The position numbers were made by a program, and so were the translations under genes. A DNA stretch of 64,000 nucleotides, taken from the NCBI RefSeq assembly GCF_002443295.1, contig NZ_BAOS01000028.1:124001-188000 (forward strand). Reading direction: 5' to 3'. Below are positions 1 to 64,000 of the stretch, piece by piece; positions within the stretch are counted from its first letter, which is position 1; each line of letters begins with the position of its first letter. Under the pieces are notes generated by a model, which was not told where the DNA came from, ran no database searches, and saw nothing but the letters and a program-made list of their open reading frames with translations. The DNA is from Candidatus Scalindua japonica (GTDB taxonomy: Bacteria > Planctomycetota > Brocadiia > Brocadiales > Scalinduaceae).

Positions 1-73
1 AATAACAATAAAAGGGGGATGAACGCCTCAAGCATTAACAGATTTTTTTCTATTTTACCGGTGATAATTCTTT

Positions 74-760
74 TTAATCACTCTTCTTTTTGAAAACTTT
101 GCCGTAGAGAAATCCAGCTGCAAGCGCACCGGATACTGGCCCCAGCCACCAGATATAGTGGTTGTCGAAATGACCGGATACTACCGCAGGCCCAAAAACA
201 CGCGCCGGGTTCAGTGCTCCCCCACTGAATGTTGAACTGATCGATACGCCGAACATATAGACTAAACCAATTGCAACTCCGGACAGGATTTTTGATAGCC
301 TTTTGTCAACAGTAGTTGAAAAAATGGTAAATACAAACAGGAAAGTAACGACACATTCTATTAATGCTGCTTTCCATAACTCGACTCCATTACCTAAAAG
401 ACATGTGCCTAAATGAACTTTAAGAATTGCAGTGGGAAATAGTATTCTCAAGAAGTACGCCGCTAATACAGCACCTGCCAGTTGAGATAAGATATAGTAA
501 AGCGCAGTACCCGCGTACATCCTCCCGGTAGCCCAATGAGAAATCGTCACCGCAGGATTAATTTGAGAACCCGCGATATAGCTTGTCGCATAAACAATAG
601 CAGCTATCACTATGCCAAACAGGGTTATTACCCACACAGGAACTATACTCTGCCCGCCTGTCAAATTTACGGAGTGTTCCGCACAAATTGCACCAGCGCT
701 TATAAAAACGACGAGAAGTGTACCTAAAAATTCAGCTATATATTTATTATACTTGTTCAT
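74..760 (-). CDS. aquaporin / MIP-family channel
   Basis: Membrane channel of the major intrinsic protein family, expected to move water or small neutral solutes across the inner membrane. The 228-residue length is normal. Both pore signatures are visible: INPAVT (NPA at residues 68-70) and LNPAR (NPA at 184-186, followed by the selectivity-filter Arg187), and about six hydrophobic helices can be traced. The helix-5 filter position that is His in E. coli AqpZ appears to be Gly or Val here, so strict water selectivity is uncertain and glycerol-like solutes are possible. It starts 13 nt after the ribBA stop on the same strand and is probably cotranscribed with it. The family call is secure; the substrate is not. 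Confidence 0.9.
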   Translation of the reverse strand: MNKYNKYIAEFLGTLLVVFISAGAICAEHSVNLTGGQSIVPVWVITLFGIVIAAIVYATSYIAGSQINPAVTISHWATGRMYAGTALYYILSQLAGAVLAAYFLRILFPTAILKVHLGTCLLGNGVELWKAALIECVVTFLFVFTIFSTTVDKRLSKILSGVAIGLVYMFGVSISSTFSGGALNPARVFGPAVVSGHFDNHYIWWLGPVSGALAAGFLYGKVFKKKSD

Positions 761-773
761 TTTTTTGCGAACC

Positions 774-1991
774 TTATAGAATATGTCCTAGTTTCTCTTT
801 CTTGGTACGCAAATACTGTTCGTTCTCTTCTTGTGGCGCTACAACGATAGGGACGCGGTCTATAATTTCCAATCCATAACCTGCCAGGGCCGCAAATTTT
901 TTAGGATTATTTGATAGAAGTTTCATCTTCGTTATTCCCAGGTCCCTGAGTATCTGAGCGCCTATTCCGTAATCACGTTTGTCCGCGCTAAAACCGAGCT
1001 CTTTATTTGCCTCTACAGTATCCAGCCCACTCTCCTGTAGTGCATAAGCGTGCAGCTTGTTTTCAAGCCCAATTCCTCTGCCTTCCTGTCGCATGTAGAG
1101 CAAAACACCCTTACCCTCTTTTTGAATCATCTTTAATGCGCTGTGAAGTTGTTCTCCGCAATCACATCTAACAGAACCAAAAATATCACCGGTTAAACAC
1201 TCGTCGTGCACACGTATTAAGACCGGATCTGTCTGTATCGAAGAAGGTGAATTATCCATACTGCCAATATTCCCGAGACACAAAGCCAGATGCAGGTATT
1301 CATCAGTAAACGAACGATAAAGATGTAAAACAAATTTTCCATATTTTGTAGGCAAATTAACGGAAACACGTTTTTCTATCAAACGCTCCTGTTCATGGCG
1401 ATATTTGATGATATCCGCAATGGTGCACATTTTCATCTCGTGTTTTTCCGCGAACTTTATAAGTTCCGGAAGTTTTGACATTGTCCCATCTTCATTCATG
1501 AGTTCGCATATTACCGCTGAAGGATGTAGGCCTGACAGGCGGGCTAAATCAACAGCACCTTCAGTATGACCTGCGCGCACCAGAACCCCTCCATTTTTTG
1601 CCATGAGTGGGAAAACGTGTCCAGGCCTGTCAAGATCACCGGGAAGACACTCATCACTTATGGCTTTTAATATCGTCGTTGCTCTGTCCTTTGTAGATAC
1701 ACCTGTTGTTATACCCTCTTTCGCGTCTATCGTTACCGTAAACGGAGTCTGAAAACTTGATGTATTTTCTGTTACCATATGTGTTAATCCTATCTGCTTT
1801 GAATGTTCTTCTGTTATCGTCAGACAGATTATACCCCTCGCGTGCGATAACATGAAGTTAATGATATCAGGTGTAATTTTCTCCGCAATGATCGTCAGAT
1901 CTCCCTCATTTTCACGACTCTCATCATCAACAACGATAACCATCTTACCCTGTTTCAGATCTTCAATAACCTCTGTAATTGTATTAAACAT
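774..1991 (-). CDS. ribBA: bifunctional 3,4-dihydroxy-2-butanone-4-phosphate synthase / GTP cyclohydrolase II
   Basis: Catalyses the two entry reactions of riboflavin synthesis: ribulose-5-phosphate to dihydroxybutanone phosphate, and GTP to diaminohydroxyribosylaminopyrimidinone phosphate. The RibB half spans about residues 1-200, with the [10 protein letters not shown] motif at 22-31. The RibA half spans about 205-405, with the zinc ligands Cys265, Cys276 and Cys278 ([14 protein letters not shown]), RQEGRGIGL at 301-309 and NNPKK at 361-365. Both halves look complete, and the 405-residue length is typical of the fusion. No FMN riboswitch is recognisable upstream; that space holds a hairpin repeat instead. 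It lies between pgsA and the aquaporin gene on the same strand. Confidence 0.97.
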
Positions 1992-2028
1992 AACTTATAA
2001 CCTTCCTTGTTTTTTCTCTACTATTAAA

Positions 2029-2143
2029 TGTAGGGGCTGTTTCCACTATCCGAATGGATTCTTCCGGGCGGGTAAACAGCCTTAAGATAAATGTCCGTTT
2101 GGCCTGCACGACTAGTGATTAAGGCGGGGAAACGAACCCTACA
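2029..2143. repeat. MITE/REP-like repeat, copy 1
   Basis: A 115-bp element between pgsA and ribBA with imperfect terminal inverted repeats. The left end reads TGTAGGGGCTGTTTCC and the right end, read on the other strand, TGTAGGGTTCGTTTCC. A shorter copy with the same two end sequences in the opposite orientation lies at 29100-29160. It has no coding capacity and is read here as a non-autonomous dispersed repeat. Confidence 0.65.
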
Positions 2144-2191
2144 GCAAAAAATAAAAATAGCTTTCTGCAATAGAGACAAATTAATAATTAT

Positions 2192-2761
2192 TTATAATTG
2201 TCTGACACCCAAATAGGTATAGTTTATCGCTGAGAGTAAAGTAACAAAGGCGACTACACACCATAAAATCGCAAAAGTGTTCAAGGAAAAGTGGTTTCCA
2301 AGCAGTACAGCGATAACTGCCATGATCTGCATAAATGTCGTTAACTTTCCCAATTTATTAGGTTGCCATTTTATTTTGCGTTTTATCGTAATAAAGACAG
2401 CTAACATTCCGAATGAAAACAGCATTTCCCTACTTACAATTACCGCCAGTACCCAGACAGGAAATCTGGGTCCGGACCACAATTTATCTGAAGAGAGCAA
2501 AAAACAGGCAATTAATAGAAGCAGCTTGTCAGCAACAGGATCAAGATACTTACCAAAGGTTGTTATTTCTCCTCTTTTCCGAGCAAGATATCCATCTAAA
2601 ACATCACTTAAACCAATTATGAGTAACACGCCTAATGCAATGTATCTGTAGAAGTTATGATGCTGGACCTGAATTAAGCAGATTACAAAAGGAGGGATAA
2701 AACATATTCTTGCAAAGCTGATCAAATTTGGCAATGTCAGAAATTTGTTTGCCGCATGCAT
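2192..2761 (-). CDS. pgsA: CDP-diacylglycerol--glycerol-3-phosphate 3-phosphatidyltransferase
   Basis: Inner-membrane enzyme making phosphatidylglycerol phosphate from CDP-diacylglycerol and glycerol-3-phosphate. The CDP-alcohol phosphatidyltransferase signature is complete: Asp56-Gly57, Ala60-Arg61, Gly70, Asp74 and Asp78 (DGYLAR, then GKYLDPVAD). The 189-residue protein has about five to six hydrophobic helices. A longer frame opens at 2794, but I chose the ATG at 2761. AAAAGGAGA sits 7 nt upstream of it and the protein then begins MHAANKFLTLPNLIS, the usual PgsA start. Another CDP-alcohol transferase such as PssA is possible, but the size and N-terminus favour PgsA. Confidence 0.9.
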   Translation of the reverse strand: MHAANKFLTLPNLISFARICFIPPFVICLIQVQHHNFYRYIALGVLLIIGLSDVLDGYLARKRGEITTFGKYLDPVADKLLLLIACFLLSSDKLWSGPRFPVWVLAVIVSREMLFSFGMLAVFITIKRKIKWQPNKLGKLTTFMQIMAVIAVLLGNHFSLNTFAILWCVVAFVTLLSAINYTYLGVRQL

Positions 2762-3214
2762 AGAGATTCTCCTTTTCATTCGTAGACTATGCACTCTTCT
2801 TTCAACTTACATCTAATAAAAAACAATCATTATTCTCCTAAGTACTTTTCTATGTACAGAGTTATGATAGCAGACGCATAATTACTGTCAAGCGAAAAAA
2901 TACTCCAACTTGACAGTTAAGTTGTGAACGAGTACTATTAGCTGAAAGTTTCAAGTTAAAAGTGCTTGAAATACCTAAAGTTGAGAAGCATAACAATTTA
3001 CAAGAATATCTCTTTTACTTGTTTTAATTGTTAAATGAGATCTTTCGGCTGACTTAGCTCGTTAACATGTTATTCAGAATGAAGAACGAGATTCTTCATT
3101 GCGTTCAGAAGACAGGAAGCAAAGGGTTAAGAATGGCAATCATATTTATCTTGTTATATGACAAAGGCTTAAAATAATAATATAATTCCTGTATAATTAA
3201 ATTACTAATTCTTA
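2762..3214. other. intergenic region upstream of pgsA and carA (divergent)
   Basis: Divergent 450-bp spacer with no credible ORF. It holds the inverted repeat ACTGTCAAG / CTTGACAGT (2884-2892 and 2909-2917) and a candidate sigma-70-type promoter pointing to carA. The rest is A+T-rich with nothing recognisable. Confidence 0.5.
2910..2938 (+). promoter_or_regulatory. candidate promoter for carAB
   Basis: TTGACA (2910-2915), a 17-nt spacer, then TACTAT (2933-2938, four of six matches to TATAAT). The -35 box lies inside the right arm of a 9-bp inverted repeat (2884-2917), so a repressor could compete there. It lies 277 nt before carA, which would imply a long leader. Prediction only. Confidence 0.35.
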
Positions 3215-4369
3215 ATGAAGACTAAAAAAGCCATCCTCGCTCTCTCTGACGGAAAGGTATTTGAAGGTGTTTCCTTTGGTGCTGAAGGGGAAACATCAGG
3301 TGAGATCGTATTTAATACCAGTATCGCCGGATATCAGGAAATACTTACAGACCCTTCTTATAAGGGCCAGATCGTAAATATGACCTACCCGTTGATAGGC
3401 AACTATGGTATCTGCGAAGAAGATCATGAGTCAACACAATCACACGTGGAAGGGTTTATTATTAAAGAACTTAGCCCATTCCCCAGTAATTGGCGATCAA
3501 GTATGGGCCTGGATGAATTTTTAGAAAATAAAGGAATTATAGGTATTCAGGGAATAGACACAAGGGCCCTTACAAGACATATAAGGGATTGTGGCGAGCA
3601 GGTAGGCATAATATCTACTGAAGACTCAGACCATCAAAGTCTTGTTTCAAAGGCCAGTGGATTGTCCGGACTTGTGGGAAAAGATCTGGTCAAAGAGGTT
3701 TCGTGTGATAAAACCTACAACTGGGAAGACGCCGAAACAGTCATTAATACTGCAAGTGGAAGTAACCATGAACAACCTGAACAATACAAACAGTATAATG
3801 TAGTAGTCTACGATTGTGGAGTTAAATATAACATTCTGAGGAAGTTGAGGAATTATAATTGTAACGTAACCGTAGTACCTGCTAATACCAGTGCAAAGGA
3901 TGTGCTAGCAATGAAAGCTGACGGTGTTGTCATCTCAAATGGTCCCGGTGATCCGGCTGCAGTACCTTATATGGTTGAAAATGTAACAGGTATAATAGGC
4001 AATAAACCTGTTATGGGCATATGCCTGGGTAATCAAATTATCGCCCAGGCATTAGGATACAAAACATTTAAGTTAAAATTCGGACACCATGGCGCCAACC
4101 AGCCTGTCATGGATTTAAGGACAGAAAAAGTGGCAATTACGTCGCAGAATCACTGTTTTGCAATTGATGGAGAATCGCTAAACAATGGACAGAGCGGCAG
4201 ATTTGGTAAAGTAGAGATATCTCACATTAATCTTAATGATAAATCCATAGAAGGATTAAGATGTCTGGAAGTACCGGTATTTTCCGTCCAGTATCATCCT
4301 GAAGCATCACCAGGTCCACACGATTCAAGTTATATTTTTAATGAATTCATTGAAATGATGGAAAATTAA
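3215..4369 (+). CDS. carA: carbamoyl-phosphate synthase small (glutaminase) subunit
   Basis: Hydrolyses glutamine and passes ammonia to CarB for carbamoyl phosphate synthesis (pyrimidine and arginine pathways). The N-terminal CPSase small-chain domain covers about residues 1-140, and the class I glutamine amidotransferase domain about 195-380. The triad is visible: Cys270 in GICLGNQ, His361 and Glu363 in QYHPEAS. The residue after LG is Asn273, where His is more usual. The 384-residue length is normal. The start is the first ATG of the frame with the typical KKAILALSDGKVFEG beginning; its ribosome binding site is weak. carB follows 160 nt downstream across a repeat-like spacer. Confidence 0.97.
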   Translation: MKTKKAILALSDGKVFEGVSFGAEGETSGEIVFNTSIAGYQEILTDPSYKGQIVNMTYPLIGNYGICEEDHESTQSHVEGFIIKELSPFPSNWRSSMGLDEFLENKGIIGIQGIDTRALTRHIRDCGEQVGIISTEDSDHQSLVSKASGLSGLVGKDLVKEVSCDKTYNWEDAETVINTASGSNHEQPEQYKQYNVVVYDCGVKYNILRKLRNYNCNVTVVPANTSAKDVLAMKADGVVISNGPGDPAAVPYMVENVTGIIGNKPVMGICLGNQIIAQALGYKTFKLKFGHHGANQPVMDLRTEKVAITSQNHCFAIDGESLNNGQSGRFGKVEISHINLNDKSIEGLRCLEVPVFSVQYHPEASPGPHDSSYIFNEFIEMMEN

Positions 4370-4375
4370 AAACCC

Positions 4376-4506
4376 TAAACATGAAATCCGAAACAATATC
4401 GAATAACTAAAATTCAAAAAAACATAGTAAACCCTTTTGGTCATTATATCATTTGGATTTTTGATTTGCTTCGAGTTTCGTTATTCTTTTTTCGTATTTT
4501 CTAAAT
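4376..4506. repeat. degenerate A+T-rich inverted repeat between carA and carB
   Basis: The carA-carB spacer has arms rich in GAAATCCGAAAC / GAATAAC on the left and their rough complement (GTTTCGTTATTC, TTTTTCG) on the right, around a TTTTGGTCATT centre. I recall similar noncoding repeats dispersed in other planctomycete and deltaproteobacterial genomes. Only one copy is in this window, so the assignment is tentative. Confidence 0.35.
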
Positions 4507-4529
4507 ATTACGTTTTAATAATTAATAAT

Positions 4530-7500
4530 ATGCCGAAAAGAACTGATATAAACAAAATACTCATCATTGGGTCAGGTCCAATCGTAATAGGACAGGCGTG
4601 TGAATTCGATTACTCCGGTACACAGGCATGCCGGGCACTGAGAGAGGAGGGTTACAAAATAGTCCTCGTAAACAGTAATCCGGCCACGATCATGACCGAT
4701 CCGGAAGTTGCGGACAGTACGTACATCGAACCGATGACGACTGAAATATTAACAAAAATTATTGAGAAAGAGAGGCCAGACGCCCTGCTTCCAACACTGG
4801 GAGGACAAACGGGACTGAATCTTTCCGTTAGTCTGGCCGAAGAGGGCGTTCTAGATAAATATAATGTAGAGCTGATAGGTGCTAAACTGGAGGCTATAAA
4901 CAAAGCGGAAAATAGAGAGAAGTTTAAAGAAGCTATGAGCAATATAGGCGTCAAGGTTCCGGCAAGCGGCAACGCAAAATCACTTGAAGACGCAAAGGAG
5001 ATAACAGAAGAAGTAAAGTTTCCCGTTATTATTCGTCCATCTTTTACCATGGGAGGAATAGGAGGCAATGTGGCTTACAACATTGAGGAGTTGGAAGAGT
5101 ACGTTAACTTCGCACTGGAAGCAAGTCCCGTCCATGAAGTACTCATTGAAAGATCTATCTTGGGATGGAAAGAGTACGAATTGGAGGTGATGAGAGACCG
5201 CAAAGACAATGTTGTAATAATCTGTTCGATAGAAAACCTCGATCCCATGGGCGTCCATACCGGCGACAGCATAACTGTGGCTCCCGCACAAACCCTAACT
5301 GACAAAGAGTATCAGATAATGAGAGATGCTGCAATCAAGATCATACGTGAAATCGGTGTTGAAACGGGGGGGTCTAATGTTCAGTTTGCGATAAATCCGT
5401 CTGACGGTGAATTAATTGCAATCGAGATGAACCCTAGGGTGTCCAGGAGTTCTGCCCTGGCGTCCAAGGCGACGGGTTTTCCGATTGCAAAGATAGCCGC
5501 AAAACTGGCGGTAGGTTATACGCTTGATGAGATACCAAATGATATTACTCGTTACACACCGGCCTCTTTTGAACCTTCTATTGACTATTGCGTAGTTAAA
5601 ATTCCAAAATTTAACTTTGAGAAATTCCCTGACGCGGACCAGGTCCTTACTACGCATATGAAATCAGTTGGCGAGGTAATGGCGATTGGACGTACGTTCA
5701 AAGAGTCCCTGAGCAAGGCGATAAGGTCCCTTGAAATCAACCGCTACGGATTATCCGAACACCACAGTAAAACAGCCTTAAACGATTCAGAGAAAAAAGA
5801 ATTCATTAAAAAGCATCTGTTAAACCCTTCGTGGGACAGGATATGGTCTGTTGTTGACGGCTTGCGTATGGGGATGAACATTGATGAGATTTATGAAATT
5901 ACCAGAATTGACAAATGGTTTCTGTATAACATAGAACAGATACTTGAACTGGAAGAAGAGATCAAAAACCAGCATAAACCTGGAGATATACCAACCACTT
6001 CAGAGAATGATACAACGGCAATTGATTCGGGCTACTTAATAGATCCTGTTCTTTTAAAGAAAGCAAAGCAATATGGCATCTCTGATATTCGGCTGGCAAG
6101 CTTGTTAAATACAAGCGAACTTAATATTCGAGACTATCGCTGGAAGAACGATATTCGTCCTGTATTTAAGGTTGTGGATACCTGTGCCGCGGAGTTCCAG
6201 GCTTACACCCCTTATTTATACTCATCATACGAGACCGAATGCGAAGCCAATCCTACACAAAAAAAGAAAATAATTATTCTGGGTAGCGGTCCTAACCGTA
6301 TAGGACAGGGTATTGAATTTGACTACTGTTGTGTGCACGGAGTACTGGCCTTAAAAGAGATGGGATTTGAAACAATCATGGTAAATTGTAATCCGGAGAC
6401 TGTAAGCACAGATTACGATATATCTGATAGATTATACTTCGAACCCCTTACTTTTGAGGACGTTATTGAAATAGTTGAGAAGGAGCAACCGGAAGGGGTT
6501 ATTGTGCAGTTTGGAGGACAAACCCCATTGAAACTGGCGGTACCACTGTTCAATGCGGGTGTTAAGATCCTTGGTACATCACCGGACAGTATTGATATGG
6601 CTGAAGACCGTGAAAGGTTTGCAGAACTCCTCTCCAGACTCAATCTTCTACAGCCGGACAACGGAAACGCAAGGTCATTCGCAGAAGCCAAAAAGATTGC
6701 AGTTTCAATAGGTTATCCGGTATTGATAAGACCCTCATATGTTTTGGGCGGCAGGGCGATGAGAGTTGTTTTTGATGAAGATGAACTTGAAGAGTATATG
6801 ATACATGCGGTTGACGTTTCACCTGAACATCCGGTATTAATAGATAAATTCCTTGAAGGTGCAATTGAGATAGACGTTGATGCCGTGTGTGACTGTGAGG
6901 ATGTCTTTATTGGCGGTGTTATGGAACACATAGAAGAGGCTGGTGTACATTCAGGAGATAGTGCGTGTTCATTGCCTCCTTATTCCATAAAAGAGGATAT
7001 TATAGATAAGATAAAAGCTCAGACGAAAGCTCTGGCCCTGGAGATGAATGTCCTTGGTATTATTAATATTCAATTTGCCGTAAAAGATGAAGTTGTCTAT
7101 ATACTGGAAGTAAATCCACGTGGATCCAGGACAATACCTTTTGTCAGTAAGGCGATTGGTATTCCACTGGCAAAAATAGCATCTCAGGTTATTGCCGGAC
7201 GCAAACTAAAGGAGTTGAATCTAAGTAATAATAAAAGCAATCATGTTGCCGTAAAGGAAGCTGTTTTTCCATTTGTCAGGTTTCATGGCACAGATACCAT
7301 CCTCGGACCGGAAATGAAATCAACCGGTGAAGTTATGGGAATTGATACTGATTTCGGGAAGGCGTTTGCCAAGGCGCAGATGGCCATAGAGGGAGGAATT
7401 CCACTGTCAGGTACTGTTTTCATAAGTGTCAGGGATAAAGACAAAGCACCTATAGTTGATATCGCCTATAAACTTCACAAATCAGGTTTTAAGATTTCAG

Positions 7501-7802
7501 CTACGGGAGGGACCGCGAAGGTTATAGCAGAGAGAGGCACTCCCGTAACCACTGTCCTTAAAGAATATGAGGGGCGTCCTAATGTAATAGATCATCTGAA
7601 AAATGGTGATATCCAAATGGTAATAAATACAGCTGAAGGAAAAATTTCACAAGAAAATTCTTATAACATCCGACGTAACGCAATTATATCAGGCATCCCT
7701 TACTTCACAACCGTTCCGGGAGCTATAGCCGTGGAGAGCGCAATCAGGTCAGTATCAAGCGGAGAACTCGATGTTAAGCCGATTCAGGAATACTACAAAT
7801 AA
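4530..7802 (+). CDS. carB: carbamoyl-phosphate synthase large subunit
   Basis: Makes carbamoyl phosphate from bicarbonate, ammonia from CarA and two ATP. It has two homologous ATP-grasp halves: an N-terminal carboxyphosphate half beginning [14 protein letters not shown], and a second half beginning [16 protein letters not shown]-terminal MGS-like regulatory domain follows (about residues 945-1090). At 1090 residues it is close to the family's usual 1070 or so. The frame is open from 4437, but the extra 31 residues are hydrophobic and nonconserved. The ATG at 4530 gives the standard [14 protein letters not shown] start, so I place it there. The ribosome binding site is poor. It ends 38 nt before the convergent larE gene. 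Confidence 0.97.
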
Positions 7803-7840
7803 ATTTACTTGGAAAACATAAGAATGACACTTGCCCCTCT

Positions 7841-8728
7841 TCAAGAGACACCACCACCGATCCTGTAAGGTTCCAGATCAAGAGTCACCCATTTGTACCC
7901 GCGCTTTTTGCCTTCAGCGACGAGGACCTCATGTTGTTCCAAGACTGCCTGCATCTCTTCAGGCACTGATTCAATTCGTAAAAAGAGTCCTCTGTTTTCC
8001 TGACAAAGGCGGACACGAAAAATCTTTATGCCAGTTTTTCTAAGAATAGCTTCCATGTCTTCAATATCGTTTAATCGCCTTTCCGTGATAGAAATTCCTG
8101 TCATAATCCGCGAACTCAAACAGGGGCTTGCCGCTTTCTCAGCAATGGCCAAATGGTTAGACCGAAGAACGGCCCTGATATCTTCTTTTGTAAAACCGGC
8201 GTCGGCAAGTGGGGATATTACGTTATTTTCCAGTGCCGCTTTATGGCCGGGTCGAACATCATCACCGTCAGATAAATTATAACCGTACAATACCCATTTA
8301 TATTTGTCGTTTTTTGAGATAGAGCCAGTAATATCAAAAAGCTCCGTCTTGCAGTAATAACACCGATCATAGTCATTCTGAATGTATTTTTCATCAAGAA
8401 GTTCCTCGCTCTTTTTAATTCTGTGGTCTACATTCAAATCCTTTGCAAATTTTAAAGCAGCTTCCAGTTCTGTCCGTGACAAACTGGGGCTGTCAGTGGT
8501 TACAGCAAGTAGCCTGCCACCATTTTCATCCTTCACTCTTTTTGCTGCCCATAAAAGCATAGCGCTGTCAATGCCACCGGAAAAGGCGACTATTATTCCG
8601 TCAGGAAGGAGTCTACTCAATTGTTTCGAGAGCTTTTCCAATTTACCGGTCAATACCGATCCTGACTCTTCACTGTTTTTGGCCAGTATAGTACTAATCT
8701 TTTCAATCACCTGATTATCATGCTTCAT
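7841..8728 (-). CDS. larE: LarE-like ATP-dependent sacrificial sulfur transferase
   Basis: PP-loop ATP pyrophosphatase family. LarE activates a pyridinium carboxylate by adenylation and donates sulfur for the nickel-pincer cofactor of lactate racemase-type enzymes. Seen: the PP-loop SGGIDS at residues 50-55; a CYYC pair (Cys123, Cys126); and Cys203 in SPCLSSR, the position of the sacrificial Cys in L. plantarum LarE. Having all three cysteines matches the LarE subclass proposed to hold a [4Fe-4S] cluster and act catalytically. GGAG lies 11 nt before the ATG. No larA, larB or larC is nearby, so the client is unknown. It converges with carB. Confidence 0.85.
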   Translation of the reverse strand: MKHDNQVIEKISTILAKNSEESGSVLTGKLEKLSKQLSRLLPDGIIVAFSGGIDSAMLLWAAKRVKDENGGRLLAVTTDSPSLSRTELEAALKFAKDLNVDHRIKKSEELLDEKYIQNDYDRCYYCKTELFDITGSISKNDKYKWVLYGYNLSDGDDVRPGHKAALENNVISPLADAGFTKEDIRAVLRSNHLAIAEKAASPCLSSRIMTGISITERRLNDIEDMEAILRKTGIKIFRVRLCQENRGLFLRIESVPEEMQAVLEQHEVLVAEGKKRGYKWVTLDLEPYRIGGGVS

Positions 8729-8840
8729 TATTGATAATTCTCCAAGTTCTTTTTTTAATTTTAAACCGAATTCACCAGTTCCTTCCTGTTTAAGGGTTTG
8801 AGAAATGAATTAGGCCTTTAACGACTTTCTTGATAACCTG

Positions 8841-8887
8841 TACTGATAACACGGACAAACAAAGTTTGTCCATGTTATCTATCAGTA
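8841..8887. repeat. long imperfect inverted repeat (hairpin)
   Basis: The perfect inner arms GGACAAAC (8853-8860) and GTTTGTCC (8864-8871) surround AAA. Outer arms TACTGATAACA and TGTTATCTATCAGTA extend the stem with a 4-nt insertion on the right. It sits between dinB and larE, both minus strand. There is no U-tract, so it is not a classical terminator. Confidence 0.6.
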
Positions 8888-9009
8888 TATTGTAATACTT
8901 TGCACAGATAAACGAGCTTGTCCCTGTCACCATACAATAACAAAAACTTTGAAATTCCTCATAAATGTATACATCTGTCTGTAAGAGAGGCGCTCAACTG
9001 AAAAATTTC

Positions 9010-9624
9010 TTATACCTGTTCCGGACGTTCTGTACAAGGCTTATCTCCGGGACCGGGTAGCGGAGCCTTATTATTACCTCCGGCGCTCTCACCTTTTATA
9101 AGGGTTTCAATATCGGGATATGGATAAATTGTCTCTGCTTTATTCTGCATCAGACCACCGGTATCTGCAGTTGGTCCATATATGCTGTAAATATCCCTTT
9201 CTGCCATACGCAGCAGCATTGTCATCTGTCCGCGGTGGTGTGCCGTATGGGCAATCCTTCTGGTAAGAACCCAGGCTCGCGAGCGAGAAACATTAAAGAA
9301 TTTCACCTCCTCATCCCACCATGCATCATCTTTTTCACGTAGGGTTTCCAGTCGTTTGCCTGAATCCTCTGCATATCGTTTAATAAATTCCAGGCGTGTT
9401 TCCTCTTCTGGTAATGGGGGCGCACCTACATCGATTCCAAGCATATTACAGAACCACACATTCTCTCCCATACATTGATGCACCATATGTTCATGCGCGT
9501 TCCTCCCTCTTTTGTCCTGAGGATGGGGGCGTCTTGACATGTCTTCATCCTTAAATGTACTCCATGTGCTGAGTGTTTTTAAACGTTCCGTTTCATAAGT
9601 ATCAACTAAGAACCTGTGTCCCAT
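9010..9624 (-). CDS. DinB-family protein
   Basis: Putative metal-binding four-helix-bundle protein of the DinB/YfiT superfamily, which includes thiol transferases of unknown natural substrate. Seen: candidate metal ligands in HEHMVHQ (about residues 44-50) and AHTAHHRGQ (about 124-132), the characteristic HxxHHRGQ. The 204-residue protein is slightly long because of a nonconserved, Gly/Pro-rich tail. AAGGAG lies 8-9 nt before the ATG. It lies 154 nt downstream of a tetR gene on the same strand and may be under its control. The function is not known. Confidence 0.75.
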   Translation of the reverse strand: MGHRFLVDTYETERLKTLSTWSTFKDEDMSRRPHPQDKRGRNAHEHMVHQCMGENVWFCNMLGIDVGAPPLPEEETRLEFIKRYAEDSGKRLETLREKDDAWWDEEVKFFNVSRSRAWVLTRRIAHTAHHRGQMTMLLRMAERDIYSIYGPTADTGGLMQNKAETIYPYPDIETLIKGESAGGNNKAPLPGPGDKPCTERPEQV

Positions 9625-9777
9625 TCTTTCATCTCCTTAATAATGAAATCCGTAAAAATAAAAAGTAATTATCCAACACGTAGATGAAAAACTTTTTCTT
9701 CCCCTGTCACAACACGACAAGGACTTTCCTCGGGTAAAAAGCTTCAAGGTCTCTCATCGTGAGTGCTAACATTTTTT

Positions 9778-10362
9778 TCAGATTTTCAAGAGTTTGCACG
9801 CTGCTTCCTCAGATGCTTCAATTGGCCATACATGTCCATAATTCTGACTCGCAACAATAGCACCTTCGACTAATACATATACCATATCGGCATTTGCCTC
9901 AACATTAATGTGCCTATAGCGTTTATGAGAATCCTTTACTAATGAAATTAACTGCCTCAGATATGTTTTCAGACCATCCTTATGCTTGACTACCTCAGCC
10001 CGAATTTTATTGTTAAGTGGAGGTACTTCAGACGCGATATTTAAAAAAGCGCATCCTCTATAATTACATTTCACCATCCACTCCCTCAAAAAAACAAATA
10101 CTCCGCGCAAGCACTCTTCAGATGATGCATGACTTTCGACACTATTTTTCAACCACTCCATCCAGATGACATGGCGGGCCTGCAGATATGCGACGCAGAG
10201 ATTTTCCTTAGATGAAAAGTGACTATAAAACGTTGCCTTTGCAACCTGCGATTCAGTAATAATCTGATTGATACCTGTGGCCAGATACCCCTGCTCATAA
10301 AATAAACGTAAAGCAGTATCTATTATTTTTTCTCGAGGACTGTCTTTAACTTGATGAAACAT
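9778..10362 (-). CDS. TetR/AcrR-family transcriptional regulator
   Basis: DNA-binding repressor of 194 residues. The N-terminal helix-turn-helix covers about residues 12-55 (REKIIDTALRLFYEQGY, then a recognition-helix region VAKATFYSHFSSKENL). The C-terminal ligand domain is typical of the AcrR/YcdC type (MEWLKNSVESH; YRGCAFLNIASE). A perfect 16-bp palindrome lies 17 nt before its start codon, so autoregulation is likely. No strong ribosome binding site is seen. dinB downstream and the acetyltransferase/hemerythrin cluster on the other side are the possible targets. The ligand cannot be told from sequence. Confidence 0.9.
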   Translation of the reverse strand: MFHQVKDSPREKIIDTALRLFYEQGYLATGINQIITESQVAKATFYSHFSSKENLCVAYLQARHVIWMEWLKNSVESHASSEECLRGVFVFLREWMVKCNYRGCAFLNIASEVPPLNNKIRAEVVKHKDGLKTYLRQLISLVKDSHKRYRHINVEANADMVYVLVEGAIVASQNYGHVWPIEASEEAACKLLKI

Positions 10363-10378
10363 GACTCAATATACACCA

Positions 10379-10394
10379 GACAGACCGGTCTGTC
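10379..10394. promoter_or_regulatory. probable TetR operator palindrome
   Basis: GACAGACCGGTCTGTC is a perfect 16-bp palindrome centred 25 bp upstream of the tetR start. The AGACCGGTCT core is common in operators of this regulator family. Position and symmetry support autorepression. Confidence 0.75.
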
Positions 10395-10743
10395 AAGGAA
10401 GAGGTTTTTACAACCTATAAGAGATTGTATTTTATGACATTGCCTGAACCAATGATCTCTTGTCTCAAATATTTTTAGCGTGGGTTTCTGTAATTAGTTT
10501 ATTGTAAATTACTCGCATAGGGTTATAATATCGACGAACTTGAGCGAACAGGTAATTGATTTTACTTGCGTTAAGAGTATAATAATACCGTAGATTACTT
10601 GAAAACACAAAAACTCTTTCGTTTTTAGTTCGGGTTAGGTTAAAATAGAGCCAACAAATTGAGAAAAAAGCTTGAAAACAAGGTAAATATGTCTACGACG
10701 GTTTCCAATAAAATAGAAAGTGCTTTGAAGGTAATGTTGAAGG
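10395..10743. other. intergenic region between tetR and the acetyltransferase gene
   Basis: A+T-rich 350-bp spacer. Apart from the operator at its left edge and a possible 21-codon ORF at its right edge I see no feature in it. Confidence 0.5.
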
Positions 10744-10754
10744 ATGGAAAATAA
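10689..10754 (+). CDS. possible 21-residue upstream ORF
   Basis: ATG at 10689, preceded by AAGG 5 nt upstream, opens a short frame encoding MSTTVSNKIESALKVMLKDG plus one Lys. It ends in TAA at 10752-10754, overlapping the acetyltransferase start by 11 nt. This geometry would permit translational coupling. There is no homology support, and it may be chance. Confidence 0.25.
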   Translation: MSTTVSNKIESALKVMLKDGK

Positions 10755-11304
10755 AATAAAGCTTACTGACGGAAATATTTTCATACGTCCTTGCCAACCG
10801 GAAGACGCTGCCGTAATTTGCGAGGGTGTGCAAGAGACGATGGGAGAGATGTTAAAATGGGCACCATGGTGTCACCCTGAGTACTCTATATCAGACTGTA
10901 AATCGTGGCTTGACTCCAGACAGGAGATGTGGACGGAAGGTGTTGAATATGATTTTGCTATTTTTAGTGCTAAAGAGAATACTTTTTTTGGTGGATGCGC
11001 CATTGATCAAATTAACCGGAAACACAACTTTGCAAATCTTGGTTATTGGACCAGAGCAAGTCAGGTGGGAAATGGAATAGCTACTTCTGCGGTCAAGCTT
11101 ATCAGTCAGTTTGGATTTGAAACTCTGGGTTTCACGCGTCTTGAGATTGTCGCGGCAGTGCGGAACAAGGCAAGTCAACGCATTGCTGAAAAGGTTGGAG
11201 CTGTCAGGGAGGGTATCCATAGAAACCGTCATGTAGTACGTGACAAGATATATGACTCCGTTATGTTTTCGCTAATTCCAAAGAATTGTCAGGCACCGAT
11301 TTAG
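10744..11304 (+). CDS. GNAT-family N-acetyltransferase (RimJ/RimL type)
   Basis: Acetyl-CoA-dependent acetyltransferase of 186 residues. Seen: the RimJ/RimL layout, with IFIRPCQPEDA at the N-terminus, the beta-4 segment NLGYWTRASQVGNGIAT carrying the acetyl-CoA loop, and the C-terminal LEIVAAVRNKASQRIAEKVGA motif in which residues contact CoA. The substrate may be a protein N-terminus or a small molecule and cannot be inferred. AAGG is close to the ATG, and a 21-codon ORF overlaps the start. Neighbours are a small ORF and a hemerythrin-like gene in the same direction. Confidence 0.88.
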   Translation: MENKIKLTDGNIFIRPCQPEDAAVICEGVQETMGEMLKWAPWCHPEYSISDCKSWLDSRQEMWTEGVEYDFAIFSAKENTFFGGCAIDQINRKHNFANLGYWTRASQVGNGIATSAVKLISQFGFETLGFTRLEIVAAVRNKASQRIAEKVGAVREGIHRNRHVVRDKIYDSVMFSLIPKNCQAPI

Positions 11305-11426
11305 AGTCTATTAAATTGCTCAAATTAGCTTGAAATTGATGTTATCTACAGTACAATGAAGTGAACAAAGATAACAAAAAGAACGAACTAATTCGTATGA
11401 TACAAAAATATAGAAAGGAGTTTCAA

Positions 11427-11615
11427 ATGAAAATTTCAATGGAAAGTGATACCAGGATAAAAATTATTCCGGAATCAGAGCATGAGAAAGAGAGCCTTGA
11501 TGCATTATGGAAGCTTGTCATACGTTGTGACACTGATAGTAAGGTATTGTGCCCTATCGGTTCGTACATACCTTCAACAGATGACGGGGCAAACTTTGTT
11601 ATACAGGACCAATGA
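11427..11615 (+). CDS. small hypothetical protein (62 residues)
   Basis: Unrecognised soluble, acidic protein. The frame is open from 11361, but the start is set at the ATG at 11427. AGAAAGGAG precedes it by 5-6 nt and the upstream 22 residues are strongly basic and low-complexity. The sequence contains two Cys (VIRCDTDSKVLCP) and a run that reads like a short beta-rich domain. It is codirectional with the acetyltransferase upstream and the hemerythrin-like gene downstream. No function is assigned. Confidence 0.55.
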   Translation: MKISMESDTRIKIIPESEHEKESLDALWKLVIRCDTDSKVLCPIGSYIPSTDDGANFVIQDQ

Positions 11616-11733
11616 TCCTTTGTACGCATGATAATACAGTAATTTGAAGGCGGTTTTAATAAATAACTCAAATCATTACTTCTAAAAGAGAAATTGAAAT
11701 CTGGCGTAATTCTAACAGATCAGGAGAAAAGAG

Positions 11734-12147
11734 ATGTCAATACTGATTGAAGAACTTAAAAAGGAACATTCTGAAATCCTTGCCAAACTCGAAGAAGTAA
11801 AAGAACTGGGTATTCTCTCTAAGGAGGGGCAAGATAAACTGATGTCTTTAGAAGTGAGTTTACTTGCACATCTAGGTATAGAGGATGATCAACTATACCC
11901 GACTCTCAAAAAAGAAGCTGAGCATAGCAATAGTATAAAAGATACATTAGATCTGTTTGAAATGGATATGGAGAATGTATCAACCATTGTGCAAGGCTTT
12001 TTTGAAAAATATTCTGAAGGATTTTCAGGTATGGATCTCGATAAACTTTCAGAAGATTATGAAAATCTTCTCACTGCCCTTACAAAAAGGATCAGTAATG
12101 AAGAAGAATCTCTCTATGAGGAATATGAAGCCCTGAACAGGCCTTGA
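11734..12147 (+). CDS. hemerythrin-like HHE-domain protein
   Basis: A 137-residue, all-helical protein resembling the hemerythrin/HHE cation-binding family, whose di-iron site binds oxygen or helps sense or repair nitrosative damage. Seen: KKEHSEI near the N-terminus, then LLAHLGIEDDQLYPTL, and near the C-terminus RISNEEESLYEEYE. These match the H...HxxxEDxxLYP...RIxxEExxLY pattern of the family. The last helix lacks the usual His, so the metal site may be atypical. CAGGAGAAAAGAG just before the ATG is a good ribosome binding site. The fold family is fairly sure; the role is unproven. Confidence 0.75.
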   Translation: MSILIEELKKEHSEILAKLEEVKELGILSKEGQDKLMSLEVSLLAHLGIEDDQLYPTLKKEAEHSNSIKDTLDLFEMDMENVSTIVQGFFEKYSEGFSGMDLDKLSEDYENLLTALTKRISNEEESLYEEYEALNRP

Positions 12148-12276
12148 ATGTCTTAAAAATAAGTAAGCCAGGAGAGTTTATAGAAACCATTCCATTCAAC
12201 TGAAAAAGTACTTTTCCCTGAAAGACATCAACTCCCTCCAAAATACAGCCTGGTCCTGTAACCTTTAATCAGAAAA

Positions 12277-13236
12277 ATGAAAGGGTTCGATATAGACAAA
12301 TATGAACCGATAACTGATGCCGAACATGTCAAATACAATAGACAGGATTATTGCGGCTTCTGGAGGCGTTTTGCTGCCAACTTCCTGGACGGAGCAATCC
12401 TGGGTATGGCGTATAAATCAGTAGATGTCGTATTGCTGGCACTAGCTTCTTTAACAGGGACCTCTTATCTCGGGTTCAGCGACTGGATGTTGAGTACAAT
12501 AATCTTCTGGGCATATATGCTATGGTTTAAGAGTTACAGGGGTGCCACTCCCGGTTACAATGTCTTTGGGATTAGAATTATCTCTATAAAAGGTTCGCAG
12601 GTAAGTATCAAACAAATAGTAGTTAGAACAGTTTCCTCTTTCTTGTCCGCAATACCACTAGGATTGGGTTATCTCTGGATAGCTATAGACCCTGACAGAC
12701 AAGCATGGCACGATAAGATTGCGGGGACTTACGTCATTAAGGCTGAATCAAGACCAGTTCAAACCAATCAGCAACCTAGTCCCGGCCCGGTGAGGATAAA
12801 ACTGTTAACATCGCTGATTATAGTGTGCTTGCTTATGCTTCTCAGTTTGATTGCAGGAGTAGTGTATCTGCTGAAGGATTCTGATGCATATAAATTGTCT
12901 AAACAATACATAGGTGCAAACATGTGGGTGCAACAGGAGGTTGGTAATACAATCGAGTTTGGTATAATAGAAAGCAGTAAGGTTTTTAATGGAGCATCCG
13001 GAAAGGCAAATCTAATAATACGTGTTTCAGGTGAAAAAGGGGAAGTTACGGTTACCACAAGACTGGAAAAAAGAGATGGTGAATGGCAGATCATAAAAGC
13101 TGGATACTTTGATAGTGATAATAATTATATTGATATTACTATGCCATACACCGGAAGCAAGGTGCTTGAGGTGAGAAAGTCAAGCATTTCTATACGTTTT
13201 GTGCATATGTACTGTTCGACATATGCACCGAGCTAG
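12277..13236 (+). CDS. RDD-family membrane protein with C-terminal Coa1-like domain
   Basis: A 319-residue membrane protein in two parts. Residues about 25-155 form an RDD domain: FWRRFAANFLDGAILG carries the Arg and Asp for which the family is named, two to three helices follow, and RQAWHDKIAGTYVI closes it. After a linker, a further membrane helix (about 168-198) leads into an extramembrane domain. The pattern VQQEVGNTIEFG...GKANLIIRVSGEKGEVTV...GEWQI resembles Coa1/Tim21-like domains. RDD proteins have been linked to ion transport, but their chemistry is largely unknown. It lies 30 nt before the triheme cytochrome gene, so the two may be cotranscribed. The RDD assignment is firm and the C-terminal one tentative. 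Confidence 0.8.
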   Translation: MKGFDIDKYEPITDAEHVKYNRQDYCGFWRRFAANFLDGAILGMAYKSVDVVLLALASLTGTSYLGFSDWMLSTIIFWAYMLWFKSYRGATPGYNVFGIRIISIKGSQVSIKQIVVRTVSSFLSAIPLGLGYLWIAIDPDRQAWHDKIAGTYVIKAESRPVQTNQQPSPGPVRIKLLTSLIIVCLLMLLSLIAGVVYLLKDSDAYKLSKQYIGANMWVQQEVGNTIEFGIIESSKVFNGASGKANLIIRVSGEKGEVTVTTRLEKRDGEWQIIKAGYFDSDNNYIDITMPYTGSKVLEVRKSSISIRFVHMYCSTYAPS

Positions 13237-13266
13237 TAGATAATTTACAAAATAAAGAGGTGGATA

Positions 13267-14070
13267 ATGATAATTTGTATGAGACGTTTTAGCTCACTGC
13301 TTATAGTACTTACAATATATGTTATATTTTCAGGGACTAATGTCCAGTCTCAGGAAATAGAAAAACCTTTTCCGTTTGAAGACTGGAAATACTTATACGA
13401 ATCGAAATGTTCAAAATGCCATTCACTTGAAAGAATTTTTGCAGATCCAAAAACGGCAGAGGAGTGGCAATCGTGTGTAGCCAGAATGATTGCAAAAAGC
13501 TCATCGTGGATTACTCGTGAAGAGGGCAATCAGATAATTACAGAAATTCTTGGCTCAAAAGAGGGAATAACAGGGTCCTTTCCTAAGAAGAAAGAGTATG
13601 ATGATGCACGTTTGCTCTTTATCGACAGGTGTACAGCGTGTCATTGCGTGGACAGAGTTCTTTTAGCAGATAAAACGGGAGAAGAGTGGCAGGAAACAGT
13701 AACAAGGATGAGAGATAATGCACCGGAACTGTTCCTTGATGAGGACCTTCCTGTCATAATAGAATATCTTACCGAAAGAGGAACAATAATGCGTGATGAC
13801 GTAGTGGCACAGAAAATAGTCGATAAATGCCTGATATGCCATGACGCAGGCAGGATATTCCTGGAACGTAAATCAAGAAGAGACTGGAAAGAGACTGTTG
13901 CTGATATGCGCTTATTGGCCAGGGAGGAATTGAAAAAAGATTGGTTTACTCACCATGAATCCAAAGTTATTGTTGATTTACTTGTCAAAACACAAGGTCT
14001 TGAACCGGAGAACAGTGCAGCAGGTAAAAGAGCAGCAGAAAACGAGGGAAAGAAGAGCAGTAAACATTAG
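13267..14070 (+). CDS. periplasmic triheme c-type cytochrome, threefold repeat
   Basis: Exported electron-transfer protein of 267 residues. A signal peptide (about residues 5-29, hydrophobic core SLLIVLTIYVIFSG) precedes three CXXCH haem sites: CSKCH 48-52, CTACH 122-126 and CLICH 188-192. Each is followed about 18-20 residues later by W-x3-V-x2-M (EEWQSCVARM, EEWQETVTRM, RDWKETVADM). The protein is therefore three tandem copies of a roughly 70-residue monohaem unit, with Met a plausible sixth ligand in each. The tail is charged. AAAGAGG precedes the ATG. Similar units occur in quinohemoprotein amine dehydrogenase alpha subunits and related multihaem proteins; partners here are unknown. Confidence 0.88.
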   Translation: MIICMRRFSSLLIVLTIYVIFSGTNVQSQEIEKPFPFEDWKYLYESKCSKCHSLERIFADPKTAEEWQSCVARMIAKSSSWITREEGNQIITEILGSKEGITGSFPKKKEYDDARLLFIDRCTACHCVDRVLLADKTGEEWQETVTRMRDNAPELFLDEDLPVIIEYLTERGTIMRDDVVAQKIVDKCLICHDAGRIFLERKSRRDWKETVADMRLLAREELKKDWFTHHESKVIVDLLVKTQGLEPENSAAGKRAAENEGKKSSKH

Positions 14071-14105
14071 GTTTATAAATTAGTAAAATACACTTTGGAC
14101 TTTAC

Positions 14106-15971
14106 ATGAGAATTGACTATACAAAAGGTCAAAATGTTCAACCACATACATTTCGTTCTTCCCGACAATCCGGAGTCTCCGGGAAGAGGGTGATGTTGGT
14201 CTTTCCCCCTGATTGGTATCCCTCCAAACCATATTTGAGCCTGCCTACGCTGACAGCTTTTTTGAGGAGAGCCGGTCATCGTGTTGCCCAGAAGGACGTG
14301 AATCTGGAAATGTATGATTGGTTTTTCAGCGAAAATTGCCTTCAGCTTGTTTTTGAGAAAATCCCCAAACAATTGGAACGGTTGAAGACGGTATCGAGAG
14401 ACCCAGGATATTCTCACGAAGTACTAAAATTGCAGCAGTCTCTTAATGAATGTACAGATCCTTATATTACCATGCTTGCCAGAAAGGCAGAGACCGCTAA
14501 AACCATTGTACGTTCACAGGAATTCTATAATGTGGATAAACTAGAGTGGGCAATGAGTGTTTTTCGTGAAGTGATGCAGGTTATATCCCTTGTTTACGCC
14601 CCGGCCAGGATTTGTATACCCCCTATGGAAACTGACTTAGGTTATAAATTGTTTATATCTTCCGATATTCTTGATGCAGTTGAGGATAAGCAGGTAAATG
14701 TATACAGAGATGTGTACAACCACATACTCAAACCTGCTATAGAGGAAGAAAAGCCTGATGTCATTGGAATTTCCATTGTCTTGAGTCAGCAACTCTTCTC
14801 TTCCATGACATTCTGCTCGATGATCAAAGAGGACTTTCCCGGTATTCATATTACTATTGGAGGAAACACGGTTACCAGATTACGTGATGTATTACCAGAA
14901 AGTTCCAATCTATTTTCTCTTTTCGATACGGTTATCATGCATGAAGGAGAAACGGCATTTTTGCAGCTAATAAATGCGATCGGAACAGACCGTGATTTTT
15001 CAACAATACCCAACCTCATATATAAAAATTGTAACGGAATATATACATCTACCGTTACTACGGCTGAGGATATGGCAAGATTACCGCCACCCGATTTTGA
15101 TGGACTTCCTCTCGACAAATATTTTGTGCCGGATAAGATACTCTCTTACCTTGCCACCAGAGGATGCTATTGGGGAAAGTGTGAGTTCTGTGATCATGGA
15201 GAAGGTTACACTGCTGGATACAGGACAAAAAATATAGATCAGATTATTGAGGACATTAATTATCTGAAAAATCGATATCAAGTAACACATTTTCACTTTC
15301 CCGATGAGTCATACCCTCCGGCTTTATTCAAAAAGTTAACAAAAAAATTAATTGAAGCTGATCTACATATCGTATGGTCTACACACTTACGGTTTGAAGA
15401 AAGTCTGTTGGACAACGGAGTATGGGAAACTGCTGAGGAAGCGGGGTGTAAATTTTTACATATGGGATTTGAAACCGGAAGTGAAAGAGTGCTCAGATTG
15501 ATGGGTAAGGCAACCAAAACGGAACAAATCCAACAGAGTCTGGAACTCTCATCCATGCATGGTGTATGGAACCACGTGATGGGTTTCTTCGGATTTCCCG
15601 GTGAGACTTATGAAGATGCAAGATCCTCCATGCAATTTTTAGAAAACAACAAAGAACACGTTCACTCAATCGGTTTTGGGACTTTTGACCTGACCAAGTA
15701 TTCACCGGTCATTAAAAGTGCAGAAAAGTTTGGGGTAACTTACAACAAAAACCCTGAATGGGATTTAGCGCTCGATTACTATTTTACCGTGAAAAACGGC
15801 CTTGGGATCGAGGAAGCCGAACGGGTACTTGGAGAGTTTGAACACAACCACTATAAAGGGTGGGATTTAAAGATTTATATTCGTGAATACCTTTTTTTGT
15901 ACGTATCTCATTTTGGGACCAATAAGCTTACATTTCTACAGTTGAGGTCTAATATGATGCCTCCTCAGTAG
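14106..15971 (+). CDS. B12-binding domain radical SAM protein
   Basis: A 621-residue enzyme with an N-terminal cobalamin-binding-like Rossmann domain (VMLVFPPDWYPSKPYLSLP; later PDVIGISIVLSQQ and FPGIHITIGGN). A radical SAM core is followed by a C-terminal extension. The cluster motif RGCYWGKCEFC has Cys354, Cys359 and Cys362, a CX4CX2C spacing rather than the canonical CX3CX2C. Such enzymes usually methylate or rearrange unreactive carbons; the substrate is unknown. No DxHxxG cobalamin motif is evident, so cobalamin may bind base-off without a His ligand, or not at all. It starts 36 nt after the triheme cytochrome. An internal ATG at residue 30 is an alternative start. Its 3' end overlaps the convergent gene by 23 bp. 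Confidence 0.88.
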   Translation: MRIDYTKGQNVQPHTFRSSRQSGVSGKRVMLVFPPDWYPSKPYLSLPTLTAFLRRAGHRVAQKDVNLEMYDWFFSENCLQLVFEKIPKQLERLKTVSRDPGYSHEVLKLQQSLNECTDPYITMLARKAETAKTIVRSQEFYNVDKLEWAMSVFREVMQVISLVYAPARICIPPMETDLGYKLFISSDILDAVEDKQVNVYRDVYNHILKPAIEEEKPDVIGISIVLSQQLFSSMTFCSMIKEDFPGIHITIGGNTVTRLRDVLPESSNLFSLFDTVIMHEGETAFLQLINAIGTDRDFSTIPNLIYKNCNGIYTSTVTTAEDMARLPPPDFDGLPLDKYFVPDKILSYLATRGCYWGKCEFCDHGEGYTAGYRTKNIDQIIEDINYLKNRYQVTHFHFPDESYPPALFKKLTKKLIEADLHIVWSTHLRFEESLLDNGVWETAEEAGCKFLHMGFETGSERVLRLMGKATKTEQIQQSLELSSMHGVWNHVMGFFGFPGETYEDARSSMQFLENNKEHVHSIGFGTFDLTKYSPVIKSAEKFGVTYNKNPEWDLALDYYFTVKNGLGIEEAERVLGEFEHNHYKGWDLKIYIREYLFLYVSHFGTNKLTFLQLRSNMMPPQ

Positions 15972-16560
15972 AATCTGTGGCTAAGGATAAGGTATATTTT
16001 CTCTGCATGGCTTTCTTTCTCTTCTTCAAATATTCGTTATTAAAATCTTTGATAATTCCGGAGCATAGTTCACGTAATTGCCCCGCGCTCCCTGTATATA
16101 AAAAACTGTTTTGAAAACTTTTAATATTAGCAGTGCTTATTACAATACCAACTAACTTTTTCGACAGTGCCTCCAGCTGTTTTATTACTAACGGTTGAGC
16201 TCTGATCTTCGGGACCAACATATCCAGCTCTTCAATCGCCCTGGTTATCGGAAGGGTATCAAACCGGTCAATAATGGTTACGGAAATCGCACAACCGTTT
16301 TTGGTACTACGGTTACCGTTATTCAGTGTTTTTACTACAATGTCAATCGCGCAGTCAAGCTGAACAAAGGTTACCACTATGTTACCAAGACTTTTAAGCT
16401 CCTTACTAACGTAATCTTCTATCACACCATTGAGGTTCTCTTCGCCGCGTACATATACTCCAACCTTTATAACTGAGCGGCTATCTTTGGCATAAATTTT
16501 GCTAACATGTGCGGTTAATAAACATCCTATTATCAACCCAATAATCTTTACGTATTTCAT
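15949..16560 (-). CDS. exported hypothetical protein
   Basis: Unrecognised 203-residue protein with a clear Sec signal peptide (MKYVKIIGLIIGCLLTAHVS, with cleavage likely after IYA at about residue 24). The mature part alternates beta-like segments (SVIKVGVYV, NIVVTFVQLDCAIDIVV, CAISVTIIDRF) with helices, and two Cys could form a disulfide. The layout recalls periplasmic proteins of the type that measure or bind peptides, but I recognise no family. AAAGGTAG lies 10 nt before the ATG. It is convergent with, and overlaps, the radical SAM gene, and follows another exported unknown on the same strand 87 nt away. Confidence 0.7.
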   Translation of the reverse strand: MKYVKIIGLIIGCLLTAHVSKIYAKDSRSVIKVGVYVRGEENLNGVIEDYVSKELKSLGNIVVTFVQLDCAIDIVVKTLNNGNRSTKNGCAISVTIIDRFDTLPITRAIEELDMLVPKIRAQPLVIKQLEALSKKLVGIVISTANIKSFQNSFLYTGSAGQLRELCSGIIKDFNNEYLKKRKKAMQRKYTLSLATDSTEEASY

Positions 16561-16647
16561 GTAATATCTACCTTTCTTGACAGGTACGACGATATATTAA
16601 TTAATATATCGTTATTTATGAGTGACAGGATTTAGTGAAGATTCAAT

Positions 16648-17256
16648 TTATTGATCAGTTACCGGCATTAATACTTCACCTGCTCGTTCATTAATTACCA
16701 ACCCTCTGGCGTTAAGTTCCTGCATGGCTCTAAGCGTAACGGATCCAGTAAACCAAAGCTCTGTTTTCTTTATAGGACGACCTGTCAAATCCAATTTAAC
16801 TAGAGCCGTTGAACCAAGATCAGCAAGTTCTGTCCAGTAAAGAAGATCAATTGGAAAAGTAGCAACAACTGTTTGATCGGATGTGTATCCCACTGCGAAT
16901 TTACGAACAGGGACCAGCTCTTTTATCGGCTTTACATGTGTATGATAGCCGTGCAGCATCTCTTCACCATTTGCCTCAAATTTGCCAAAATGGGAATTAA
17001 TTGTGTAGCGGTTGTTAAGCCCATAGGATACTACCCTTCTGCCCATCCAGAAGTCCTTGCCTTCGAGCAGATTCGGAGGTAAGATTTCGTATGCGTCTAT
17101 GACCCCGGGTGTTTCATATTCTACAGGTTGGTCTGATGCCTGACCTTTACAATAATCAGTAATAAACAGTAAGCTTCCTATCGTTAGAGCTATACACAAT
17201 CCAACTCTTTTTGTGCCCGAATATTGGTTGCAGCACAATCTAAAAACTTGTTTCAT
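16648..17256 (-). CDS. exported hypothetical protein
   Basis: Unrecognised 202-residue protein with a hydrophobic export segment at about residues 18-33 (VGLCIALTIGSLLFI). The mature part contains EILPPNLLEGKDFWMGRRVV and a TINSHFGKFEANGEEML stretch. I recall this pattern from exported proteins of unknown function in marine bacteria, where a beta-rich domain is followed by a helical tail. Two Cys in the signal region do not form a clear lipobox. AAGGAAGATG precedes the ATG. It is probably cotranscribed with the exported gene at 15949-16560. Confidence 0.65.
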   Translation of the reverse strand: MKQVFRLCCNQYSGTKRVGLCIALTIGSLLFITDYCKGQASDQPVEYETPGVIDAYEILPPNLLEGKDFWMGRRVVSYGLNNRYTINSHFGKFEANGEEMLHGYHTHVKPIKELVPVRKFAVGYTSDQTVVATFPIDLLYWTELADLGSTALVKLDLTGRPIKKTELWFTGSVTLRAMQELNARGLVINERAGEVLMPVTDQ

Positions 17257-17627
17257 ATAGTTTCATCTTCCTTTTTTCATACGAGAAAAAAAATAAATTA
17301 ACCTTTTATTATAGTGCGAACTATTACAATTATAAAATTAAATTTAATAAACGATGCTGTGTAATCATAGGATAAGGACGTAGCTGAGTCACAGGTATAT
17401 CGCTTAAATAAAACAGGCGTCATCGATAAGAAGCAACTTCAGAATACCCAAGACCTTTGAAGTAGCTGGTTAACAGCAATACTTTTCTTCTTGATTAGTA
17501 GTTAAGTGTATGTATAGAATTGATTAGGTTCAGGCATCTGAATGTTTATTTATTTATATTGATTTACAAAATCTTAATAATTGTTTGTATTAATAAAATC
17601 AGGATAAAAAATATCGAGAGAAAATAC
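17257..17627. other. divergent intergenic region upstream of the RND operon
   Basis: A+T-rich 370-bp spacer between an exported unknown gene (minus) and the efflux operon (plus). It must hold the promoters of both. I see no clear operator or riboswitch, and the upstream extension of the channel frame (17520-17627) looks noncoding. Confidence 0.45.
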
Positions 17628-19094
17628 ATGAAAAGGTCTCCACTGTGCTATACATTAAAGTTGGCCCCTTATTTAATATTTTCCTTATTCTTGCTTCAAG
17701 GCTGTTTTGATATAGGTCCAAAATTAGGGCCAGATTACTCACCACCAACACTACAGATGCAGGATGCCTGGCATCAGGAAATAACAAAAGGGCTTCAAGA
17801 TGGTGAAGCAAATCTTCAAACTTGGTGGACGATATTAAAGGACCCTGTACTCAACACATTAATTGAAAGAGCATATCAAGGTAATCTTCAACTAAAAGAA
17901 GCCTTTGCCAGAATTAAAGAAGCGCGTGCCAATAGAGGGATTAAGTCCGGAGAGAGATTCCCGGATTTAAACAGTACAGGAGACGCAAGACGGATGCGCT
18001 CACCTCACACATTTCTTCCTCCTACTACACAGAGATCAAGAACGGACGAGTTCTTCAAATTTGGCGGGGAGGGTTCATGGGAAATTGACTTTTGGGGAAG
18101 GATCGATCGGTCGATTGAATCTGCTGATGCAAGCCTTGATGCTTCGATGGAAGATTACCGTGATGTACTCGTTATGCTCTATGCTGATGTTTCCACTAAT
18201 TACGTCGAAGTGCGTGCCCTTCAGGACCGCATCAAGTACGTGCGTGGTAACATAGGAACGCAGCGCAAATCACTACAGTTAACAAAGGACCGTTTTGATG
18301 TAGGGTTAGCTCCTGATCTTGATGTCCAGCAAGCAAAATTAAACCTTGCAAAAACGGAATCTACACTCCCAACCCTGCAAATGCAACTTGTTCAAACAAT
18401 TAATCGCCTTGGAGTCTTGCTTGGTGAACATCCGGATGCTCTTCATGATGAATTAGAAAAACGGACTTCCATCCCAAAACCGTCAGGGCAGATACTGTTT
18501 GGCCTGCCGGTTGAGCTTCTGAGGCAGCGTCCTGATATCCGTCAGGCGGAACGTGAGCTTGCTGCTCAAACAGCCTTGATTGGCGTAGCTAAGGCTGACC
18601 TGTATCCGAGTTTTTCCTTATTCGGAACCTTTGAGATTGCGGCAAATGATTTCAGTGATGTTTTTTCCTATAGTAAGAGCAGAATGCACAGTTTTGGTCC
18701 TTCATTTCGTTGGAATATCTTTGATGGAGGTCGAGTGAGAAACAAGATCAGAGTAGAGGATGCTCGCACCGAGCAGGCATTGAACCGTTATGAACAAACC
18801 GTACTCAACTCCCTCGAAGATGTCGAAAATGCAATGGTTTCGTATGTTCAGGAAAAAGTTCGCCGGAATGCGCTGGAACGTTCAGTCAAAGCAGCAAGAA
18901 AGTCAACTGATCTTGTGAGAACACTATATATATCCGGTTTGACAGACTTTCAGAACGTCCAGGAAATGGAACGTTTTCAGTTTGAGCAGGAGGATCAATT
19001 CGCAGAAAGCGAAGGAAAAGTGATACAGAATCTTATCAGCATATACAGATCATTAGGAGGCGGGTGGGATCCTGGAACAGAGAAACATGAATAG
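17628..19094 (+). CDS. outer-membrane efflux lipoprotein (NodT/TolC family)
   Basis: Outer-membrane channel of a tripartite RND pump, 488 residues. The start is set at the ATG at 17628, not the earlier open frame. It then begins with a lipoprotein signal ending LLQGC (lipidated Cys at about residue 26), followed by the family opening GPDYSPP. Two outer-membrane-efflux-protein repeats follow; conserved features include LLRQRPDIRQAERELAAQTALIG and the FDGGR motif. Its role is to join with the adaptor and permease encoded immediately downstream to carry substrates across the outer membrane. It is the first gene of the efflux operon, 48 nt before the adaptor gene. Confidence 0.93.
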   Translation: MKRSPLCYTLKLAPYLIFSLFLLQGCFDIGPKLGPDYSPPTLQMQDAWHQEITKGLQDGEANLQTWWTILKDPVLNTLIERAYQGNLQLKEAFARIKEARANRGIKSGERFPDLNSTGDARRMRSPHTFLPPTTQRSRTDEFFKFGGEGSWEIDFWGRIDRSIESADASLDASMEDYRDVLVMLYADVSTNYVEVRALQDRIKYVRGNIGTQRKSLQLTKDRFDVGLAPDLDVQQAKLNLAKTESTLPTLQMQLVQTINRLGVLLGEHPDALHDELEKRTSIPKPSGQILFGLPVELLRQRPDIRQAERELAAQTALIGVAKADLYPSFSLFGTFEIAANDFSDVFSYSKSRMHSFGPSFRWNIFDGGRVRNKIRVEDARTEQALNRYEQTVLNSLEDVENAMVSYVQEKVRRNALERSVKAARKSTDLVRTLYISGLTDFQNVQEMERFQFEQEDQFAESEGKVIQNLISIYRSLGGGWDPGTEKHE

Positions 19095-19142
19095 TTTCGA
19101 TAGCATGACAAATAACATTCATTCTTTAAAGGCAGAGGTGAT

Positions 19143-20684
19143 ATGCGCAATATAATTAACTATTATCTATTTTCCTATCCGAATCAAAATCTTTTAAGTT
19201 TTTCCATCAAATCCACTTTGCTTCCTCTCCTCCTGGCAAGTATTGTTATACTTGCAGGTTGCGGAGAAAATGATGCAGTTGTAACCATACAGAGTCCACG
19301 GCCTGTTACAGTAATTGAATTGCGTGAGATTGATCCTGTCAAACCGTTACAGCTGACGGGGTCAGTAATGTCCTGGAAGGAACAGGATATCTCCTTCGAA
19401 GTCAGTGGACGGCTGGAATGGATCGTGGAAATGGGAACCAACCTTGAAGGGCGCTGGGAAGAAGACAGCAAGGTACATATTCCGGGTGATGTCCTTGCCA
19501 GAATTGATGAACGGCATTATAAAATAAGATTAAAAGCGACCCTGGCAGATAATGAGCGTGCACAGGCCGAATATGTGAGGAAAAAACTGGCATGGGATAA
19601 GAAGGCAATTTCTGAGGTCGATTTTATTCGTGCCACTGCAGACCGCGATGCCAGCGAAGCACAGTTCGAGCAGGCAGAATATGATCTTGAAAGGTGTGTC
19701 CTCCACGCTCCTTTCTCAGGAGAAGTTTCCGAAGTTTATGTAGAAGCCGGCGGTTATGTACAGAGAGGTACACCGGTAGTACACCTCGTCATGATGGACC
19801 CTATCAAAGTAGACATTTCTGTTTCATCAAAGACAGCCGAAAGTCTGAAACTCCGTGATACTGTAAACCTTTACCTGCCGGGTAATCAAAAACCCATATA
19901 CGGGAGTGTTTACGAAAAAGCCACTGTTGCTGACCCGGAGACAAGAACATTTCGAGTCTCTATTATCACCCGTAACCAACAATATTATGGTGATATTCAA
20001 CAGGAAGATCCACTGCTTAAATACCCTCGCATTTCAGATTACATGCATCTGCAACGGGCAATTAAAGATGATGAGAAGAGTCCTTTCTTCGTGGAAGAGA
20101 ACCGCGCCTTGCGGAAAGATGATAATGGTTATTTTGTATGGACTGCTCCGGATAAGAAACTCGGTGATGATATTGATCCGGAGAAGCCTCTCATTACACT
20201 CAGAAAATTTAGAGTTAAACCCGGTGAACGTCAAATGAACTTTCAGGGCCTATACCTCATGCGGGAACTTTCTGATGTCGGCAAACTCACTCCCGGAATT
20301 TTGATTGCCATGGATGTTCCTGATAACGTCAAGGATGGTGACCAGGTTCTGGTAGCAAGAAAGCAGTGGAGTCTGCTCCCGGGTCAGCTTATACAAGTCT
20401 TTTTGGGGGTAGAAATCCCAAAAACCGGACTCTACCTTACAATGAATTCTATCAAACCCATTGATGATAGAACAGGTGAGATATTTGTAGCTGTTGACGG
20501 TAAAGCGAAGAAGGTAAAAGTGAACATTTTAGATAACGTAGGTGAGTTATTTAGACTGGAAGCATTCAATCCTGATGATGCCAACCTGGTGACTGCAGGG
20601 TCACAGGTTATTACAAACCATATTCATTTCCTTCAGCACGATGAATCTGTCAGGATCATCAACATAGCGGAGATGAAACAATGA
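19143..20684 (+). CDS. RND periplasmic adaptor lipoprotein (membrane fusion protein)
   Basis: Periplasmic adaptor linking the pump to the outer-membrane channel. It has a lipoprotein signal with lipobox ILAGC (Cys40). A biotinyl-lipoyl-like hairpin domain with a short coiled coil (about 130-180) follows (QDISFEVSGRLEW, then HAPFSGEVSEVYVEAGGYV). The beta-barrel covers about 215-275. At 513 residues it is roughly 100 longer than usual. The excess is a charged insert at about 280-410, placed where the beta-barrel should continue directly to the PGQ segment. GAGGTGAT just before the ATG is a strong ribosome binding site. The stop overlaps the pump gene start by 4 bp (ATGA), indicating translational coupling. 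Confidence 0.92.
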   Translation: MRNIINYYLFSYPNQNLLSFSIKSTLLPLLLASIVILAGCGENDAVVTIQSPRPVTVIELREIDPVKPLQLTGSVMSWKEQDISFEVSGRLEWIVEMGTNLEGRWEEDSKVHIPGDVLARIDERHYKIRLKATLADNERAQAEYVRKKLAWDKKAISEVDFIRATADRDASEAQFEQAEYDLERCVLHAPFSGEVSEVYVEAGGYVQRGTPVVHLVMMDPIKVDISVSSKTAESLKLRDTVNLYLPGNQKPIYGSVYEKATVADPETRTFRVSIITRNQQYYGDIQQEDPLLKYPRISDYMHLQRAIKDDEKSPFFVEENRALRKDDNGYFVWTAPDKKLGDDIDPEKPLITLRKFRVKPGERQMNFQGLYLMRELSDVGKLTPGILIAMDVPDNVKDGDQVLVARKQWSLLPGQLIQVFLGVEIPKTGLYLTMNSIKPIDDRTGEIFVAVDGKAKKVKVNILDNVGELFRLEAFNPDDANLVTAGSQVITNHIHFLQHDESVRIINIAEMKQ

Positions 20685-23600
20685 GCCTCTCTGCTTTTTC
20701 ACTCAAGTTCAAGGCTATTGTCATTGCACTGGTAGCGCTGCTCATGCTATGGGGGATGTTGAGTTACTTTAACATGCCGCGCCGGGAAGATCCCGAGTAT
20801 ACAGTACGTACATGTCAGGTCCTGACAAACTGGCCGGGTACTTCCGCTGAAAGAATAGAAGAATTAATAACGGCTCCCATTGAGGAAGAGGTTAATACCC
20901 TTGATGGTATTCGCTGGGTACGTTCCGAGACATCCATGGGAAGATCTGCAGTATACGTAGAACTGGACAGACCTACCCCGGGTGACGCAGTAGCACAGAT
21001 GTGGGACAAGGTACGTTCACGAGTCAATCGTGTACCAATGCCCGAACCTGGCATCAAGCCGGTAGTCATAGATGACTTCGGTGACACCAATATCATGATC
21101 ATGGCCCTCTACCAGGTACCACTACTCGGAGAGGACGTAATCAAACCTGAAAACCGCTACACTTATCGCGAACTCGATATTTTTTCAGAAAGATTGAAAG
21201 ACGAGCTAAAGCTCCTTACCGGTGTCGCCAAAGTGGTACGTACAGGAGTTCGTAACGAAGCGCTCTACATAGAAACTGACCTTGGCACCTGGACCCAATT
21301 GTCTCTCACCACTACTCAACTGGGTGAACTGATTTCTCGACGTAACGTAATTGCTCCGGGTGGCATAATTGACACCAATGTAGGAAGATTTACGGTTAAA
21401 CCCAGTGGAGACATAGACGCAACGAGTGAGTTAAATTCCATTGTTGTGGGTACAATAGGCGAAGAATCTGCCCGTGCGCCGGTATACCTGAATGATTTAA
21501 ACCTTAAAGTTATACGTTCTTATGAAGATCCACCACAAGTGATTTCACGTTATGGAGATCCTCGTACCTCAGAGACATGCGTCATTGTTGCCTTCACCAT
21601 GAAAAAAGGTGCAAACATTGTTGATGTCTGCGCAGATGCAAAAAAGGTAGTACATAACTTAACGGCTGTACAAAAGGTCCTTCCTCCTGACATAGCTGTC
21701 TCCTCCGTTACAGACCAGTCGGAAACTGTCACACGCAAGATCAGTGATTTCATCGCAAATGTAGTCGGTGCTGTTGTTATTGTCGTATTAGTAGTCTACC
21801 TGATGGTGGGTTTACGGTCTGCTGCGGTGATGGGTGCAAACATACCACTCGTAATTATAGGATCACTTGCCATAATCACGGTCTTTGGCGTGCAGATGGA
21901 ACAGATATCACTTGCTGCAATGATAATTGCGCTGGGTATGCTGGTGGATAACGCAGTGCAGATATGTGACCAGACCAGAAGGCTACAGGCGGAAGGAATG
22001 TCCAATTTCGATGCAGCATTAAAAGGTGCCAATCAACTCGCATTTCCCATACTCATTGCGACAGGTACCACTATCGCCGCCTTCTATCCCATGCTCATTG
22101 GTCTCCAGGGTTCAACATACGAATACATATACAGTCTCCCGGTCACTCTTACGGTTACCCTGGCCTTCAGCTATATTCTGGCAATGACATTCTGTGTCTT
22201 ACTTGCCTACTGGTTTATCAGGCCTCCCAAAGATCCTCACCAGTCCATGTCACCTGTAATACAACTCGCTCAGTGGTTTAAGCGGAAGATGGGGAAAGGC
22301 CATAAAAAATCGGTAAATGAACCTCCTGTTGAAAAGAAGAAGAGCTGGTTTTTCGATTTATACCCGAACATTGCTCGTATCTGCATAAAGGCAAGATTCG
22401 TTGTTCTCGCCGTCTCATTCGGCCTGTTATTTATCGTAATGATGCTCCCGGTTGGATCGGAGTTCTTTCCACAGGATATGAGAGACCAGTTTGCCGTGGA
22501 GGTCTGGCTCCCGGAAGGCGCCAATATTCATCAGACGGATGATATTACGAAAAGTGTGGAAGATATAATCCGTAAGCTCAGCCCCTATACAGACGAAGAA
22601 GGTAATCCTGGCCAGCGTCTAAACTGCATGACATCAGTCGTTGGTAAGGGGTGCGATCGCTGGTACCTGGGCAGGAACCCGGAGTCAGCAAGGCCCAACT
22701 ATGCCGAAATCATAGTAAAGACAACTAACGGCCTCGTTACTTCCAGATATGTTAAGGAGATCCGTCGTATGACCAGAGAGGGAGATTCGAAACTGAATAT
22801 TGAACCAGTGACAGGCGCCCGTATTATACCCCGTGAACTGGTCATGGGGCCTTCAGTAGACGCACCCATAGGAATCAGGATTTTCGGGCCCAGACTGGGG
22901 GTGGGATTTGCCGATCTTACCGTTATGCGTGAACAGGCAGATAGTCTTGAGGTGCTCCTTCGCAAACAACCGGGGACGTGGGATAACTATGACACATGGG
23001 GCTCATCCGCTTACCAGCTGCACATTGATGTAGATGAGGATAAGGCAAATCTTGCAGGCATAACTAACCTTGGCCTTGCCCAGACACTAAATGCCTATTT
23101 CTCAGGGCATTATATCACTACCTTCAGAGAGGAAGACCATCTTGTCCCCGTTTACCTTCGCCTGCCGTCTGAACAGAGAGGGTCTCTTGAAGAAATTCGT
23201 TTTGCCTATGTGGAAGGTAAATACGGAAAAGTCCCACTCGACTCTGTCGCAGAGATTCAGCCACGTTGGAAACCCGCAAGGATTGACCGCCGTTTTCTAC
23301 AGCGCGTAATCGAGGTACGGGCACGGGTTGAACCAGGCTATCGAGCGAATGACATAGTAACGGGCCTGTTAGAGAGCGAAGAGTTTAAACAATGGGAAGA
23401 CAATCTTCCTCCCGGTTACTGGTGGGAAGCTGGCGGTGAGCTGTTTGAGTCTAAACAGGCCAAGGGTGAATTGAGCCTTTCACTGGGGATATCACTCCTG
23501 ATGATAATCCTATTGCTGGTTATTCAGTACAATGGTTTTGCAAAACCCGTTATCATACTCACTACACTACCACTGGCACTCATTGGTTCATTCCTCGGTT

Positions 23601-24025
23601 TATATGTCACCGGTAATGCACTGGGATTTATGCCTCAGCTTGGCCTGCTGGCCCTTTTCGGGATTGTCGTAAACACTGCCATTATTTTTATCGAATTTGC
23701 CGATACACTCATCAAGGAAAAGATAGAAGAATGTGACGGTTCAGGCCCCATTATGGGACTCAGTATTCAGGAGTTTAGAGAGTGTCTTGTACAGGCAGGC
23801 CAGGTACGTTTGCTTCCTATTGCCATGACTACACTTACTACAATTGGTGGTCTTCTGCCCCTCGCTCTGGCCGGAGGTCCACTATGGGAGGGCATGGCAT
23901 GGCTCATGATATTTGGCTTGATAGTGGCCACGGTATTAACTTTGATCGTCGTGCCTTCACTTTATGCAATCTTTGTCGAGAATTTTAAGATGAAACCAGT
24001 TCCAATGAAAGCTCTTAAGACCTAA
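20681..24025 (+). CDS. RND-family efflux permease (AcrB/HAE1-like)
   Basis: Inner-membrane proton-driven exporter of 1114 residues. Seen: the family N-terminus and first porter segment (NMPRREDPEYTVR, NWPGTSAERIEELIT), and two halves each with a large periplasmic loop and a block of transmembrane helices. Helix 4 carries Asp423-Asn424 (LGMLVDNAVQICDQ), so only the first of the two Asp residues of E. coli AcrB is kept, as in many environmental RND pumps. Metal-pump signatures are absent, so lipophilic compounds are the likelier substrates. It overlaps the adaptor by 4 bp. A sensor adenylate cyclase gene follows 26 nt after its stop and may be in the same operon. Confidence 0.93.
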   Translation: MSLSAFSLKFKAIVIALVALLMLWGMLSYFNMPRREDPEYTVRTCQVLTNWPGTSAERIEELITAPIEEEVNTLDGIRWVRSETSMGRSAVYVELDRPTPGDAVAQMWDKVRSRVNRVPMPEPGIKPVVIDDFGDTNIMIMALYQVPLLGEDVIKPENRYTYRELDIFSERLKDELKLLTGVAKVVRTGVRNEALYIETDLGTWTQLSLTTTQLGELISRRNVIAPGGIIDTNVGRFTVKPSGDIDATSELNSIVVGTIGEESARAPVYLNDLNLKVIRSYEDPPQVISRYGDPRTSETCVIVAFTMKKGANIVDVCADAKKVVHNLTAVQKVLPPDIAVSSVTDQSETVTRKISDFIANVVGAVVIVVLVVYLMVGLRSAAVMGANIPLVIIGSLAIITVFGVQMEQISLAAMIIALGMLVDNAVQICDQTRRLQAEGMSNFDAALKGANQLAFPILIATGTTIAAFYPMLIGLQGSTYEYIYSLPVTLTVTLAFSYILAMTFCVLLAYWFIRPPKDPHQSMSPVIQLAQWFKRKMGKGHKKSVNEPPVEKKKSWFFDLYPNIARICIKARFVVLAVSFGLLFIVMMLPVGSEFFPQDMRDQFAVEVWLPEGANIHQTDDITKSVEDIIRKLSPYTDEEGNPGQRLNCMTSVVGKGCDRWYLGRNPESARPNYAEIIVKTTNGLVTSRYVKEIRRMTREGDSKLNIEPVTGARIIPRELVMGPSVDAPIGIRIFGPRLGVGFADLTVMREQADSLEVLLRKQPGTWDNYDTWGSSAYQLHIDVDEDKANLAGITNLGLAQTLNAYFSGHYITTFREEDHLVPVYLRLPSEQRGSLEEIRFAYVEGKYGKVPLDSVAEIQPRWKPARIDRRFLQRVIEVRARVEPGYRANDIVTGLLESEEFKQWEDNLPPGYWWEAGGELFESKQAKGELSLSLGISLLMIILLLVIQYNGFAKPVIILTTLPLALIGSFLGLYVTGNALGFMPQLGLLALFGIVVNTAIIFIEFADTLIKEKIEECDGSGPIMGLSIQEFRECLVQAGQVRLLPIAMTTLTTIGGLLPLALAGGPLWEGMAWLMIFGLIVATVLTLIVVPSLYAIFVENFKMKPVPMKALKT

Positions 24026-24051
24026 AGACATAAAGATGCCGGAAAGCCACA

Positions 24052-26145
24052 ATGAAAAAAGGTATCACTATGCGCAGGAGTCTTCTTTACAGTTTCCTGC
24101 TTCTCATTCTAATACAGTCAGCTTTATTCCTTGGCTCTACTATATTTATAGGCTCCAGGATTTCGAACCAACTATCTATCTCATTCTTTAACCATGCTGT
24201 CGTCCAGACAAACTCTTTTCTAAACTCAGTCGGTACGCCAGTACATAATGCATTGCTCCAAACAAAAAGATCTTTTGAAACAGGACTACTTGATGTAAAC
24301 AATACAGAAAAGCTTAATCACTTCTTTACCCCTATAATGGACCAGATACCATATATCACCTCAATTAACACAGGCGATGCGGATGGAAATGGTTATCTTA
24401 TTTTGAAGAGTGAAAACTGCTGGAAAAATAGACTTGTACGCCCTGGGAAGTGGGATTCAAAAAAGGTACAATGGCTTATATTCAATCGAAAACTGGAATT
24501 TCAGAAAAAACAGATGCAGGACAGTGATTATGATCCACGCAGAAGACCATGGTATGAGCTTGCAATTAATGCTAAAGATTTGACAGTTCCGGTCTGGACA
24601 CAACCCTACTTGTTTTATACTACAAAAGAACCTGGTATTACAGTTGCAATCCAGGTTTTTCAACCGAATCAAAATTCCTTCATACTTGCATTTGACATGT
24701 TGCACAAAGACCTCACATCTTTTACTACCGGATTCAAACCCAGTCCGAATGGTAAAATATTTATCATGCTTGACAACGAAAAAGTAACTGCACTACCCTC
24801 TGGTGATAAATTTACTGCAGCAAACGCCATCGAGAAATATCTCTTTAAGGATGTCAGGGACCTTGAAATTGAGGAAATCAGCAGTGCTGTAGAATTATGG
24901 AAAAAATCGGGTAAACCTGATGGTGGTAACTTTAAAGTTTCCTCCGGTGGTAATACATGGTGGTGTGCTTTCTCAAAACTGACAAGATCAAAAAGGAATG
25001 ACAATCCATCCTGGATCTGTACACTTATTCCCTCATCTGATATTCTTGGAAACGTTACTCTCCAATTTTTACTTATCCTGGCAATTTCAGCGATTGCAAG
25101 CATCATTGCAACAATCATGGCACTTATATTGTCAAGGAGATTTACAAAACCGATTCATGGGCTTGTTCAACAGGTACAATCCCTTCGTCAGCTTGACGTC
25201 AGGCAACAAAGTAAACCTGAAACTTCAATTCGAGAAATACACCACTTGACTGAAGCAAATGAACGTATGCGTATTGCACTTGATGCTTTCTCAAGATATA
25301 TACCTATAGACATAGTCAGACAACTGTTAGATCGTGGTGATGCTGCTAAAATAGGAGGAAAAGCATCAGATGTTACTATACTATTTACCGACATACAAGG
25401 CTTTACTACGATATCTGAAAAGATGTCGCCTATGCAGTTGACATCTCATTTAGAAGAATATTTCAATTTGATGTTCAAAGAATTAAGCAAAGAGAATGCT
25501 ACGGTAGATAAGTTTATTGGAGATGCAGTTATGGCATTCTGGGGTGCACCTCTCGATAATCCAAAACACGTTTTGTCTGCGGTAAGAGCGGCATGGAATT
25601 GTTTAAATAAACTTGATGATCTGAACAAAATGTGGAAAGTGTCGGGAAAGCCGGAATTTGTAACACGTTTCGGCATATCAACTGGTGAAGCGGTCGTAGG
25701 TAACGTTGGAGCAAGTTCAAGACTAAATTACACGGTACTTGGTGACAATGTAAACCTGGCAAGCAGAATGGAAGAATTGAACAAATATTATGGCACCAGG
25801 ATCCTCGTTACTTCATCTGTTGTTTCACAAACAGATGATCTTTTCATGTTTCGTCACGTAGACCGTGGTGCTGTTAAAGGTAAGCTCCAGGTAGAAGAGA
25901 TATTCGAATTGCTTGGCCCGATTGACCAGGTCCCGAAAGATATGAGGCTCTACAAGGAACTATATGAAGAGGCCTTCAGCCTCTATCTTAAAAGAGATTT
26001 TTCCAAAGCTATGAGCCATTTGAACATGCTTAAGCCTTCTTATCAAAAGGAGAAGTCGGTAATACACCTGAAAGAAGCTTGTATCTGGTTTATAAAAACT
26101 CCTCCGGATAATGATTGGAAGGGAGATCGTATATTCAATAGGTAG
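24052..26145 (+). CDS. membrane sensor class III adenylate cyclase (Cache-HAMP-cyclase)
   Basis: Makes cAMP in response to a periplasmic signal. Of 697 residues, a first membrane helix (about 10-31) is followed by a large periplasmic dCache-like sensor domain (about 32-335; the DYDPRRRPWYELA motif is typical). A second helix (about 338-360), a HAMP-like linker and a cyclase domain (about 430-620) follow. Catalytic features: FTDIQGFT with the first metal Asp; DKFIGDAVMAFWGAP with the second Asp and an adenine-selecting Lys; YTVLGDNVNLASRME with the Asn/Arg pair. A roughly 70-residue helical tail follows. GGAAAG precedes the ATG. It sits 26 nt after the RND permease, suggesting coexpression. 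Confidence 0.92.
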   Translation: MKKGITMRRSLLYSFLLLILIQSALFLGSTIFIGSRISNQLSISFFNHAVVQTNSFLNSVGTPVHNALLQTKRSFETGLLDVNNTEKLNHFFTPIMDQIPYITSINTGDADGNGYLILKSENCWKNRLVRPGKWDSKKVQWLIFNRKLEFQKKQMQDSDYDPRRRPWYELAINAKDLTVPVWTQPYLFYTTKEPGITVAIQVFQPNQNSFILAFDMLHKDLTSFTTGFKPSPNGKIFIMLDNEKVTALPSGDKFTAANAIEKYLFKDVRDLEIEEISSAVELWKKSGKPDGGNFKVSSGGNTWWCAFSKLTRSKRNDNPSWICTLIPSSDILGNVTLQFLLILAISAIASIIATIMALILSRRFTKPIHGLVQQVQSLRQLDVRQQSKPETSIREIHHLTEANERMRIALDAFSRYIPIDIVRQLLDRGDAAKIGGKASDVTILFTDIQGFTTISEKMSPMQLTSHLEEYFNLMFKELSKENATVDKFIGDAVMAFWGAPLDNPKHVLSAVRAAWNCLNKLDDLNKMWKVSGKPEFVTRFGISTGEAVVGNVGASSRLNYTVLGDNVNLASRMEELNKYYGTRILVTSSVVSQTDDLFMFRHVDRGAVKGKLQVEEIFELLGPIDQVPKDMRLYKELYEEAFSLYLKRDFSKAMSHLNMLKPSYQKEKSVIHLKEACIWFIKTPPDNDWKGDRIFNR

Positions 26146-26792
26146 ATGGTATTTAACGCTAATTGACGTTCCTTCGTTTTAAATGTATTTGTTGAAAACT
26201 TCAAGTTATCGCCGTCATATCTAACAAAAATTAGTGAAAATGCAACTTTTGTCTATCTTGTTTTTTCTCCAATAAGTGATATTATGACGAATAGCGAGTA
26301 AAGTTGTTAAAATGAGAAAAAAGCTTGTAAATATTAAGTTTTATGCGTTGTAAAGAGCGAGCGATTAGATTGGAAAAACGTTTTAACAGTCAGGTTTAAT
26401 AAGTAACTTTAATTTAAATGATGGGGCTTATGTTAGAAAAAAACGTCGGATGAATCAAAAGGAGATAGAAAATGGTTAACATTAAGGCGTACTATTAAAG
26501 CTGAAATCAGAAAATGAGCATGTAAGTAGACAATGATGACCACTTTTATTTTGGGGTATGCGGAAAAGGAGAGTAAGCGAGTTTCATCTCGATGTTTACG
26601 GATCAAATAGTTCTCATAAAAGGGAAATTTATAAGAGTAGAGACTTTGGGTCAGTACTTGAGTATGGCTTAAAGGTGTGGTTAAAAGAGCAATAACGACT
26701 CAATCGGTTGATAAAGGGGGGGCTACCTCATACACAGAGGAGGAGGAAAAGATGTTGCTACTTGGGGCGGCAAACTTATTCGATTATGTTAA
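26146..26792. other. decayed, probably noncoding region
   Basis: A stretch of 650 bp without a convincing gene. The longest local frame on the plus strand that reads like protein is at 26558-26695 (45 residues, beginning MRKRRVSEFHLDVYGS), without a clear ribosome binding site. Many short frames broken by stops suggest former coding sequence. I recognise no family. Confidence 0.35.
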
Positions 26793-27149
26793 GAAGCTTA
26801 TCCATTAGTTACATAACCTTGACCAGATGTAATGTGGCTTCGATTTGCAATAACGGATGTTGTCCCAAACAAACCCGGTATGGGTGCCATTACAATTGTT
26901 TTACCTGTAGGATTAGCTTTGAGTACCGTAAAAAAAGAAGTAACCGAAAAATATACCGGCGTTGGAGAGGTATCAATAGAAGTGGAGATACTTGCTTCTT
27001 TGACCAATGAACGAATTGGTGTCGCAATAGACAGGAGACCGGGTGGAAAAATAGAAGGTTTCACCAAGTGGGGAGCTGTAGAAACAGCTTTTGAATTTTG
27101 GGCAATGAGGTTGAGGACCTGGTTAGACGAGACACGCGGCAGGGAATAA
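26793..27149 (+). pseudogene. DUF3313-like lipoprotein remnant
   Basis: The frame reads EAYPLVT-stop-P-stop-PDVMWLRFAITD and then runs open to 27149 (105 residues from the ATG at 26832). The PDVMWLRFAITDVVPNKPG and VEILASLTNERIGVAIDRR segments look like the second half of DUF3313-type lipoproteins. Coding similarity continues upstream of the ATG, across in-frame stops at 26814 and 26820 and another at 26790. The N-terminal half with its lipoprotein signal is missing. I therefore read it as a truncated, nonsense-broken gene. The family assignment rests on remembered pattern only. Confidence 0.5.
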
Positions 27150-27223
27150 AATGGTTAACTAAATATTTTGTAACCGGCATCTTTATAATTATAAGTTGAT
27201 ATTCCATCTCTAACATACACATA

Positions 27224-28589
27224 ATGAAGAAGCGAGATATGGGGAGTAAACAGATAAAACATTACAACAAAGTATCTATCCACAGGATACTGGCCACAAG
27301 GCTTGCTATAGCAGGTATAATAATCTCTTTTATCCTTGGAGTAGCAGTACTACTCATAGAACGTAATAAGGTTGGTGAGGTAGTACTCGACCGTGCACTT
27401 CAGGCAACCGTTCATTTTAATGCAGAAGCTGGTTCTTTACTGGACGAACCCGGCTTGCCAGACCACGAGGGAATACAGCGCGTACTTGATAATGTTATTT
27501 CGCGAGGTGTGAAGCTACGCAACAGTCGTTATGGAAAGGTAGGACATTCTGTCTTTATTGATATCTTTGATCTTGATCAGAACAAAGTAGCAAAATTTCT
27601 TGATAGTAACCATGAAAATATTAAAACGGTTGAGACACATATGCATTCCTCTCAATCACCGCTTTCTTATAATAAGGATTGGTATGATCTAATCAGGATC
27701 AAAGGAAATCCTTATATTAAATTCGGCGTGCCTCTTACTAACAGCAATGGAGAAAAAGTTGCTAATATAGTAGGAGCGTTTGCTGTCTCCTCAGAAGTAG
27801 TAGCAGACTTTAGATGCAGAGCTTTAAAGACTACCTTAATCATCATCTCTATTGTTCTTGTAACAACCGGACTGTTATATCCAGTAATAATTAAATTAAT
27901 GAATAGACTTACCAGGCTGAATTACAGACTTTTAGATTCACAATTGGAAACTCTCAAGGTCTTGGGAAGTGCAATCGCGACACGTGATTGCGATACTGAT
28001 GCGCATAACTACCGTGTAGTAATTTACTCTGTGCGACTTGCAGAAGCTGCTGGACTCGATAAGAACAATATTCGAACCTTGATTAAGGGCGCTTTTTCAT
28101 GATGTAGGAAAGATTGGCATAGCTGATAATATTCTTCTTAAACCCGGTAATCTTACAGACAGTGAATTCGATATCATGAAAAGCCACGTCACACAGGGTC
28201 TACAAATATTAGAGCAGTCAGAATGGTTGAAGGATGCTGGAGAAGTCGTTGGCAGTCCCCATGAAAAGCTGAATGGCGATGGCTATCTTAATGGACTTAG
28301 CGGAGGAAGTATTCCTTTTACAGCCAGAATATTTTCCATTGCAGATGTTTTTGATGCATTGTGTTCCAGACGCCCATATAAGGAACCTTTTACATTTGAA
28401 GAGACAATGAAGATAATCCGTGAGAACACTGGAAACCATTTTGATTCAGTGTTAATAGATATTTTTTGTACTATTGCCAGATCACTCTATGAAGATTATG
28501 CTGGCCGTGAAGATGATGTTATTAAAATAGAAGTTGATAGAATAATTCAAAAATATTTTCTAGGGAACAATAATATAATATTAGACTAA
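27224..28589 (+). pseudogene. HD-GYP-type sensor protein, frameshifted in the HD motif
   Basis: The first frame (27224-28102) encodes a membrane helix, a periplasmic sensor domain and a second helix. It then enters an HD-GYP domain (LGSAIATRDCDTDAHNYRV). At about 28096 the expected ...GAFLHDVGKIGIAD is broken: GGCGCTTTTTCATGATGTAGG lacks two bases, and the domain continues in another frame to 28589 (HDVGKIGIADNILLKPG, KSHVTQG). Other key positions are also degenerate: the usual HHE is PHE and GYP is GYL (SPHEKLNGDGYLNG). HD-GYP proteins normally hydrolyse cyclic di-GMP. Here the break falls on the HD metal ligands, so the gene is very likely dead. Confidence 0.8.
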
Positions 28590-28598
28590 CATTAAATA

Positions 28599-29095
28599 AT
28601 ACAACGCATACTTGATAATTTAATTTCGCGAGGTTTGAAGCTACGTAACTGTCGTTATACCAGGGTAGGTCATTCAGTAATTGTCAATATATTTGATCTT
28701 GACCGGAATAAAATTGCAAAATACCTGGACAATGACCATGAAAATATTAGAGCGGTCGAGACCATATGCATACATCTGAATCACCGATTCCTCTTAATCA
28801 GAATTGGTATAATATAATCAGGGTTAACGGAACTCCATATATTTTATACGGTGTTCCACTCACTAACAGCAGTGGAGAAAAAGTTTCTTATGTGGAAGGC
28901 GTTTTTGCGGTAAGTTATTTGAACCATTTTTTACTACGGAGCCAGAAGGTATGGGAACAGGACTTGGTCTGTCGGTAACAAGAAATATTATTGATCTACA
29001 TAAGGCTGCTATTAATATTACGAATCGAAAAGCTGGCGGTAACAGATGTGTCTATAAATATCGTTCCTGTAACAATCTCAAAATAAGTGAAAAAT
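28599..29095 (+). pseudogene. chimeric remnant: duplicated sensor domain joined to a histidine-kinase tail
   Basis: Bases 28599-28912 repeat, with divergence and a frameshift near 28765, the sensor-domain coding region of the preceding gene (27472-27785). Shared stretches include TAGTCGTTAT-like, GAAAATATTA and CTAACAGCA...GGAGAAAAAGTT runs. From about 28913 the frame becomes KLFEPFFTTEPEGMGTGLGL, the ATP-lid and G2 box of a sensor histidine kinase, and it ends after another frameshift near 29040. It looks like a paralogous sensor kinase that lost its middle part by deletion. Confidence 0.7.
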
Positions 29096-29099
29096 AAAT

Positions 29100-29160
29100 T
29101 GTAGGGCTCGTTTCCCAAACGAGTCTGATAATAAGGGTTGTTTGGGAAACAGCCCCTACA
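29100..29160. repeat. MITE/REP-like repeat, copy 2
   Basis: A 61-bp element of two small hairpins back to back (CTCGTTT-CCC-AAACGAG, then GTTGTTT-GGG-AAACAGC), bounded by TGTAGGGCTCGTTTCCC and, on the other strand, TGTAGGGGCTGTTTCCC. The ends match those of the element at 2029-2143, in inverse orientation. It lies just upstream of the first LssY-C lipoprotein gene. Confidence 0.7.
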
Positions 29161-29207
29161 GTATAAACATGTATAATTCTAATTATGCAATAATTATGGA
29201 TGAAATA

Positions 29208-30518
29208 ATGATGACAAAAAAAGTTCGAGTTACAGCAGTGTTTGGACTCCTGACTTTATTGATAGTGTGGCTTCCTGCCTGTCAAACATACAATCCGACA
29301 CCGTTGGAAGAAGTATCCTTCCTCCAACGCTCACAGACTAAGGCCGTTGGAGGATTAACGGTGACTGCGGCAGTTCTCTCACATGAGGAGAGCGAGCAGA
29401 TATTCGGCAGGCCGCTGGCAGAGAAGGGGATCCAGCCGGTTTGGCTGGAGATTAAAAATGGTGAAGAATTACCGTATTTCCTCATCTCCCGGTCACTCGA
29501 TCCAACATATTTTTCCGCGTCCGAAGTGGCATATATGCACAGGGTGGCAGGCAAAAAAACAAATAAGAGAATTGCTGATGATTACAGAAAACTGGCCATT
29601 GATATCCGCATACCTTCGGGGGAGACAATGTCAGGTTTTGTATTTGCGCGGTTTGATCTAGGAACAAAGGTTGTTCCTGTTGTCCTGTTCGGGCCGCAGC
29701 AGGTCAGGTCAGTTGTTTTCTACATTCCTGTTACCGGTTTTAAAGGCGAAGATAAAGATATTGATATTGACAATCTTTATAAGCAGGGTCAGATTGTCAT
29801 GTTTGAAGAAGAGGAAACATTTCGAACAAAGCTTGCCGGTTTCCAATGCTGTTCACGTGACGAAAGTGATAGTAACGATAATGTACCTCTCAATGTTGTA
29901 TTGATTGGAAATCGCAATGTGATACATGATACACTCTCCAGGGCTGGATGGAAGAAACCCGGAGCTTTCTCGTTTTCAACATCGCTTAAAACAGCAGAAG
30001 CTTTCTTTTCGGGTGAGTTTCCGCTAAGTATACCAGCCACACCGCAATATCTCTTCGGCCGTGAACAGGATATATCACTACATAAAGGACGTGACAGCTT
30101 ACACAATCGTAACCGTCTGAACCTCTGGCTCTCCCCATGGATATTCAAAGGTCAGAACGTATGGATTGGTAATATCAGCCGTGATATTGGTATTAAACGA
30201 AAGCACAAATCATTGAACCTTGCAAACAAAATTGACCCGGATATTGACAATGCTTATTATTACCTTTTTATGGATGTTATGATGGTTCAGGGACTAGCTA
30301 AATTTGGGGTCGTCAAAGGCATGGGTAAATCCTCACCGGGAACCCCGGGAAAAACATTGTCTGGCAACCCGTACTGGACTGAAGGCAAACGTGCAGTACT
30401 ACTCTTGTCAGATGATCGAATAGCCATGAACAAGGTTGATTTTTTTAATTGGGATTTTGCCAAAAGTGTAAAAGCGGCGATACAAAAACTGGAACAGAAA
30501 TATACAGAGAAAGAATAA
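29208..30518 (+). CDS. LssY C-terminal-domain lipoprotein, copy 1
   Basis: Predicted lipoprotein of 436 residues. The signal segment ends WLPAC (lipidated Cys at about 25). A conserved N-terminal domain (LTVTAAVLSHEESEQIFGRP) is followed from about residue 240 by a region resembling the LssY C-terminal domain (PLNVVLIGNRNVIHDTLSRA, then LNLWLSPWIFKGQNVWIGNI and SRDIG). The start is set at the ATG at 29208. The frame is open from 29142, but those codons lie in the repeat and spacer; 29196 and 29211 are alternatives. The stop overlaps the start of a paralogue (TAATG), so the two are cotranslated. LssY relatives are linked to membrane lipid processing or type II export, but the function is not established. 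Confidence 0.75.
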   Translation: MMTKKVRVTAVFGLLTLLIVWLPACQTYNPTPLEEVSFLQRSQTKAVGGLTVTAAVLSHEESEQIFGRPLAEKGIQPVWLEIKNGEELPYFLISRSLDPTYFSASEVAYMHRVAGKKTNKRIADDYRKLAIDIRIPSGETMSGFVFARFDLGTKVVPVVLFGPQQVRSVVFYIPVTGFKGEDKDIDIDNLYKQGQIVMFEEEETFRTKLAGFQCCSRDESDSNDNVPLNVVLIGNRNVIHDTLSRAGWKKPGAFSFSTSLKTAEAFFSGEFPLSIPATPQYLFGREQDISLHKGRDSLHNRNRLNLWLSPWIFKGQNVWIGNISRDIGIKRKHKSLNLANKIDPDIDNAYYYLFMDVMMVQGLAKFGVVKGMGKSSPGTPGKTLSGNPYWTEGKRAVLLLSDDRIAMNKVDFFNWDFAKSVKAAIQKLEQKYTEKE

Positions 30519-31846
30519 TGTCAATGAAGTTTGTACAAATAGAAATTACAATACAAAGTTTGACGGCTGTTATTATGCTTGTTCTGATTTCTGCCTGCGG
30601 AACATATAATCCAATACCTATTAATGAAGTAAATTTTCATCAACGCTCACAGACTAAGAAAGTTGGCAAGTTGACGGTGACAGCATCGGTGCTATCACCC
30701 AAAGAGAGCAAACAGATATTCGGCAGACCGCTGGCAAAGAAAGGGATCCAGCCCGTATGGCTGGAGATTATAAATAACGAAGATACCCCGTTTGCCATTA
30801 TCGTTATAGCTATTGACCCAAAATACTTTTCTTCCACAGAGGCGGCAGAAATTAATAGGGTGTCGGATAAAGACAAAAATAAGCAAATGGAAGAGGATTA
30901 CAGAAAGTTGGCCCTTGACATACTCATAAATCCGGGGGAAACAGAGTCAGGTTTTGTATTTACAAACCTCGGTTTTGGCACCAAGGTAGTGCCAGTTGTC
31001 ATGTTTGGCCCGAAGCAGGTCAGAACAGTTGTTTTCTACATACCTGTACCTGGCATTAAGGCCGACCATATGCGCGTTAATTTTGATGATCTATACCAAC
31101 CGGAGGAATTCATTAAATTTGATAAAGAAGAGGATTTTCGCGCAAAACTCTTTGATTTCCAATGCTGTGCACGAAACGAGAAGGATACCAAAGACGGTGA
31201 TCCTCTTAATATTGTACTGGTCGGAAGGCCGGATTTGATATACGGTGCTCTTGCTCGTGCCGGATGGGACGAAACAGAAGCAGTCACATTTTCTACCGGC
31301 TTAAAGATGGCAAAGGCATTCATTACGGGCAATATGTACTTGAACGCCCCGATCAGTCCCCAATATGTATTTGGCAGGGCTCAAGATATTGCTCTCCAGA
31401 AGGGGCGAGATTCTGTTAATGAGCGTAACCATATGCGTCTCTGGCTTACGCCATGGATCTTCTGTGGTATGTCTGTCTGGATTGGACAAATAAGCCGCGA
31501 TATAGGTATTCGGATGACAACAGGCGTATGGAACCTTACGACTCATGCGGTTGACCCGGAAGTGGACGACGCTCGCGACTATCTGATAATGGACGTCATG
31601 GCTGTACAGGGCCTAACTAAGCTGGGTATGGTTGAAGGTGTTGGTGCTGCCACACCTGAAAAACCCCGTGAAATTATCCTCGGAGACCAGTACTGGACGG
31701 ATGGGCTTCGTGCAGTGATGCTTTTTTCGGAGGAACCGGTGGCTATGGACGAGATTGAATTCTTCATTTGGGATTTTCGCTTAAAAGAGGCAAAAGAGAT
31801 TATTGAAAAGCTGCAAGAGGAATCTGCTTCAAGGAATTTTGAATGA
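30518..31846 (+). CDS. LssY C-terminal-domain lipoprotein, copy 2
   Basis: Paralogue of the preceding gene, 442 residues, with the same layout: a lipoprotein signal ending LISAC, then LTVTASVLSPKESKQIFGRP, and a C-terminal PLNIVLVGRPDLIYGALARA...LWLTPWIFCGMSVWIGQI region. The two agree strongly over the whole length, so this is a tandem duplication of the entire gene. The frame is open from 30449, but the start is placed at the ATG at 30518. That ATG shares one base with the upstream stop and leaves a signal peptide at the N-terminus. The role is unknown; the pairing suggests a heteromeric or dosage function. Confidence 0.75.
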   Translation: MSMKFVQIEITIQSLTAVIMLVLISACGTYNPIPINEVNFHQRSQTKKVGKLTVTASVLSPKESKQIFGRPLAKKGIQPVWLEIINNEDTPFAIIVIAIDPKYFSSTEAAEINRVSDKDKNKQMEEDYRKLALDILINPGETESGFVFTNLGFGTKVVPVVMFGPKQVRTVVFYIPVPGIKADHMRVNFDDLYQPEEFIKFDKEEDFRAKLFDFQCCARNEKDTKDGDPLNIVLVGRPDLIYGALARAGWDETEAVTFSTGLKMAKAFITGNMYLNAPISPQYVFGRAQDIALQKGRDSVNERNHMRLWLTPWIFCGMSVWIGQISRDIGIRMTTGVWNLTTHAVDPEVDDARDYLIMDVMAVQGLTKLGMVEGVGAATPEKPREIILGDQYWTDGLRAVMLFSEEPVAMDEIEFFIWDFRLKEAKEIIEKLQEESASRNFE

Positions 31847-31967
31847 GGTATTCTTTTGTTTGATGTCCCTGTTTGTTTGACTTATAACTGCCGACAATAG
31901 CATGACACATTCTATCAGAACATATAGCTGATCAATTGAAACTGCTGGACGATGATGTGTTTATATG

Positions 31968-32585
31968 CTACTTAATCTGTTTTTCTCTACTCATTGATTG
32001 TGCAATGTGAATACCGACCAATCTTGCAATCAGTATGGCTATATAAAGCTGTCCTGTAACAGCCTCAAGAAATGAGAAGGTATTTGCCAGATCCGTTGTG
32101 GGAGTTATATCTCCGTAACCCAGTGTTGTGATAGTAACAAAACTGTAGTAAATATAAAGGCGTCTGCCTGCCTCGATTTGAGCTTGTCCTGTGGCAAAAG
32201 ATCCCGGGTGAATACTCTCAACAACTGAATAAACGAACGCCCACATTATGGCAATGAGCAGATAAACAACAATTGACGCATAGATAACATTGATTGTAAC
32301 TTCGCGTTCGTTGAATATGAAAGACAGGATAACTACTATCAGAAAAACCAGAAATGCTATTACAAAGCAATCTCCCACGAAAATCAGAAAAGGTATATCT
32401 ACAAATCGGTTTAGCCAGATTGAGACGAGCATTGGCAAGGCAAGCGATGCAGCAATGATGGCAATATAGGTTTTCCTGCTTGCAGCGTAGGTTCCGAATA
32501 TCAAGGTAGTCGTAAAAAATACATCCATCAGGACACGAATACCTATAAAGTCCTTAAAGATGGGTGAGATAACCAGCAGGCACAA
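31968..32585 (-). CDS. two-TM potassium channel family protein
   Basis: Membrane protein with about four N-terminal hydrophobic helices and a C-terminal pore module. The pore helix and selectivity filter TTLGYGD lie at residues 153-159, and a last helix (GQLYIAILIARLVGIHIAQS) follows. It likely conducts K+ across the inner membrane; no cytoplasmic RCK domain is present. The 205-residue frame begins at a TTG. Protein-like sequence FKDRFLFLLIS continues in frame upstream with no ATG before a stop near 32675. The true start may be another rare codon, for example an ATT a few bases after a GAGGG at about 32655-32660. Confidence 0.82.
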   Translation of the reverse strand: MCLLVISPIFKDFIGIRVLMDVFFTTTLIFGTYAASRKTYIAIIAASLALPMLVSIWLNRFVDIPFLIFVGDCFVIAFLVFLIVVILSFIFNEREVTINVIYASIVVYLLIAIMWAFVYSVVESIHPGSFATGQAQIEAGRRLYIYYSFVTITTLGYGDITPTTDLANTFSFLEAVTGQLYIAILIARLVGIHIAQSMSREKQIK

Positions 32586-33109
32586 TATAGAGATGAGGAG
32601 AAAAAGGAATCTATCTTTGAAACAGGTTTGTCTTAGCGAATTATTAATATTGTCCCTCGCAAATATTCATAAGTGTTGATTTGGCTGACAATTATAATGG
32701 TACACCTTTAAATTACCAAGAACCATAAATACCTTTCTTGCTGATTTTTTAATGAGACGTTTCAAAAACTTTATGAGAGTATCAAAATTTATTTTATTCT
32801 CATATACCATCAACTCACTTTGCCTTGATTCGTAACGGTAGAGATCAAATCGACCCGTTTACACTTGGGGTGAAGACGAATTGCTTGGCTGCGTGTTTGC
32901 TGCTGTTCTTCTGTTGTTAGTTTTCTTGCATCGGTTTTTTTCATGCAGAAGTTGTAATATATTTGGATAGTATATTCACGTATTTAATTGCCGAGTTAAT
33001 ATGCCGGGATTTTCAGTTAATTAACAAATGACTCTAAGTTCTTTATCAGCTTTGCGGCGCTTTTTGTTCGAGGATCGATAAAATGCTAAAGAAATTATTT
33101 ACACCACTT
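32586..33109. other. intergenic region without recognised features
   Basis: Apart from a possible N-terminal extension of the channel gene at its left end, I see no ORF with a ribosome binding site and no repeat in this 520-bp A+T-rich stretch. Confidence 0.4.
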
Positions 33110-33490
33110 CTACGGTTTCTGTTTCACTTCAATTAAGTTACCGGAAAAGTCTTTGAGAAAGTAGACGGTCTTATCCTTATATTTCCCGATGATGACATTT
33201 GCATCAAACTGCTTTGCCTTTCCCGTAAGATTTGACAGACTATCTACCATTATAGCGAAATGGGTGAAATTGGGATTTTCAGGTTGAAAATCCGATACGA
33301 ATACCTCGATCTTTATCCCCTCGCCTTCGACAACCAGGACCTTGATCTCTTTGTCAACAGAAAACAGCTGCTGTGAAAGTTCCGATGGCAGGAGAATCTC
33401 TCTTGTCTTTTTGAGACCAAGAAAATCCACATAAAACTTCAGCGCCTGCTCTTCGTTCTTATTAATGATACCAACGTGATTTAATTCCAT
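33110..33490 (-). CDS. VOC-family (glyoxalase-fold) protein
   Basis: A 126-residue protein of the vicinal oxygen chelate superfamily, with paired beta-alpha-beta-beta-beta units. Seen: NHVGIINKNEEQALKFYVDFLGL at the N-terminus, THFAIMVDSL in the middle, and the YFLKDFSGNLIEVKQ ending. The His and Glu positions expected for metal binding are present (His5 and His in FTHFA; Glu near the end). The closest remembered relatives are methylmalonyl-CoA epimerase and glyoxalase-like lyases, but the protein is short. The frame opens at 33517, but the ATG at 33490 gives the family start MELNHVGI. The substrate is unknown. Confidence 0.8.
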   Translation of the reverse strand: MELNHVGIINKNEEQALKFYVDFLGLKKTREILLPSELSQQLFSVDKEIKVLVVEGEGIKIEVFVSDFQPENPNFTHFAIMVDSLSNLTGKAKQFDANVIIGKYKDKTVYFLKDFSGNLIEVKQKP

Positions 33491-33741
33491 GGAATATTTT
33501 AACTGGTAACAATCCAATATGCAAGTCTAAGATTCAAAGCAAAATGGTAGTAGCAGGTGGGTGGCATGGACAATCAATCTTTGGCTTGACCGTGTTTGTT
33601 AACTCTTCATAGAACCTGACACTTGTTTTCTGTATTGTCTGAAAGCGGTTTAAACATACGAATTGCATATGTATTTCGTTTAATCTCTTTTTTTAAGGAT
33701 TCAAGTCGTTACAATCCGTATTCATTTTTCTGGCTCATTGA

Positions 33742-33897
33742 TTAAGAGGATTTGGTCGGAATATGGAACGTTGCTTCAAATATTGCGGAAAATAACACCA
33801 GAGCAATTATTCCCAAAATGTGCCACCCATTGATTAGCAAATTTGTTACGGATGCTACTATTCCAATCATACCTATGATCTTTATTTTCCCTTTCAT
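33742..33897 (-). CDS. small membrane protein (51 residues)
   Basis: A short ORF with a perfect Shine-Dalgarno: CTAAGGAGGAATA directly before the ATG. It encodes a basic N-terminus (MKGKIKIIGM) and two hydrophobic stretches (residues about 7-22 and 27-41), then ends TFHIPTKSS. I recognise no family. The strength of the ribosome binding site and the membrane-like pattern make it likely real. It is upstream of the VOC gene on the same strand, about 250 bp away. Confidence 0.6.
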   Translation of the reverse strand: MKGKIKIIGMIGIVASVTNLLINGWHILGIIALVLFSAIFEATFHIPTKSS

Positions 33898-33970
33898 TAT
33901 TCCTCCTTAGATACTTTTGCCTAAGAATAACCCAGAACTACAGGAATTGCAATATGAAAGATTATTGGCA

Positions 33971-34020
33971 AATTGCTTGCCCGAAAGACAGGTCAGGCGG
34001 GTACGAATTGGCACTAAAAG
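33971..34020. repeat. dispersed 50-bp repeat, copy A
   Basis: Contains CTTGCCCGAAAGACAGGTCA followed by GGCGGGTACGAATTGG. Copy B is on the other strand at 43470-43519, with 45 of 50 positions identical. It overlaps a spurious ORF. Confidence 0.7.
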
Positions 34021-34108
34021 AGAAAAGATTTACCGCTCCCCGGACAAAAGGCGCCGAGGACAAGGAGGCGCGAAAGACGCAAAGAGAAGATGTAAGAGAA
34101 ATTTAGTT
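34005..34108. repeat. direct repeat left of the toxin-antitoxin pair
   Basis: A segment containing GAATTGGCACTAAAAG and ACCGCTCCCCGGACAAAAGG (34032-34051). A diverged copy in the same orientation lies at 34730-34820; their best-conserved 24 bp agree at 22 positions. The two copies bracket the yafQ-dinJ module. Confidence 0.6.
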
Positions 34109-34372
34109 AAAGAGGTCTGAGTGTGTTCCGGTCCTTTCAAATATTATCTCTTCTTCTGTAGTTTTATAAATTAAGAGCCAGTCTGCTTCGACATGACACT
34201 CTCGTCTACCTTTATAGTAACCGACGAGTTTGTGGTCTCTATACCTGGCATCAAGAGGAATTCCATTTACAAGATCATGCATTATGTTCTTGATCTTATT
34301 TGATGACTTTCCACGGTTCTGCATCTTTTTCAGGTCTTTTGCAAATTGCCTTGTGTATACTGGAGTTAACAT
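34103..34372 (-). CDS. yafQ: YafQ-family type II toxin (mRNA endoribonuclease)
   Basis: RelE-superfamily ribosome-dependent mRNA interferase of 89 residues. The residues known to matter in E. coli YafQ (His50, His63, Asp67, Trp68, Arg83, His87, Phe91) are all present with a constant offset of three: His47, His60, Asp64, Trp65, Arg80, His84, Phe88 (CHVEADWLLIYK; ERTGTHSDLF). The toxin should therefore be catalytically competent. Its ATG shares one base with the antitoxin stop (TGATG), the usual coupled order with the antitoxin first. Cleavage would be held in check by the DinJ-like partner. Confidence 0.93.
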   Translation of the reverse strand: MLTPVYTRQFAKDLKKMQNRGKSSNKIKNIMHDLVNGIPLDARYRDHKLVGYYKGRRECHVEADWLLIYKTTEEEIIFERTGTHSDLFN

Positions 34373-34638
34373 CAGATTCCCAATTTCTTGAACATATCAT
34401 TGGCATCCTCACAGCGTACAAGATTCTTGCCGGTATCAGTATCTTTTAAGACCTTTCCTGTTACTTTATTGGGAACAACTGCATCAAAAGGTAAACCGTT
34501 TCTCAATTTGACCTGTTTGTAAAAAAGGTTAATTGCCTCAGTCGTGGATAATCCTAATTTTTCAAAAAGAGTCTCAACCTCTTTCTTCAATGACGGATTA
34601 ATTCGTGCTCTTACTGTTGCAGTTTTAGTCTTGCTCAT
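34372..34638 (-). CDS. dinJ: DinJ/RelB-family antitoxin
   Basis: Antitoxin of the YafQ-DinJ pair, 88 residues. The N-terminal ribbon-helix-helix (TATVRARINPSLKKEVETLF, then EKLGLSTTEAINLFYKQV) both dimerises and binds the operator. The C-terminal tail, expected to wrap the toxin, ends ANDMFKKLGI. It is first in the operon and overlaps yafQ by one base. Autoregulation by the toxin-antitoxin complex is usual for the family; no clear operator palindrome was identified here. Confidence 0.92.
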   Translation of the reverse strand: MSKTKTATVRARINPSLKKEVETLFEKLGLSTTEAINLFYKQVKLRNGLPFDAVVPNKVTGKVLKDTDTGKNLVRCEDANDMFKKLGI

Positions 34639-34729
34639 TTTTCTACACTCCTTTATTATAACTAAAGTTTATCCAGCATAGCCCAATTGAGCTACAAATG
34701 CAATATAATAGATTAGACACAAACTCCAT

Positions 34730-34820
34730 GAATTGACACTGAAGGGAAAAGTAAAATAAAAACTCACCGCTCGCCGGACAAAAGGAGCCAAGAGCTCAAA
34801 TGAAAGAATAAGGAGAACTT
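34730..34820. repeat. direct repeat right of the toxin-antitoxin pair
   Basis: Diverged copy of 34005-34108 in the same orientation: GAATTGACACTGAAGGG, then ACCGCTCGCCGGACAAAAGG at 34766-34785, then an AGGAGAACTTTAG end corresponding to AGAGAAATTTAG on the left. It ends about 180 bp after the antitoxin start. The remaining spacer to 35100 shows nothing else. Confidence 0.55.
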
Positions 34821-35100
34821 TAGCCACAGATTTTTATTTACAGGCTCAAGAGAGAGAAGAAAGATATTAGTATTTTAGCCGCCTCCAGAATGTATGTCGG
34901 GCTGGCAAATGGTTGTTCGGGCAAGTACGAAATACTATTTAAGGATTATTGAATTCAAGAATTGGAAAGCTAAACCCTGAACCGTAACAGTCCAGGGCAG
35001 GCAGGATACTAAAAATTTCTTATATTCCAATCTACTTCTACATAACATGATTACCTTATTGGAACAGGAGAATCGACAATCGACTCTTATCTCTATTTAA

Positions 35101-36795
35101 TCAGTCACCATTCATGTGGTGTCGTTCATGGACAGGCCTAACGAATACGTTTGCAATAAGAGCGATTGCCAATAAACCGGCCATAACGTACATTGTTGTG
35201 TTGTATAGTGTTGGAGAAGGGTCAGTAACTCCGCTTGGAACGATTGCCATGAGATTGGAAATTGTTACTGTTTTCTGTTCGACGAGCTGTGAAAGCTGGC
35301 TTATTCCGGCGCCATATGTCCGTTCAAAAACTGCAGGGTCAGCTTTTGCAGCAAGTCCTTCAATAGCGTTTATCCGCGAAGCCTCCCGGAGTTGTGTAAT
35401 TGCCAGTGGACCCAGAACTCCCGCAGTGCTCCATGCGGTAAGCAGTCGGCCATGAATACCCCCTACATAGCGGGCCCCAAATATATCGGCAAGGTAAGCG
35501 GGAATCGTCGCAAAGCCCCCTCCATACATGGTAAAAATTATCATGGTAGCGCCGTAGAAAATAGTCAGCCATATTGCAGCAGGAGAAGCCTGGACTTTGA
35601 TAGCCGTATAGGGTATAGACAAATAGAGAAAAATACCAAGAGCAAAAAATATGTAATAGGTTACTTTACGGCCAATGTAATCGGAAATACTGGCCCAGAA
35701 AAAGCGACCTAACATATTGAAGACACTGATCATGAGGACATATGTACCCGCATATGCCGCATCAACAATGAATGGCAGAGTAGAACCAAATATTTCTGAC
35801 ATCATGGTTTTTGCCACGCCGATAACTCCAATACCGGCAGTAACATTAAAACAGAGGACGACCCAGAGCAGATAAAACTGAGGGGTCTTCAGCGCCTGGT
35901 CTATGTGAACATCGTTCTGAGAAATCATTTTGCTCTCTGCTTTTTCGGCAGTATGTGGGACCCAACCCTGAGGCAACCAGCCCTCGTGGGGAATTCTATA
36001 GGAAAAAGCAGCTATTGTCATGATGACAAAATAGATAATTCCCAGCGTAAAGAACGTTTCAGTCGCGCCGGTAGACCCGGAATTAACTACGTAAACACCC
36101 GGTTCCCCGGGTACAATCATCCTTGAAACGTCGTTGGCTCCAACGACAACTACTTCAGTAAGCTGTCCTGCAATTTCAGCAAACCGCCTGCCGCCTTCCG
36201 TAACCAGTTCAACGGCATCTATCGCACCTAAATATTCCGGTGCTTTATAAAAACATGCCAGCAGGTTATCAATGCTGAGCTTTGCTATTATAGCACCACC
36301 ACCAAAACCCATAATGGCCATTCCGGCGGCCATACCCCTTCTATCAGGAAACCACCGTATGAGAGTAGAGACCGGAGAGACATATCCAAGTCCCAGTCCG
36401 CAACCGCCTATAACACCATATCCGAAGTAAATTAACCACAACTGATGGGTCATTATGCCCGCACCACCAATCATGAAGCCCCCACCCCAACAGCAGGCCG
36501 CGACAAAACCAACCATTCTGGGGCCAACGGTTTCGAGCCACTTTCCCGCAAAAGCTGCAGCTAGTCCTAAAAAGACAATTGCAACGGAAAAAATCCAGAC
36601 TACCTGACCAAGAGACCAGTCGTCAGCAGAACTTGCCGCCCCACCGATTACTTTAATCAGTGCGGGGTTAAACATGCTCCACGCATAAACAGAACCGATA
36701 CACAAATGTATTGCAATAGATGCCGGTGGTACAAGCCAGCGATTAAAACCCGGTTTTGCTATGATATTTTTCTTGCTTAGTCCAAAGAATGACAT
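35101..36795 (-). CDS. MFS transporter, oxalate:formate antiporter (OFA) family
   Basis: Major facilitator protein of 564 residues with about 12 membrane helices. Seen: the OFA-like start (NRWLVPPASIAIHLCIGSVY, AWSMFNPAL), GYGVIGGCGLGLGYVSPVST at helix 4, and RWFPDRRGMAAGMAIMGFGGG in the loop 4-5 region. The C-terminal half contains FGARYVGGIHGRLLTAWSTAG. A periplasmic or cytoplasmic insert at about 195-240 makes it longer than the usual 420-450 residues. The substrate is probably a small carboxylate, but oxalate is not demonstrated. AGGAGAG precedes the ATG. It diverges from the hut operon across 500 bp and could supply it, but this is only context. Confidence 0.85.
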   Translation of the reverse strand: MSFFGLSKKNIIAKPGFNRWLVPPASIAIHLCIGSVYAWSMFNPALIKVIGGAASSADDWSLGQVVWIFSVAIVFLGLAAAFAGKWLETVGPRMVGFVAACCWGGGFMIGGAGIMTHQLWLIYFGYGVIGGCGLGLGYVSPVSTLIRWFPDRRGMAAGMAIMGFGGGAIIAKLSIDNLLACFYKAPEYLGAIDAVELVTEGGRRFAEIAGQLTEVVVVGANDVSRMIVPGEPGVYVVNSGSTGATETFFTLGIIYFVIMTIAAFSYRIPHEGWLPQGWVPHTAEKAESKMISQNDVHIDQALKTPQFYLLWVVLCFNVTAGIGVIGVAKTMMSEIFGSTLPFIVDAAYAGTYVLMISVFNMLGRFFWASISDYIGRKVTYYIFFALGIFLYLSIPYTAIKVQASPAAIWLTIFYGATMIIFTMYGGGFATIPAYLADIFGARYVGGIHGRLLTAWSTAGVLGPLAITQLREASRINAIEGLAAKADPAVFERTYGAGISQLSQLVEQKTVTISNLMAIVPSGVTDPSPTLYNTTMYVMAGLLAIALIANVFVRPVHERHHMNGD

Positions 36796-37226
36796 TGTAT
36801 TTTGCTCTCTCCTGATTGTTATAGTGTTATAGATGTTTGAAAATCGAAAAGTATTCGAATCATGTTATAGATAATTTTTAATCTTTCTTTGCCATATATC
36901 TGCAGGAAATAATGTTTCAAATGGGCTCATTAAAACAGAATATCTTAATATTACAACTTTTTTTTGAGTTTATAATGAGATTTAAAGCTTACTTAAATAA
37001 AAATTACTGGTATAAAGGGAAAAACAGCAATAGTGATTACTGATAATTTCCCTTTGATTCATAAGTTCTTGAGGGTTAAAATATTTCAGCTTGATGAAAA
37101 ATCAGATTACAACGAACACATATCTATCTATGAGAAAATTTCATGTTCTTTCAAGGTACCACGAAACTCGCCTGAGTGAATAAACTAAAGGCACAACAAA
37201 AATATAAAGTATCGAAAGTCAGAATC
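36796..37226. other. divergent intergenic region between the OFA transporter and hut operon
   Basis: A+T-rich spacer of 430 bp. I see no ORF and no clear operator. A strong hairpin begins at its right end in front of hutU. Confidence 0.4.
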
Positions 37227-37269
37227 AGTTTCCCTGTCTGCTTCCTGAGAGGAACCAGATAGGGAAACT
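37227..37269 (+). promoter_or_regulatory. long hairpin in the hutU leader
   Basis: AGTTTCCCTGTCTG (37227-37240) pairs with CAGATAGGGAAACT (37256-37269) over 14 bp, with one G-U. The loop holds a further 5-bp stem (TTCCT-GAG-AGGAA). It ends about 12 nt before the AAAGGAAAAGGGA ribosome binding site. No U-tract follows, so it is more likely an operator or an RNA control element than a terminator. Confidence 0.6.
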
Positions 37270-37293
37270 ATTTTCAGGTTAAAGGAAAAGGGA

Positions 37294-39336
37294 ATGAATC
37301 ACAATAATGATATTTCCGTGGCAATGACCATCCAACTCGAAGAGATATTTAATCAATTACCCCAAATGCCTGATTTTGTTAAAGGTGTCAGGAGGGCTCC
37401 CAAAAGGGAGTTTACTTTATCCCGGAAAGAGACGGGACTCGCCTTAAAAAATGCGCTTCGCTATACCCCCGAAAAATGGCACGCAGGACTGGCACCTGAA
37501 TTTCTAGAGGAGCTACTTTCTACAGGAAGGATTTATGGATACCGTTTCAGACCGAAAGGAAAGATAGCCTCTAAACCGGTTGATCAATACAACGGTAACT
37601 GCATAGAGGGGAAAGGGTTTCAGGTAATGATCGATAATAATCTTGATTTTGATATCGCACTTTATCCTTACGAACTGGTTACCTACGGTGAGACGGGACA
37701 GGTGTGTCAAAACTGGATGCAGTACAGGCTTATCAAGAAATATCTGGAAGAGTTGACGCGAAATCAGACGCTGGTCATCGAATCAGGCCATCCGGTCGGT
37801 CTATTTGAATCCGCACCTGAGTCACCACGGGTGATAATTACCAACGCCCTCATGGTGGGCTGCTTTGATGATCAGGAGAGCTGGCACAGAGCATCAGCAC
37901 TTGGTGTTGCAAATTACGGCCAGATGACAGCTGGTGGATGGATGTATATCGGGCCGCAGGGTATTGTTCATGGCACATACAGTACTATCCTGAATGCCGG
38001 AAGATTGAAACTCGAAATTGCAGAAGATAAAGATTTACGAGGACGTCTGTTTGTATCTTCCGGCCTTGGCGGAATGAGCGGTGCGCAGGGCAAAGCGGTA
38101 GAGATTGCCAATGGTGTCGGCATCATTGCTGAGGTTGATTATTCAAGAATCCAGACAAGGCACGAACAGGGCTGGATTGGCAGGATTGCTCATGATCCGG
38201 CGGAAGCATTCAATCTGGCGAAAGAGTATCAACAGAAAAAAGAGACCCTGTCAATTGCATTTTACGGAAACATTGTAGACCTGCTGGAGTATGCCGTAAA
38301 TAACAGTATTGCCATTGACCTGTTATCCGACCAGACCTCATGTCACGCAGCTTACGAAGGTGGGTATTGCCCTCAAGGTTTGTTCTTCGAAGAGCGCACA
38401 GAACTACTAAAGACGGATCACACAAAATTCAAGGAATATGTAGATCGGTCGTTAAAGCGTCACTTTCAATTGATAAAGACTATGGTAGATAGAGGGGTAT
38501 TCTTTTTTGATTATGGAAACAGCTTCTTAAAGGCGGTATTTGATGCTGGCGTTAAAGAAATCTGCAAAAACGGTAAAGATACAACCGAGGGATTTGTCTT
38601 TCCCTCTTATGTCGAAGATATCATGGGGCCGGTTTTATTTGATTATGGATATGGCCCGTTTCGATGGGTTTGCCTCAGTGGAAAGAAAGATGAACTCATC
38701 AAGACCGATAAAGCGGCCATGGAATGCATAGACCCAAACGCAAGATTCCAGGATAAAGATAACTATATCTGGATCAGAGATGCAGAAAAACATAACCTTG
38801 TTGTAGGTACACAGGCAAGAATATTATATCAGGATTCCGCGGGTAGAATGAATATTGCACTCAAATTCAATGAAATGGTCCGTAATGGAGAGGTTGGACC
38901 GGTGATGATTGGCAGAGACCATCACGATACTGGAGGTACCGACTCGCCATTCAGAGAAACGGCAAATATAAAGGACGGCAGTAATATTATGGCAGATATG
39001 GCTACACAGTGTTTTGCAGGAAACGTTGCAAGGGGTATGAGCCTGGTCACACTTCACAACGGCGGTGGCGTCGGTATTGGAAAGGCGATAAACGGTGGTT
39101 TTGGGCTCGTACTGGACGGAAGCAAGAGAGTAGACAACATCATCCGACTGGCAATACCCTGGGACGTCATGGGCGGTGTTGCAAGGAGAAGCTGGGCAAG
39201 AAATGAGAATTCGATTGAAACCTGTATCAAGTATAATATTGAACGTATAGGGAGAGATCACATTACGCTCCCTTTTATTGCAGATGATAAACTCGTGGAT
39301 AAACTTGTTTCAAACGCATTTGAGAAAAACATATGA
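37294..39336 (+). CDS. hutU: urocanate hydratase (urocanase)
   Basis: Second enzyme of histidine breakdown: converts urocanate to imidazolonepropionate using tightly bound NAD+ as an electrophile. Seen: the NAD-binding SSGLGGMSGAQGKA region (about residues 250-265), and near the C-terminus the ATQCFAGNVARGMSL and HNGGGVGIGKAINGG motifs. At 680 residues it belongs to the long urocanase type, about 120 longer than the E. coli/Bacillus type. The ribosome binding site AAAGGAAAAGGGA is good. It overlaps hutI by 4 bp (ATGA). Confidence 0.95.
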   Translation: MNHNNDISVAMTIQLEEIFNQLPQMPDFVKGVRRAPKREFTLSRKETGLALKNALRYTPEKWHAGLAPEFLEELLSTGRIYGYRFRPKGKIASKPVDQYNGNCIEGKGFQVMIDNNLDFDIALYPYELVTYGETGQVCQNWMQYRLIKKYLEELTRNQTLVIESGHPVGLFESAPESPRVIITNALMVGCFDDQESWHRASALGVANYGQMTAGGWMYIGPQGIVHGTYSTILNAGRLKLEIAEDKDLRGRLFVSSGLGGMSGAQGKAVEIANGVGIIAEVDYSRIQTRHEQGWIGRIAHDPAEAFNLAKEYQQKKETLSIAFYGNIVDLLEYAVNNSIAIDLLSDQTSCHAAYEGGYCPQGLFFEERTELLKTDHTKFKEYVDRSLKRHFQLIKTMVDRGVFFFDYGNSFLKAVFDAGVKEICKNGKDTTEGFVFPSYVEDIMGPVLFDYGYGPFRWVCLSGKKDELIKTDKAAMECIDPNARFQDKDNYIWIRDAEKHNLVVGTQARILYQDSAGRMNIALKFNEMVRNGEVGPVMIGRDHHDTGGTDSPFRETANIKDGSNIMADMATQCFAGNVARGMSLVTLHNGGGVGIGKAINGGFGLVLDGSKRVDNIIRLAIPWDVMGGVARRSWARNENSIETCIKYNIERIGRDHITLPFIADDKLVDKLVSNAFEKNI

Positions 39337-40607
39337 AAGGTAATGTAATAATCAAAAACGCCTCCCAGCTTGTAACCTGCAGTGGGTTTCAGGCTAAACA
39401 GGGGGGAGATATGTCCGAGTTACATATAATTAATGATGGAGCAGTGGTTATCGAAAAAGGGGTAATAACGGCTGTCGGCAAGTCCGGGGAGGTTTTGGAA
39501 AAGTTTACTGAAACAGAGTTCGATACTATTGATGCAACGGGTAAGGCTGTTTTACCCGGATTTATTGATTCCCATACCCACTTTGTCTTTGGTGGTTATA
39601 GAGCTGAGGAGTTTTCCTGGCGACTGGGTGGAGAAGATTATATGGAGATAATGAAACGAGGCGGTGGTATTGTTGCAACAGTAAATGCTACTCGGGAAGC
39701 ATCCAGGGAAGAGTTGATAGTGTCGGGGAGAAAACGTCTTGATTCAATGTTGTCATTTGGTGTTACTACTATTGAAGGAAAAAGCGGCTATGGGCTGGAT
39801 GAAAAGACAGAGATAAAGCAGCTGGAAGCCATGGTTGAATTAGACAAACATCATCCTGTGGATATTGTCAGGACTTTTCTTGGGGCACATGCGGTCCCTG
39901 AAAATTTTAAAAACAGAGAAGAGAAATTTATTGACTACATGGTAGACAATGTAATGCCACAAGTCGTCGATAGAAACCTTGCTGAATTTTGTGATGTTTT
40001 TTGCGAGAAAGAGGTATTCTCGGTAGAACAGTCAAGGCGGTTACTAACTAAAGCAAAAGAGTTTGGGTTTAAGTTGAAAATACATGCAGATGAAATCTTT
40101 CAACTTGGCGGCACTGAACTGGCAGCTGAACTTGGCGCGATTTCAGCCGACCATCTGCTCCATGCTTCTGACAAGGGCATTGCTGAATTGGCAGATGAAG
40201 GTGTTGTAGCTACACTTCTACCGGGAACAGCATTCAGTCTGAAGGAGTCATATGCTAAAGGAAGAAATATTGTTGATCAGGGTTGTGCGGTAGCGCTGGC
40301 AACAGATTTTAATCCTGGGAGTTGTCACACTGAATCGATACCACTGATTTTTGTTCTGGCCACTCTTTATACTGGCTTAACAATAGAAGAAGCGGTTACC
40401 TCATTAACGATAAATGGGGCTGCGGCAATTGACAGAGCAGATAAGGTAGGAAGTGTTGATGTGGGAAAATTCGGGGATCTAATAATCCTGGAATTTCCGT
40501 CATATAAATTTATCCCTTATCATATCGGTGTCAGTTGTGTGGAAAAAGTTATTAAAAACGGTATAATTGTATTTGATAAAGCAAATAAATCATGTTATCA
40601 GAACTGA
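39333..40607 (+). CDS. hutI: imidazolonepropionase
   Basis: Amidohydrolase-superfamily enzyme, 424 residues, opening the imidazolone ring to give formiminoglutamate. Seen: the metal-binding HTH in FIDSHTHFVFGGYRAEEF (about 80-97), the substrate-side RGGGIVATVNATR, the metal His in LKIHADEIF and the metal Asp in ATDFNPGSCHTESIP. The start overlaps the hutU stop by 4 bp, and its 3' end overlaps the cyclodeaminase gene by 16 bp. The three genes are therefore one tightly coupled operon. Confidence 0.96.
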   Translation: MKGNVIIKNASQLVTCSGFQAKQGGDMSELHIINDGAVVIEKGVITAVGKSGEVLEKFTETEFDTIDATGKAVLPGFIDSHTHFVFGGYRAEEFSWRLGGEDYMEIMKRGGGIVATVNATREASREELIVSGRKRLDSMLSFGVTTIEGKSGYGLDEKTEIKQLEAMVELDKHHPVDIVRTFLGAHAVPENFKNREEKFIDYMVDNVMPQVVDRNLAEFCDVFCEKEVFSVEQSRRLLTKAKEFGFKLKIHADEIFQLGGTELAAELGAISADHLLHASDKGIAELADEGVVATLLPGTAFSLKESYAKGRNIVDQGCAVALATDFNPGSCHTESIPLIFVLATLYTGLTIEEAVTSLTINGAAAIDRADKVGSVDVGKFGDLIILEFPSYKFIPYHIGVSCVEKVIKNGIIVFDKANKSCYQN

Positions 40608-41209
40608 CCATAAAAGAGTTTCTGAAAAAGGTAGCATCGGATTCTCCAGCTCCCGGTGGGGGAAGCGTGGCAGCTTTAAGCGCCGCGCTTGCGGCAAGTC
40701 TGACTGAAATGGTAGCAAACTTGACTATTGGTAAAAAAAGTTATGATGATGTTGGTGATGAGATGAAAGCCGTTGCGCAAGGTGCTTTACGTTTGAAAAA
40801 TGACCTTATCCTGACTATTGATAGCGATTCTAATGCTTATGATGATGTGATGGCTGCAATAAAGCTGCCAGGTAATAGCGAAGAGGAAAAGTACCTTAAA
40901 GAACAGAAGATTCAACGTGGGTTGAAACATGCAGTCACAGTGCCATTAGACGTAGCTGAATATGCTATCCAGGTAATGGAACTGGCCGGAAAGGCCGTGA
41001 AAAAGGGAAATAAAAATACCGTTACAGACGGTGCCGTTGCAGTTATGATGGCAAGAACGGCAGTTCTGTCCGCCATATACAATATTAAAATCAACTTGAA
41101 AGCGATAAAAAACAAAGCGTTTATCGACAAAACTTCAAAACGGGTTAAAGAACTTGAAACAGAAGCCTTAAACAGAGAACATGAGTTATTGTTGAATATA
41201 GATTTATAA
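40592..41209 (+). CDS. fchA: formiminotetrahydrofolate cyclodeaminase (FTCD C-domain)
   Basis: Stand-alone cyclodeaminase of 205 residues, converting 5-formimino-THF to 5,10-methenyl-THF and ammonia. It equals the C-terminal half of animal formiminotransferase-cyclodeaminase. Seen: the SPAPGGGSVAALSAALAASL start typical of the domain, followed by an all-helical body. The N-terminal formiminotransferase half is absent from this protein and from the window, so formiminoglutamate must be handled by an enzyme encoded elsewhere. It overlaps hutI by 16 bp, and its place in the hut operon supports the role. Confidence 0.92.
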   Translation: MLSELTIKEFLKKVASDSPAPGGGSVAALSAALAASLTEMVANLTIGKKSYDDVGDEMKAVAQGALRLKNDLILTIDSDSNAYDDVMAAIKLPGNSEEEKYLKEQKIQRGLKHAVTVPLDVAEYAIQVMELAGKAVKKGNKNTVTDGAVAVMMARTAVLSAIYNIKINLKAIKNKAFIDKTSKRVKELETEALNREHELLLNIDL

Positions 41210-41331
41210 TTTACCATACATATCTTTAAAAGTAATTCTTCCATGTAGTCTACTGTTTAGTGGTTTTTGACTTTTTATTTCCAATGCGAATACCTAAAAT
41301 TCTTCATTCACTTATCTTTTCCATGTTTATC

Positions 41332-43439
41332 GGGAGTATTCCCATTTTTTTGTAAATTTATTTAACGAGTCGGAGACTTTTCCTAGATTTTTTGTTTTTA
41401 ATTCTTTCTTGGTCGTCTTTTTTGTATTTTTCGATAATTTTATCGTACGTACCGTTATATTTCGCACATCTGATCTTGAGCATGTTATTAGCATTTTGGG
41501 CATACCACCAAGCTCCTGATCGTTTAAGCCTTGTATGGCTAATGAATTTATTAGCGCTTTCAATCGCACCGCTACCAATGTGATACCCTCCTCGCTTGGT
41601 GGTATCGTAATGCATCTTTTCGCAATGATTTGTAAGGTAGGTATAAAACTTATCAATTTTATCCTGAACCTCTTGAGTTTGCGCTTTCATCTTTCCAAGA
41701 CCGCCAAGCACATCTTCGTGGTCGCCAAAATGTATTCTTGTCAAAGTCGCCTCGCACCACTGGCGAGACTCTCTTGTCTCTTTTCCATAATGTGCGTTAC
41801 CCACACCATGTACATACTCTGAGCAATGGTAGTAGTCGAGGATTTCTTTTGCTGAGGGAAATATCTCTTTGCAACGGTTCCAAATCCAGTGAGCTCCGTC
41901 TCCTATGATTCCCAAGCGTATCTCCGCTTCGGGGATAAGACCTGCCTCCTTGATCTTCACTAGATCTTGAGCTAATTCGTGATCTTCGCAGACCTGATGC
42001 CAGCTGATTAAATGATTAATGCTTGTACCATCGATGAGATAAAGCCTAAAACCTTTAATCTCTTTCCATTCTCCTTTTCCTCTTTTCTCTTTGCGGCGGT
42101 GAGGGCTGGGCTCTGGACGCATCGGGCCGTGGGCTCCATCCAGGGCGAGCATCATAATGGGACGACGAAACTTATTCTTTGAGATGTTTTCTATCTTTTT
42201 GTGAATCTCTTCTTTAGACGGACAGATATCTAAAATCCCCACTTCCTGACCTATGGTATTCGTGGCCTCATGCATATGATGTTCGCTTAGCTTTACACCA
42301 GTTATCCTCTCGTAGGTCTCGCTGGCCGTCTCATAAGCGGTTTCGCTAGACAACCAGGCTTCAACATCCTGTATATCATACTGTTTCGAGGATCGAGACA
42401 ACCCAAGGGCTTCATCTAATGGATAATTTCCAAAACTGCACGCTCTGCAATAAAAATAAGGTCTCTCCAATTCAAATTGACCCGCAAGGGTCTGGATTGT
42501 CCTGGATAATTTGTCGTGCCTTTGCATGCTTTTGCCGCAATCGGGGCAGTCACAATTTTGCTGATTCAATAAATGACCGAACTTCCTCTTTATCAATCCA
42601 AGGATCATCTGACCCAATATTTCGGATCTTTCCTGAAAAACAGCTTTTGAGATTTCTCCTAAATCTTCCATTGGGTACTCTCGCTCAATCTTGTCAAGTC
42701 GCTTGTCCAAAAAGTCATAAAATAAAGTTCTCCAGTTCTCTGATGACTCTGCTTTTCTCGCCGCAAAACCCAAAAATATCTCCTCTTAAAATATTTCTAT
42801 TGTTCCCTGACTATATCCATCGCAGAGAGTAACGCCTGGCGCTCTAATATTGGCATTGATTGAAGTCTCGCCGTCCACCTTTGTGTTTTTCTCTTTATCC
42901 GTTCTCGTTCACGAAAGTTATTGCCAAGATAACGATATTCATGTAGTTCCACCGGAATATTATAGTTCATCCATAGCCACTCTGTCGCCACACCATGGTG
43001 ACAGGCCGCCTGATAACTATGTGTATGCCATCCCTTCAAAGACTCTCTGTATAAAAGCGACTCATAACCGGATATCATCACCATGCAGGGAAGTGATTTC
43101 AATAATTCCAAAAGTACCGTGTGGTCTTTATGGCTATATTCATATTTATAGAGCCGACCACTCTTCCTTCTTGTCTCGCGAAGGTACGGTGGGTCGCAAT
43201 ATATCAGCTCGTTGCCAGTGAAAGGATAATCATTCAGATAATTAATTGCGTCATCATGGACCAATTCAAAACCTGGTGGTTTAACATTCGTCCACATTTC
43301 AACAACATCCTGGTCTAATTCTATCCCAATATTACTTCTGGCAGGACGTTTGTTCCGCATAACTGCGCCACCGCCCAAATGTGTCTCTATGTAGACATCA
43401 TGGGGTGGCATAAGATTGATTAACTTTTGGAATACTCCC
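41332..43439 (-). mobile_element. ISKra4-like insertion element with methylase passenger
   Basis: A 2108-bp element bounded by perfect 11-bp terminal inverted repeats, GGGAGTATTCC at 41332-41342 and GGAATACTCCC at 43429-43439. It is flanked by a perfect 9-bp direct repeat ATGTTTATC (41323-41331 and 43440-43448). Inside, on the minus strand, lie a Dam-like methylase gene and then an ISKra4-type transposase gene 23 bp downstream. Ends beginning GGG and 9-bp duplications agree with what I remember of the ISKra4 subgroup. Intact flanks suggest recent insertion, downstream of the hut operon. Confidence 0.88.
41358..42773 (-). CDS. ISKra4-family transposase
   Basis: DDE transposase of 471 residues. 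Seen: an N-terminal helical region, paired zinc-binding Cys (NCDCPDCG at 73-80 and CRAC at 109-112), then a catalytic core with Asp212 (LALDGAH), Asp292 (GIIGDGAHWIW) and Glu405 (GSGAIESANK). The C-terminal signature is ISHTRLKRSGAWWYAQNANN followed by RCAKYNGT. It starts at TTG, justified by AAGAGGAG 7 nt upstream and by the lack of an earlier ATG. That ribosome binding site sits right behind the methylase stop, so the two genes are probably read from one transcript. The gene is intact. Confidence 0.93.
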   Translation of the reverse strand: MGFAARKAESSENWRTLFYDFLDKRLDKIEREYPMEDLGEISKAVFQERSEILGQMILGLIKRKFGHLLNQQNCDCPDCGKSMQRHDKLSRTIQTLAGQFELERPYFYCRACSFGNYPLDEALGLSRSSKQYDIQDVEAWLSSETAYETASETYERITGVKLSEHHMHEATNTIGQEVGILDICPSKEEIHKKIENISKNKFRRPIMMLALDGAHGPMRPEPSPHRRKEKRGKGEWKEIKGFRLYLIDGTSINHLISWHQVCEDHELAQDLVKIKEAGLIPEAEIRLGIIGDGAHWIWNRCKEIFPSAKEILDYYHCSEYVHGVGNAHYGKETRESRQWCEATLTRIHFGDHEDVLGGLGKMKAQTQEVQDKIDKFYTYLTNHCEKMHYDTTKRGGYHIGSGAIESANKFISHTRLKRSGAWWYAQNANNMLKIRCAKYNGTYDKIIEKYKKDDQERIKNKKSRKSLRLVK

Positions 43440-43441
43440 AT
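42797..43441 (-). CDS. Dam-type (D12 class) DNA adenine methylase, N-terminally shortened
   Basis: Adenine-N6 methyltransferase domain of 214 residues. Seen: AdoMet motif I as HLGGGAV (21-27), the acidic IELDQDVVEMW (40-50) and catalytic DPPY (83-86). The C-terminal region is also complete. The usual motif X (Y-x-GGK) before QKLINLMPPHDVYIE is missing, because the element's end cuts the frame there. The ATG has its first two bases in the target duplication and its third in the inverted repeat. A start at Met11 (43411) is the alternative wholly inside the element. Activity is uncertain without motif X. It could mark element DNA or regulate transposition, as Dam does for IS10, but that is inference. 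Confidence 0.85.
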   Translation of the reverse strand: MGVFQKLINLMPPHDVYIETHLGGGAVMRNKRPARSNIGIELDQDVVEMWTNVKPPGFELVHDDAINYLNDYPFTGNELIYCDPPYLRETRRKSGRLYKYEYSHKDHTVLLELLKSLPCMVMISGYESLLYRESLKGWHTHSYQAACHHGVATEWLWMNYNIPVELHEYRYLGNNFRERERIKRKTQRWTARLQSMPILERQALLSAMDIVREQ

Positions 43442-43469
43442 GTTTATCCGTGTCCAGTCGTTTGTTTAG

Positions 43470-43519
43470 CTTTTTGTACCAATTTGTACCCGCCTGACCG
43501 GTCTTTCGGGCAAGAAATT
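43470..43519. repeat. dispersed 50-bp repeat, copy B
   Basis: On the minus strand it contains CTTGCCCGAAAGACCGGTCA followed by GGCGGGTACAAATTGG, matching copy A (33971-34020) at 45 of 50 positions. It sits between the insertion element and the AddB-like gene. Confidence 0.7.
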
Positions 43520-43531
43520 TATGTCTAATAA

Positions 43532-46500
43532 TCAACTCAATCGCCATTTATCAATACGGCAGACGTTCGCGAAATCGCAGATCCCTTCACCGCAAAAATC
43601 TATATTTGCCGGAGCAAGTTCAATCCTTCCGTTTCGGATCTCTCTTGCGAATTTCAGGATATGTTTTTCAGCATTTTTCAACATCTTGTTAAACTCTTTA
43701 TTATCAACCGAAAGTGATTTTTTCACTGGTTTTATATTGAGGTTGAGATTATCAATTAGTTCCTGATTGTATATTCCGGTCTTTTTAGATGATTTCAATG
43801 CGTAAATTTCTGCGGCAACGGGTACAATTTTAAACACGTCTCTCAATGCAAGCAGGTAGATTGGCAGTTGTAAATCCAGTCCTTCTTCCAAATCTGTTTT
43901 TTTGAATTCTGTCTGTCCATATTTATAGTCAATAATTAAACCTATTTTTTTCCCGTCAACCTCTGAGATATCAACCCTGTCAATCTTACCCGAGAGTTCG
44001 ATACTCTCTTTCTTGCCATCACTGATTTTCAATGTTGCCAATTCATCATTCCCGAACTCCTTTTCCAAAAGGGAAGGTTTGAATGTTGGCTCATTTAACA
44101 ATTTTTCCAAAGATTCAAATGCCAGTAGAGTCTTTATCATCTCATATTTGATCTTCAATTCCTCAAATCCAATAATAATTCTCCTTGTTTTTTGATAAAA
44201 AATGTTATCAAATATTTCTGTGACATCTCTAATTTCATTAAAATATTTCTCAAGGACCTTGTGCATGATACTGCCCTGCATCAATAAATCCAGTGTTTTC
44301 GGGATAGACTGCCTGAGTTTCAGCGTCGTTCTTCCAAAATATTTGTAAGGGCATTGGGCATAGTCTTTCAGCTTTGTAGGAGAAAACCTTGTACACTCCC
44401 TACTAATCTTTTCTATTACCATTTTGTCAGATAATTTCAGCATCAGATTATTGTAGGAATCGGCCAATACGATTAACGAGCGGAGTTCTTCCCTTAATAA
44501 GTCTTTATCTTCTGTATTGTTGTAGAGCCACAATGCGATATCTTTTTCGTATTGCTCTCTATTAGATGTACAGGGGGTATTAAGGTGATAATAGACATAA
44601 CTCTTTGCATCAGTGGATCCAGCGATCTCTTCAGGCTCGGGAATTATACTTGAAATTTTTCTGTATGTCGTAAACTCTTCAAGCTCCTTTTTAGAAAACA
44701 ACTTTTGCATATCAGAAAGGAAAAATGAGGGTAGCGTCAAACTGCCGTTACTGTTCGTAGATGGGTAGGAGAGATAAAGCCTCTCCTTTGCACGCGTAAT
44801 GGCTATATAGAACAGATACCTCTCTTCGTCTATCTGCTCACTGGCCTCCCTCAGGACTATCTTTCCAGTAGCGTTCAACCTGCTTCTGTAATAATCCTTC
44901 AGAAAAATGTCCTCACGAATTTGGCGTGGAAACTCCTTTTCCAATAAACCTCCTAAAAAGACTACAGGCATTTCCCACTGTCTGGCTTCCAGTACGTTGA
45001 TAACATTAACTACCTCTTTTCTTCTGTCTATTTTCTTATATGATGTCAAGTCTACCTGTGATTCAAGTATGTGAATGAATTCTTCGAATGAAATGGTTTT
45101 CGTACCACCGGCAAGTTCTTCTATGGTTGCACTGTTAATGATAGTGAGAAATTCTCTTAATGCCCCAGCATCAGATTTCATCAGATCTGTGATTTCTCTG
45201 TTAAAATTATTTTCTGCGGTGTCAGTCCGATACCTGTCATCAGGTTTGCCAGATGATCCAAAAGCCGGTATGTAAAACAGGGCCACAATGTCAGTAAAGC
45301 AGTCGCAAAAATGACGGAACGTGTTCCTTTTTTCTAATTTGCTAAAAATCTTCTTTAACTTTTTCAGGAAATCAGTAACAGATTCTAATTCTGGAAGAGA
45401 GGCAAGTCTCAACCACTTATTATAATCGTCTGTTTTGCCTTTTTTCAGGTATTCCTGTTCTAATGTATAGATAATGTTTCTGTCTATACCTATATTAGAT
45501 TTCAATGTCTTCCAGACAGCTTTGTCCTGCCACTTTTGAGTATATATTCTTGCGGTATTAATTATGGAATTAATCAAGGGATTCTCTTTTAAAAGTTTTT
45601 TGCTGTAGATTCTTACCGGAATGCTGAATCTTGTAAATGTGTCTTCAACTATACCCTGATACTTTTCTATGTTTCTGAATATTATTACAATTTGACTGAG
45701 AGTGTATCCTTCCTCATAAGTCAGTTTTTTAATTCTACGGACGATTTGTTCCACCTCATCCTGCACATTAGCAGCAACGGTGATCTGTAATGACTCTTTC
45801 GGAATAATATATTCATGGGATGATTGGTTGTCATAAGGGGAAAATATGTTGGTTTCAATATATCTTAACATCTTAGAGGGAGTTCTTCTGTTTTCATTAA
45901 GCTTCACTACCTTAAGCTCCAACCTTGAAAGCCTGGAGAAGGTTTTGTTAGAAATCCGGAAAGCAGGTAGTACCGGATCAGAGATTTGATGAGGCAGTGT
46001 GATATAAACATTTTGTATAAGAGAAGACAATTTGTTTAGAAATTTCAGTTCCAGTTGTGTGTAATCGTGAAAACCATCTACTAATAACATTTCAACTTCT
46101 GGAAAAGTGGTTTTGTCAAGAGTTGATAACGCTTGTGTTAAGAGATCTTCTTTGTCAATTACACTGTCTTTGATCAGAGCCTGTTGATAGCTACTATAAA
46201 GAGAGAGTAGTTCGTTGCACTTCAGGTTGAAGGGTGAAAGTGCCTTGCTGACTTGAACTGTTTTGAGTAAGTCCTTAAAGGCAGTTGGATCAAGTGAATT
46301 TTCCTTGATCTCTCTTACAAAACTCAAAAAGGCATTTTTAAAACCCGCATAATTTGAAACCTCAGAGAAATAACCGGCATTGGCATCTTTAAGAACGTTT
46401 GAAAGGACTAGGTCCTTTTCTCTTTCACTGAGAGGTTTCCGCAAAAGTAAATTATCTATATGATCAACTATTTTAGTTGCAAGGCCGGAGAAGGTGACAA

Positions 46501-46696
46501 GCCCCGTATCCAGATAACCTTCGTAAGAGGAACTCCTTAAGATATGGTCTCTGATATGTTCAACCTGGCTGTGAGTTGGCAGGATAAATAGAACGTTATC
46601 CTCCTTGTGTCCCTCAACATAATGAAGAAATCTCTGAAGAACAAGATGTGTTTTGCCACTACCGGCCTTTCCTAAGACTAAAAACCTTTCTTGCAT
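43532..46696 (-). CDS. AddB-like UvrD-type helicase / PD-(D/E)XK nuclease
   Basis: A 1054-residue protein resembling the AddB subunit of recombination exonucleases. The N-terminal Walker A GKAGSGKTH (about 9-17) and superfamily 1 helicase motifs are seen, including EARQWEMPVVFLGG and a VI-like EERYLFYIAITRAKERLYLS. The C-terminal RecB-like nuclease domain has SPTKLKDYAQCPYKYF, the catalytic IIDYKYGQ and LQLPIYLLAL. Three further Cys near the end (CGEGICDFANVC), with the QCP Cys, fit the iron-sulfur cage of AddB. The frame opens at a TTG (46723); I chose the ATG at 46696. No AddA/RecB partner lies next to it. It may act in double-strand-break repair. Confidence 0.85.
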   Translation of the reverse strand: MQERFLVLGKAGSGKTHLVLQRFLHYVEGHKEDNVLFILPTHSQVEHIRDHILRSSSYEGYLDTGLVTFSGLATKIVDHIDNLLLRKPLSEREKDLVLSNVLKDANAGYFSEVSNYAGFKNAFLSFVREIKENSLDPTAFKDLLKTVQVSKALSPFNLKCNELLSLYSSYQQALIKDSVIDKEDLLTQALSTLDKTTFPEVEMLLVDGFHDYTQLELKFLNKLSSLIQNVYITLPHQISDPVLPAFRISNKTFSRLSRLELKVVKLNENRRTPSKMLRYIETNIFSPYDNQSSHEYIIPKESLQITVAANVQDEVEQIVRRIKKLTYEEGYTLSQIVIIFRNIEKYQGIVEDTFTRFSIPVRIYSKKLLKENPLINSIINTARIYTQKWQDKAVWKTLKSNIGIDRNIIYTLEQEYLKKGKTDDYNKWLRLASLPELESVTDFLKKLKKIFSKLEKRNTFRHFCDCFTDIVALFYIPAFGSSGKPDDRYRTDTAENNFNREITDLMKSDAGALREFLTIINSATIEELAGGTKTISFEEFIHILESQVDLTSYKKIDRRKEVVNVINVLEARQWEMPVVFLGGLLEKEFPRQIREDIFLKDYYRSRLNATGKIVLREASEQIDEERYLFYIAITRAKERLYLSYPSTNSNGSLTLPSFFLSDMQKLFSKKELEEFTTYRKISSIIPEPEEIAGSTDAKSYVYYHLNTPCTSNREQYEKDIALWLYNNTEDKDLLREELRSLIVLADSYNNLMLKLSDKMVIEKISRECTRFSPTKLKDYAQCPYKYFGRTTLKLRQSIPKTLDLLMQGSIMHKVLEKYFNEIRDVTEIFDNIFYQKTRRIIIGFEELKIKYEMIKTLLAFESLEKLLNEPTFKPSLLEKEFGNDELATLKISDGKKESIELSGKIDRVDISEVDGKKIGLIIDYKYGQTEFKKTDLEEGLDLQLPIYLLALRDVFKIVPVAAEIYALKSSKKTGIYNQELIDNLNLNIKPVKKSLSVDNKEFNKMLKNAEKHILKFAREIRNGRIELAPANIDFCGEGICDFANVCRIDKWRLS

Positions 46697-47202
46697 GTCG
46701 AATATTTTACAACACTGATTCAATTGGTTTCAAAAGAGACTTTGTAGCATAGTACACAGAATAATAGATTTTACCGGTAGTATCAAAATGGAGCCTGTTC
46801 CCAGGTATTAATTATATTTCTCTATCTTTTTATTCATAAATAATTCAAAATACAATCCTGAAGCATTTTTAGTTGAGAGGCAACCGTATTATACAATTAA
46901 TAGTGTAATCTTCTCTATACTTTTATTACTCTGGATTCCTGATAATAATTTCTTCCGTAAAACGTCGGAAACATAAAGAAACAATTACGAAAAATGAGTT
47001 AAAACTTCACTGAAGATTAACATTACATAAAGTTTTCAACGTTTTTGTAATGGGTTCTCCACTTTTTTTCTAAAGTGGACAATTCAGGGCTTAATTTTTG
47101 AAAAGCACTTGAATTTTGTCAATAATTTTACTAACCTAACAAATTCTCTAAAAGACAATTGCCCTTTATCTCATCTCTTAAATAAACTGACGAGAGATAC
47201 TT
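46697..47202. other. divergent intergenic region with a small hairpin
   Basis: A+T-rich 500-bp spacer between the AddB-like gene and the antiporter gene. TCCACTTT (47058-47065) and AAAGTGGA (47072-47079) form an 8-bp stem with a T-rich loop. Nothing else stands out. Confidence 0.4.
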
Positions 47203-49128
47203 ATGGATGATTATTTGACAATTTTATTTTTTGTAGCCAGCTTTGGAATGGTCGCGCTGGCATCAAAACAAATAGCAGAATATTTTTCTAAAATAAAGCT
47301 ACCACTTATAAGTGGCTTTATTTTTACCGGTGTTATTGCAGGCCCTTATGTATTAAAGCTTATCAATGTTGAAGTCATTACACAGGTCCATTTTGTTGAT
47401 GAATTATCACTTGGTTTTATCGCATTTGCTGCAGGTTCAGAACTGTTTTTAAAAGAGTACAAAGACCACTTTCGCAGTATCAGGATCATTACAACATCTC
47501 TTGCTCTTGGCGCGTTTATTATTTGCAGTACAGCCGTCTATTTAATAGCAGACTATATTCCATTTATGAGCGACATGCCTAATCCATCCAGGCTGGCAAT
47601 TGCTCTTTTAGCAGGGGCAATATTAGTAGCAAGATCCCCGGCTTCGGCAATCGCTATTATAAAAGAGATGCGGGCCAAGGGTCGCTTTACCAGGACAGTC
47701 ATTGGGGTTACTGTTGTTATAGACGTTCTGGTAATTATGATCTTTGCAATAACTTCAACTATTGCTGATGCTATCTTTACACAATTGAATTTTGACTATA
47801 GTTTTGTTTTGCTCCTATTGGGTGAATTTGCGATATCTATAGTGCTGGGAGTTGTAATTGGAAAGATTTTACAGGGAGTACTGTCTTTAAGAGTTCCCGA
47901 TAAAATAAAGACTGCTTTTGTTTTATTAACCGGATATTTGGTCTTTCTATTTTCCGAGTATTTAAGAGAAATATCTGACCAATACCTCTCTTTTGAAGTA
48001 CTCCTGGAACCTCTGCTATTATGTATGATTGGAAGTTTTTTTGTCGTAAATTTTACGAATCGACGAAATGAATTGAGCAAAGTTCTCCAGCAAGCGGGTC
48101 CTACGGTTTACATAATTTTTTTCACCCTTGCGGGGGCGAGTATGGAGTTAGATGTTCTCGCTGGCGTCTGGCATATTGCACTTGCTCTTTTCTTCGTTAG
48201 AATATTTTCACTATTTGTTGGTACCTTTACCGGTGGTGTAATTGCGGGAGAGCGGATGCGGCACAATCGACTTGCGTGGATGGGGTATATAACACAGGCG
48301 GGTGTCGGACTGGGATTAGCAAAAGAGGTGGCCGTAGAGTTTCCTGACTGGGGAAGAGAGTTCTCCTCAATAATAATGGCAATTATTATACTAAATCAAT
48401 TGGTTGGACCTCTACTTTTTAAGTGGGTCCTGGTTCTGGTTAAAGAGTCTCACTTGCGCGATAAATTTGGAAGTGAGTCAAAACGAAGTGCGATAATTTT
48501 TGGTCAGGATGCTCGTGCAATTACACTCGACATACAGCTACGATCTCACTTCTGGAATGTAAAAGTTATCTCTACAGAATTGAGGGACAGTGTAAGAGCT
48601 GCAAGTCATGGTACAGAATTGATACCGGTTGATGACTTCTCTTTAAAAACATTGAAAGAGGTTGGATGCAACAGTGCGGGAACGATAGTCACGATACTTC
48701 CTGATGATGACAGCTATAATATCTGTGAATTAGCATATGAGAATTTTCCAAAAACGAAATTAGTAGTGGACCTGGATGAAAGAGATATCTCAAGACGTTT
48801 TGAAGAACTTGGTGCTTTGACTGTAATTGAATCAACAGCAATTGTAAGCCTCCTTGATCATTTTGTAAGATCACCTGCGGGTTCATCACTTCTCTTAGGG
48901 ATGACTTCTAATAAGGATATTATCGATATTGAGGTAACGAATCCAGACTTATATGGAACTCTTCTCAGTGACTTGAAACTGCCACTCGATATTCTTATTC
49001 TTTCCATCCAACGGGCAGGAGAAACTGTGTTTGTACACGGAAATATCAGGTTTGAAAAGGGTGACAAAATTACTGTTGTCGGGACGAATGAAGGCTTAAA
49101 GGAAGTATCTTTAAAGTTTTCATCATGA
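47203..49128 (+). CDS. Kef-type monovalent cation:proton antiporter with TrkA-N/TrkA-C domains
   Basis: CPA2-family transporter of 641 residues. Twelve or so membrane helices fill about residues 1-415 (LPLISGFIFTGVIAGPYVL; LALGAFIICSTAVYLIA; ARSPASAIAIIKEM). A cytoplasmic Rossmann-like TrkA-N/RCK domain follows (RSAIIFGQDARAITL, about 425-545), and then a TrkA-C domain to the end (KGDKITVVGTNEG). It likely couples K+ or Na+ efflux to proton entry under nucleotide or ligand control. The ATG is preceded by a GAGAG ribosome binding site. The ion is not determined. Confidence 0.9.
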   Translation: MDDYLTILFFVASFGMVALASKQIAEYFSKIKLPLISGFIFTGVIAGPYVLKLINVEVITQVHFVDELSLGFIAFAAGSELFLKEYKDHFRSIRIITTSLALGAFIICSTAVYLIADYIPFMSDMPNPSRLAIALLAGAILVARSPASAIAIIKEMRAKGRFTRTVIGVTVVIDVLVIMIFAITSTIADAIFTQLNFDYSFVLLLLGEFAISIVLGVVIGKILQGVLSLRVPDKIKTAFVLLTGYLVFLFSEYLREISDQYLSFEVLLEPLLLCMIGSFFVVNFTNRRNELSKVLQQAGPTVYIIFFTLAGASMELDVLAGVWHIALALFFVRIFSLFVGTFTGGVIAGERMRHNRLAWMGYITQAGVGLGLAKEVAVEFPDWGREFSSIIMAIIILNQLVGPLLFKWVLVLVKESHLRDKFGSESKRSAIIFGQDARAITLDIQLRSHFWNVKVISTELRDSVRAASHGTELIPVDDFSLKTLKEVGCNSAGTIVTILPDDDSYNICELAYENFPKTKLVVDLDERDISRRFEELGALTVIESTAIVSLLDHFVRSPAGSSLLLGMTSNKDIIDIEVTNPDLYGTLLSDLKLPLDILILSIQRAGETVFVHGNIRFEKGDKITVVGTNEGLKEVSLKFSS

Positions 49129-49200
49129 TACATCGGGTAATTGATGGAAGTCCGGTTGTTAGAAAACAGACAACAGCAAATATTGTGCGGTACATAATTA

Positions 49201-50109
49201 TCAAAACGTGTCATGCTCCTCTCTTACTGCAAGATCAATAATTTGTGAAGATGCTATTGAAAGGATACAGTATCCCAAGAAGAAGTAGAGTCCAACTAAT
49301 GTATTTGCTTCAGTGTCTATTCCGGAATTCATATTAGAAAATGATAAGTAGGAGAGAAATGTCGCAACGACAAATACATCTACCATAGACCATTTGCCTA
49401 TCCTGCCTACAGTTTTAATAACAAGTCCGCTATTTCTGAAATGCCTGCTCAGTAATAAAAGGACGGACAATGTCAGTTTAATGAATGGTACAAGTACACT
49501 AAAGCCAAAGATGGAAACTGCCACTACATAGTTTCTGCTTTCCAGAAGAACATAGATAAGATCAATAACCGATTTGCTCTGGAAATAGTAGTACATTCTC
49601 CCTTCGAAAACCTTGTCAGGGATATCAAGCTCTCCAATAAAAGGCATGGTGAATTTTAAGGGTATAGTAAGGTTTGTGCTGAATGCCCCAATCTCCAACA
49701 TAGGGGTAATTATGCCTATCACCAGACAAGCAAGGGCAATAGTAATCATGCTTAAGCCGACTACCTTGAATAAATGACTTCCTCCCCAATAGACGAATAG
49801 CACCATGAGTATGAAAGCAGCAGAACTTACAATAAAATAATATGAGGAGGTCAATGCGGCATTATAATGTACCTCTGAGCCTTTCAATTTTTCTGTCGAA
49901 GTAGACTTTTTGCTATCCCACCCTGAACCGGTAAACATCCACTCCTCAACGTTCAGTATACGGTCTTCAAAATTCAATATCTCCACATAACCGGATTTAT
50001 CTTTTACATACTCTTTGCTGTGGTTATATATAGCGACTCCATCAAAAACGGCACCGATTATATATAAAAGTACTATAATGTAGAAATAGTATAGGGAGTT
50101 TTTCTTCAT
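49201..50109 (-). CDS. PqiA-like (paraquat-inducible protein A) membrane protein
   Basis: Inner-membrane protein of 302 residues. An N-terminal helix (LYYFYIIVLLYIIGAVFDGV) and a periplasmic segment are followed by helices at about 95-145. The PqiA signature region follows: FGFSVLVPFIKLTLSVLLLL and then RIGKWSMVDVFVVATFLSYL at about 235-255, and LYFFLGYCILSIASSQI at the end. PqiA-type proteins work with MCE-domain proteins in envelope lipid transport. No PqiB/MCE gene is adjacent, so this copy is an orphan. The zinc-ribbon Cys of E. coli PqiA are absent. It is convergent with the antiporter gene. Confidence 0.78.
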   Translation of the reverse strand: MKKNSLYYFYIIVLLYIIGAVFDGVAIYNHSKEYVKDKSGYVEILNFEDRILNVEEWMFTGSGWDSKKSTSTEKLKGSEVHYNAALTSSYYFIVSSAAFILMVLFVYWGGSHLFKVVGLSMITIALACLVIGIITPMLEIGAFSTNLTIPLKFTMPFIGELDIPDKVFEGRMYYYFQSKSVIDLIYVLLESRNYVVAVSIFGFSVLVPFIKLTLSVLLLLSRHFRNSGLVIKTVGRIGKWSMVDVFVVATFLSYLSFSNMNSGIDTEANTLVGLYFFLGYCILSIASSQIIDLAVREEHDTF

Positions 50110-50579
50110 ATAATTCTATTTGACAGTTGACAGCTTTCAAAAATGTTTTCTTATATTAATTGAATCATATTTTAGCTAGATATTATAATGATTTAAAATT
50201 AATATTTTAGTCTTGAAGATATTGCCCTGATTGTAGTAGCATATCTCCAGAGAAGAATTGTTAATCCGTCAGTCTCAATAATAGCTCTCTGCACTGTTGC
50301 CGACTGCCACAAAATGGCATATATTGTACGGCAATGATAAATGAATACAATATATTGTAATGCTGTCGTGATAGTAAAGCTTTTAATGGTTATTGAGTGA
50401 CCACAGATGTTTTGCTTAATAATGTATAGTATGAAACTATTTGACTCAAATTTGTGAAACGACTCTATTTAAATAATGTTCTGGTATCATTATAAATTTA
50501 TGGAGTACATGATATGGTTTGGCACTTTAACGATTGTCGTCAGTGAAAATAAACAATAAAATTTTTGGTATATCTGGTT
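50110..50579. other. intergenic region upstream of the MOSC gene
   Basis: A+T-rich, 470 bp. There are short palindromes such as ACAATATATTGT near 50350 but no ORF with a ribosome binding site. No molybdenum-cofactor riboswitch is apparent in front of the MOSC-mogA pair. Confidence 0.4.
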
Positions 50580-51038
50580 ATGGGAAAAATTGTTGCAATT
50601 TGTATAAGTACGAAAAAAGGTGTTCAGAAAAAGGATGTTAAACGGTGTAAGTTAGTTAAAGGTCATGGCTTGGAGGGTGATGCGCATGCAGGTTCCTGGC
50701 ACCGTCAGATCAGCCTGCTTTCTACAGAAGGTAGAAAGGTGATGGAAGATAAGGGTGCCAAACTAGACGCAGGTGACTTTGGAGAGAATGTGTTGACAGA
50801 GGGTGTTGATTACTCTAACATTACTATTGGCAGTGAGTTAAGAATTGGTAATGATGCTTTAGTCAGGGTTACTCAAATTGGAAAAGAGTGTCACGATAAA
50901 TGCAATATTTATTACCAGGTAGGTGATTGTATCATGCCAAGGGAAGGTATATTTGCGGAAGTAATAGAAGGCGGCGAAATTAAAATTGACGATTATATAG
51001 GGTTCGTAAATGATAAAAGCAGCAGTTCTAACAATTAG
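50580..51038 (+). CDS. MOSC-domain protein
   Basis: A 152-residue protein consisting of one MOSC domain, the fold found at the C-terminus of molybdenum-cofactor sulfurases and in YiiM-type proteins. Seen: KLVKGHGLEGDAHAG, GDFGENVLTEG and the conserved Cys region KECHDKCNIYYQVGDC with MPREGIFAEV. The frame opens at a TTG (50565), but the ATG at 50580 gives the normal MGKIVAICIS start. It overlaps mogA by 29 bp. In several bacteria these two domains are fused, so a shared step in molybdenum-cofactor handling is probable. Confidence 0.88.
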   Translation: MGKIVAICISTKKGVQKKDVKRCKLVKGHGLEGDAHAGSWHRQISLLSTEGRKVMEDKGAKLDAGDFGENVLTEGVDYSNITIGSELRIGNDALVRVTQIGKECHDKCNIYYQVGDCIMPREGIFAEVIEGGEIKIDDYIGFVNDKSSSSNN

Positions 51039-51519
51039 CGATAAAGGTTCTAGAGGCGAAAGAGAAGACAAGAGCGGAGAGGTGATAAAGGAGAAGCTTA
51101 GACAAATCAATGCTGATGTTACCACCTATGAGATTGTGCCGGATGAACGGGATATCATATCTCAGAGACTAAAGAGTTTTGCTGAAAAATCAAATTTAAT
51201 TTTGACAACTGGTGGAACCGGAGTCAGTCCCAGGGATGTAACTCCTGAAGCAACCAGGGATGTTGTTGAAAAGGAACTGCCCGGTTTCTCGGAGGCTATG
51301 AGAGCAGAAAGCTTTAAGGTTACTCCAAGGTCTATTGGATCAAGAGCGGTGGCAGGAATGTACAAGGACACTCTGATAATTAATCTTCCCGGAAGCCCAA
51401 AAGCAGTTTCGGAATGTTTAGGGGTTATACTGGATGCAATACCGCATGTTATAGAAGTGGCAAAGGGAAAGGTTTCTGATTGCGGCAAGGACATGCATTC
51501 ACATACAAATAATAAATAA
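51010..51519 (+). CDS. mogA: molybdopterin adenylyltransferase-type protein (MogA/MoaB)
   Basis: A 169-residue protein of the MogA/MoaB family, which adenylylates molybdopterin before metal insertion. Seen: AAVLTISDKGSRGEREDKSG at the N-terminus, the ligand loop LTTGGTGVSPRDVTPEAT at about 64-82, and LPGSPKAVSECL near the C-terminus. The gene starts inside the MOSC gene (29-bp overlap) and ends 16 nt before glyQ, so all three are probably cotranscribed. MoaB would be an equally fair name; the DVTPEAT motif is common to both. Confidence 0.9.
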   Translation: MIKAAVLTISDKGSRGEREDKSGEVIKEKLRQINADVTTYEIVPDERDIISQRLKSFAEKSNLILTTGGTGVSPRDVTPEATRDVVEKELPGFSEAMRAESFKVTPRSIGSRAVAGMYKDTLIINLPGSPKAVSECLGVILDAIPHVIEVAKGKVSDCGKDMHSHTNNK

Positions 51520-51535
51520 ATTTTAAAAGTAAAAG

Positions 51536-52390
51536 ATGACATTTCAGGAAATTATACTTAATCTTCAGAAATACTGGTCGGACAAAGGATGCGTGATAAT
51601 GCAACCTTACGATATAGAGGTTGGCGCTGGTACCTTTAACCCGTCGACTTTTCTGAAAGTCCTTGGCAGCAAACCATGGAAGTGTGCTTATGTCGAACCT
51701 TCCAGGAGACCTACTGATGGGCGCTATGGTGATAATCCGAACAGGCTTCAACACTATTACCAATTTCAAGTAATTATAAAACCATCGCCAGAAAACGCTA
51801 AGGCTTTGTACTTGGACAGCTTGCGTGCTCTCGGAGTTGATTTGGTCAAGCATGATATTCGTTTCGTGGAGGATGATTGGGAATCACCTACCTTGGGGGC
51901 TACCGGTCTAGGATGGGAAGTGTGGCTTGACGGTATGGAAATAACTCAATTTACCTATTTTCAACAGGTTGGAGGGATTGAGCTGGATGTGATATCGCTT
52001 GAGCTAACTTTTGGCCTCGAAAGAATAGCAATGTTTATCCAAGAGAAGGAGTCGGTTTATGATTTGGAATGGGTGGAGGGCAGCACCTATGGTGATGTAC
52101 ACAAATTGGACGAGGTACAATTCTCGAAGTATAATTTTGAATTGGCGGACACATCTATGCTTCTTGAACAATTCGATATGTATGAAAAGGAATGCAAAAA
52201 ATTACTGCAAGAGGACATTGTTATTCCTGCTTATGACTATGTCCTGAAATGTTCTCATGCATTCAATATGCTGGATGCAAGAAAATCTATTGGGGTTGCG
52301 CAGAGGACAAGGTATATCGGCCGAGTAAGGGGCTTGGCCAAAGGATGCGCGGAAGGCTATTTGAGATTAATAGAAGGCCGAAACAACTAA
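51536..52390 (+). CDS. glyQ: glycine--tRNA ligase alpha subunit
   Basis: Catalytic class II subunit of the bacterial alpha2beta2 glycyl-tRNA synthetase, 284 residues. Seen: the family start [58 protein letters not shown] and class II motif 2 features. The protein is complete. Unusually, glyS (beta subunit) does not follow; the next gene is parB on the other strand. The beta subunit must be encoded elsewhere in the genome. It lies 16 nt after mogA. Confidence 0.97.
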
Positions 52391-52654
52391 AACACCATTC
52401 TGCACGCCACACACCTGGGAACCTTTAAGGAATGTAATATTATTAACAAAAGGGCTATAGAAGAGGTGTGTATAAATTCAGAGCGTAAACAGGTTTTAAA
52501 GTTTTTTAAATTATTGCTATTTTAAAAAACAAAAAGACTGGCGATCGGATGGGAGGCGTATTATGAACTTCATTTCCGTACAAAAACTAAATACGCCCCT
52601 ACCCATACCTCTACATTGTAAAAAAAGATACTTATCTCCTTTTTTTTACTTATT
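52391..52654. other. glyQ-parB convergent spacer with three hairpins
   Basis: Contains a perfect 10-bp A+T stem (GTTTTTTAAA 52501-52510 with TTTAAAAAAC 52521-52530). A second inverted repeat (GGAGGCGTATT near 52552 with AATACGCCCCTACC near 52590) has the GTAGGGGC wording of the 2029 repeat. The third is a weak hairpin with A- and T-tracts (about 52617-52650) that could end parB transcription. Confidence 0.5.
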
Positions 52655-53533
52655 CTAATCAGCCAGAGCTATTATCTTTCCCACAATGCTTTCAAATTGA
52701 TTATTATTTGAAAATTCAATAGTGATTTTGCCTTTCCCGCTTTTTTCCATAATAGAGACTTTTGTTCCAATTGCCATCCTTAATCTGTCTTCCAGGTCCA
52801 GGATTTGATGCGATTTGATTAATTTTGGAGTTGGCTGCATTTCTTTAGCTGTTTTTATCGAATCTTCACGATCTTTTTTTTCTGAAGTGATCATCTCTAC
52901 CTCACGAACAGAGAGATCCTCCCTTGCGATCCTCTCGCTCAAGGATTTTTGCTTAACCGGGTCTTTCAAAGATAAAAGAGAGCGCGCGTGACCCATTGAA
53001 ATTGTTCCACGTGAAACATAGCTTTGTACTTCTTCTGGCAAATCAAGTAATCTGATCGTATTGGCAACGGTTGACCTGTTTTGTCCGACTTTTGTCGCTA
53101 TTTGTTCTTGAGTCAGTCCAAAATTATTTTTCAATTCAGAAAAAGCAGTGGCTTTTTCCATCGGGTTCAGGTCTTCTCTCTGTATATTTTCCACCAATGC
53201 CAGTTCGATAGTTTTAAGGCTATCAGCTTTTTTGACAATTGCAGGGATTTCTGTTATTCCTAATTGTTTCGATGCTCTCCATCGCCTCTCTCCAGCAATT
53301 ATTTTATATCCTTTGCTTGTAGAGCGTACAATGATGGGTTGTAGTATTCCATGTTCATGTATGGAGTTTATAAGGGATTCCATTTGGGGTTGTGTAAACT
53401 GTTTGCGAGGCTGTGCGTCGTTTGGTTGAATTTCAGCTAGCTTGATCTGCATTATTTTTTCTCCAGATTCTATGCCGATTGCCTCTCCCAGCAAAGATTC
53501 TAAGCCTCGCCCAAGTTTTTCTTTATTAGCCAT
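52655..53533 (-). CDS. parB: chromosome-partitioning protein ParB
   Basis: CTP-dependent DNA clamp loaded at parS sites to organise the origin region, 292 residues. Seen: an N-terminal ParA-stimulating peptide region (LGRGLESLLG), ParB box II GERRWRA (81-87), ENIQREDLNPMEKA (115-128), a helix-turn-helix at about 138-162 (LTQEQIATKVGQNRSTVANT) and a C-terminal dimerisation domain. The frame opens at 53560. I chose the ATG at 53533 because AAAGAGG lies 6-8 nt upstream and the protein then begins MANKEKLGRGLESLL. parA is not next to it. A parS site lies inside the gene. Confidence 0.96.
   Translation of the reverse strand: MANKEKLGRGLESLLGEAIGIESGEKIMQIKLAEIQPNDAQPRKQFTQPQMESLINSIHEHGILQPIIVRSTSKGYKIIAGERRWRASKQLGITEIPAIVKKADSLKTIELALVENIQREDLNPMEKATAFSELKNNFGLTQEQIATKVGQNRSTVANTIRLLDLPEEVQSYVSRGTISMGHARSLLSLKDPVKQKSLSERIAREDLSVREVEMITSEKKDREDSIKTAKEMQPTPKLIKSHQILDLEDRLRMAIGTKVSIMEKSGKGKITIEFSNNNQFESIVGKIIALAD
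53003..53018. promoter_or_regulatory. parS: parS site inside parB
   Basis: TGTTCCACGTGAAACA matches the 16-bp parS consensus TGTTNCACGTGAAACA at every defined position. It covers codons 172-177 of parB. In Bacillus subtilis a parS site likewise lies within spo0J (parB). It implies that this segment is near the replication origin. Confidence 0.9.
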
Positions 53534-53722
53534 TTTTGCCTCTTTTTTTTTTGAGTACAAGTTAAAAAAATTATTATTTTAGATAAAATATAAGGTATTA
53601 CGTAACAAATTATGTTATAAAGTTCAAGGGAAATATATTTAACGCCAAAAGGCTTTTTAGCTGTTTTGCGCAATGTCTAGTCTTTTGATTTTGTGTTTTT
53701 TTAATGGGGGGCTTATTTAGCA

Positions 53723-54547
53723 ATGAATCTTCTTGTTTCATTAGTTTTCAGTAACTTCATGGAGATTGTCAGGCAGCCTTTTTATTATATTATTCTTTTA
53801 TCAGGCTGTTTTATTATTTTAATGTCCTTTGGGTTTACTTTTTTTGCGTTTGGAGAAGAGTCAAGAATGATACGAGATATGGCGGTTTCTACTATAACAA
53901 TCTGTGGTCTGCTCTCGGGGTGCCTGTCCTCTTCTATCATGATTGCCGGTGAATTTGAAAGGCAAACAGTGCTGATCGTGCTATCTAAGCCCGTATCAAA
54001 GGTGTATTTTATTTTAGGTAAATACCTGGGGATTCTAGCGGCAACCTTCCTGATAGTTTTTTTTCAAGGTTTTGTTCTCGAAGTAGCTTTAATAATGAGA
54101 AATTATAATACCATTCAGAATGATATAGCAAATCTTGCAGGTCTGGTTGATTTAGTTTGCATACTAGGCATAGCTTTCTCCTTATTACAAATTATGATAA
54201 TGACAACGGTCTCTCTTGTTGTGTCTCTCTATTTCAATACAATTGCAAATTTAACTATATGCCTGTTTTTTTTTATATGCTGTAACGCTTTCAGTTATAT
54301 TCTACCTATTCATAGCTATGGTGAAGCTGGCCTAAGTGCTATTATTACAATATGCTATACCGTGTTCCCAAATTTTCAAAACCTCAATATGGCAGCAATC
54401 AATAAAGTAGTTGTTTTTCCAGCATTACTTTGGAAGGACTGCATCGTCATTCAATATGTTGTTTATAATATAATGCATAGCACTATATATTGTATAGCTG
54501 TTATGTGGGTAGCTGTCTTCCTCTTTAAACGAAAGGAAATAGCCTGA
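53723..54547 (+). CDS. ABC-2-type transporter permease
   Basis: Membrane protein of 274 residues with about six hydrophobic helices. Seen: the ABC-2 permease pattern, with a first helix near residue 20-45, the cytoplasmic IMIAGEFERQTVLIVLSKPV loop (about 74-93) and SKVYFILGKYLGILAATFLI after it. The E-x-x-x-x-T-x-x-x-x-L-S-x-P coupling element is characteristic. No ATPase gene lies next to it, so it is either an orphan permease or paired with a remote subunit. The substrate is unknown. It diverges from parB over about 190 bp. Confidence 0.8.
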   Translation: MNLLVSLVFSNFMEIVRQPFYYIILLSGCFIILMSFGFTFFAFGEESRMIRDMAVSTITICGLLSGCLSSSIMIAGEFERQTVLIVLSKPVSKVYFILGKYLGILAATFLIVFFQGFVLEVALIMRNYNTIQNDIANLAGLVDLVCILGIAFSLLQIMIMTTVSLVVSLYFNTIANLTICLFFFICCNAFSYILPIHSYGEAGLSAIITICYTVFPNFQNLNMAAINKVVVFPALLWKDCIVIQYVVYNIMHSTIYCIAVMWVAVFLFKRKEIA

Positions 54548-54614
54548 GAAGTTCATTTTTTTAGAACCATTTATTGACATTTATTAAGTTTTTGTTTAAA
54601 TATGACTAGCTGAT

Positions 54615-54825
54615 AAATTTTCAATGAATTGAGGAATGCATCCCGTTCCTCGAACAAACAGGACCGAGGGCTTTCCCCGGGCAAAAGGCATAGAAGGTTC
54701 TGCCCCTCTCCTTGTATCCTACTCCGTTGGAATGGTATTGTGCTGGTGGGTGTCATGGTGGAAAGGAGTAAGAATGGATAATTCAGAGATCTGGAAGTAT
54801 CCCTCAAGTTATTGAAAATTCATGT
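54615..54825. repeat. MITE-like element upstream of htpG
   Basis: Imperfect terminal inverted repeats: AAATTTTCAATGAATTGAGG on the left, and on the other strand at the right GAATTTTCAATAACTTGAGG. They enclose about 170 bp with nested TATCCTACTCC / GGAGTA inverted sequence and no ORF. It fills most of the spacer between the ABC permease and htpG and ends about 45 bp before htpG. Confidence 0.5.
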
Positions 54826-54870
54826 TATTTCTTGCAAACAATTAAATCAAGTTTAGGAAGGTAAATTATA

Positions 54871-56781
54871 ATGACAGTAGAAAAAATGGAATTTAAAACT
54901 GAAGTAAAACAGATCCTTGATCTAATGGTACACTCTCTTTATTCTCACAAAGAGATTTTTCTCAGAGAGCTTATCTCCAACGCATCTGACGCAATTGACA
55001 AAGCACATTTTGAGTCTTTAACAAACAAAGAGGTTCTTGAAGATGAAAAGGATTGGAAAATCAAGATTATTGCTGACAAAGATGCCGGAACGTTAACTAT
55101 CAGCGATAATGGGATCGGCTTGACAAAAGATGATGCAGTGAAGGAGCTTGGAACGATTGCACATTCCGGAACAAAGGAGTTTATCGCTGCTCTCCAAAGC
55201 AAAGAGGTTAAAGACAATCCGGAATTGATCGGTCAATTTGGTGTCGGATTTTATTCAACTTTCATGGTTGCGGACAAGGTTACTGTCATATCAAGAAAGG
55301 CAGGGGCAGGTGATAAAAGTGGTATTAAGTGGGAATCCAGTGCAGACGGCTCATTTACCGTTGAAGATGTGGAAAAAGAGAGTAAAGGCACAGACGTAAC
55401 CCTGTACCTTAAAGAAGATGAAAAAAACTATCTTGAAGAGTGGGAGATAAAGAGTACCGTAAAGAAATATTCTGACTTTATTGAGCATCCGGTTGTAATG
55501 GATATCGAACGAGAGGAAGAGAGCAAGCTTGATAAGACGAAAAAGGTAAAGGTGAAGGAAGAAGAGATTCTTAATTCGAGAAAGGCGATCTGGCTTAAGA
55601 ATAAATCCGATATATCTGACGCCGAGTATAATGAATTTTACAAACATGTTTCTCACGATTTTACCGATCCGGCAAAGGTAGTTCACTACAAAGCAGAGGG
55701 AGCTTCAGAGTTTACATCACTTCTTTACATTCCATCAATGAGGCCTGTTGATATCTACTATAAAGAGTATAAAGTTGGTCCAACCCTTTATGTCAAGAGG
55801 GTAAAAATAATTGATCATTGCGAAGAGTTAATACCGCCTTACCTGAGGTTTGTAAAGGGAGTTGTGGACTCTTCTGATTTGCCATTAAACGTTTCAAGAG
55901 AGATATTGCAGAACAACAGGCAGATTGAAGTTATAAAAAACAGTATTACTAAAAAAGTGCTTGCAACGTTAGGTGATATGAAAGAGAAGGAGTTTGAAAC
56001 ATATCTGAAGTTTTATAAGGAATTTGGCAGGATTCTGAAAGAAGGTGTCCATATGGATTTTGATAGAAGAGAGTCTATTGGAGAGCTTCTTATTTTTCAT
56101 TCTACAAAAGCGGACAAGGACAAATTCAGGACTATACCTGAATATGTTAATGCTATGAAGGAGGGGCAGGAGGAGATTTATTATATTACCGGTTCATCAC
56201 TGGATGAAGCGTTGACTTCACCATACCTTGAGGCGTTTAAGGACAAGGATTACGAAGTCCTTATTATGTTGGAAGACGTTGATGATGTTATTATGAGCAG
56301 TTTTGAGTATAAGGGAAAGAAGTGCAAGTCTGTTATAAAGGGTGATGTTACTCTGGATAAATCTGAAAAAGATGAAAAGGAGAAGGCGGGCAAAAAATAC
56401 AGAAAACTTTTGGATCTTATACAGGACCGTCTTGATGACGTAAAAGAGGTCAGGCTTTCAGGGAGGTTGAAAGATTCTGCCTGCTGCCTTGTCGGTGATG
56501 AGGGAGAGATGGATCCACAGATGGAAAAACTCTTAAAGTCGATGGGTCAGGAGGTGCCGGAGAGGAAAAGAATACTTGAAATAAATCCAACACATCCGAT
56601 CTTTGAATCTATGAATAAAATATTTGAAGAAGACAGGAAGAGTAAAGTTCTTGCAGATTATACTGACCTGCTTTATAACCAGGCTCTTTTATTAGAAGGC
56701 TCCAAGCCAAAAGATTCTGCTGCTTTTGCAAAAGCGATTTCGAAGCTTATGGTGGAGAATGTTCAGCATGGAAAGGGATGA
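54871..56781 (+). CDS. htpG: molecular chaperone HtpG (Hsp90)
   Basis: ATP-dependent cytosolic chaperone of 636 residues, normal for bacterial Hsp90. The N-terminal GHKL ATPase domain carries ELISNASDAIDK, SDNGIGLTKDDA and GQFGVGFYSTFMVADKV. The middle domain contains GVVDSSDLPLNVSREILQNN with the catalytic Arg region, and a C-terminal dimerisation domain follows. AGGAAGG lies 11 nt before the ATG. A strong terminator hairpin follows the gene at 56932. Confidence 0.97.
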   Translation: MTVEKMEFKTEVKQILDLMVHSLYSHKEIFLRELISNASDAIDKAHFESLTNKEVLEDEKDWKIKIIADKDAGTLTISDNGIGLTKDDAVKELGTIAHSGTKEFIAALQSKEVKDNPELIGQFGVGFYSTFMVADKVTVISRKAGAGDKSGIKWESSADGSFTVEDVEKESKGTDVTLYLKEDEKNYLEEWEIKSTVKKYSDFIEHPVVMDIEREEESKLDKTKKVKVKEEEILNSRKAIWLKNKSDISDAEYNEFYKHVSHDFTDPAKVVHYKAEGASEFTSLLYIPSMRPVDIYYKEYKVGPTLYVKRVKIIDHCEELIPPYLRFVKGVVDSSDLPLNVSREILQNNRQIEVIKNSITKKVLATLGDMKEKEFETYLKFYKEFGRILKEGVHMDFDRRESIGELLIFHSTKADKDKFRTIPEYVNAMKEGQEEIYYITGSSLDEALTSPYLEAFKDKDYEVLIMLEDVDDVIMSSFEYKGKKCKSVIKGDVTLDKSEKDEKEKAGKKYRKLLDLIQDRLDDVKEVRLSGRLKDSACCLVGDEGEMDPQMEKLLKSMGQEVPERKRILEINPTHPIFESMNKIFEEDRKSKVLADYTDLLYNQALLLEGSKPKDSAAFAKAISKLMVENVQHGKG

Positions 56782-56931
56782 TTATGCCTGCCACAAAGTT
56801 GATAATTTCTGTTTTTTTAAAAACCGGTCTGCCTGCTGGCGGTAATCATGGAGAAAACAACTATGTTCCTTTTGATTAGCTTATGGAGAGTATTAAATTA
56901 AGCCAGCTATTACAATATTCCAATAAAATCC

Positions 56932-56960
56932 CCCCGCCCGTTTCGACACGGGCGGGTTTT
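56932..56960 (+). terminator. rho-independent terminator after htpG
   Basis: CCCGCCCGT (56933-56941) and ACGGGCGGG (56948-56956) form a perfect 9-bp G+C stem with a 6-nt loop, followed by TTTT. It lies 150 nt after the htpG stop. Confidence 0.85.
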
Positions 56961-57017
56961 GTAACCACGTTCCACCAGGTACATTCGTAAGCTTAGTGTA
57001 AACTACTTGGAGTTTAA

Positions 57018-57431
57018 TCAACTTTTATAGCGTTTAATTATATTGTAGGCCTTATTGATCTCAACGGTGAGTTCCTCTGCTTTTTCCTGAAGCTCTTTAC
57101 CGAGGTGAGCAACCTTGTCCGGATGGGACTTGGCCATTTTCTCTTTATATGCTTTTTGTACCTCACTCCATGGGGTTTCATGACTAACATTGAGTAATTT
57201 GTATGCTTCGTCCAAGCTCATTTGTCCAACAGGTTCACTCTTTATATTTGATTGTGACCTCTTTCCCGAATTATAGCCTCTCTGATTTTTTCGGTTTTTG
57301 AACTTTCGCCAGAAATAGAGTAAAAATCCTAACGCTATAAGGTCATCAAAAACAAATGGAAACAGATCCAGTGGACTCACTATATATACAACTAATAGTA
57401 TCAGTAAGAAAAATAAGGTATATTTGTTCAT
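57018..57431 (-). CDS. membrane-anchored J-domain protein
   Basis: A 137-residue co-chaperone candidate. The N-terminal hydrophobic segment (residues 5-40) includes SPLDLFPFVFDDLIALGFLL, which resembles DUF1232. A basic linker and a C-terminal J domain follow (about 74-135) with the HPD motif in AKSHPDKVAHLG. J domains stimulate DnaK ATPase. Here the activity would be tethered to the inner membrane, as in DjlA but with opposite size proportions. It is convergent with htpG. Confidence 0.85.
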   Translation of the reverse strand: MNKYTLFFLLILLVVYIVSPLDLFPFVFDDLIALGFLLYFWRKFKNRKNQRGYNSGKRSQSNIKSEPVGQMSLDEAYKLLNVSHETPWSEVQKAYKEKMAKSHPDKVAHLGKELQEKAEELTVEINKAYNIIKRYKS

Positions 57432-57712
57432 TATAATGTAGTTCTCAATAAAATTTGTGAAAATTTAAAATGCATAGTATCCATCATGTCATTGACAAGT
57501 AGATATTAACTTGGAATTTACTCCTTTTACTATAATATAGAAATAAACTATTAACAATACAAGCTGTTATAAAAAGACTATTCACTTTCGCCAGACAATT
57601 AATTATTTTTGTTTATAGTGTTTATTTTTTAAAACACATGGTTTTGTTTAAAGATAAGATCTTCGTCTCAAATTGATATAAAAAAACTATTCATTTTTGA
57701 TGGAAAACAAAT
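57432..57712. other. A+T-rich spacer upstream of the PEP-CTERM remnant
   Basis: A 280-bp spacer with two similar lines (AAAAAGACTATTCACTTT near 57577 and AAAAAACTATTCATTTTT near 57682), suggesting an old duplication. No ORF. Confidence 0.35.
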
Positions 57713-58109
57713 TGGACAGTACTTACAAACCCAACCGTAACTGGTGTTGCAGGATTGACATTTTCAATACTTGGCAACAGCAGTATTCTGGCAAGTGAAA
57801 CAATACCAAATACACTGCCAGGCCAGGCCATTTATGACGTTGGATTTACTGGTGCTTTCAGCGGTATAACGGGTATAAGACTGGGAGTTTTTAGAACATG
57901 TCAGTTTGTTGCCTCACCTTGGGACAGGTCATAGTGCGGATGGCAATTTTGTACTCTCTGAAATCGAACTCGCTGCAACATTACTCTCTAATAGAGAAAC
58001 GCTTGCAGCAACGATTGTCCCTGAACCTGCCACAGTGTGTCTGCTCGGCATCGGCCTTGCGGGAATGGGTGGTGTTTGCATTAGGAAAAGATTAAAAAGG
58101 TTGACTTGA
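57713..58109 (+). pseudogene. PEP-CTERM exported protein remnant, frameshifted
   Basis: The first frame reads TNPTVTGVAGLTFSILGNSS, then ILASETIPNTLPGQ and ITGIRLGVF. At about 57893-57906 the sequence shifts by one base, and the family pattern continues as LPHLGTGHSADGNFVLSEIE in another frame. It ends with a PEP-CTERM tail: VPEPATVCLLGIGLAG, basic RKRLKR. No start codon or signal peptide precedes it, so it is both truncated and frameshifted. The intact type would be exported and processed by an exosortase. Confidence 0.75.
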
Positions 58110-58192
58110 GATACAACACCGCTATTTCGTCATCCATAATTCTGTCATTTCACTTTTTACAGTATTTCTCATTTACTGTAAAATATTAAAAG

Positions 58193-58702
58193 TTATATAT
58201 TTACTGTATTAAAATACTTTTGAATAAGGCCGGCCAGGAATTTTTTAATTCCTGAACTCAGTTTAGATTTATCACAATGCAATAGGGTGTTATTACCGGA
58301 ATCAAGGATAACAGGAATTTCATGAAAGCCAAGCTGGCTTTTGTACTGTTGCTGGACCCATTGTTTCGCGTCGTTATCTATATAAGTTGATATCAGGAGT
58401 GGAAAACTTGCGGTAATATTATGCATCTGTTTTGGGAAGAGCTTATGATTTTTCATCGCGTAACTCAGTGCCATCCTGGAGTAAGCCTCAACAAATTCTC
58501 CACTTATTTTCTCAACAATACCCATAATCGCAAATATATTTACTTGTGTTGTTTTGAGCCAGGACATTTTGAATTGTTGGCCGAAGGCGATACGGACATC
58601 AAGGTAGTCAAATTTTTCATCCTTAAATTGAAAGCCATCCTGCTTAAGCTTTTCACAGATAGTTGAAATGTTTGTGTCCCTCATCAAGTCTACATTATTC
58701 AT
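58193..58702 (-). CDS. hypothetical protein
   Basis: Unrecognised soluble protein of 169 residues, rich in helix and without a signal peptide or membrane segment. It has a Trp/Lys-rich middle (MSWLKTTQVNIFAIMGIVEK) and GFHEIPVILDSGNNTLLHCD near the C-terminus. CAAAAAGGAAAT lies 9 nt before the ATG, so it is very likely translated. It is the last gene of a minus-strand run starting at hisC, 92 nt after the preceding unknown gene. No function is assigned. Confidence 0.65.
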   Translation of the reverse strand: MNNVDLMRDTNISTICEKLKQDGFQFKDEKFDYLDVRIAFGQQFKMSWLKTTQVNIFAIMGIVEKISGEFVEAYSRMALSYAMKNHKLFPKQMHNITASFPLLISTYIDNDAKQWVQQQYKSQLGFHEIPVILDSGNNTLLHCDKSKLSSGIKKFLAGLIQKYFNTVNI

Positions 58703-58794
58703 ATTTTATTTCCTTTTTGTAAAGCATAGCTAAAATATATACTAAATCAATGGTTGTTTTAAAAAGCCTGAAAAGAAAAGAGCTATTGTAAAGT

Positions 58795-59685
58795 TCAAAT
58801 GGTTAAAATGTCTATTTGGTTCACCGTAATTGCAACATCAAAAAAACCCTCAAAAACAGTGAGCAGATTTTTTTTATTCATTTTCTTATGTTCGGTTGTA
58901 AGAAGCGATGCTATATACTTTTTTATATTTATTAAGTCATCTCTATATTTGTAAATCAATCGAGCAATCTCCTGGAGCTCTAAATACATTTCCAATGTGT
59001 CAGCTCCGGGATGGTTTATGGTGCCGCGATTATTCAGCCACTTCCAATTGCAGGCAAGGTCCAGCTTTTTCTTTATGAACTTGTTCAATAATGTTTGAAA
59101 CCAGACAAGATGATACTTTCTATCAAAGATGATATAGGCAGTCGTACCCCAATGTCCTTCGCATGATGACCATGTTGATATTCCAATAGAAGATATCGCT
59201 TTTGCAAAACGGGCTATAAATGGTTCCAAATCATAGACCCGTATTTTTGGCAAATCTACAATTCCCTTGAATTGATTGAATTTACCATACCAATCCCGTA
59301 TCCAATTTAAACGAAATTCGTCAATAGGGATAACATGCGAAAACAGTTCATGTAAATATTTAATATTGTTTATGTCAAAAAGCTGAGTGTCGATGGCGTC
59401 AAAGTATGCGTGTTGACGTTGCGAAACATTTTCTTCACCGGCCTCGTCGATAGAATCGAAATGTGGTTTTTTATAAATCTCTTTATAGTTAATATTCTGC
59501 AGGACCTCCAGGAACTCACAATCATCGATATGTGACTCCCGGCTTAGCCTTACTATTCCAGTACCACTGTCTCTCTCCAACAAGAATCCTCGTGCTGAAA
59601 AAATTTCAAAAAAACGGTCAGAGTATTTGTTATTGCCGTATGTTATTTTTTCAACAAATTCTTCTATTATTGTTTCTTTCATCAT
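58795..59685 (-). CDS. hypothetical protein coupled to hisC
   Basis: Unrecognised 296-residue soluble protein. The notable conserved-looking core is STWSSCEGHWGTTAYIIFD, with a Cys-Glu-Gly-His-Trp-Gly run that could bind metal. It is followed by a helical tail ending near DILTI. The frame opens at 59718, inside hisC, but I chose the ATG at 59685, one nt after the hisC stop. That arrangement favours translational coupling with hisC. No ribosome binding site is visible, as expected for coupling. A link to histidine or aromatic amino acid metabolism is only contextual. Confidence 0.6.
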   Translation of the reverse strand: MMKETIIEEFVEKITYGNNKYSDRFFEIFSARGFLLERDSGTGIVRLSRESHIDDCEFLEVLQNINYKEIYKKPHFDSIDEAGEENVSQRQHAYFDAIDTQLFDINNIKYLHELFSHVIPIDEFRLNWIRDWYGKFNQFKGIVDLPKIRVYDLEPFIARFAKAISSIGISTWSSCEGHWGTTAYIIFDRKYHLVWFQTLLNKFIKKKLDLACNWKWLNNRGTINHPGADTLEMYLELQEIARLIYKYRDDLINIKKYIASLLTTEHKKMNKKNLLTVFEGFFDVAITVNQIDILTI

Positions 59686-59686
59686 T

Positions 59687-60748
59687 TTATTTATACGGGA
59701 GTGTTCTAAGTTCCTCAAGAAACAAATTATTTTCTTCCTTTTTGCCTATTGTTACACGAACATAATCAGACAGTCCAGGGATGGTATGAAGACTGCGTAT
59801 ACGCACACCGGATTCAGATAATCGCTGAAAAATACCGGGTGGGTTTTTAACCTTAAATAGAATAAAATTTCCTTGTGATGGAATAAAAGGTATTTCCATC
59901 TCTTTGAACTGATTTGCAACGCGTTCTCTTTCCGAAATAATAGTATCCGCATGGTTTTTCAGGTGAGGCAGTATAAGATCAAAGTGTTTTGCGATTACCA
60001 GTTGTAGACAACTTAAATGATATGGCGCTGTAAAAGTGGTTTCCATGGCATTAATAATGTCAGGGTGGCCTATGCCAAATCCCAGACGTAGTCCTGCCAT
60101 ACATGACTTTGATGCTGAGCGGGCGATAAAGAGATTAGGATGCTCTTTTAAATGGTGAGACCATGTTCGTTTAGAGAAATCAACATATGATTCGTCAACA
60201 AATATTAACGAGTTTTTAGAAAGAGCCGTTTCTATAACACCTTCTTCAGGAAAGGCCCCGTTTGGATTATTAGGTGCAACAATAAAGATAATGTTGTGCT
60301 CTGATCTGTTAATGTGATCTTTAGTCGGAATTTCTTCTGCGGCAAGTTGTATTCTGGTCACATCGGTCTGGTTAAACCTTGCAGCATGTGAAAACATAGG
60401 ATACGTAGGCTCAAAGACCAATGCATTCCGATCATGTCCACCGCAAATAAGATAAATGCCTTGAATAAGCTGATCACAGCCTATAGTAAGTATCAGGTTA
60501 TCCGGTGGGAACCCGATTGCTTTAGCAAAAGTTTTTTTAACATTTGCATACAAAGACGGTTGTGGGTATCGATTCCACTGATATTCCCTGAGCTTTTTCA
60601 GTAATATCACCTTGACATCATCCGGCAGGTCAAATGGTGATTCGTTCTGGTCCAGCTTTGCTTTGTGTGGGAGTTCAGAGACAGTAAAAGGAGGTGAAGA
60701 AGAGATATCATCTCTTATTAAATTTTTTACTATTGTTTCCTGTTTCAT
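59687..60748 (-). CDS. hisC: histidinol-phosphate aminotransferase-like enzyme
   Basis: PLP-dependent class II aminotransferase of 353 residues, resembling HisC (imidazole acetol phosphate to histidinol phosphate). Seen: QNESPFDLPDDV at the N-terminus, FEPTYPMFSHAARFNQ, APNNPNGAFPEE, DESYVDF, and the PLP Lys in SASKSCMAGLRLGFG. A C-terminal Arg region RVTIGKKEENN is also present. No other his gene is near, so it could also serve another HisC-type reaction such as aromatic amino acid or threonine-phosphate metabolism. The start has little ribosome binding site. Confidence 0.87.
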   Translation of the reverse strand: MKQETIVKNLIRDDISSSPPFTVSELPHKAKLDQNESPFDLPDDVKVILLKKLREYQWNRYPQPSLYANVKKTFAKAIGFPPDNLILTIGCDQLIQGIYLICGGHDRNALVFEPTYPMFSHAARFNQTDVTRIQLAAEEIPTKDHINRSEHNIIFIVAPNNPNGAFPEEGVIETALSKNSLIFVDESYVDFSKRTWSHHLKEHPNLFIARSASKSCMAGLRLGFGIGHPDIINAMETTFTAPYHLSCLQLVIAKHFDLILPHLKNHADTIISERERVANQFKEMEIPFIPSQGNFILFKVKNPPGIFQRLSESGVRIRSLHTIPGLSDYVRVTIGKKEENNLFLEELRTLPYK

Positions 60749-61031
60749 TTATTCAAACTTGTAAGTTCTTAATAAGTGGAAATGGTAAAATACCGAAAAA
60801 TGTCTTCTCCTCTCCTACCAAAACTTCGGATAGAATTTAATTTTAGGATTATATGAAATATACCCTTCATGAGTAAATAATAAATTATGTTTTTAAAACA
60901 TTATTTTGTCTTGCTTTAAGAAATTATGTTTGATATCATTAACGCGTCTTAAATATTAGTATTCGTTAATTTGTATAGCACCAAAATTAATACCATTAAA
61001 TACATTAATACCATATATTCCGTAATAGATA
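60749..61031. other. spacer between hisC and the cold-shock gene
   Basis: A+T-rich sequence upstream of both divergent genes. No ORF is supported; the open frame from 60971 runs through the leader hairpin and is not a likely N-terminal extension. Confidence 0.4.
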
Positions 61032-61064
61032 GGCGACAAGGGACGTACCCTTGTCGCCTTTTTT
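61032..61064 (+). terminator. terminator-like hairpin in the cold-shock leader
   Basis: GGCGACAAGGG (61032-61042) and CCCTTGTCGCC (61048-61058) form a perfect 11-bp stem with loop ACGTA, followed by a TTTTTT tract. It ends 40 nt before the csp start, so it may attenuate read-through into csp or stop transcription from upstream. Confidence 0.85.
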
Positions 61065-61105
61065 ATTGTTTATTTTTCTTTATAGAGAAGGGGGTGATTT
61101 TCAGT

Positions 61106-61306
61106 ATGCCGACCGGTACAGTCAAGTGGTTTAACGATTCAAAGGGTTATGGTTTTATTTCTCAGGATGATGGTGATGATGTTTTTGTGCATCATACTTC
61201 AATCCAGGGTGAGGGTTTCAAGAGCCTTGCAGAAGGGGACAAAGTAGATTTTGAGCTTGTTAAAGACGAAAAAGGCTTTAAGGCCTCAAATGTTGTCAAA
61301 TTATAA
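61106..61306 (+). CDS. csp: cold-shock domain protein
   Basis: A 66-residue nucleic-acid-binding OB-fold protein. RNP1 KGYGFI and RNP2 VFVHH are present, as is the family opening [16 protein letters not shown]. Such proteins act as RNA chaperones. The frame opens at 60971, but the ATG at 61106 is chosen for its AGGGGGTG ribosome binding site and standard length. Its leader carries a strong terminator-like hairpin, and a second terminator follows the gene, making it a monocistronic unit whose read-through is probably controlled. Confidence 0.95.
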
Positions 61307-61410
61307 ATATATTATTAAGTCCACTCATATATTTTATTGTAAAAGTTGACGAGAGAAGGCTGCATATAAAAATATAGAGTAATTGTAAATATTATTATAA
61401 TGAAGACGTG

Positions 61411-61450
61411 AAAGCCCCCAATATCTGTTAAATGGTGTTGGGGGTTTTTT
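61411..61450 (+). terminator. rho-independent terminator after csp
   Basis: CCCCCAA (61415-61421) and TTGGGGG (61438-61444) form the stem, extended by flanking A/T pairs, and TTTTTT follows. It separates csp from the methyltransferase gene. Confidence 0.8.
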
Positions 61451-61484
61451 GTAAATCTTTGTGATTTTTTTATGAGGTATTTGA

Positions 61485-62225
61485 ATGCCTGAAAATAACC
61501 AGAGAGAGACAGCATACGCTTTTAATAGCAGTGATATTATCGCGACATATGATTTGGATATGGATGTCTGGCATCCAAATCGTAAACACATGGCATCAAT
61601 TGCCTGCGAAGTACTACCTTTTGATAGATATAAAAAAATACAAATTCTAGACCTTGGTGTGGGTACCGGTTATCTCACTCATAAAATAATTGAGATGTTT
61701 CCACATGCTTCTGTTGTTGCAATAGACGCTGCAGGAATGATGATCGATAAGGCAAAGATAAGGCTTAAGGCGCAATTGGGACAGATCACATTCAAAACAT
61801 CAACCTTTCAGGAATTATCTGAAAAAACAAAAAATATTATTGGGTTGGATGCAGTAGTTTCTGCTTTCGCACTCCATCATTTACTGAGAGATGAAAAGCT
61901 GAAACTATTTAAATATGTTCACTCAATACTCAAACCAGATGGTTGGTTTATCAATTGTGACATTTTTAATGCCGTTAATCCTGCGAATGAAGCGCTGTAT
62001 CGTCGCTTGCTATACAAAGGGACGCAAGAGAGATCCCGAAGTATGAAGAATGAGGAGAAAACTTTGGAATATATTGAGTCTGAATATACAACAAAGGAAA
62101 AAAGAGATGGTGATAATCCTCTTTCCATTACAGAAGAGACTCAACTCCTTATAAAAGCAGGATTTTCCATGGTAGATTGTTTCTGGAAAGAGTATCGGGA
62201 AGCCATATACGGAGGTAAAAAGTAA
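61485..62225 (+). CDS. class I SAM-dependent methyltransferase
   Basis: A 246-residue Rossmann-fold methyltransferase. Seen: motif I LDLGVGTGYLT (about 55-65), the acidic end of strand 2 (VVAIDAAGMMIDKA) and AVVSAFALHHL as the post-motif strand, typical of small-molecule methyltransferases. GAGG lies 8 nt before the ATG. The acceptor is unknown. It resembles ubiquinone/menaquinone-type and tRNA-modifying relatives only generally. Confidence 0.85.
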   Translation: MPENNQRETAYAFNSSDIIATYDLDMDVWHPNRKHMASIACEVLPFDRYKKIQILDLGVGTGYLTHKIIEMFPHASVVAIDAAGMMIDKAKIRLKAQLGQITFKTSTFQELSEKTKNIIGLDAVVSAFALHHLLRDEKLKLFKYVHSILKPDGWFINCDIFNAVNPANEALYRRLLYKGTQERSRSMKNEEKTLEYIESEYTTKEKRDGDNPLSITEETQLLIKAGFSMVDCFWKEYREAIYGGKK

Positions 62226-62436
62226 TTTACTTCAGTATCGGTAACTAAACATCTTAGAAATTTATCTCACAGGCAATTACAGAAATCCGTGCCTTGGTTT
62301 TAAGCACCTTTTATTTTATTGCTTTGACGTAAAGAGGTTTTCTCTGCCTCGGGCAGGGATCACTCCTCCTTCAGAATGACATATCAATGATACTGTGCTT
62401 ATTCTCGGACAAAATGTCGATGCTGGAAAGAAAATA

Positions 62437-62955
62437 ATGAATGATATTTTTGTTGCCATAGATTTTGAAACTGCTGATCGTTGCAGAGACAGTGCCTGTG
62501 CTCTGGGCATGGTCCGGGTTGAATCTGGAAAAATCGTTCAAAAAGAGCATCGGTTTATTCGTCCACCGAGAAAGCATTTCGAATTTACCTACATACATGG
62601 AATCACATGGGATATGGTAGCTTCGGAACCGGATTTCAGGGAGTTATGGCCATCAATGAAAAGCCTGTTAAATGGCGCAGATTTTATCGCCGCGCATAAT
62701 GCATCCTTTGACCGCTCCGTGTTAAACGCCTGCTGTGAAAAATCAGATATTTTGCCACCATCAATTCCGTTTGAATGTACAGTAACGTTGGCAAGGAAGG
62801 AATTTGGGATATTTCCGACAAAGTTACCGGATGTATGCCGGTATTTAGACATCCCGTTAAATCATCATGACGCTTTGTCGGATGCAAGAGCATGTGCTGA
62901 AATTGTAATTGCAGTGTCTAGTGTCAGTGAAACAGATAAACATTCATTCAAGTGA
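62437..62955 (+). CDS. DEDDh-type 3'-5' exonuclease
   Basis: A 172-residue RNase T/DnaQ-fold exonuclease. The four acidic residues and the His are seen in FVAIDFETAD, AHNASFDRSVL and HHDALSDARACAEI. This single-domain protein resembles the exonuclease domain of PolC or DnaQ and may act in DNA repair or RNA processing. The frame opens at 62395, but the ATG at 62437 is preceded by GGAAAG and gives the normal family start. It lies 30 nt before the Smr-like gene. Confidence 0.87.
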   Translation: MNDIFVAIDFETADRCRDSACALGMVRVESGKIVQKEHRFIRPPRKHFEFTYIHGITWDMVASEPDFRELWPSMKSLLNGADFIAAHNASFDRSVLNACCEKSDILPPSIPFECTVTLARKEFGIFPTKLPDVCRYLDIPLNHHDALSDARACAEIVIAVSSVSETDKHSFK

Positions 62956-62985
62956 AAATTAAATGCCTTTGTACAAAGATATTTT

Positions 62986-63240
62986 ATGGCAAAACTAAAA
63001 CTGGATTTGCATGAAATATGTAAAAATGGAAAATTGATTGAAAAAGAGCTCAATCGTGTAATAGAGGAAGCCTGCAAAAAAAGGATTGCTCTCGTGGAAA
63101 TCGTTCCCGGAAAAGGGAGTGGTCAGCTAAAGAAAACTGTCCTGCGCTTCCTTGAACGTCCTGACATTAAAAACCAGTATCACCGTATTAATAAGGACCG
63201 TAAAAACTTTGGAAGGGTATTTGTTCATTTTAAGCATTAA
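62986..63240 (+). CDS. Smr-domain protein
   Basis: An 84-residue protein consisting of little more than a Smr domain. LDLHEIC at the N-terminus and VEIVPGKGSGQLKKTV (about 43-58) match the LDLHG and GKGxG motifs, though the usual LDLHG Gly is replaced. Smr domains nick or cleave nucleic acid, and some act on ribosome collisions. No other domain is present. It is probably cotranscribed with the exonuclease 30 nt upstream. Confidence 0.78.
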   Translation: MAKLKLDLHEICKNGKLIEKELNRVIEEACKKRIALVEIVPGKGSGQLKKTVLRFLERPDIKNQYHRINKDRKNFGRVFVHFKH

Positions 63241-63596
63241 TTAAATATTCGCCATTATGCGGAATGAATAACTATAGGACAGTTCCTGTTATGCTTTTAT
63301 ATTATCAAAACATTTATATAGCAATTAAATCCATTTTAGGGTACTATACAGTACTTGTTTTATGGTAGTTGTCATTTTTAGATTTTGTATTGCAATCTAA
63401 ACATTAGTAGAAAGTTAATGCATACCCAGTATTCATTCATTACCAACACCACTCACGCTGTAAAGTGTCCACAATTATGATAATAAAAGAGAGGATAATC
63501 AGGTATATTAACCATTTTTACACACTTAATCAAGGAAGTATCCCCAATTACCGTCTTAAAGCCTTTTGTAACCTTGTAAAGAAAGATAAATAATTT
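63241..63596. other. intergenic region before the helicase gene
   Basis: A+T-rich 356-bp spacer. I see no RNA gene, ORF or repeat in it. It must hold the helicase promoter. Confidence 0.4.
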
Positions 63597-64000
63597 ATGA
63601 AATTCAGTGAACTTGGCATTCCTTCCGATATTCTAAAATCTCTTGAGACAATGGGATATGAAGATATGACCCCTGTTCAGGAGGCCGCCTATCCGATCAT
63701 TTCAGATGGACATGATCTTTGTGCTCTTGCTGAAACAGGATCGGGAAAGACTGCCGCCTGTGCTATACCACTCATACAGAAAGTTGATCCTGAGCTCAAC
63801 GCAATTCAGGGACTTGTAATTGTTCCGACACGTGAGTTGTGCATACAGTATGTAACAGAGATACAGAAGATTTCGAAAAAAACCAATGTTATTCCATTTG
63901 CTGTTTATGGGGGGTTCGACAAAGATATAGATATTGCCAAGCTTAAGCATGGCGTGCATATACTGGTAGCAACACCTGGTAGGCTTCTGGATTATCTGTA
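63597..64000 (+). CDS. DEAD-box RNA helicase (5' part, cut by window end)
   Basis: The frame opens at the ATG at 63597 and runs past the end of the window (134 codons seen). Seen: the Q motif region EDMTPVQEAAYPIIS, Walker A AETGSGKT, motif Ia PTRELC and motif Ib TPGR. The RhlE/DeaD-type start (KFSELGIPSDILKSLETMGY) is clear. The DEAD box itself lies beyond the window. It unwinds RNA or remodels ribonucleoproteins, probably in ribosome assembly or mRNA decay. The ribosome binding site is weak. The cold-shock gene about 2.5 kb upstream is a possible functional partner. Confidence 0.93.
   Translation, partial: MKFSELGIPSDILKSLETMGYEDMTPVQEAAYPIISDGHDLCALAETGSGKTAACAIPLIQKVDPELNAIQGLVIVPTRELCIQYVTEIQKISKKTNVIPFAVYGGFDKDIDIAKLKHGVHILVATPGRLLDYL

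Follow-up and report, generated by a model that had tools for sequence, protein, structure and literature searches.

The closest described systems that have a domain in common with the proteins reported here are LssY of the Legionella lssXYZABD locus, which we take from the Pfam name to carry LssY_C (PF14067), and long membrane proteins that join LssY_C to VTT_dom and PAP2, an architecture seen in relatives and not in Legionella LssY itself. We know of no biochemical activity for LssY_C. A table entry for LssY in a publication dealing with the Legionella locus carries no function (PMC6959600), and a functional study of the domain was not found in the literature searched, to which most subscription journals do not belong. 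The 64,000-nucleotide stretch of Candidatus Scalindua japonica DNA analyzed here (the window) encodes two proteins, A (P0001) and B (P0002), that contain LssY_C but are without VTT_dom and PAP2 in Pfam scans; they have instead a lipoprotein-like N-terminus and an N-terminal domain (N-domain) of predicted Ig-like fold.

The initial annotation had described the two genes as coupled, full-length LssY_C paralogues meeting at a TAATG junction, and both open reading frames and the junction were confirmed (Table 1). The stop codon of A and the start codon of B have base 30518 in common, a one-base overlap, and A may start at the ATG at 29208 or at the one at 29211. The proteins are identical at 228 of 436 aligned residues (52%), with 100/154 identities in the N-domain and 112/214 in the LssY_C part. 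The LssY_C matches of A (E 5.2e-33, 114.7 bits) and B (E 1.4e-42, 145.8 bits) far exceed the curated cut-off, which is 25 bits. Pfam gave no other match to either protein at E<=0.1 and NCBIfam gave none; a named family covering the whole protein, which the annotation had named as refuting its reading if it had a known role, was thus found in neither collection. The source genome has three LssY_C genes, the two in the window and one on another contig (C4), and this last copy has one in-frame TAG and is adjoined by an intact DUF3313 gene.

Table 1. Positions of the gene pair, its domains and selected neighbors in the window.
Feature	Position	Strand	Basis or remark
LssY-lipoprotein A (P0001), 436 aa, degenerate partner	29208..30518	+	ORF, Pfam, motif states
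LssY-lipoprotein B (P0002), 442 aa, canonical partner	30518..31846	+	ORF, Pfam
TAATG stop/start overlap at the A-to-B junction	30516..30520	+	
Signal-like N-terminus of A, ending ...VWLPAC (Cys25)	29208..29282	+	Pro at -2 atypical for a lipobox
N-domain of A, predicted Ig-like sandwich	29283..29744	+	aligned to the model of B
LssY_C domain of A, residues 219-394	29862..30389	+	PF14067
Ala-Asn in A at the family's Thr-His position	30222..30227	+	
Signal-like N-terminus of B, lipobox LISAC (Cys27)	30518..30598	+	
N-domain of B, residues 28-181, predicted Ig-like sandwich	30599..31060	+	
LssY_C domain of B, residues 219-396	31172..31705	+	PF14067; fold model covers residues 196-418
Thr342-His343 of B	31541..31546	+	present in every unpaired N-domain homologue scored
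Remnant of a DUF3313 gene, upstream of the pair	26823..27146	+	PF11769; stops inside a longer match
Ion_trans_2 channel gene, facing the pair	31968..32585	-	

Both N-termini have a hydrophobic stretch leading up to a Cys that is invariant in a 14-row alignment (A2). The lipoprotein signal that the annotation had assigned to each protein fits in B, where LISAC matches the usual lipobox pattern; LPAC of A, with its Pro at -2, falls outside that pattern. Because its Cys is nevertheless conserved, A is likely to be lipidated as well, a prediction that is not secure. A and B are probably membrane-anchored proteins.

The N-domain (approximately residues 28-180) is conserved and contains the stretch LTVTA-x-VLS-x-x-ES. 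It had been set down as a domain not recognized, and no Pfam model covers it; its fold, however, is not unfamiliar, as the structure prediction that the annotation had proposed returned a predicted Ig-like sandwich. The AlphaFold2 model, built on alignment A2, has a pLDDT of 77.9 and a pTM of 0.66, with high confidence across most of residues 31-180. Among solved structures it is best matched by YcdA of B. subtilis (PDB 4r4g), with Z 8.0 and 2.9 A over 107 residues; PCuAC, arrestin and YjhA come next (Z 6.9-7.4). A Z near 8 may reflect no more than a common sandwich arrangement. A SopD match to the N-domain of P0002 (E 0.075) was below the cut-off and was taken as chance.

Lipoproteins consisting of the N-domain only are present in other anammox genomes and in further genomes, and five of them were linked to the window N-domain by hhalign at 93.8%. 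DUF4352 matches one such relative (L047) weakly, at 16.1 bits and under the Pfam cut-off of 25.9, and does not match the window N-domains at E<=10. By eye, the N-domain-only lipoproteins have a glycine-rich insert in mid-domain, which is glycine-zipper-like in L047 (1411-2202), L048, L072, L074 and L111, and a hydrophobic insert is seen at mid-N-domain in G239, G706 and G782.

LssY_C modeled alone (P0002 residues 196-418) gave a pLDDT of 84.3 and a pTM of 0.83. A Foldseek search with this model found no PDB match with E<=0.001. In structural comparison by Z score the best matches were 4.8 (an AMPK regulatory fragment) and 4.3 (BamC), and by sequence no solved relatives were found at E<=10. Since the AMPK, BamC and KA1-like rows were weak and tied, we claim no fold for the domain despite the good model. 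Polar residues that do not vary among eight diverse members include, in the numbering of B, R287, D290, R303, H305, R307, D328, T342, H343, D350, R353, T394 and D395. At those twelve positions A has R, D, R, R, N, D, A, N, D, Y, T and E; compared with B, it has lost His305, Arg307, the Thr-His pair and Arg353. The A-type partner at locus L013 (genome G019) has lost only Thr-His among the twelve. Because of this residue conservation we infer an intact site in B, one that may bind a ligand or turn it over, with a lipid or its headgroup as a candidate.

In each of the 11 pairs examined, tandem or fused, exactly one partner was without Thr-His, a canonical-plus-degenerate composition that the initial annotation had missed. 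These are the pairs of the window, L012, L013, L014, L017, G648 and G1138 and of four Burkholderiaceae (C. metallidurans CH34, P. terrae, C. zhejiangensis and P. caribensis MBA4), and they are not mutually independent, with origins numbering at least two. Motif states were scored in 71 distinct LssY_C variants after three incomplete rows had been dropped; the Burkholderiaceae set was scored afterwards, and L019, which ends before the motif, was left out. Unpaired genes with the N-domain kept Thr-His in every case (21/21; 20 from the 71-variant set and one from the later set), as did 27 of 27 distinct rows with neither N-domain nor VTT, which were sorted by eye and mostly have one transmembrane stretch. 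The long LssY forms had Thr-His in none of ten cases and kept the His in six; Pfam, run on eight of the ten, found VTT_dom in all eight and PAP2 in five (L069, L070, L107, L108 and L141). Since these VTT-fused forms are also without Thr-His, its loss is not tied solely to pairing.

The pattern was first seen in the window type, L017 and G648, and all pairs found later (G1138 and the four Burkholderiaceae) conformed to it. The new pair of G1138 came from a further search of 398 genomes, in which full-length matches were found in two, G1138 and G418 (the L017 genome). A tblastn search against plasmid records returned 50 records, eight of them with >=80% coverage, including Cupriavidus metallidurans, Paraburkholderia and Caballeronia. 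Five of these eight were inspected: four carry pairs, all conforming, and Thiodictyon has a single, canonical gene. The other three (H3, H4 and H6) were left out of the pair count. Pairs of the anammox and L017 types begin with the degenerate unit, and those of the type represented by G648 and the Burkholderiaceae begin with the canonical one. In G648 both units are fused in one frame of 854 aa, the degenerate half of which is sister in the tree to the degenerate proteins of those Burkholderiaceae-type pairs that are not fused. Stop and start codons overlap by four bases in L012, L014, L017 and all five Burkholderiaceae-type pairs, including G1138; at L013 the two genes are 265 bases apart, without overlap.

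That one partner per pair is without the most conserved part of the domain suggests that the two proteins work as one unit. We put at about even the chance that A and B are two subunits of one envelope complex, one with an intact and one with a lost LssY_C site. Each protein would be lipid-anchored and would face the periplasm, with the Ig-like N-domain serving to position the protein or to bind a partner. LssY_C would carry the conserved polar site, and as B retains this site and A has lost it, A is proposed to be a structural or regulatory pseudo-subunit of B. The overlap of stop and start codons may keep A and B in step. Coupling and the natural fusion suggest an A-B complex, although they do not prove one.

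The degenerate partners arose more than once. In a 44-row tree the degenerate label requires three changes, and 0% of the 200 bootstrap trees could be explained by a single change. A constraint uniting the 11 degenerate rows was rejected (p-AU 7.33e-64), so the origins are at least two and perhaps three. Three origins are not secure, as holding L017_A together with the Burkholderiaceae-type group was not rejected (p-AU 0.173; 0.0325 in a smaller set). Omega was estimated by the Nei-Gojobori method for A and B across four Brocadiales genomes (four comparisons), and was 0.17-0.22 over the whole ORF and 0.21-0.32 over LssY_C for A and 0.13-0.23 and 0.10-0.20, respectively, for B. In the Burkholderiaceae type it was 0.11-0.19 for canonical and 0.14-0.24 for degenerate partners (ten comparisons each, most of them with high dS). 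With an omega of about 0.2, the degenerate partner is subject to purifying selection.

These values bear on whether the locus is a plain duplication under relaxed constraint, in which A would be a decaying or neofunctionalized copy adjoining B and the two would have no joint function. Decay is seen in the family, both in the C4 copy with its in-frame TAG and in G015, where the second copy is present only as fragments. We nevertheless regard such a duplication as unlikely, since four Brocadiales genomes carry an intact A with an omega near 0.2, pairs that arose at least twice have lost the same motif, and the genes remain adjacent and mostly overlapping. At locus L015 the fragments of the second LssY lipoprotein gene (9257-9762) stand behind the intact one and are followed by a transposase-like ORF (by eye), and it looks as if decay has reduced a pair there to one gene.

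The nearest named records are from Candidatus Scalindua, Candidatus Anammoxibacter and a Candidatus Brocadiaceae bacterium, which places the window in an anammox member of the Brocadiales. Of 62 genomes of this order, 6 have full-length matches, and the tandem pair was found again in G004, G009 and G019, with arrangement and order conserved. Beyond the Brocadiales, homologues occur in Binatota, in proteobacterial MAGs and in cultured Burkholderiaceae; the phylum-level genome draws overlap in many genomes. A viral origin was rejected after a scan of viral_contigs found no relative, and a defense role was set aside after PADLOC gave no match for P0001, P0002, the FGPR lipoprotein described below or DUF3313.

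Brocadiales neighbors of LssY lipoproteins include DUF3313, an FGPR-motif lipoprotein (FGPR is our own label for a lipoprotein family without a Pfam match), an MscS-type channel and an Ion_trans_2 gene. Genes for MscS-type channels lie beside the pair or single copy at L012, L013 (a fragment), L014 and L016, and an Ion_trans_2 gene adjoins the pair in L012 and L014 as it does in the window. Non-anammox G420 has an FGPR gene and an MscS gene with LssY pieces, spread over two contigs, and the fused gene of G648 has an MscS gene at a distance of about 5.6 kb. Such neighborhoods would suit A and B as accessory lipoproteins in an envelope module of osmotic or mechanosensitive function, where the pair would serve an MscS-type channel and the lipoproteins that accompany it, with LssY_C as a binding module and no enzyme. 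We judge this improbable, however, because no MscS or FGPR gene was found within the window itself and because other neighbors appear elsewhere, among them the GxSxG lipoprotein of Burkholderiaceae-type operons. At 8 of 20 non-Brocadiales loci (L064, L079, L080, L081, L082, L083, L113 and L114; Pfam on three) the LssY gene is adjacent to, or one gene from, an NMT1_3-type binding protein, which we take to be a TAXI protein.

Both DUF3313 genes of the source genome are near LssY_C genes, intact at the C4 copy and broken about 2.1 kb before the pair. Elsewhere the gene is 5-9 kb off on the same contig in G004, G009 and G015, on another contig in G016 and absent from G019; overall it occurs in 5 of the 6 Brocadiales genomes that encode full-length LssY lipoproteins versus 22 of the other 55 searched. 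DUF3313 was set aside as a co-inherited partner, the link being one of proximity.

The five loci L152-L155 and L157, of the Burkholderiaceae type, have a third lipoprotein-like gene of one family directly 3' of the pair. The same family is found directly 5' of the fused gene in L078 (G648) and near the single copies in L079 and L080. This distribution, and the fusion of LssY_C to VTT_dom and PAP2 elsewhere, could indicate that the pair and a serine hydrolase of the envelope act together, with lipids or esters as their targets, LssY_C being the part that handles the lipid or headgroup. A GYSKG (GxSxG) motif was read in L153 and L154, but the Cutinase and Abhydrolase matches of the third gene are both sub-cutoff and no homologue of it was found at the Brocadiales loci examined, and we consider this very unlikely. 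Taken together, the neighbors point broadly to the cell envelope and agree on no single process. The neighborhood survey that the annotation had proposed found the pair again in unrelated bacteria, in surroundings that differ between groups.

Several further features of these loci were observed. An FGPR-/NYNEA-like lipoprotein family without a Pfam match (L012 1434-2639 and 5421-6611, L016 99-1271 and L019 2097-3245) adjoins LssY lipoproteins in anammox and non-anammox genomes. Near the Ca. Scalindua pair at L012, a 763-aa protein with repeats near its start (10561-12852) matches neurotransmitter-gated ion channels in both their ligand-binding and their membrane domain. In the window, an RND-type gene was recognized by eye upstream of the pair, and a sensor-like N-terminal ORF (27224-28102) and an HD_5 ORF (28176-28589) look like one HD-GYP gene split over 27224-28589. 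Urocanate hydratase-like and imidazolonepropionase-like genes at 37294-40607 (by eye) may form a cluster for histidine use, which is not expected in an anammox bacterium.

Beyond the proposal that A and B form one complex, we advance tentatively, and consider rather unlikely, the wider reading that LssY_C is an undescribed envelope enzyme or ligand-binding domain whose lipoprotein form is repeatedly an obligate pair of active and inactive partners, evolved more than once and spread over organisms ranging from anammox bacteria to Burkholderiaceae. LssY_C is widespread, and the pairs mark residues that matter and supply a built-in negative partner. Because pairs are present in cultured Burkholderiaceae (e.g., Cupriavidus metallidurans CH34), the function of the domain can be tested in hosts that, unlike anammox bacteria, can be grown and manipulated.

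The initial annotation had known of no description of a lipidated LssY_C form. The form is not unique: it is spread over several phyla, and RefSeq lists its Burkholderiaceae members as 'LssY C-terminal domain-containing protein'. Among solved structures, YcdA of B. subtilis, a putative Ig-like lipoprotein, resembles the window N-domain in predicted fold, with an identity of 13%. The RefSeq pairs of Paraburkholderia terrae and Caballeronia zhejiangensis have the same layout of N-domain and LssY_C, in tandem and overlapping, with one canonical and one degenerate partner and about 40% identity to P0002, but differ from the window pair in having the canonical gene first and the third lipoprotein-like gene after it.
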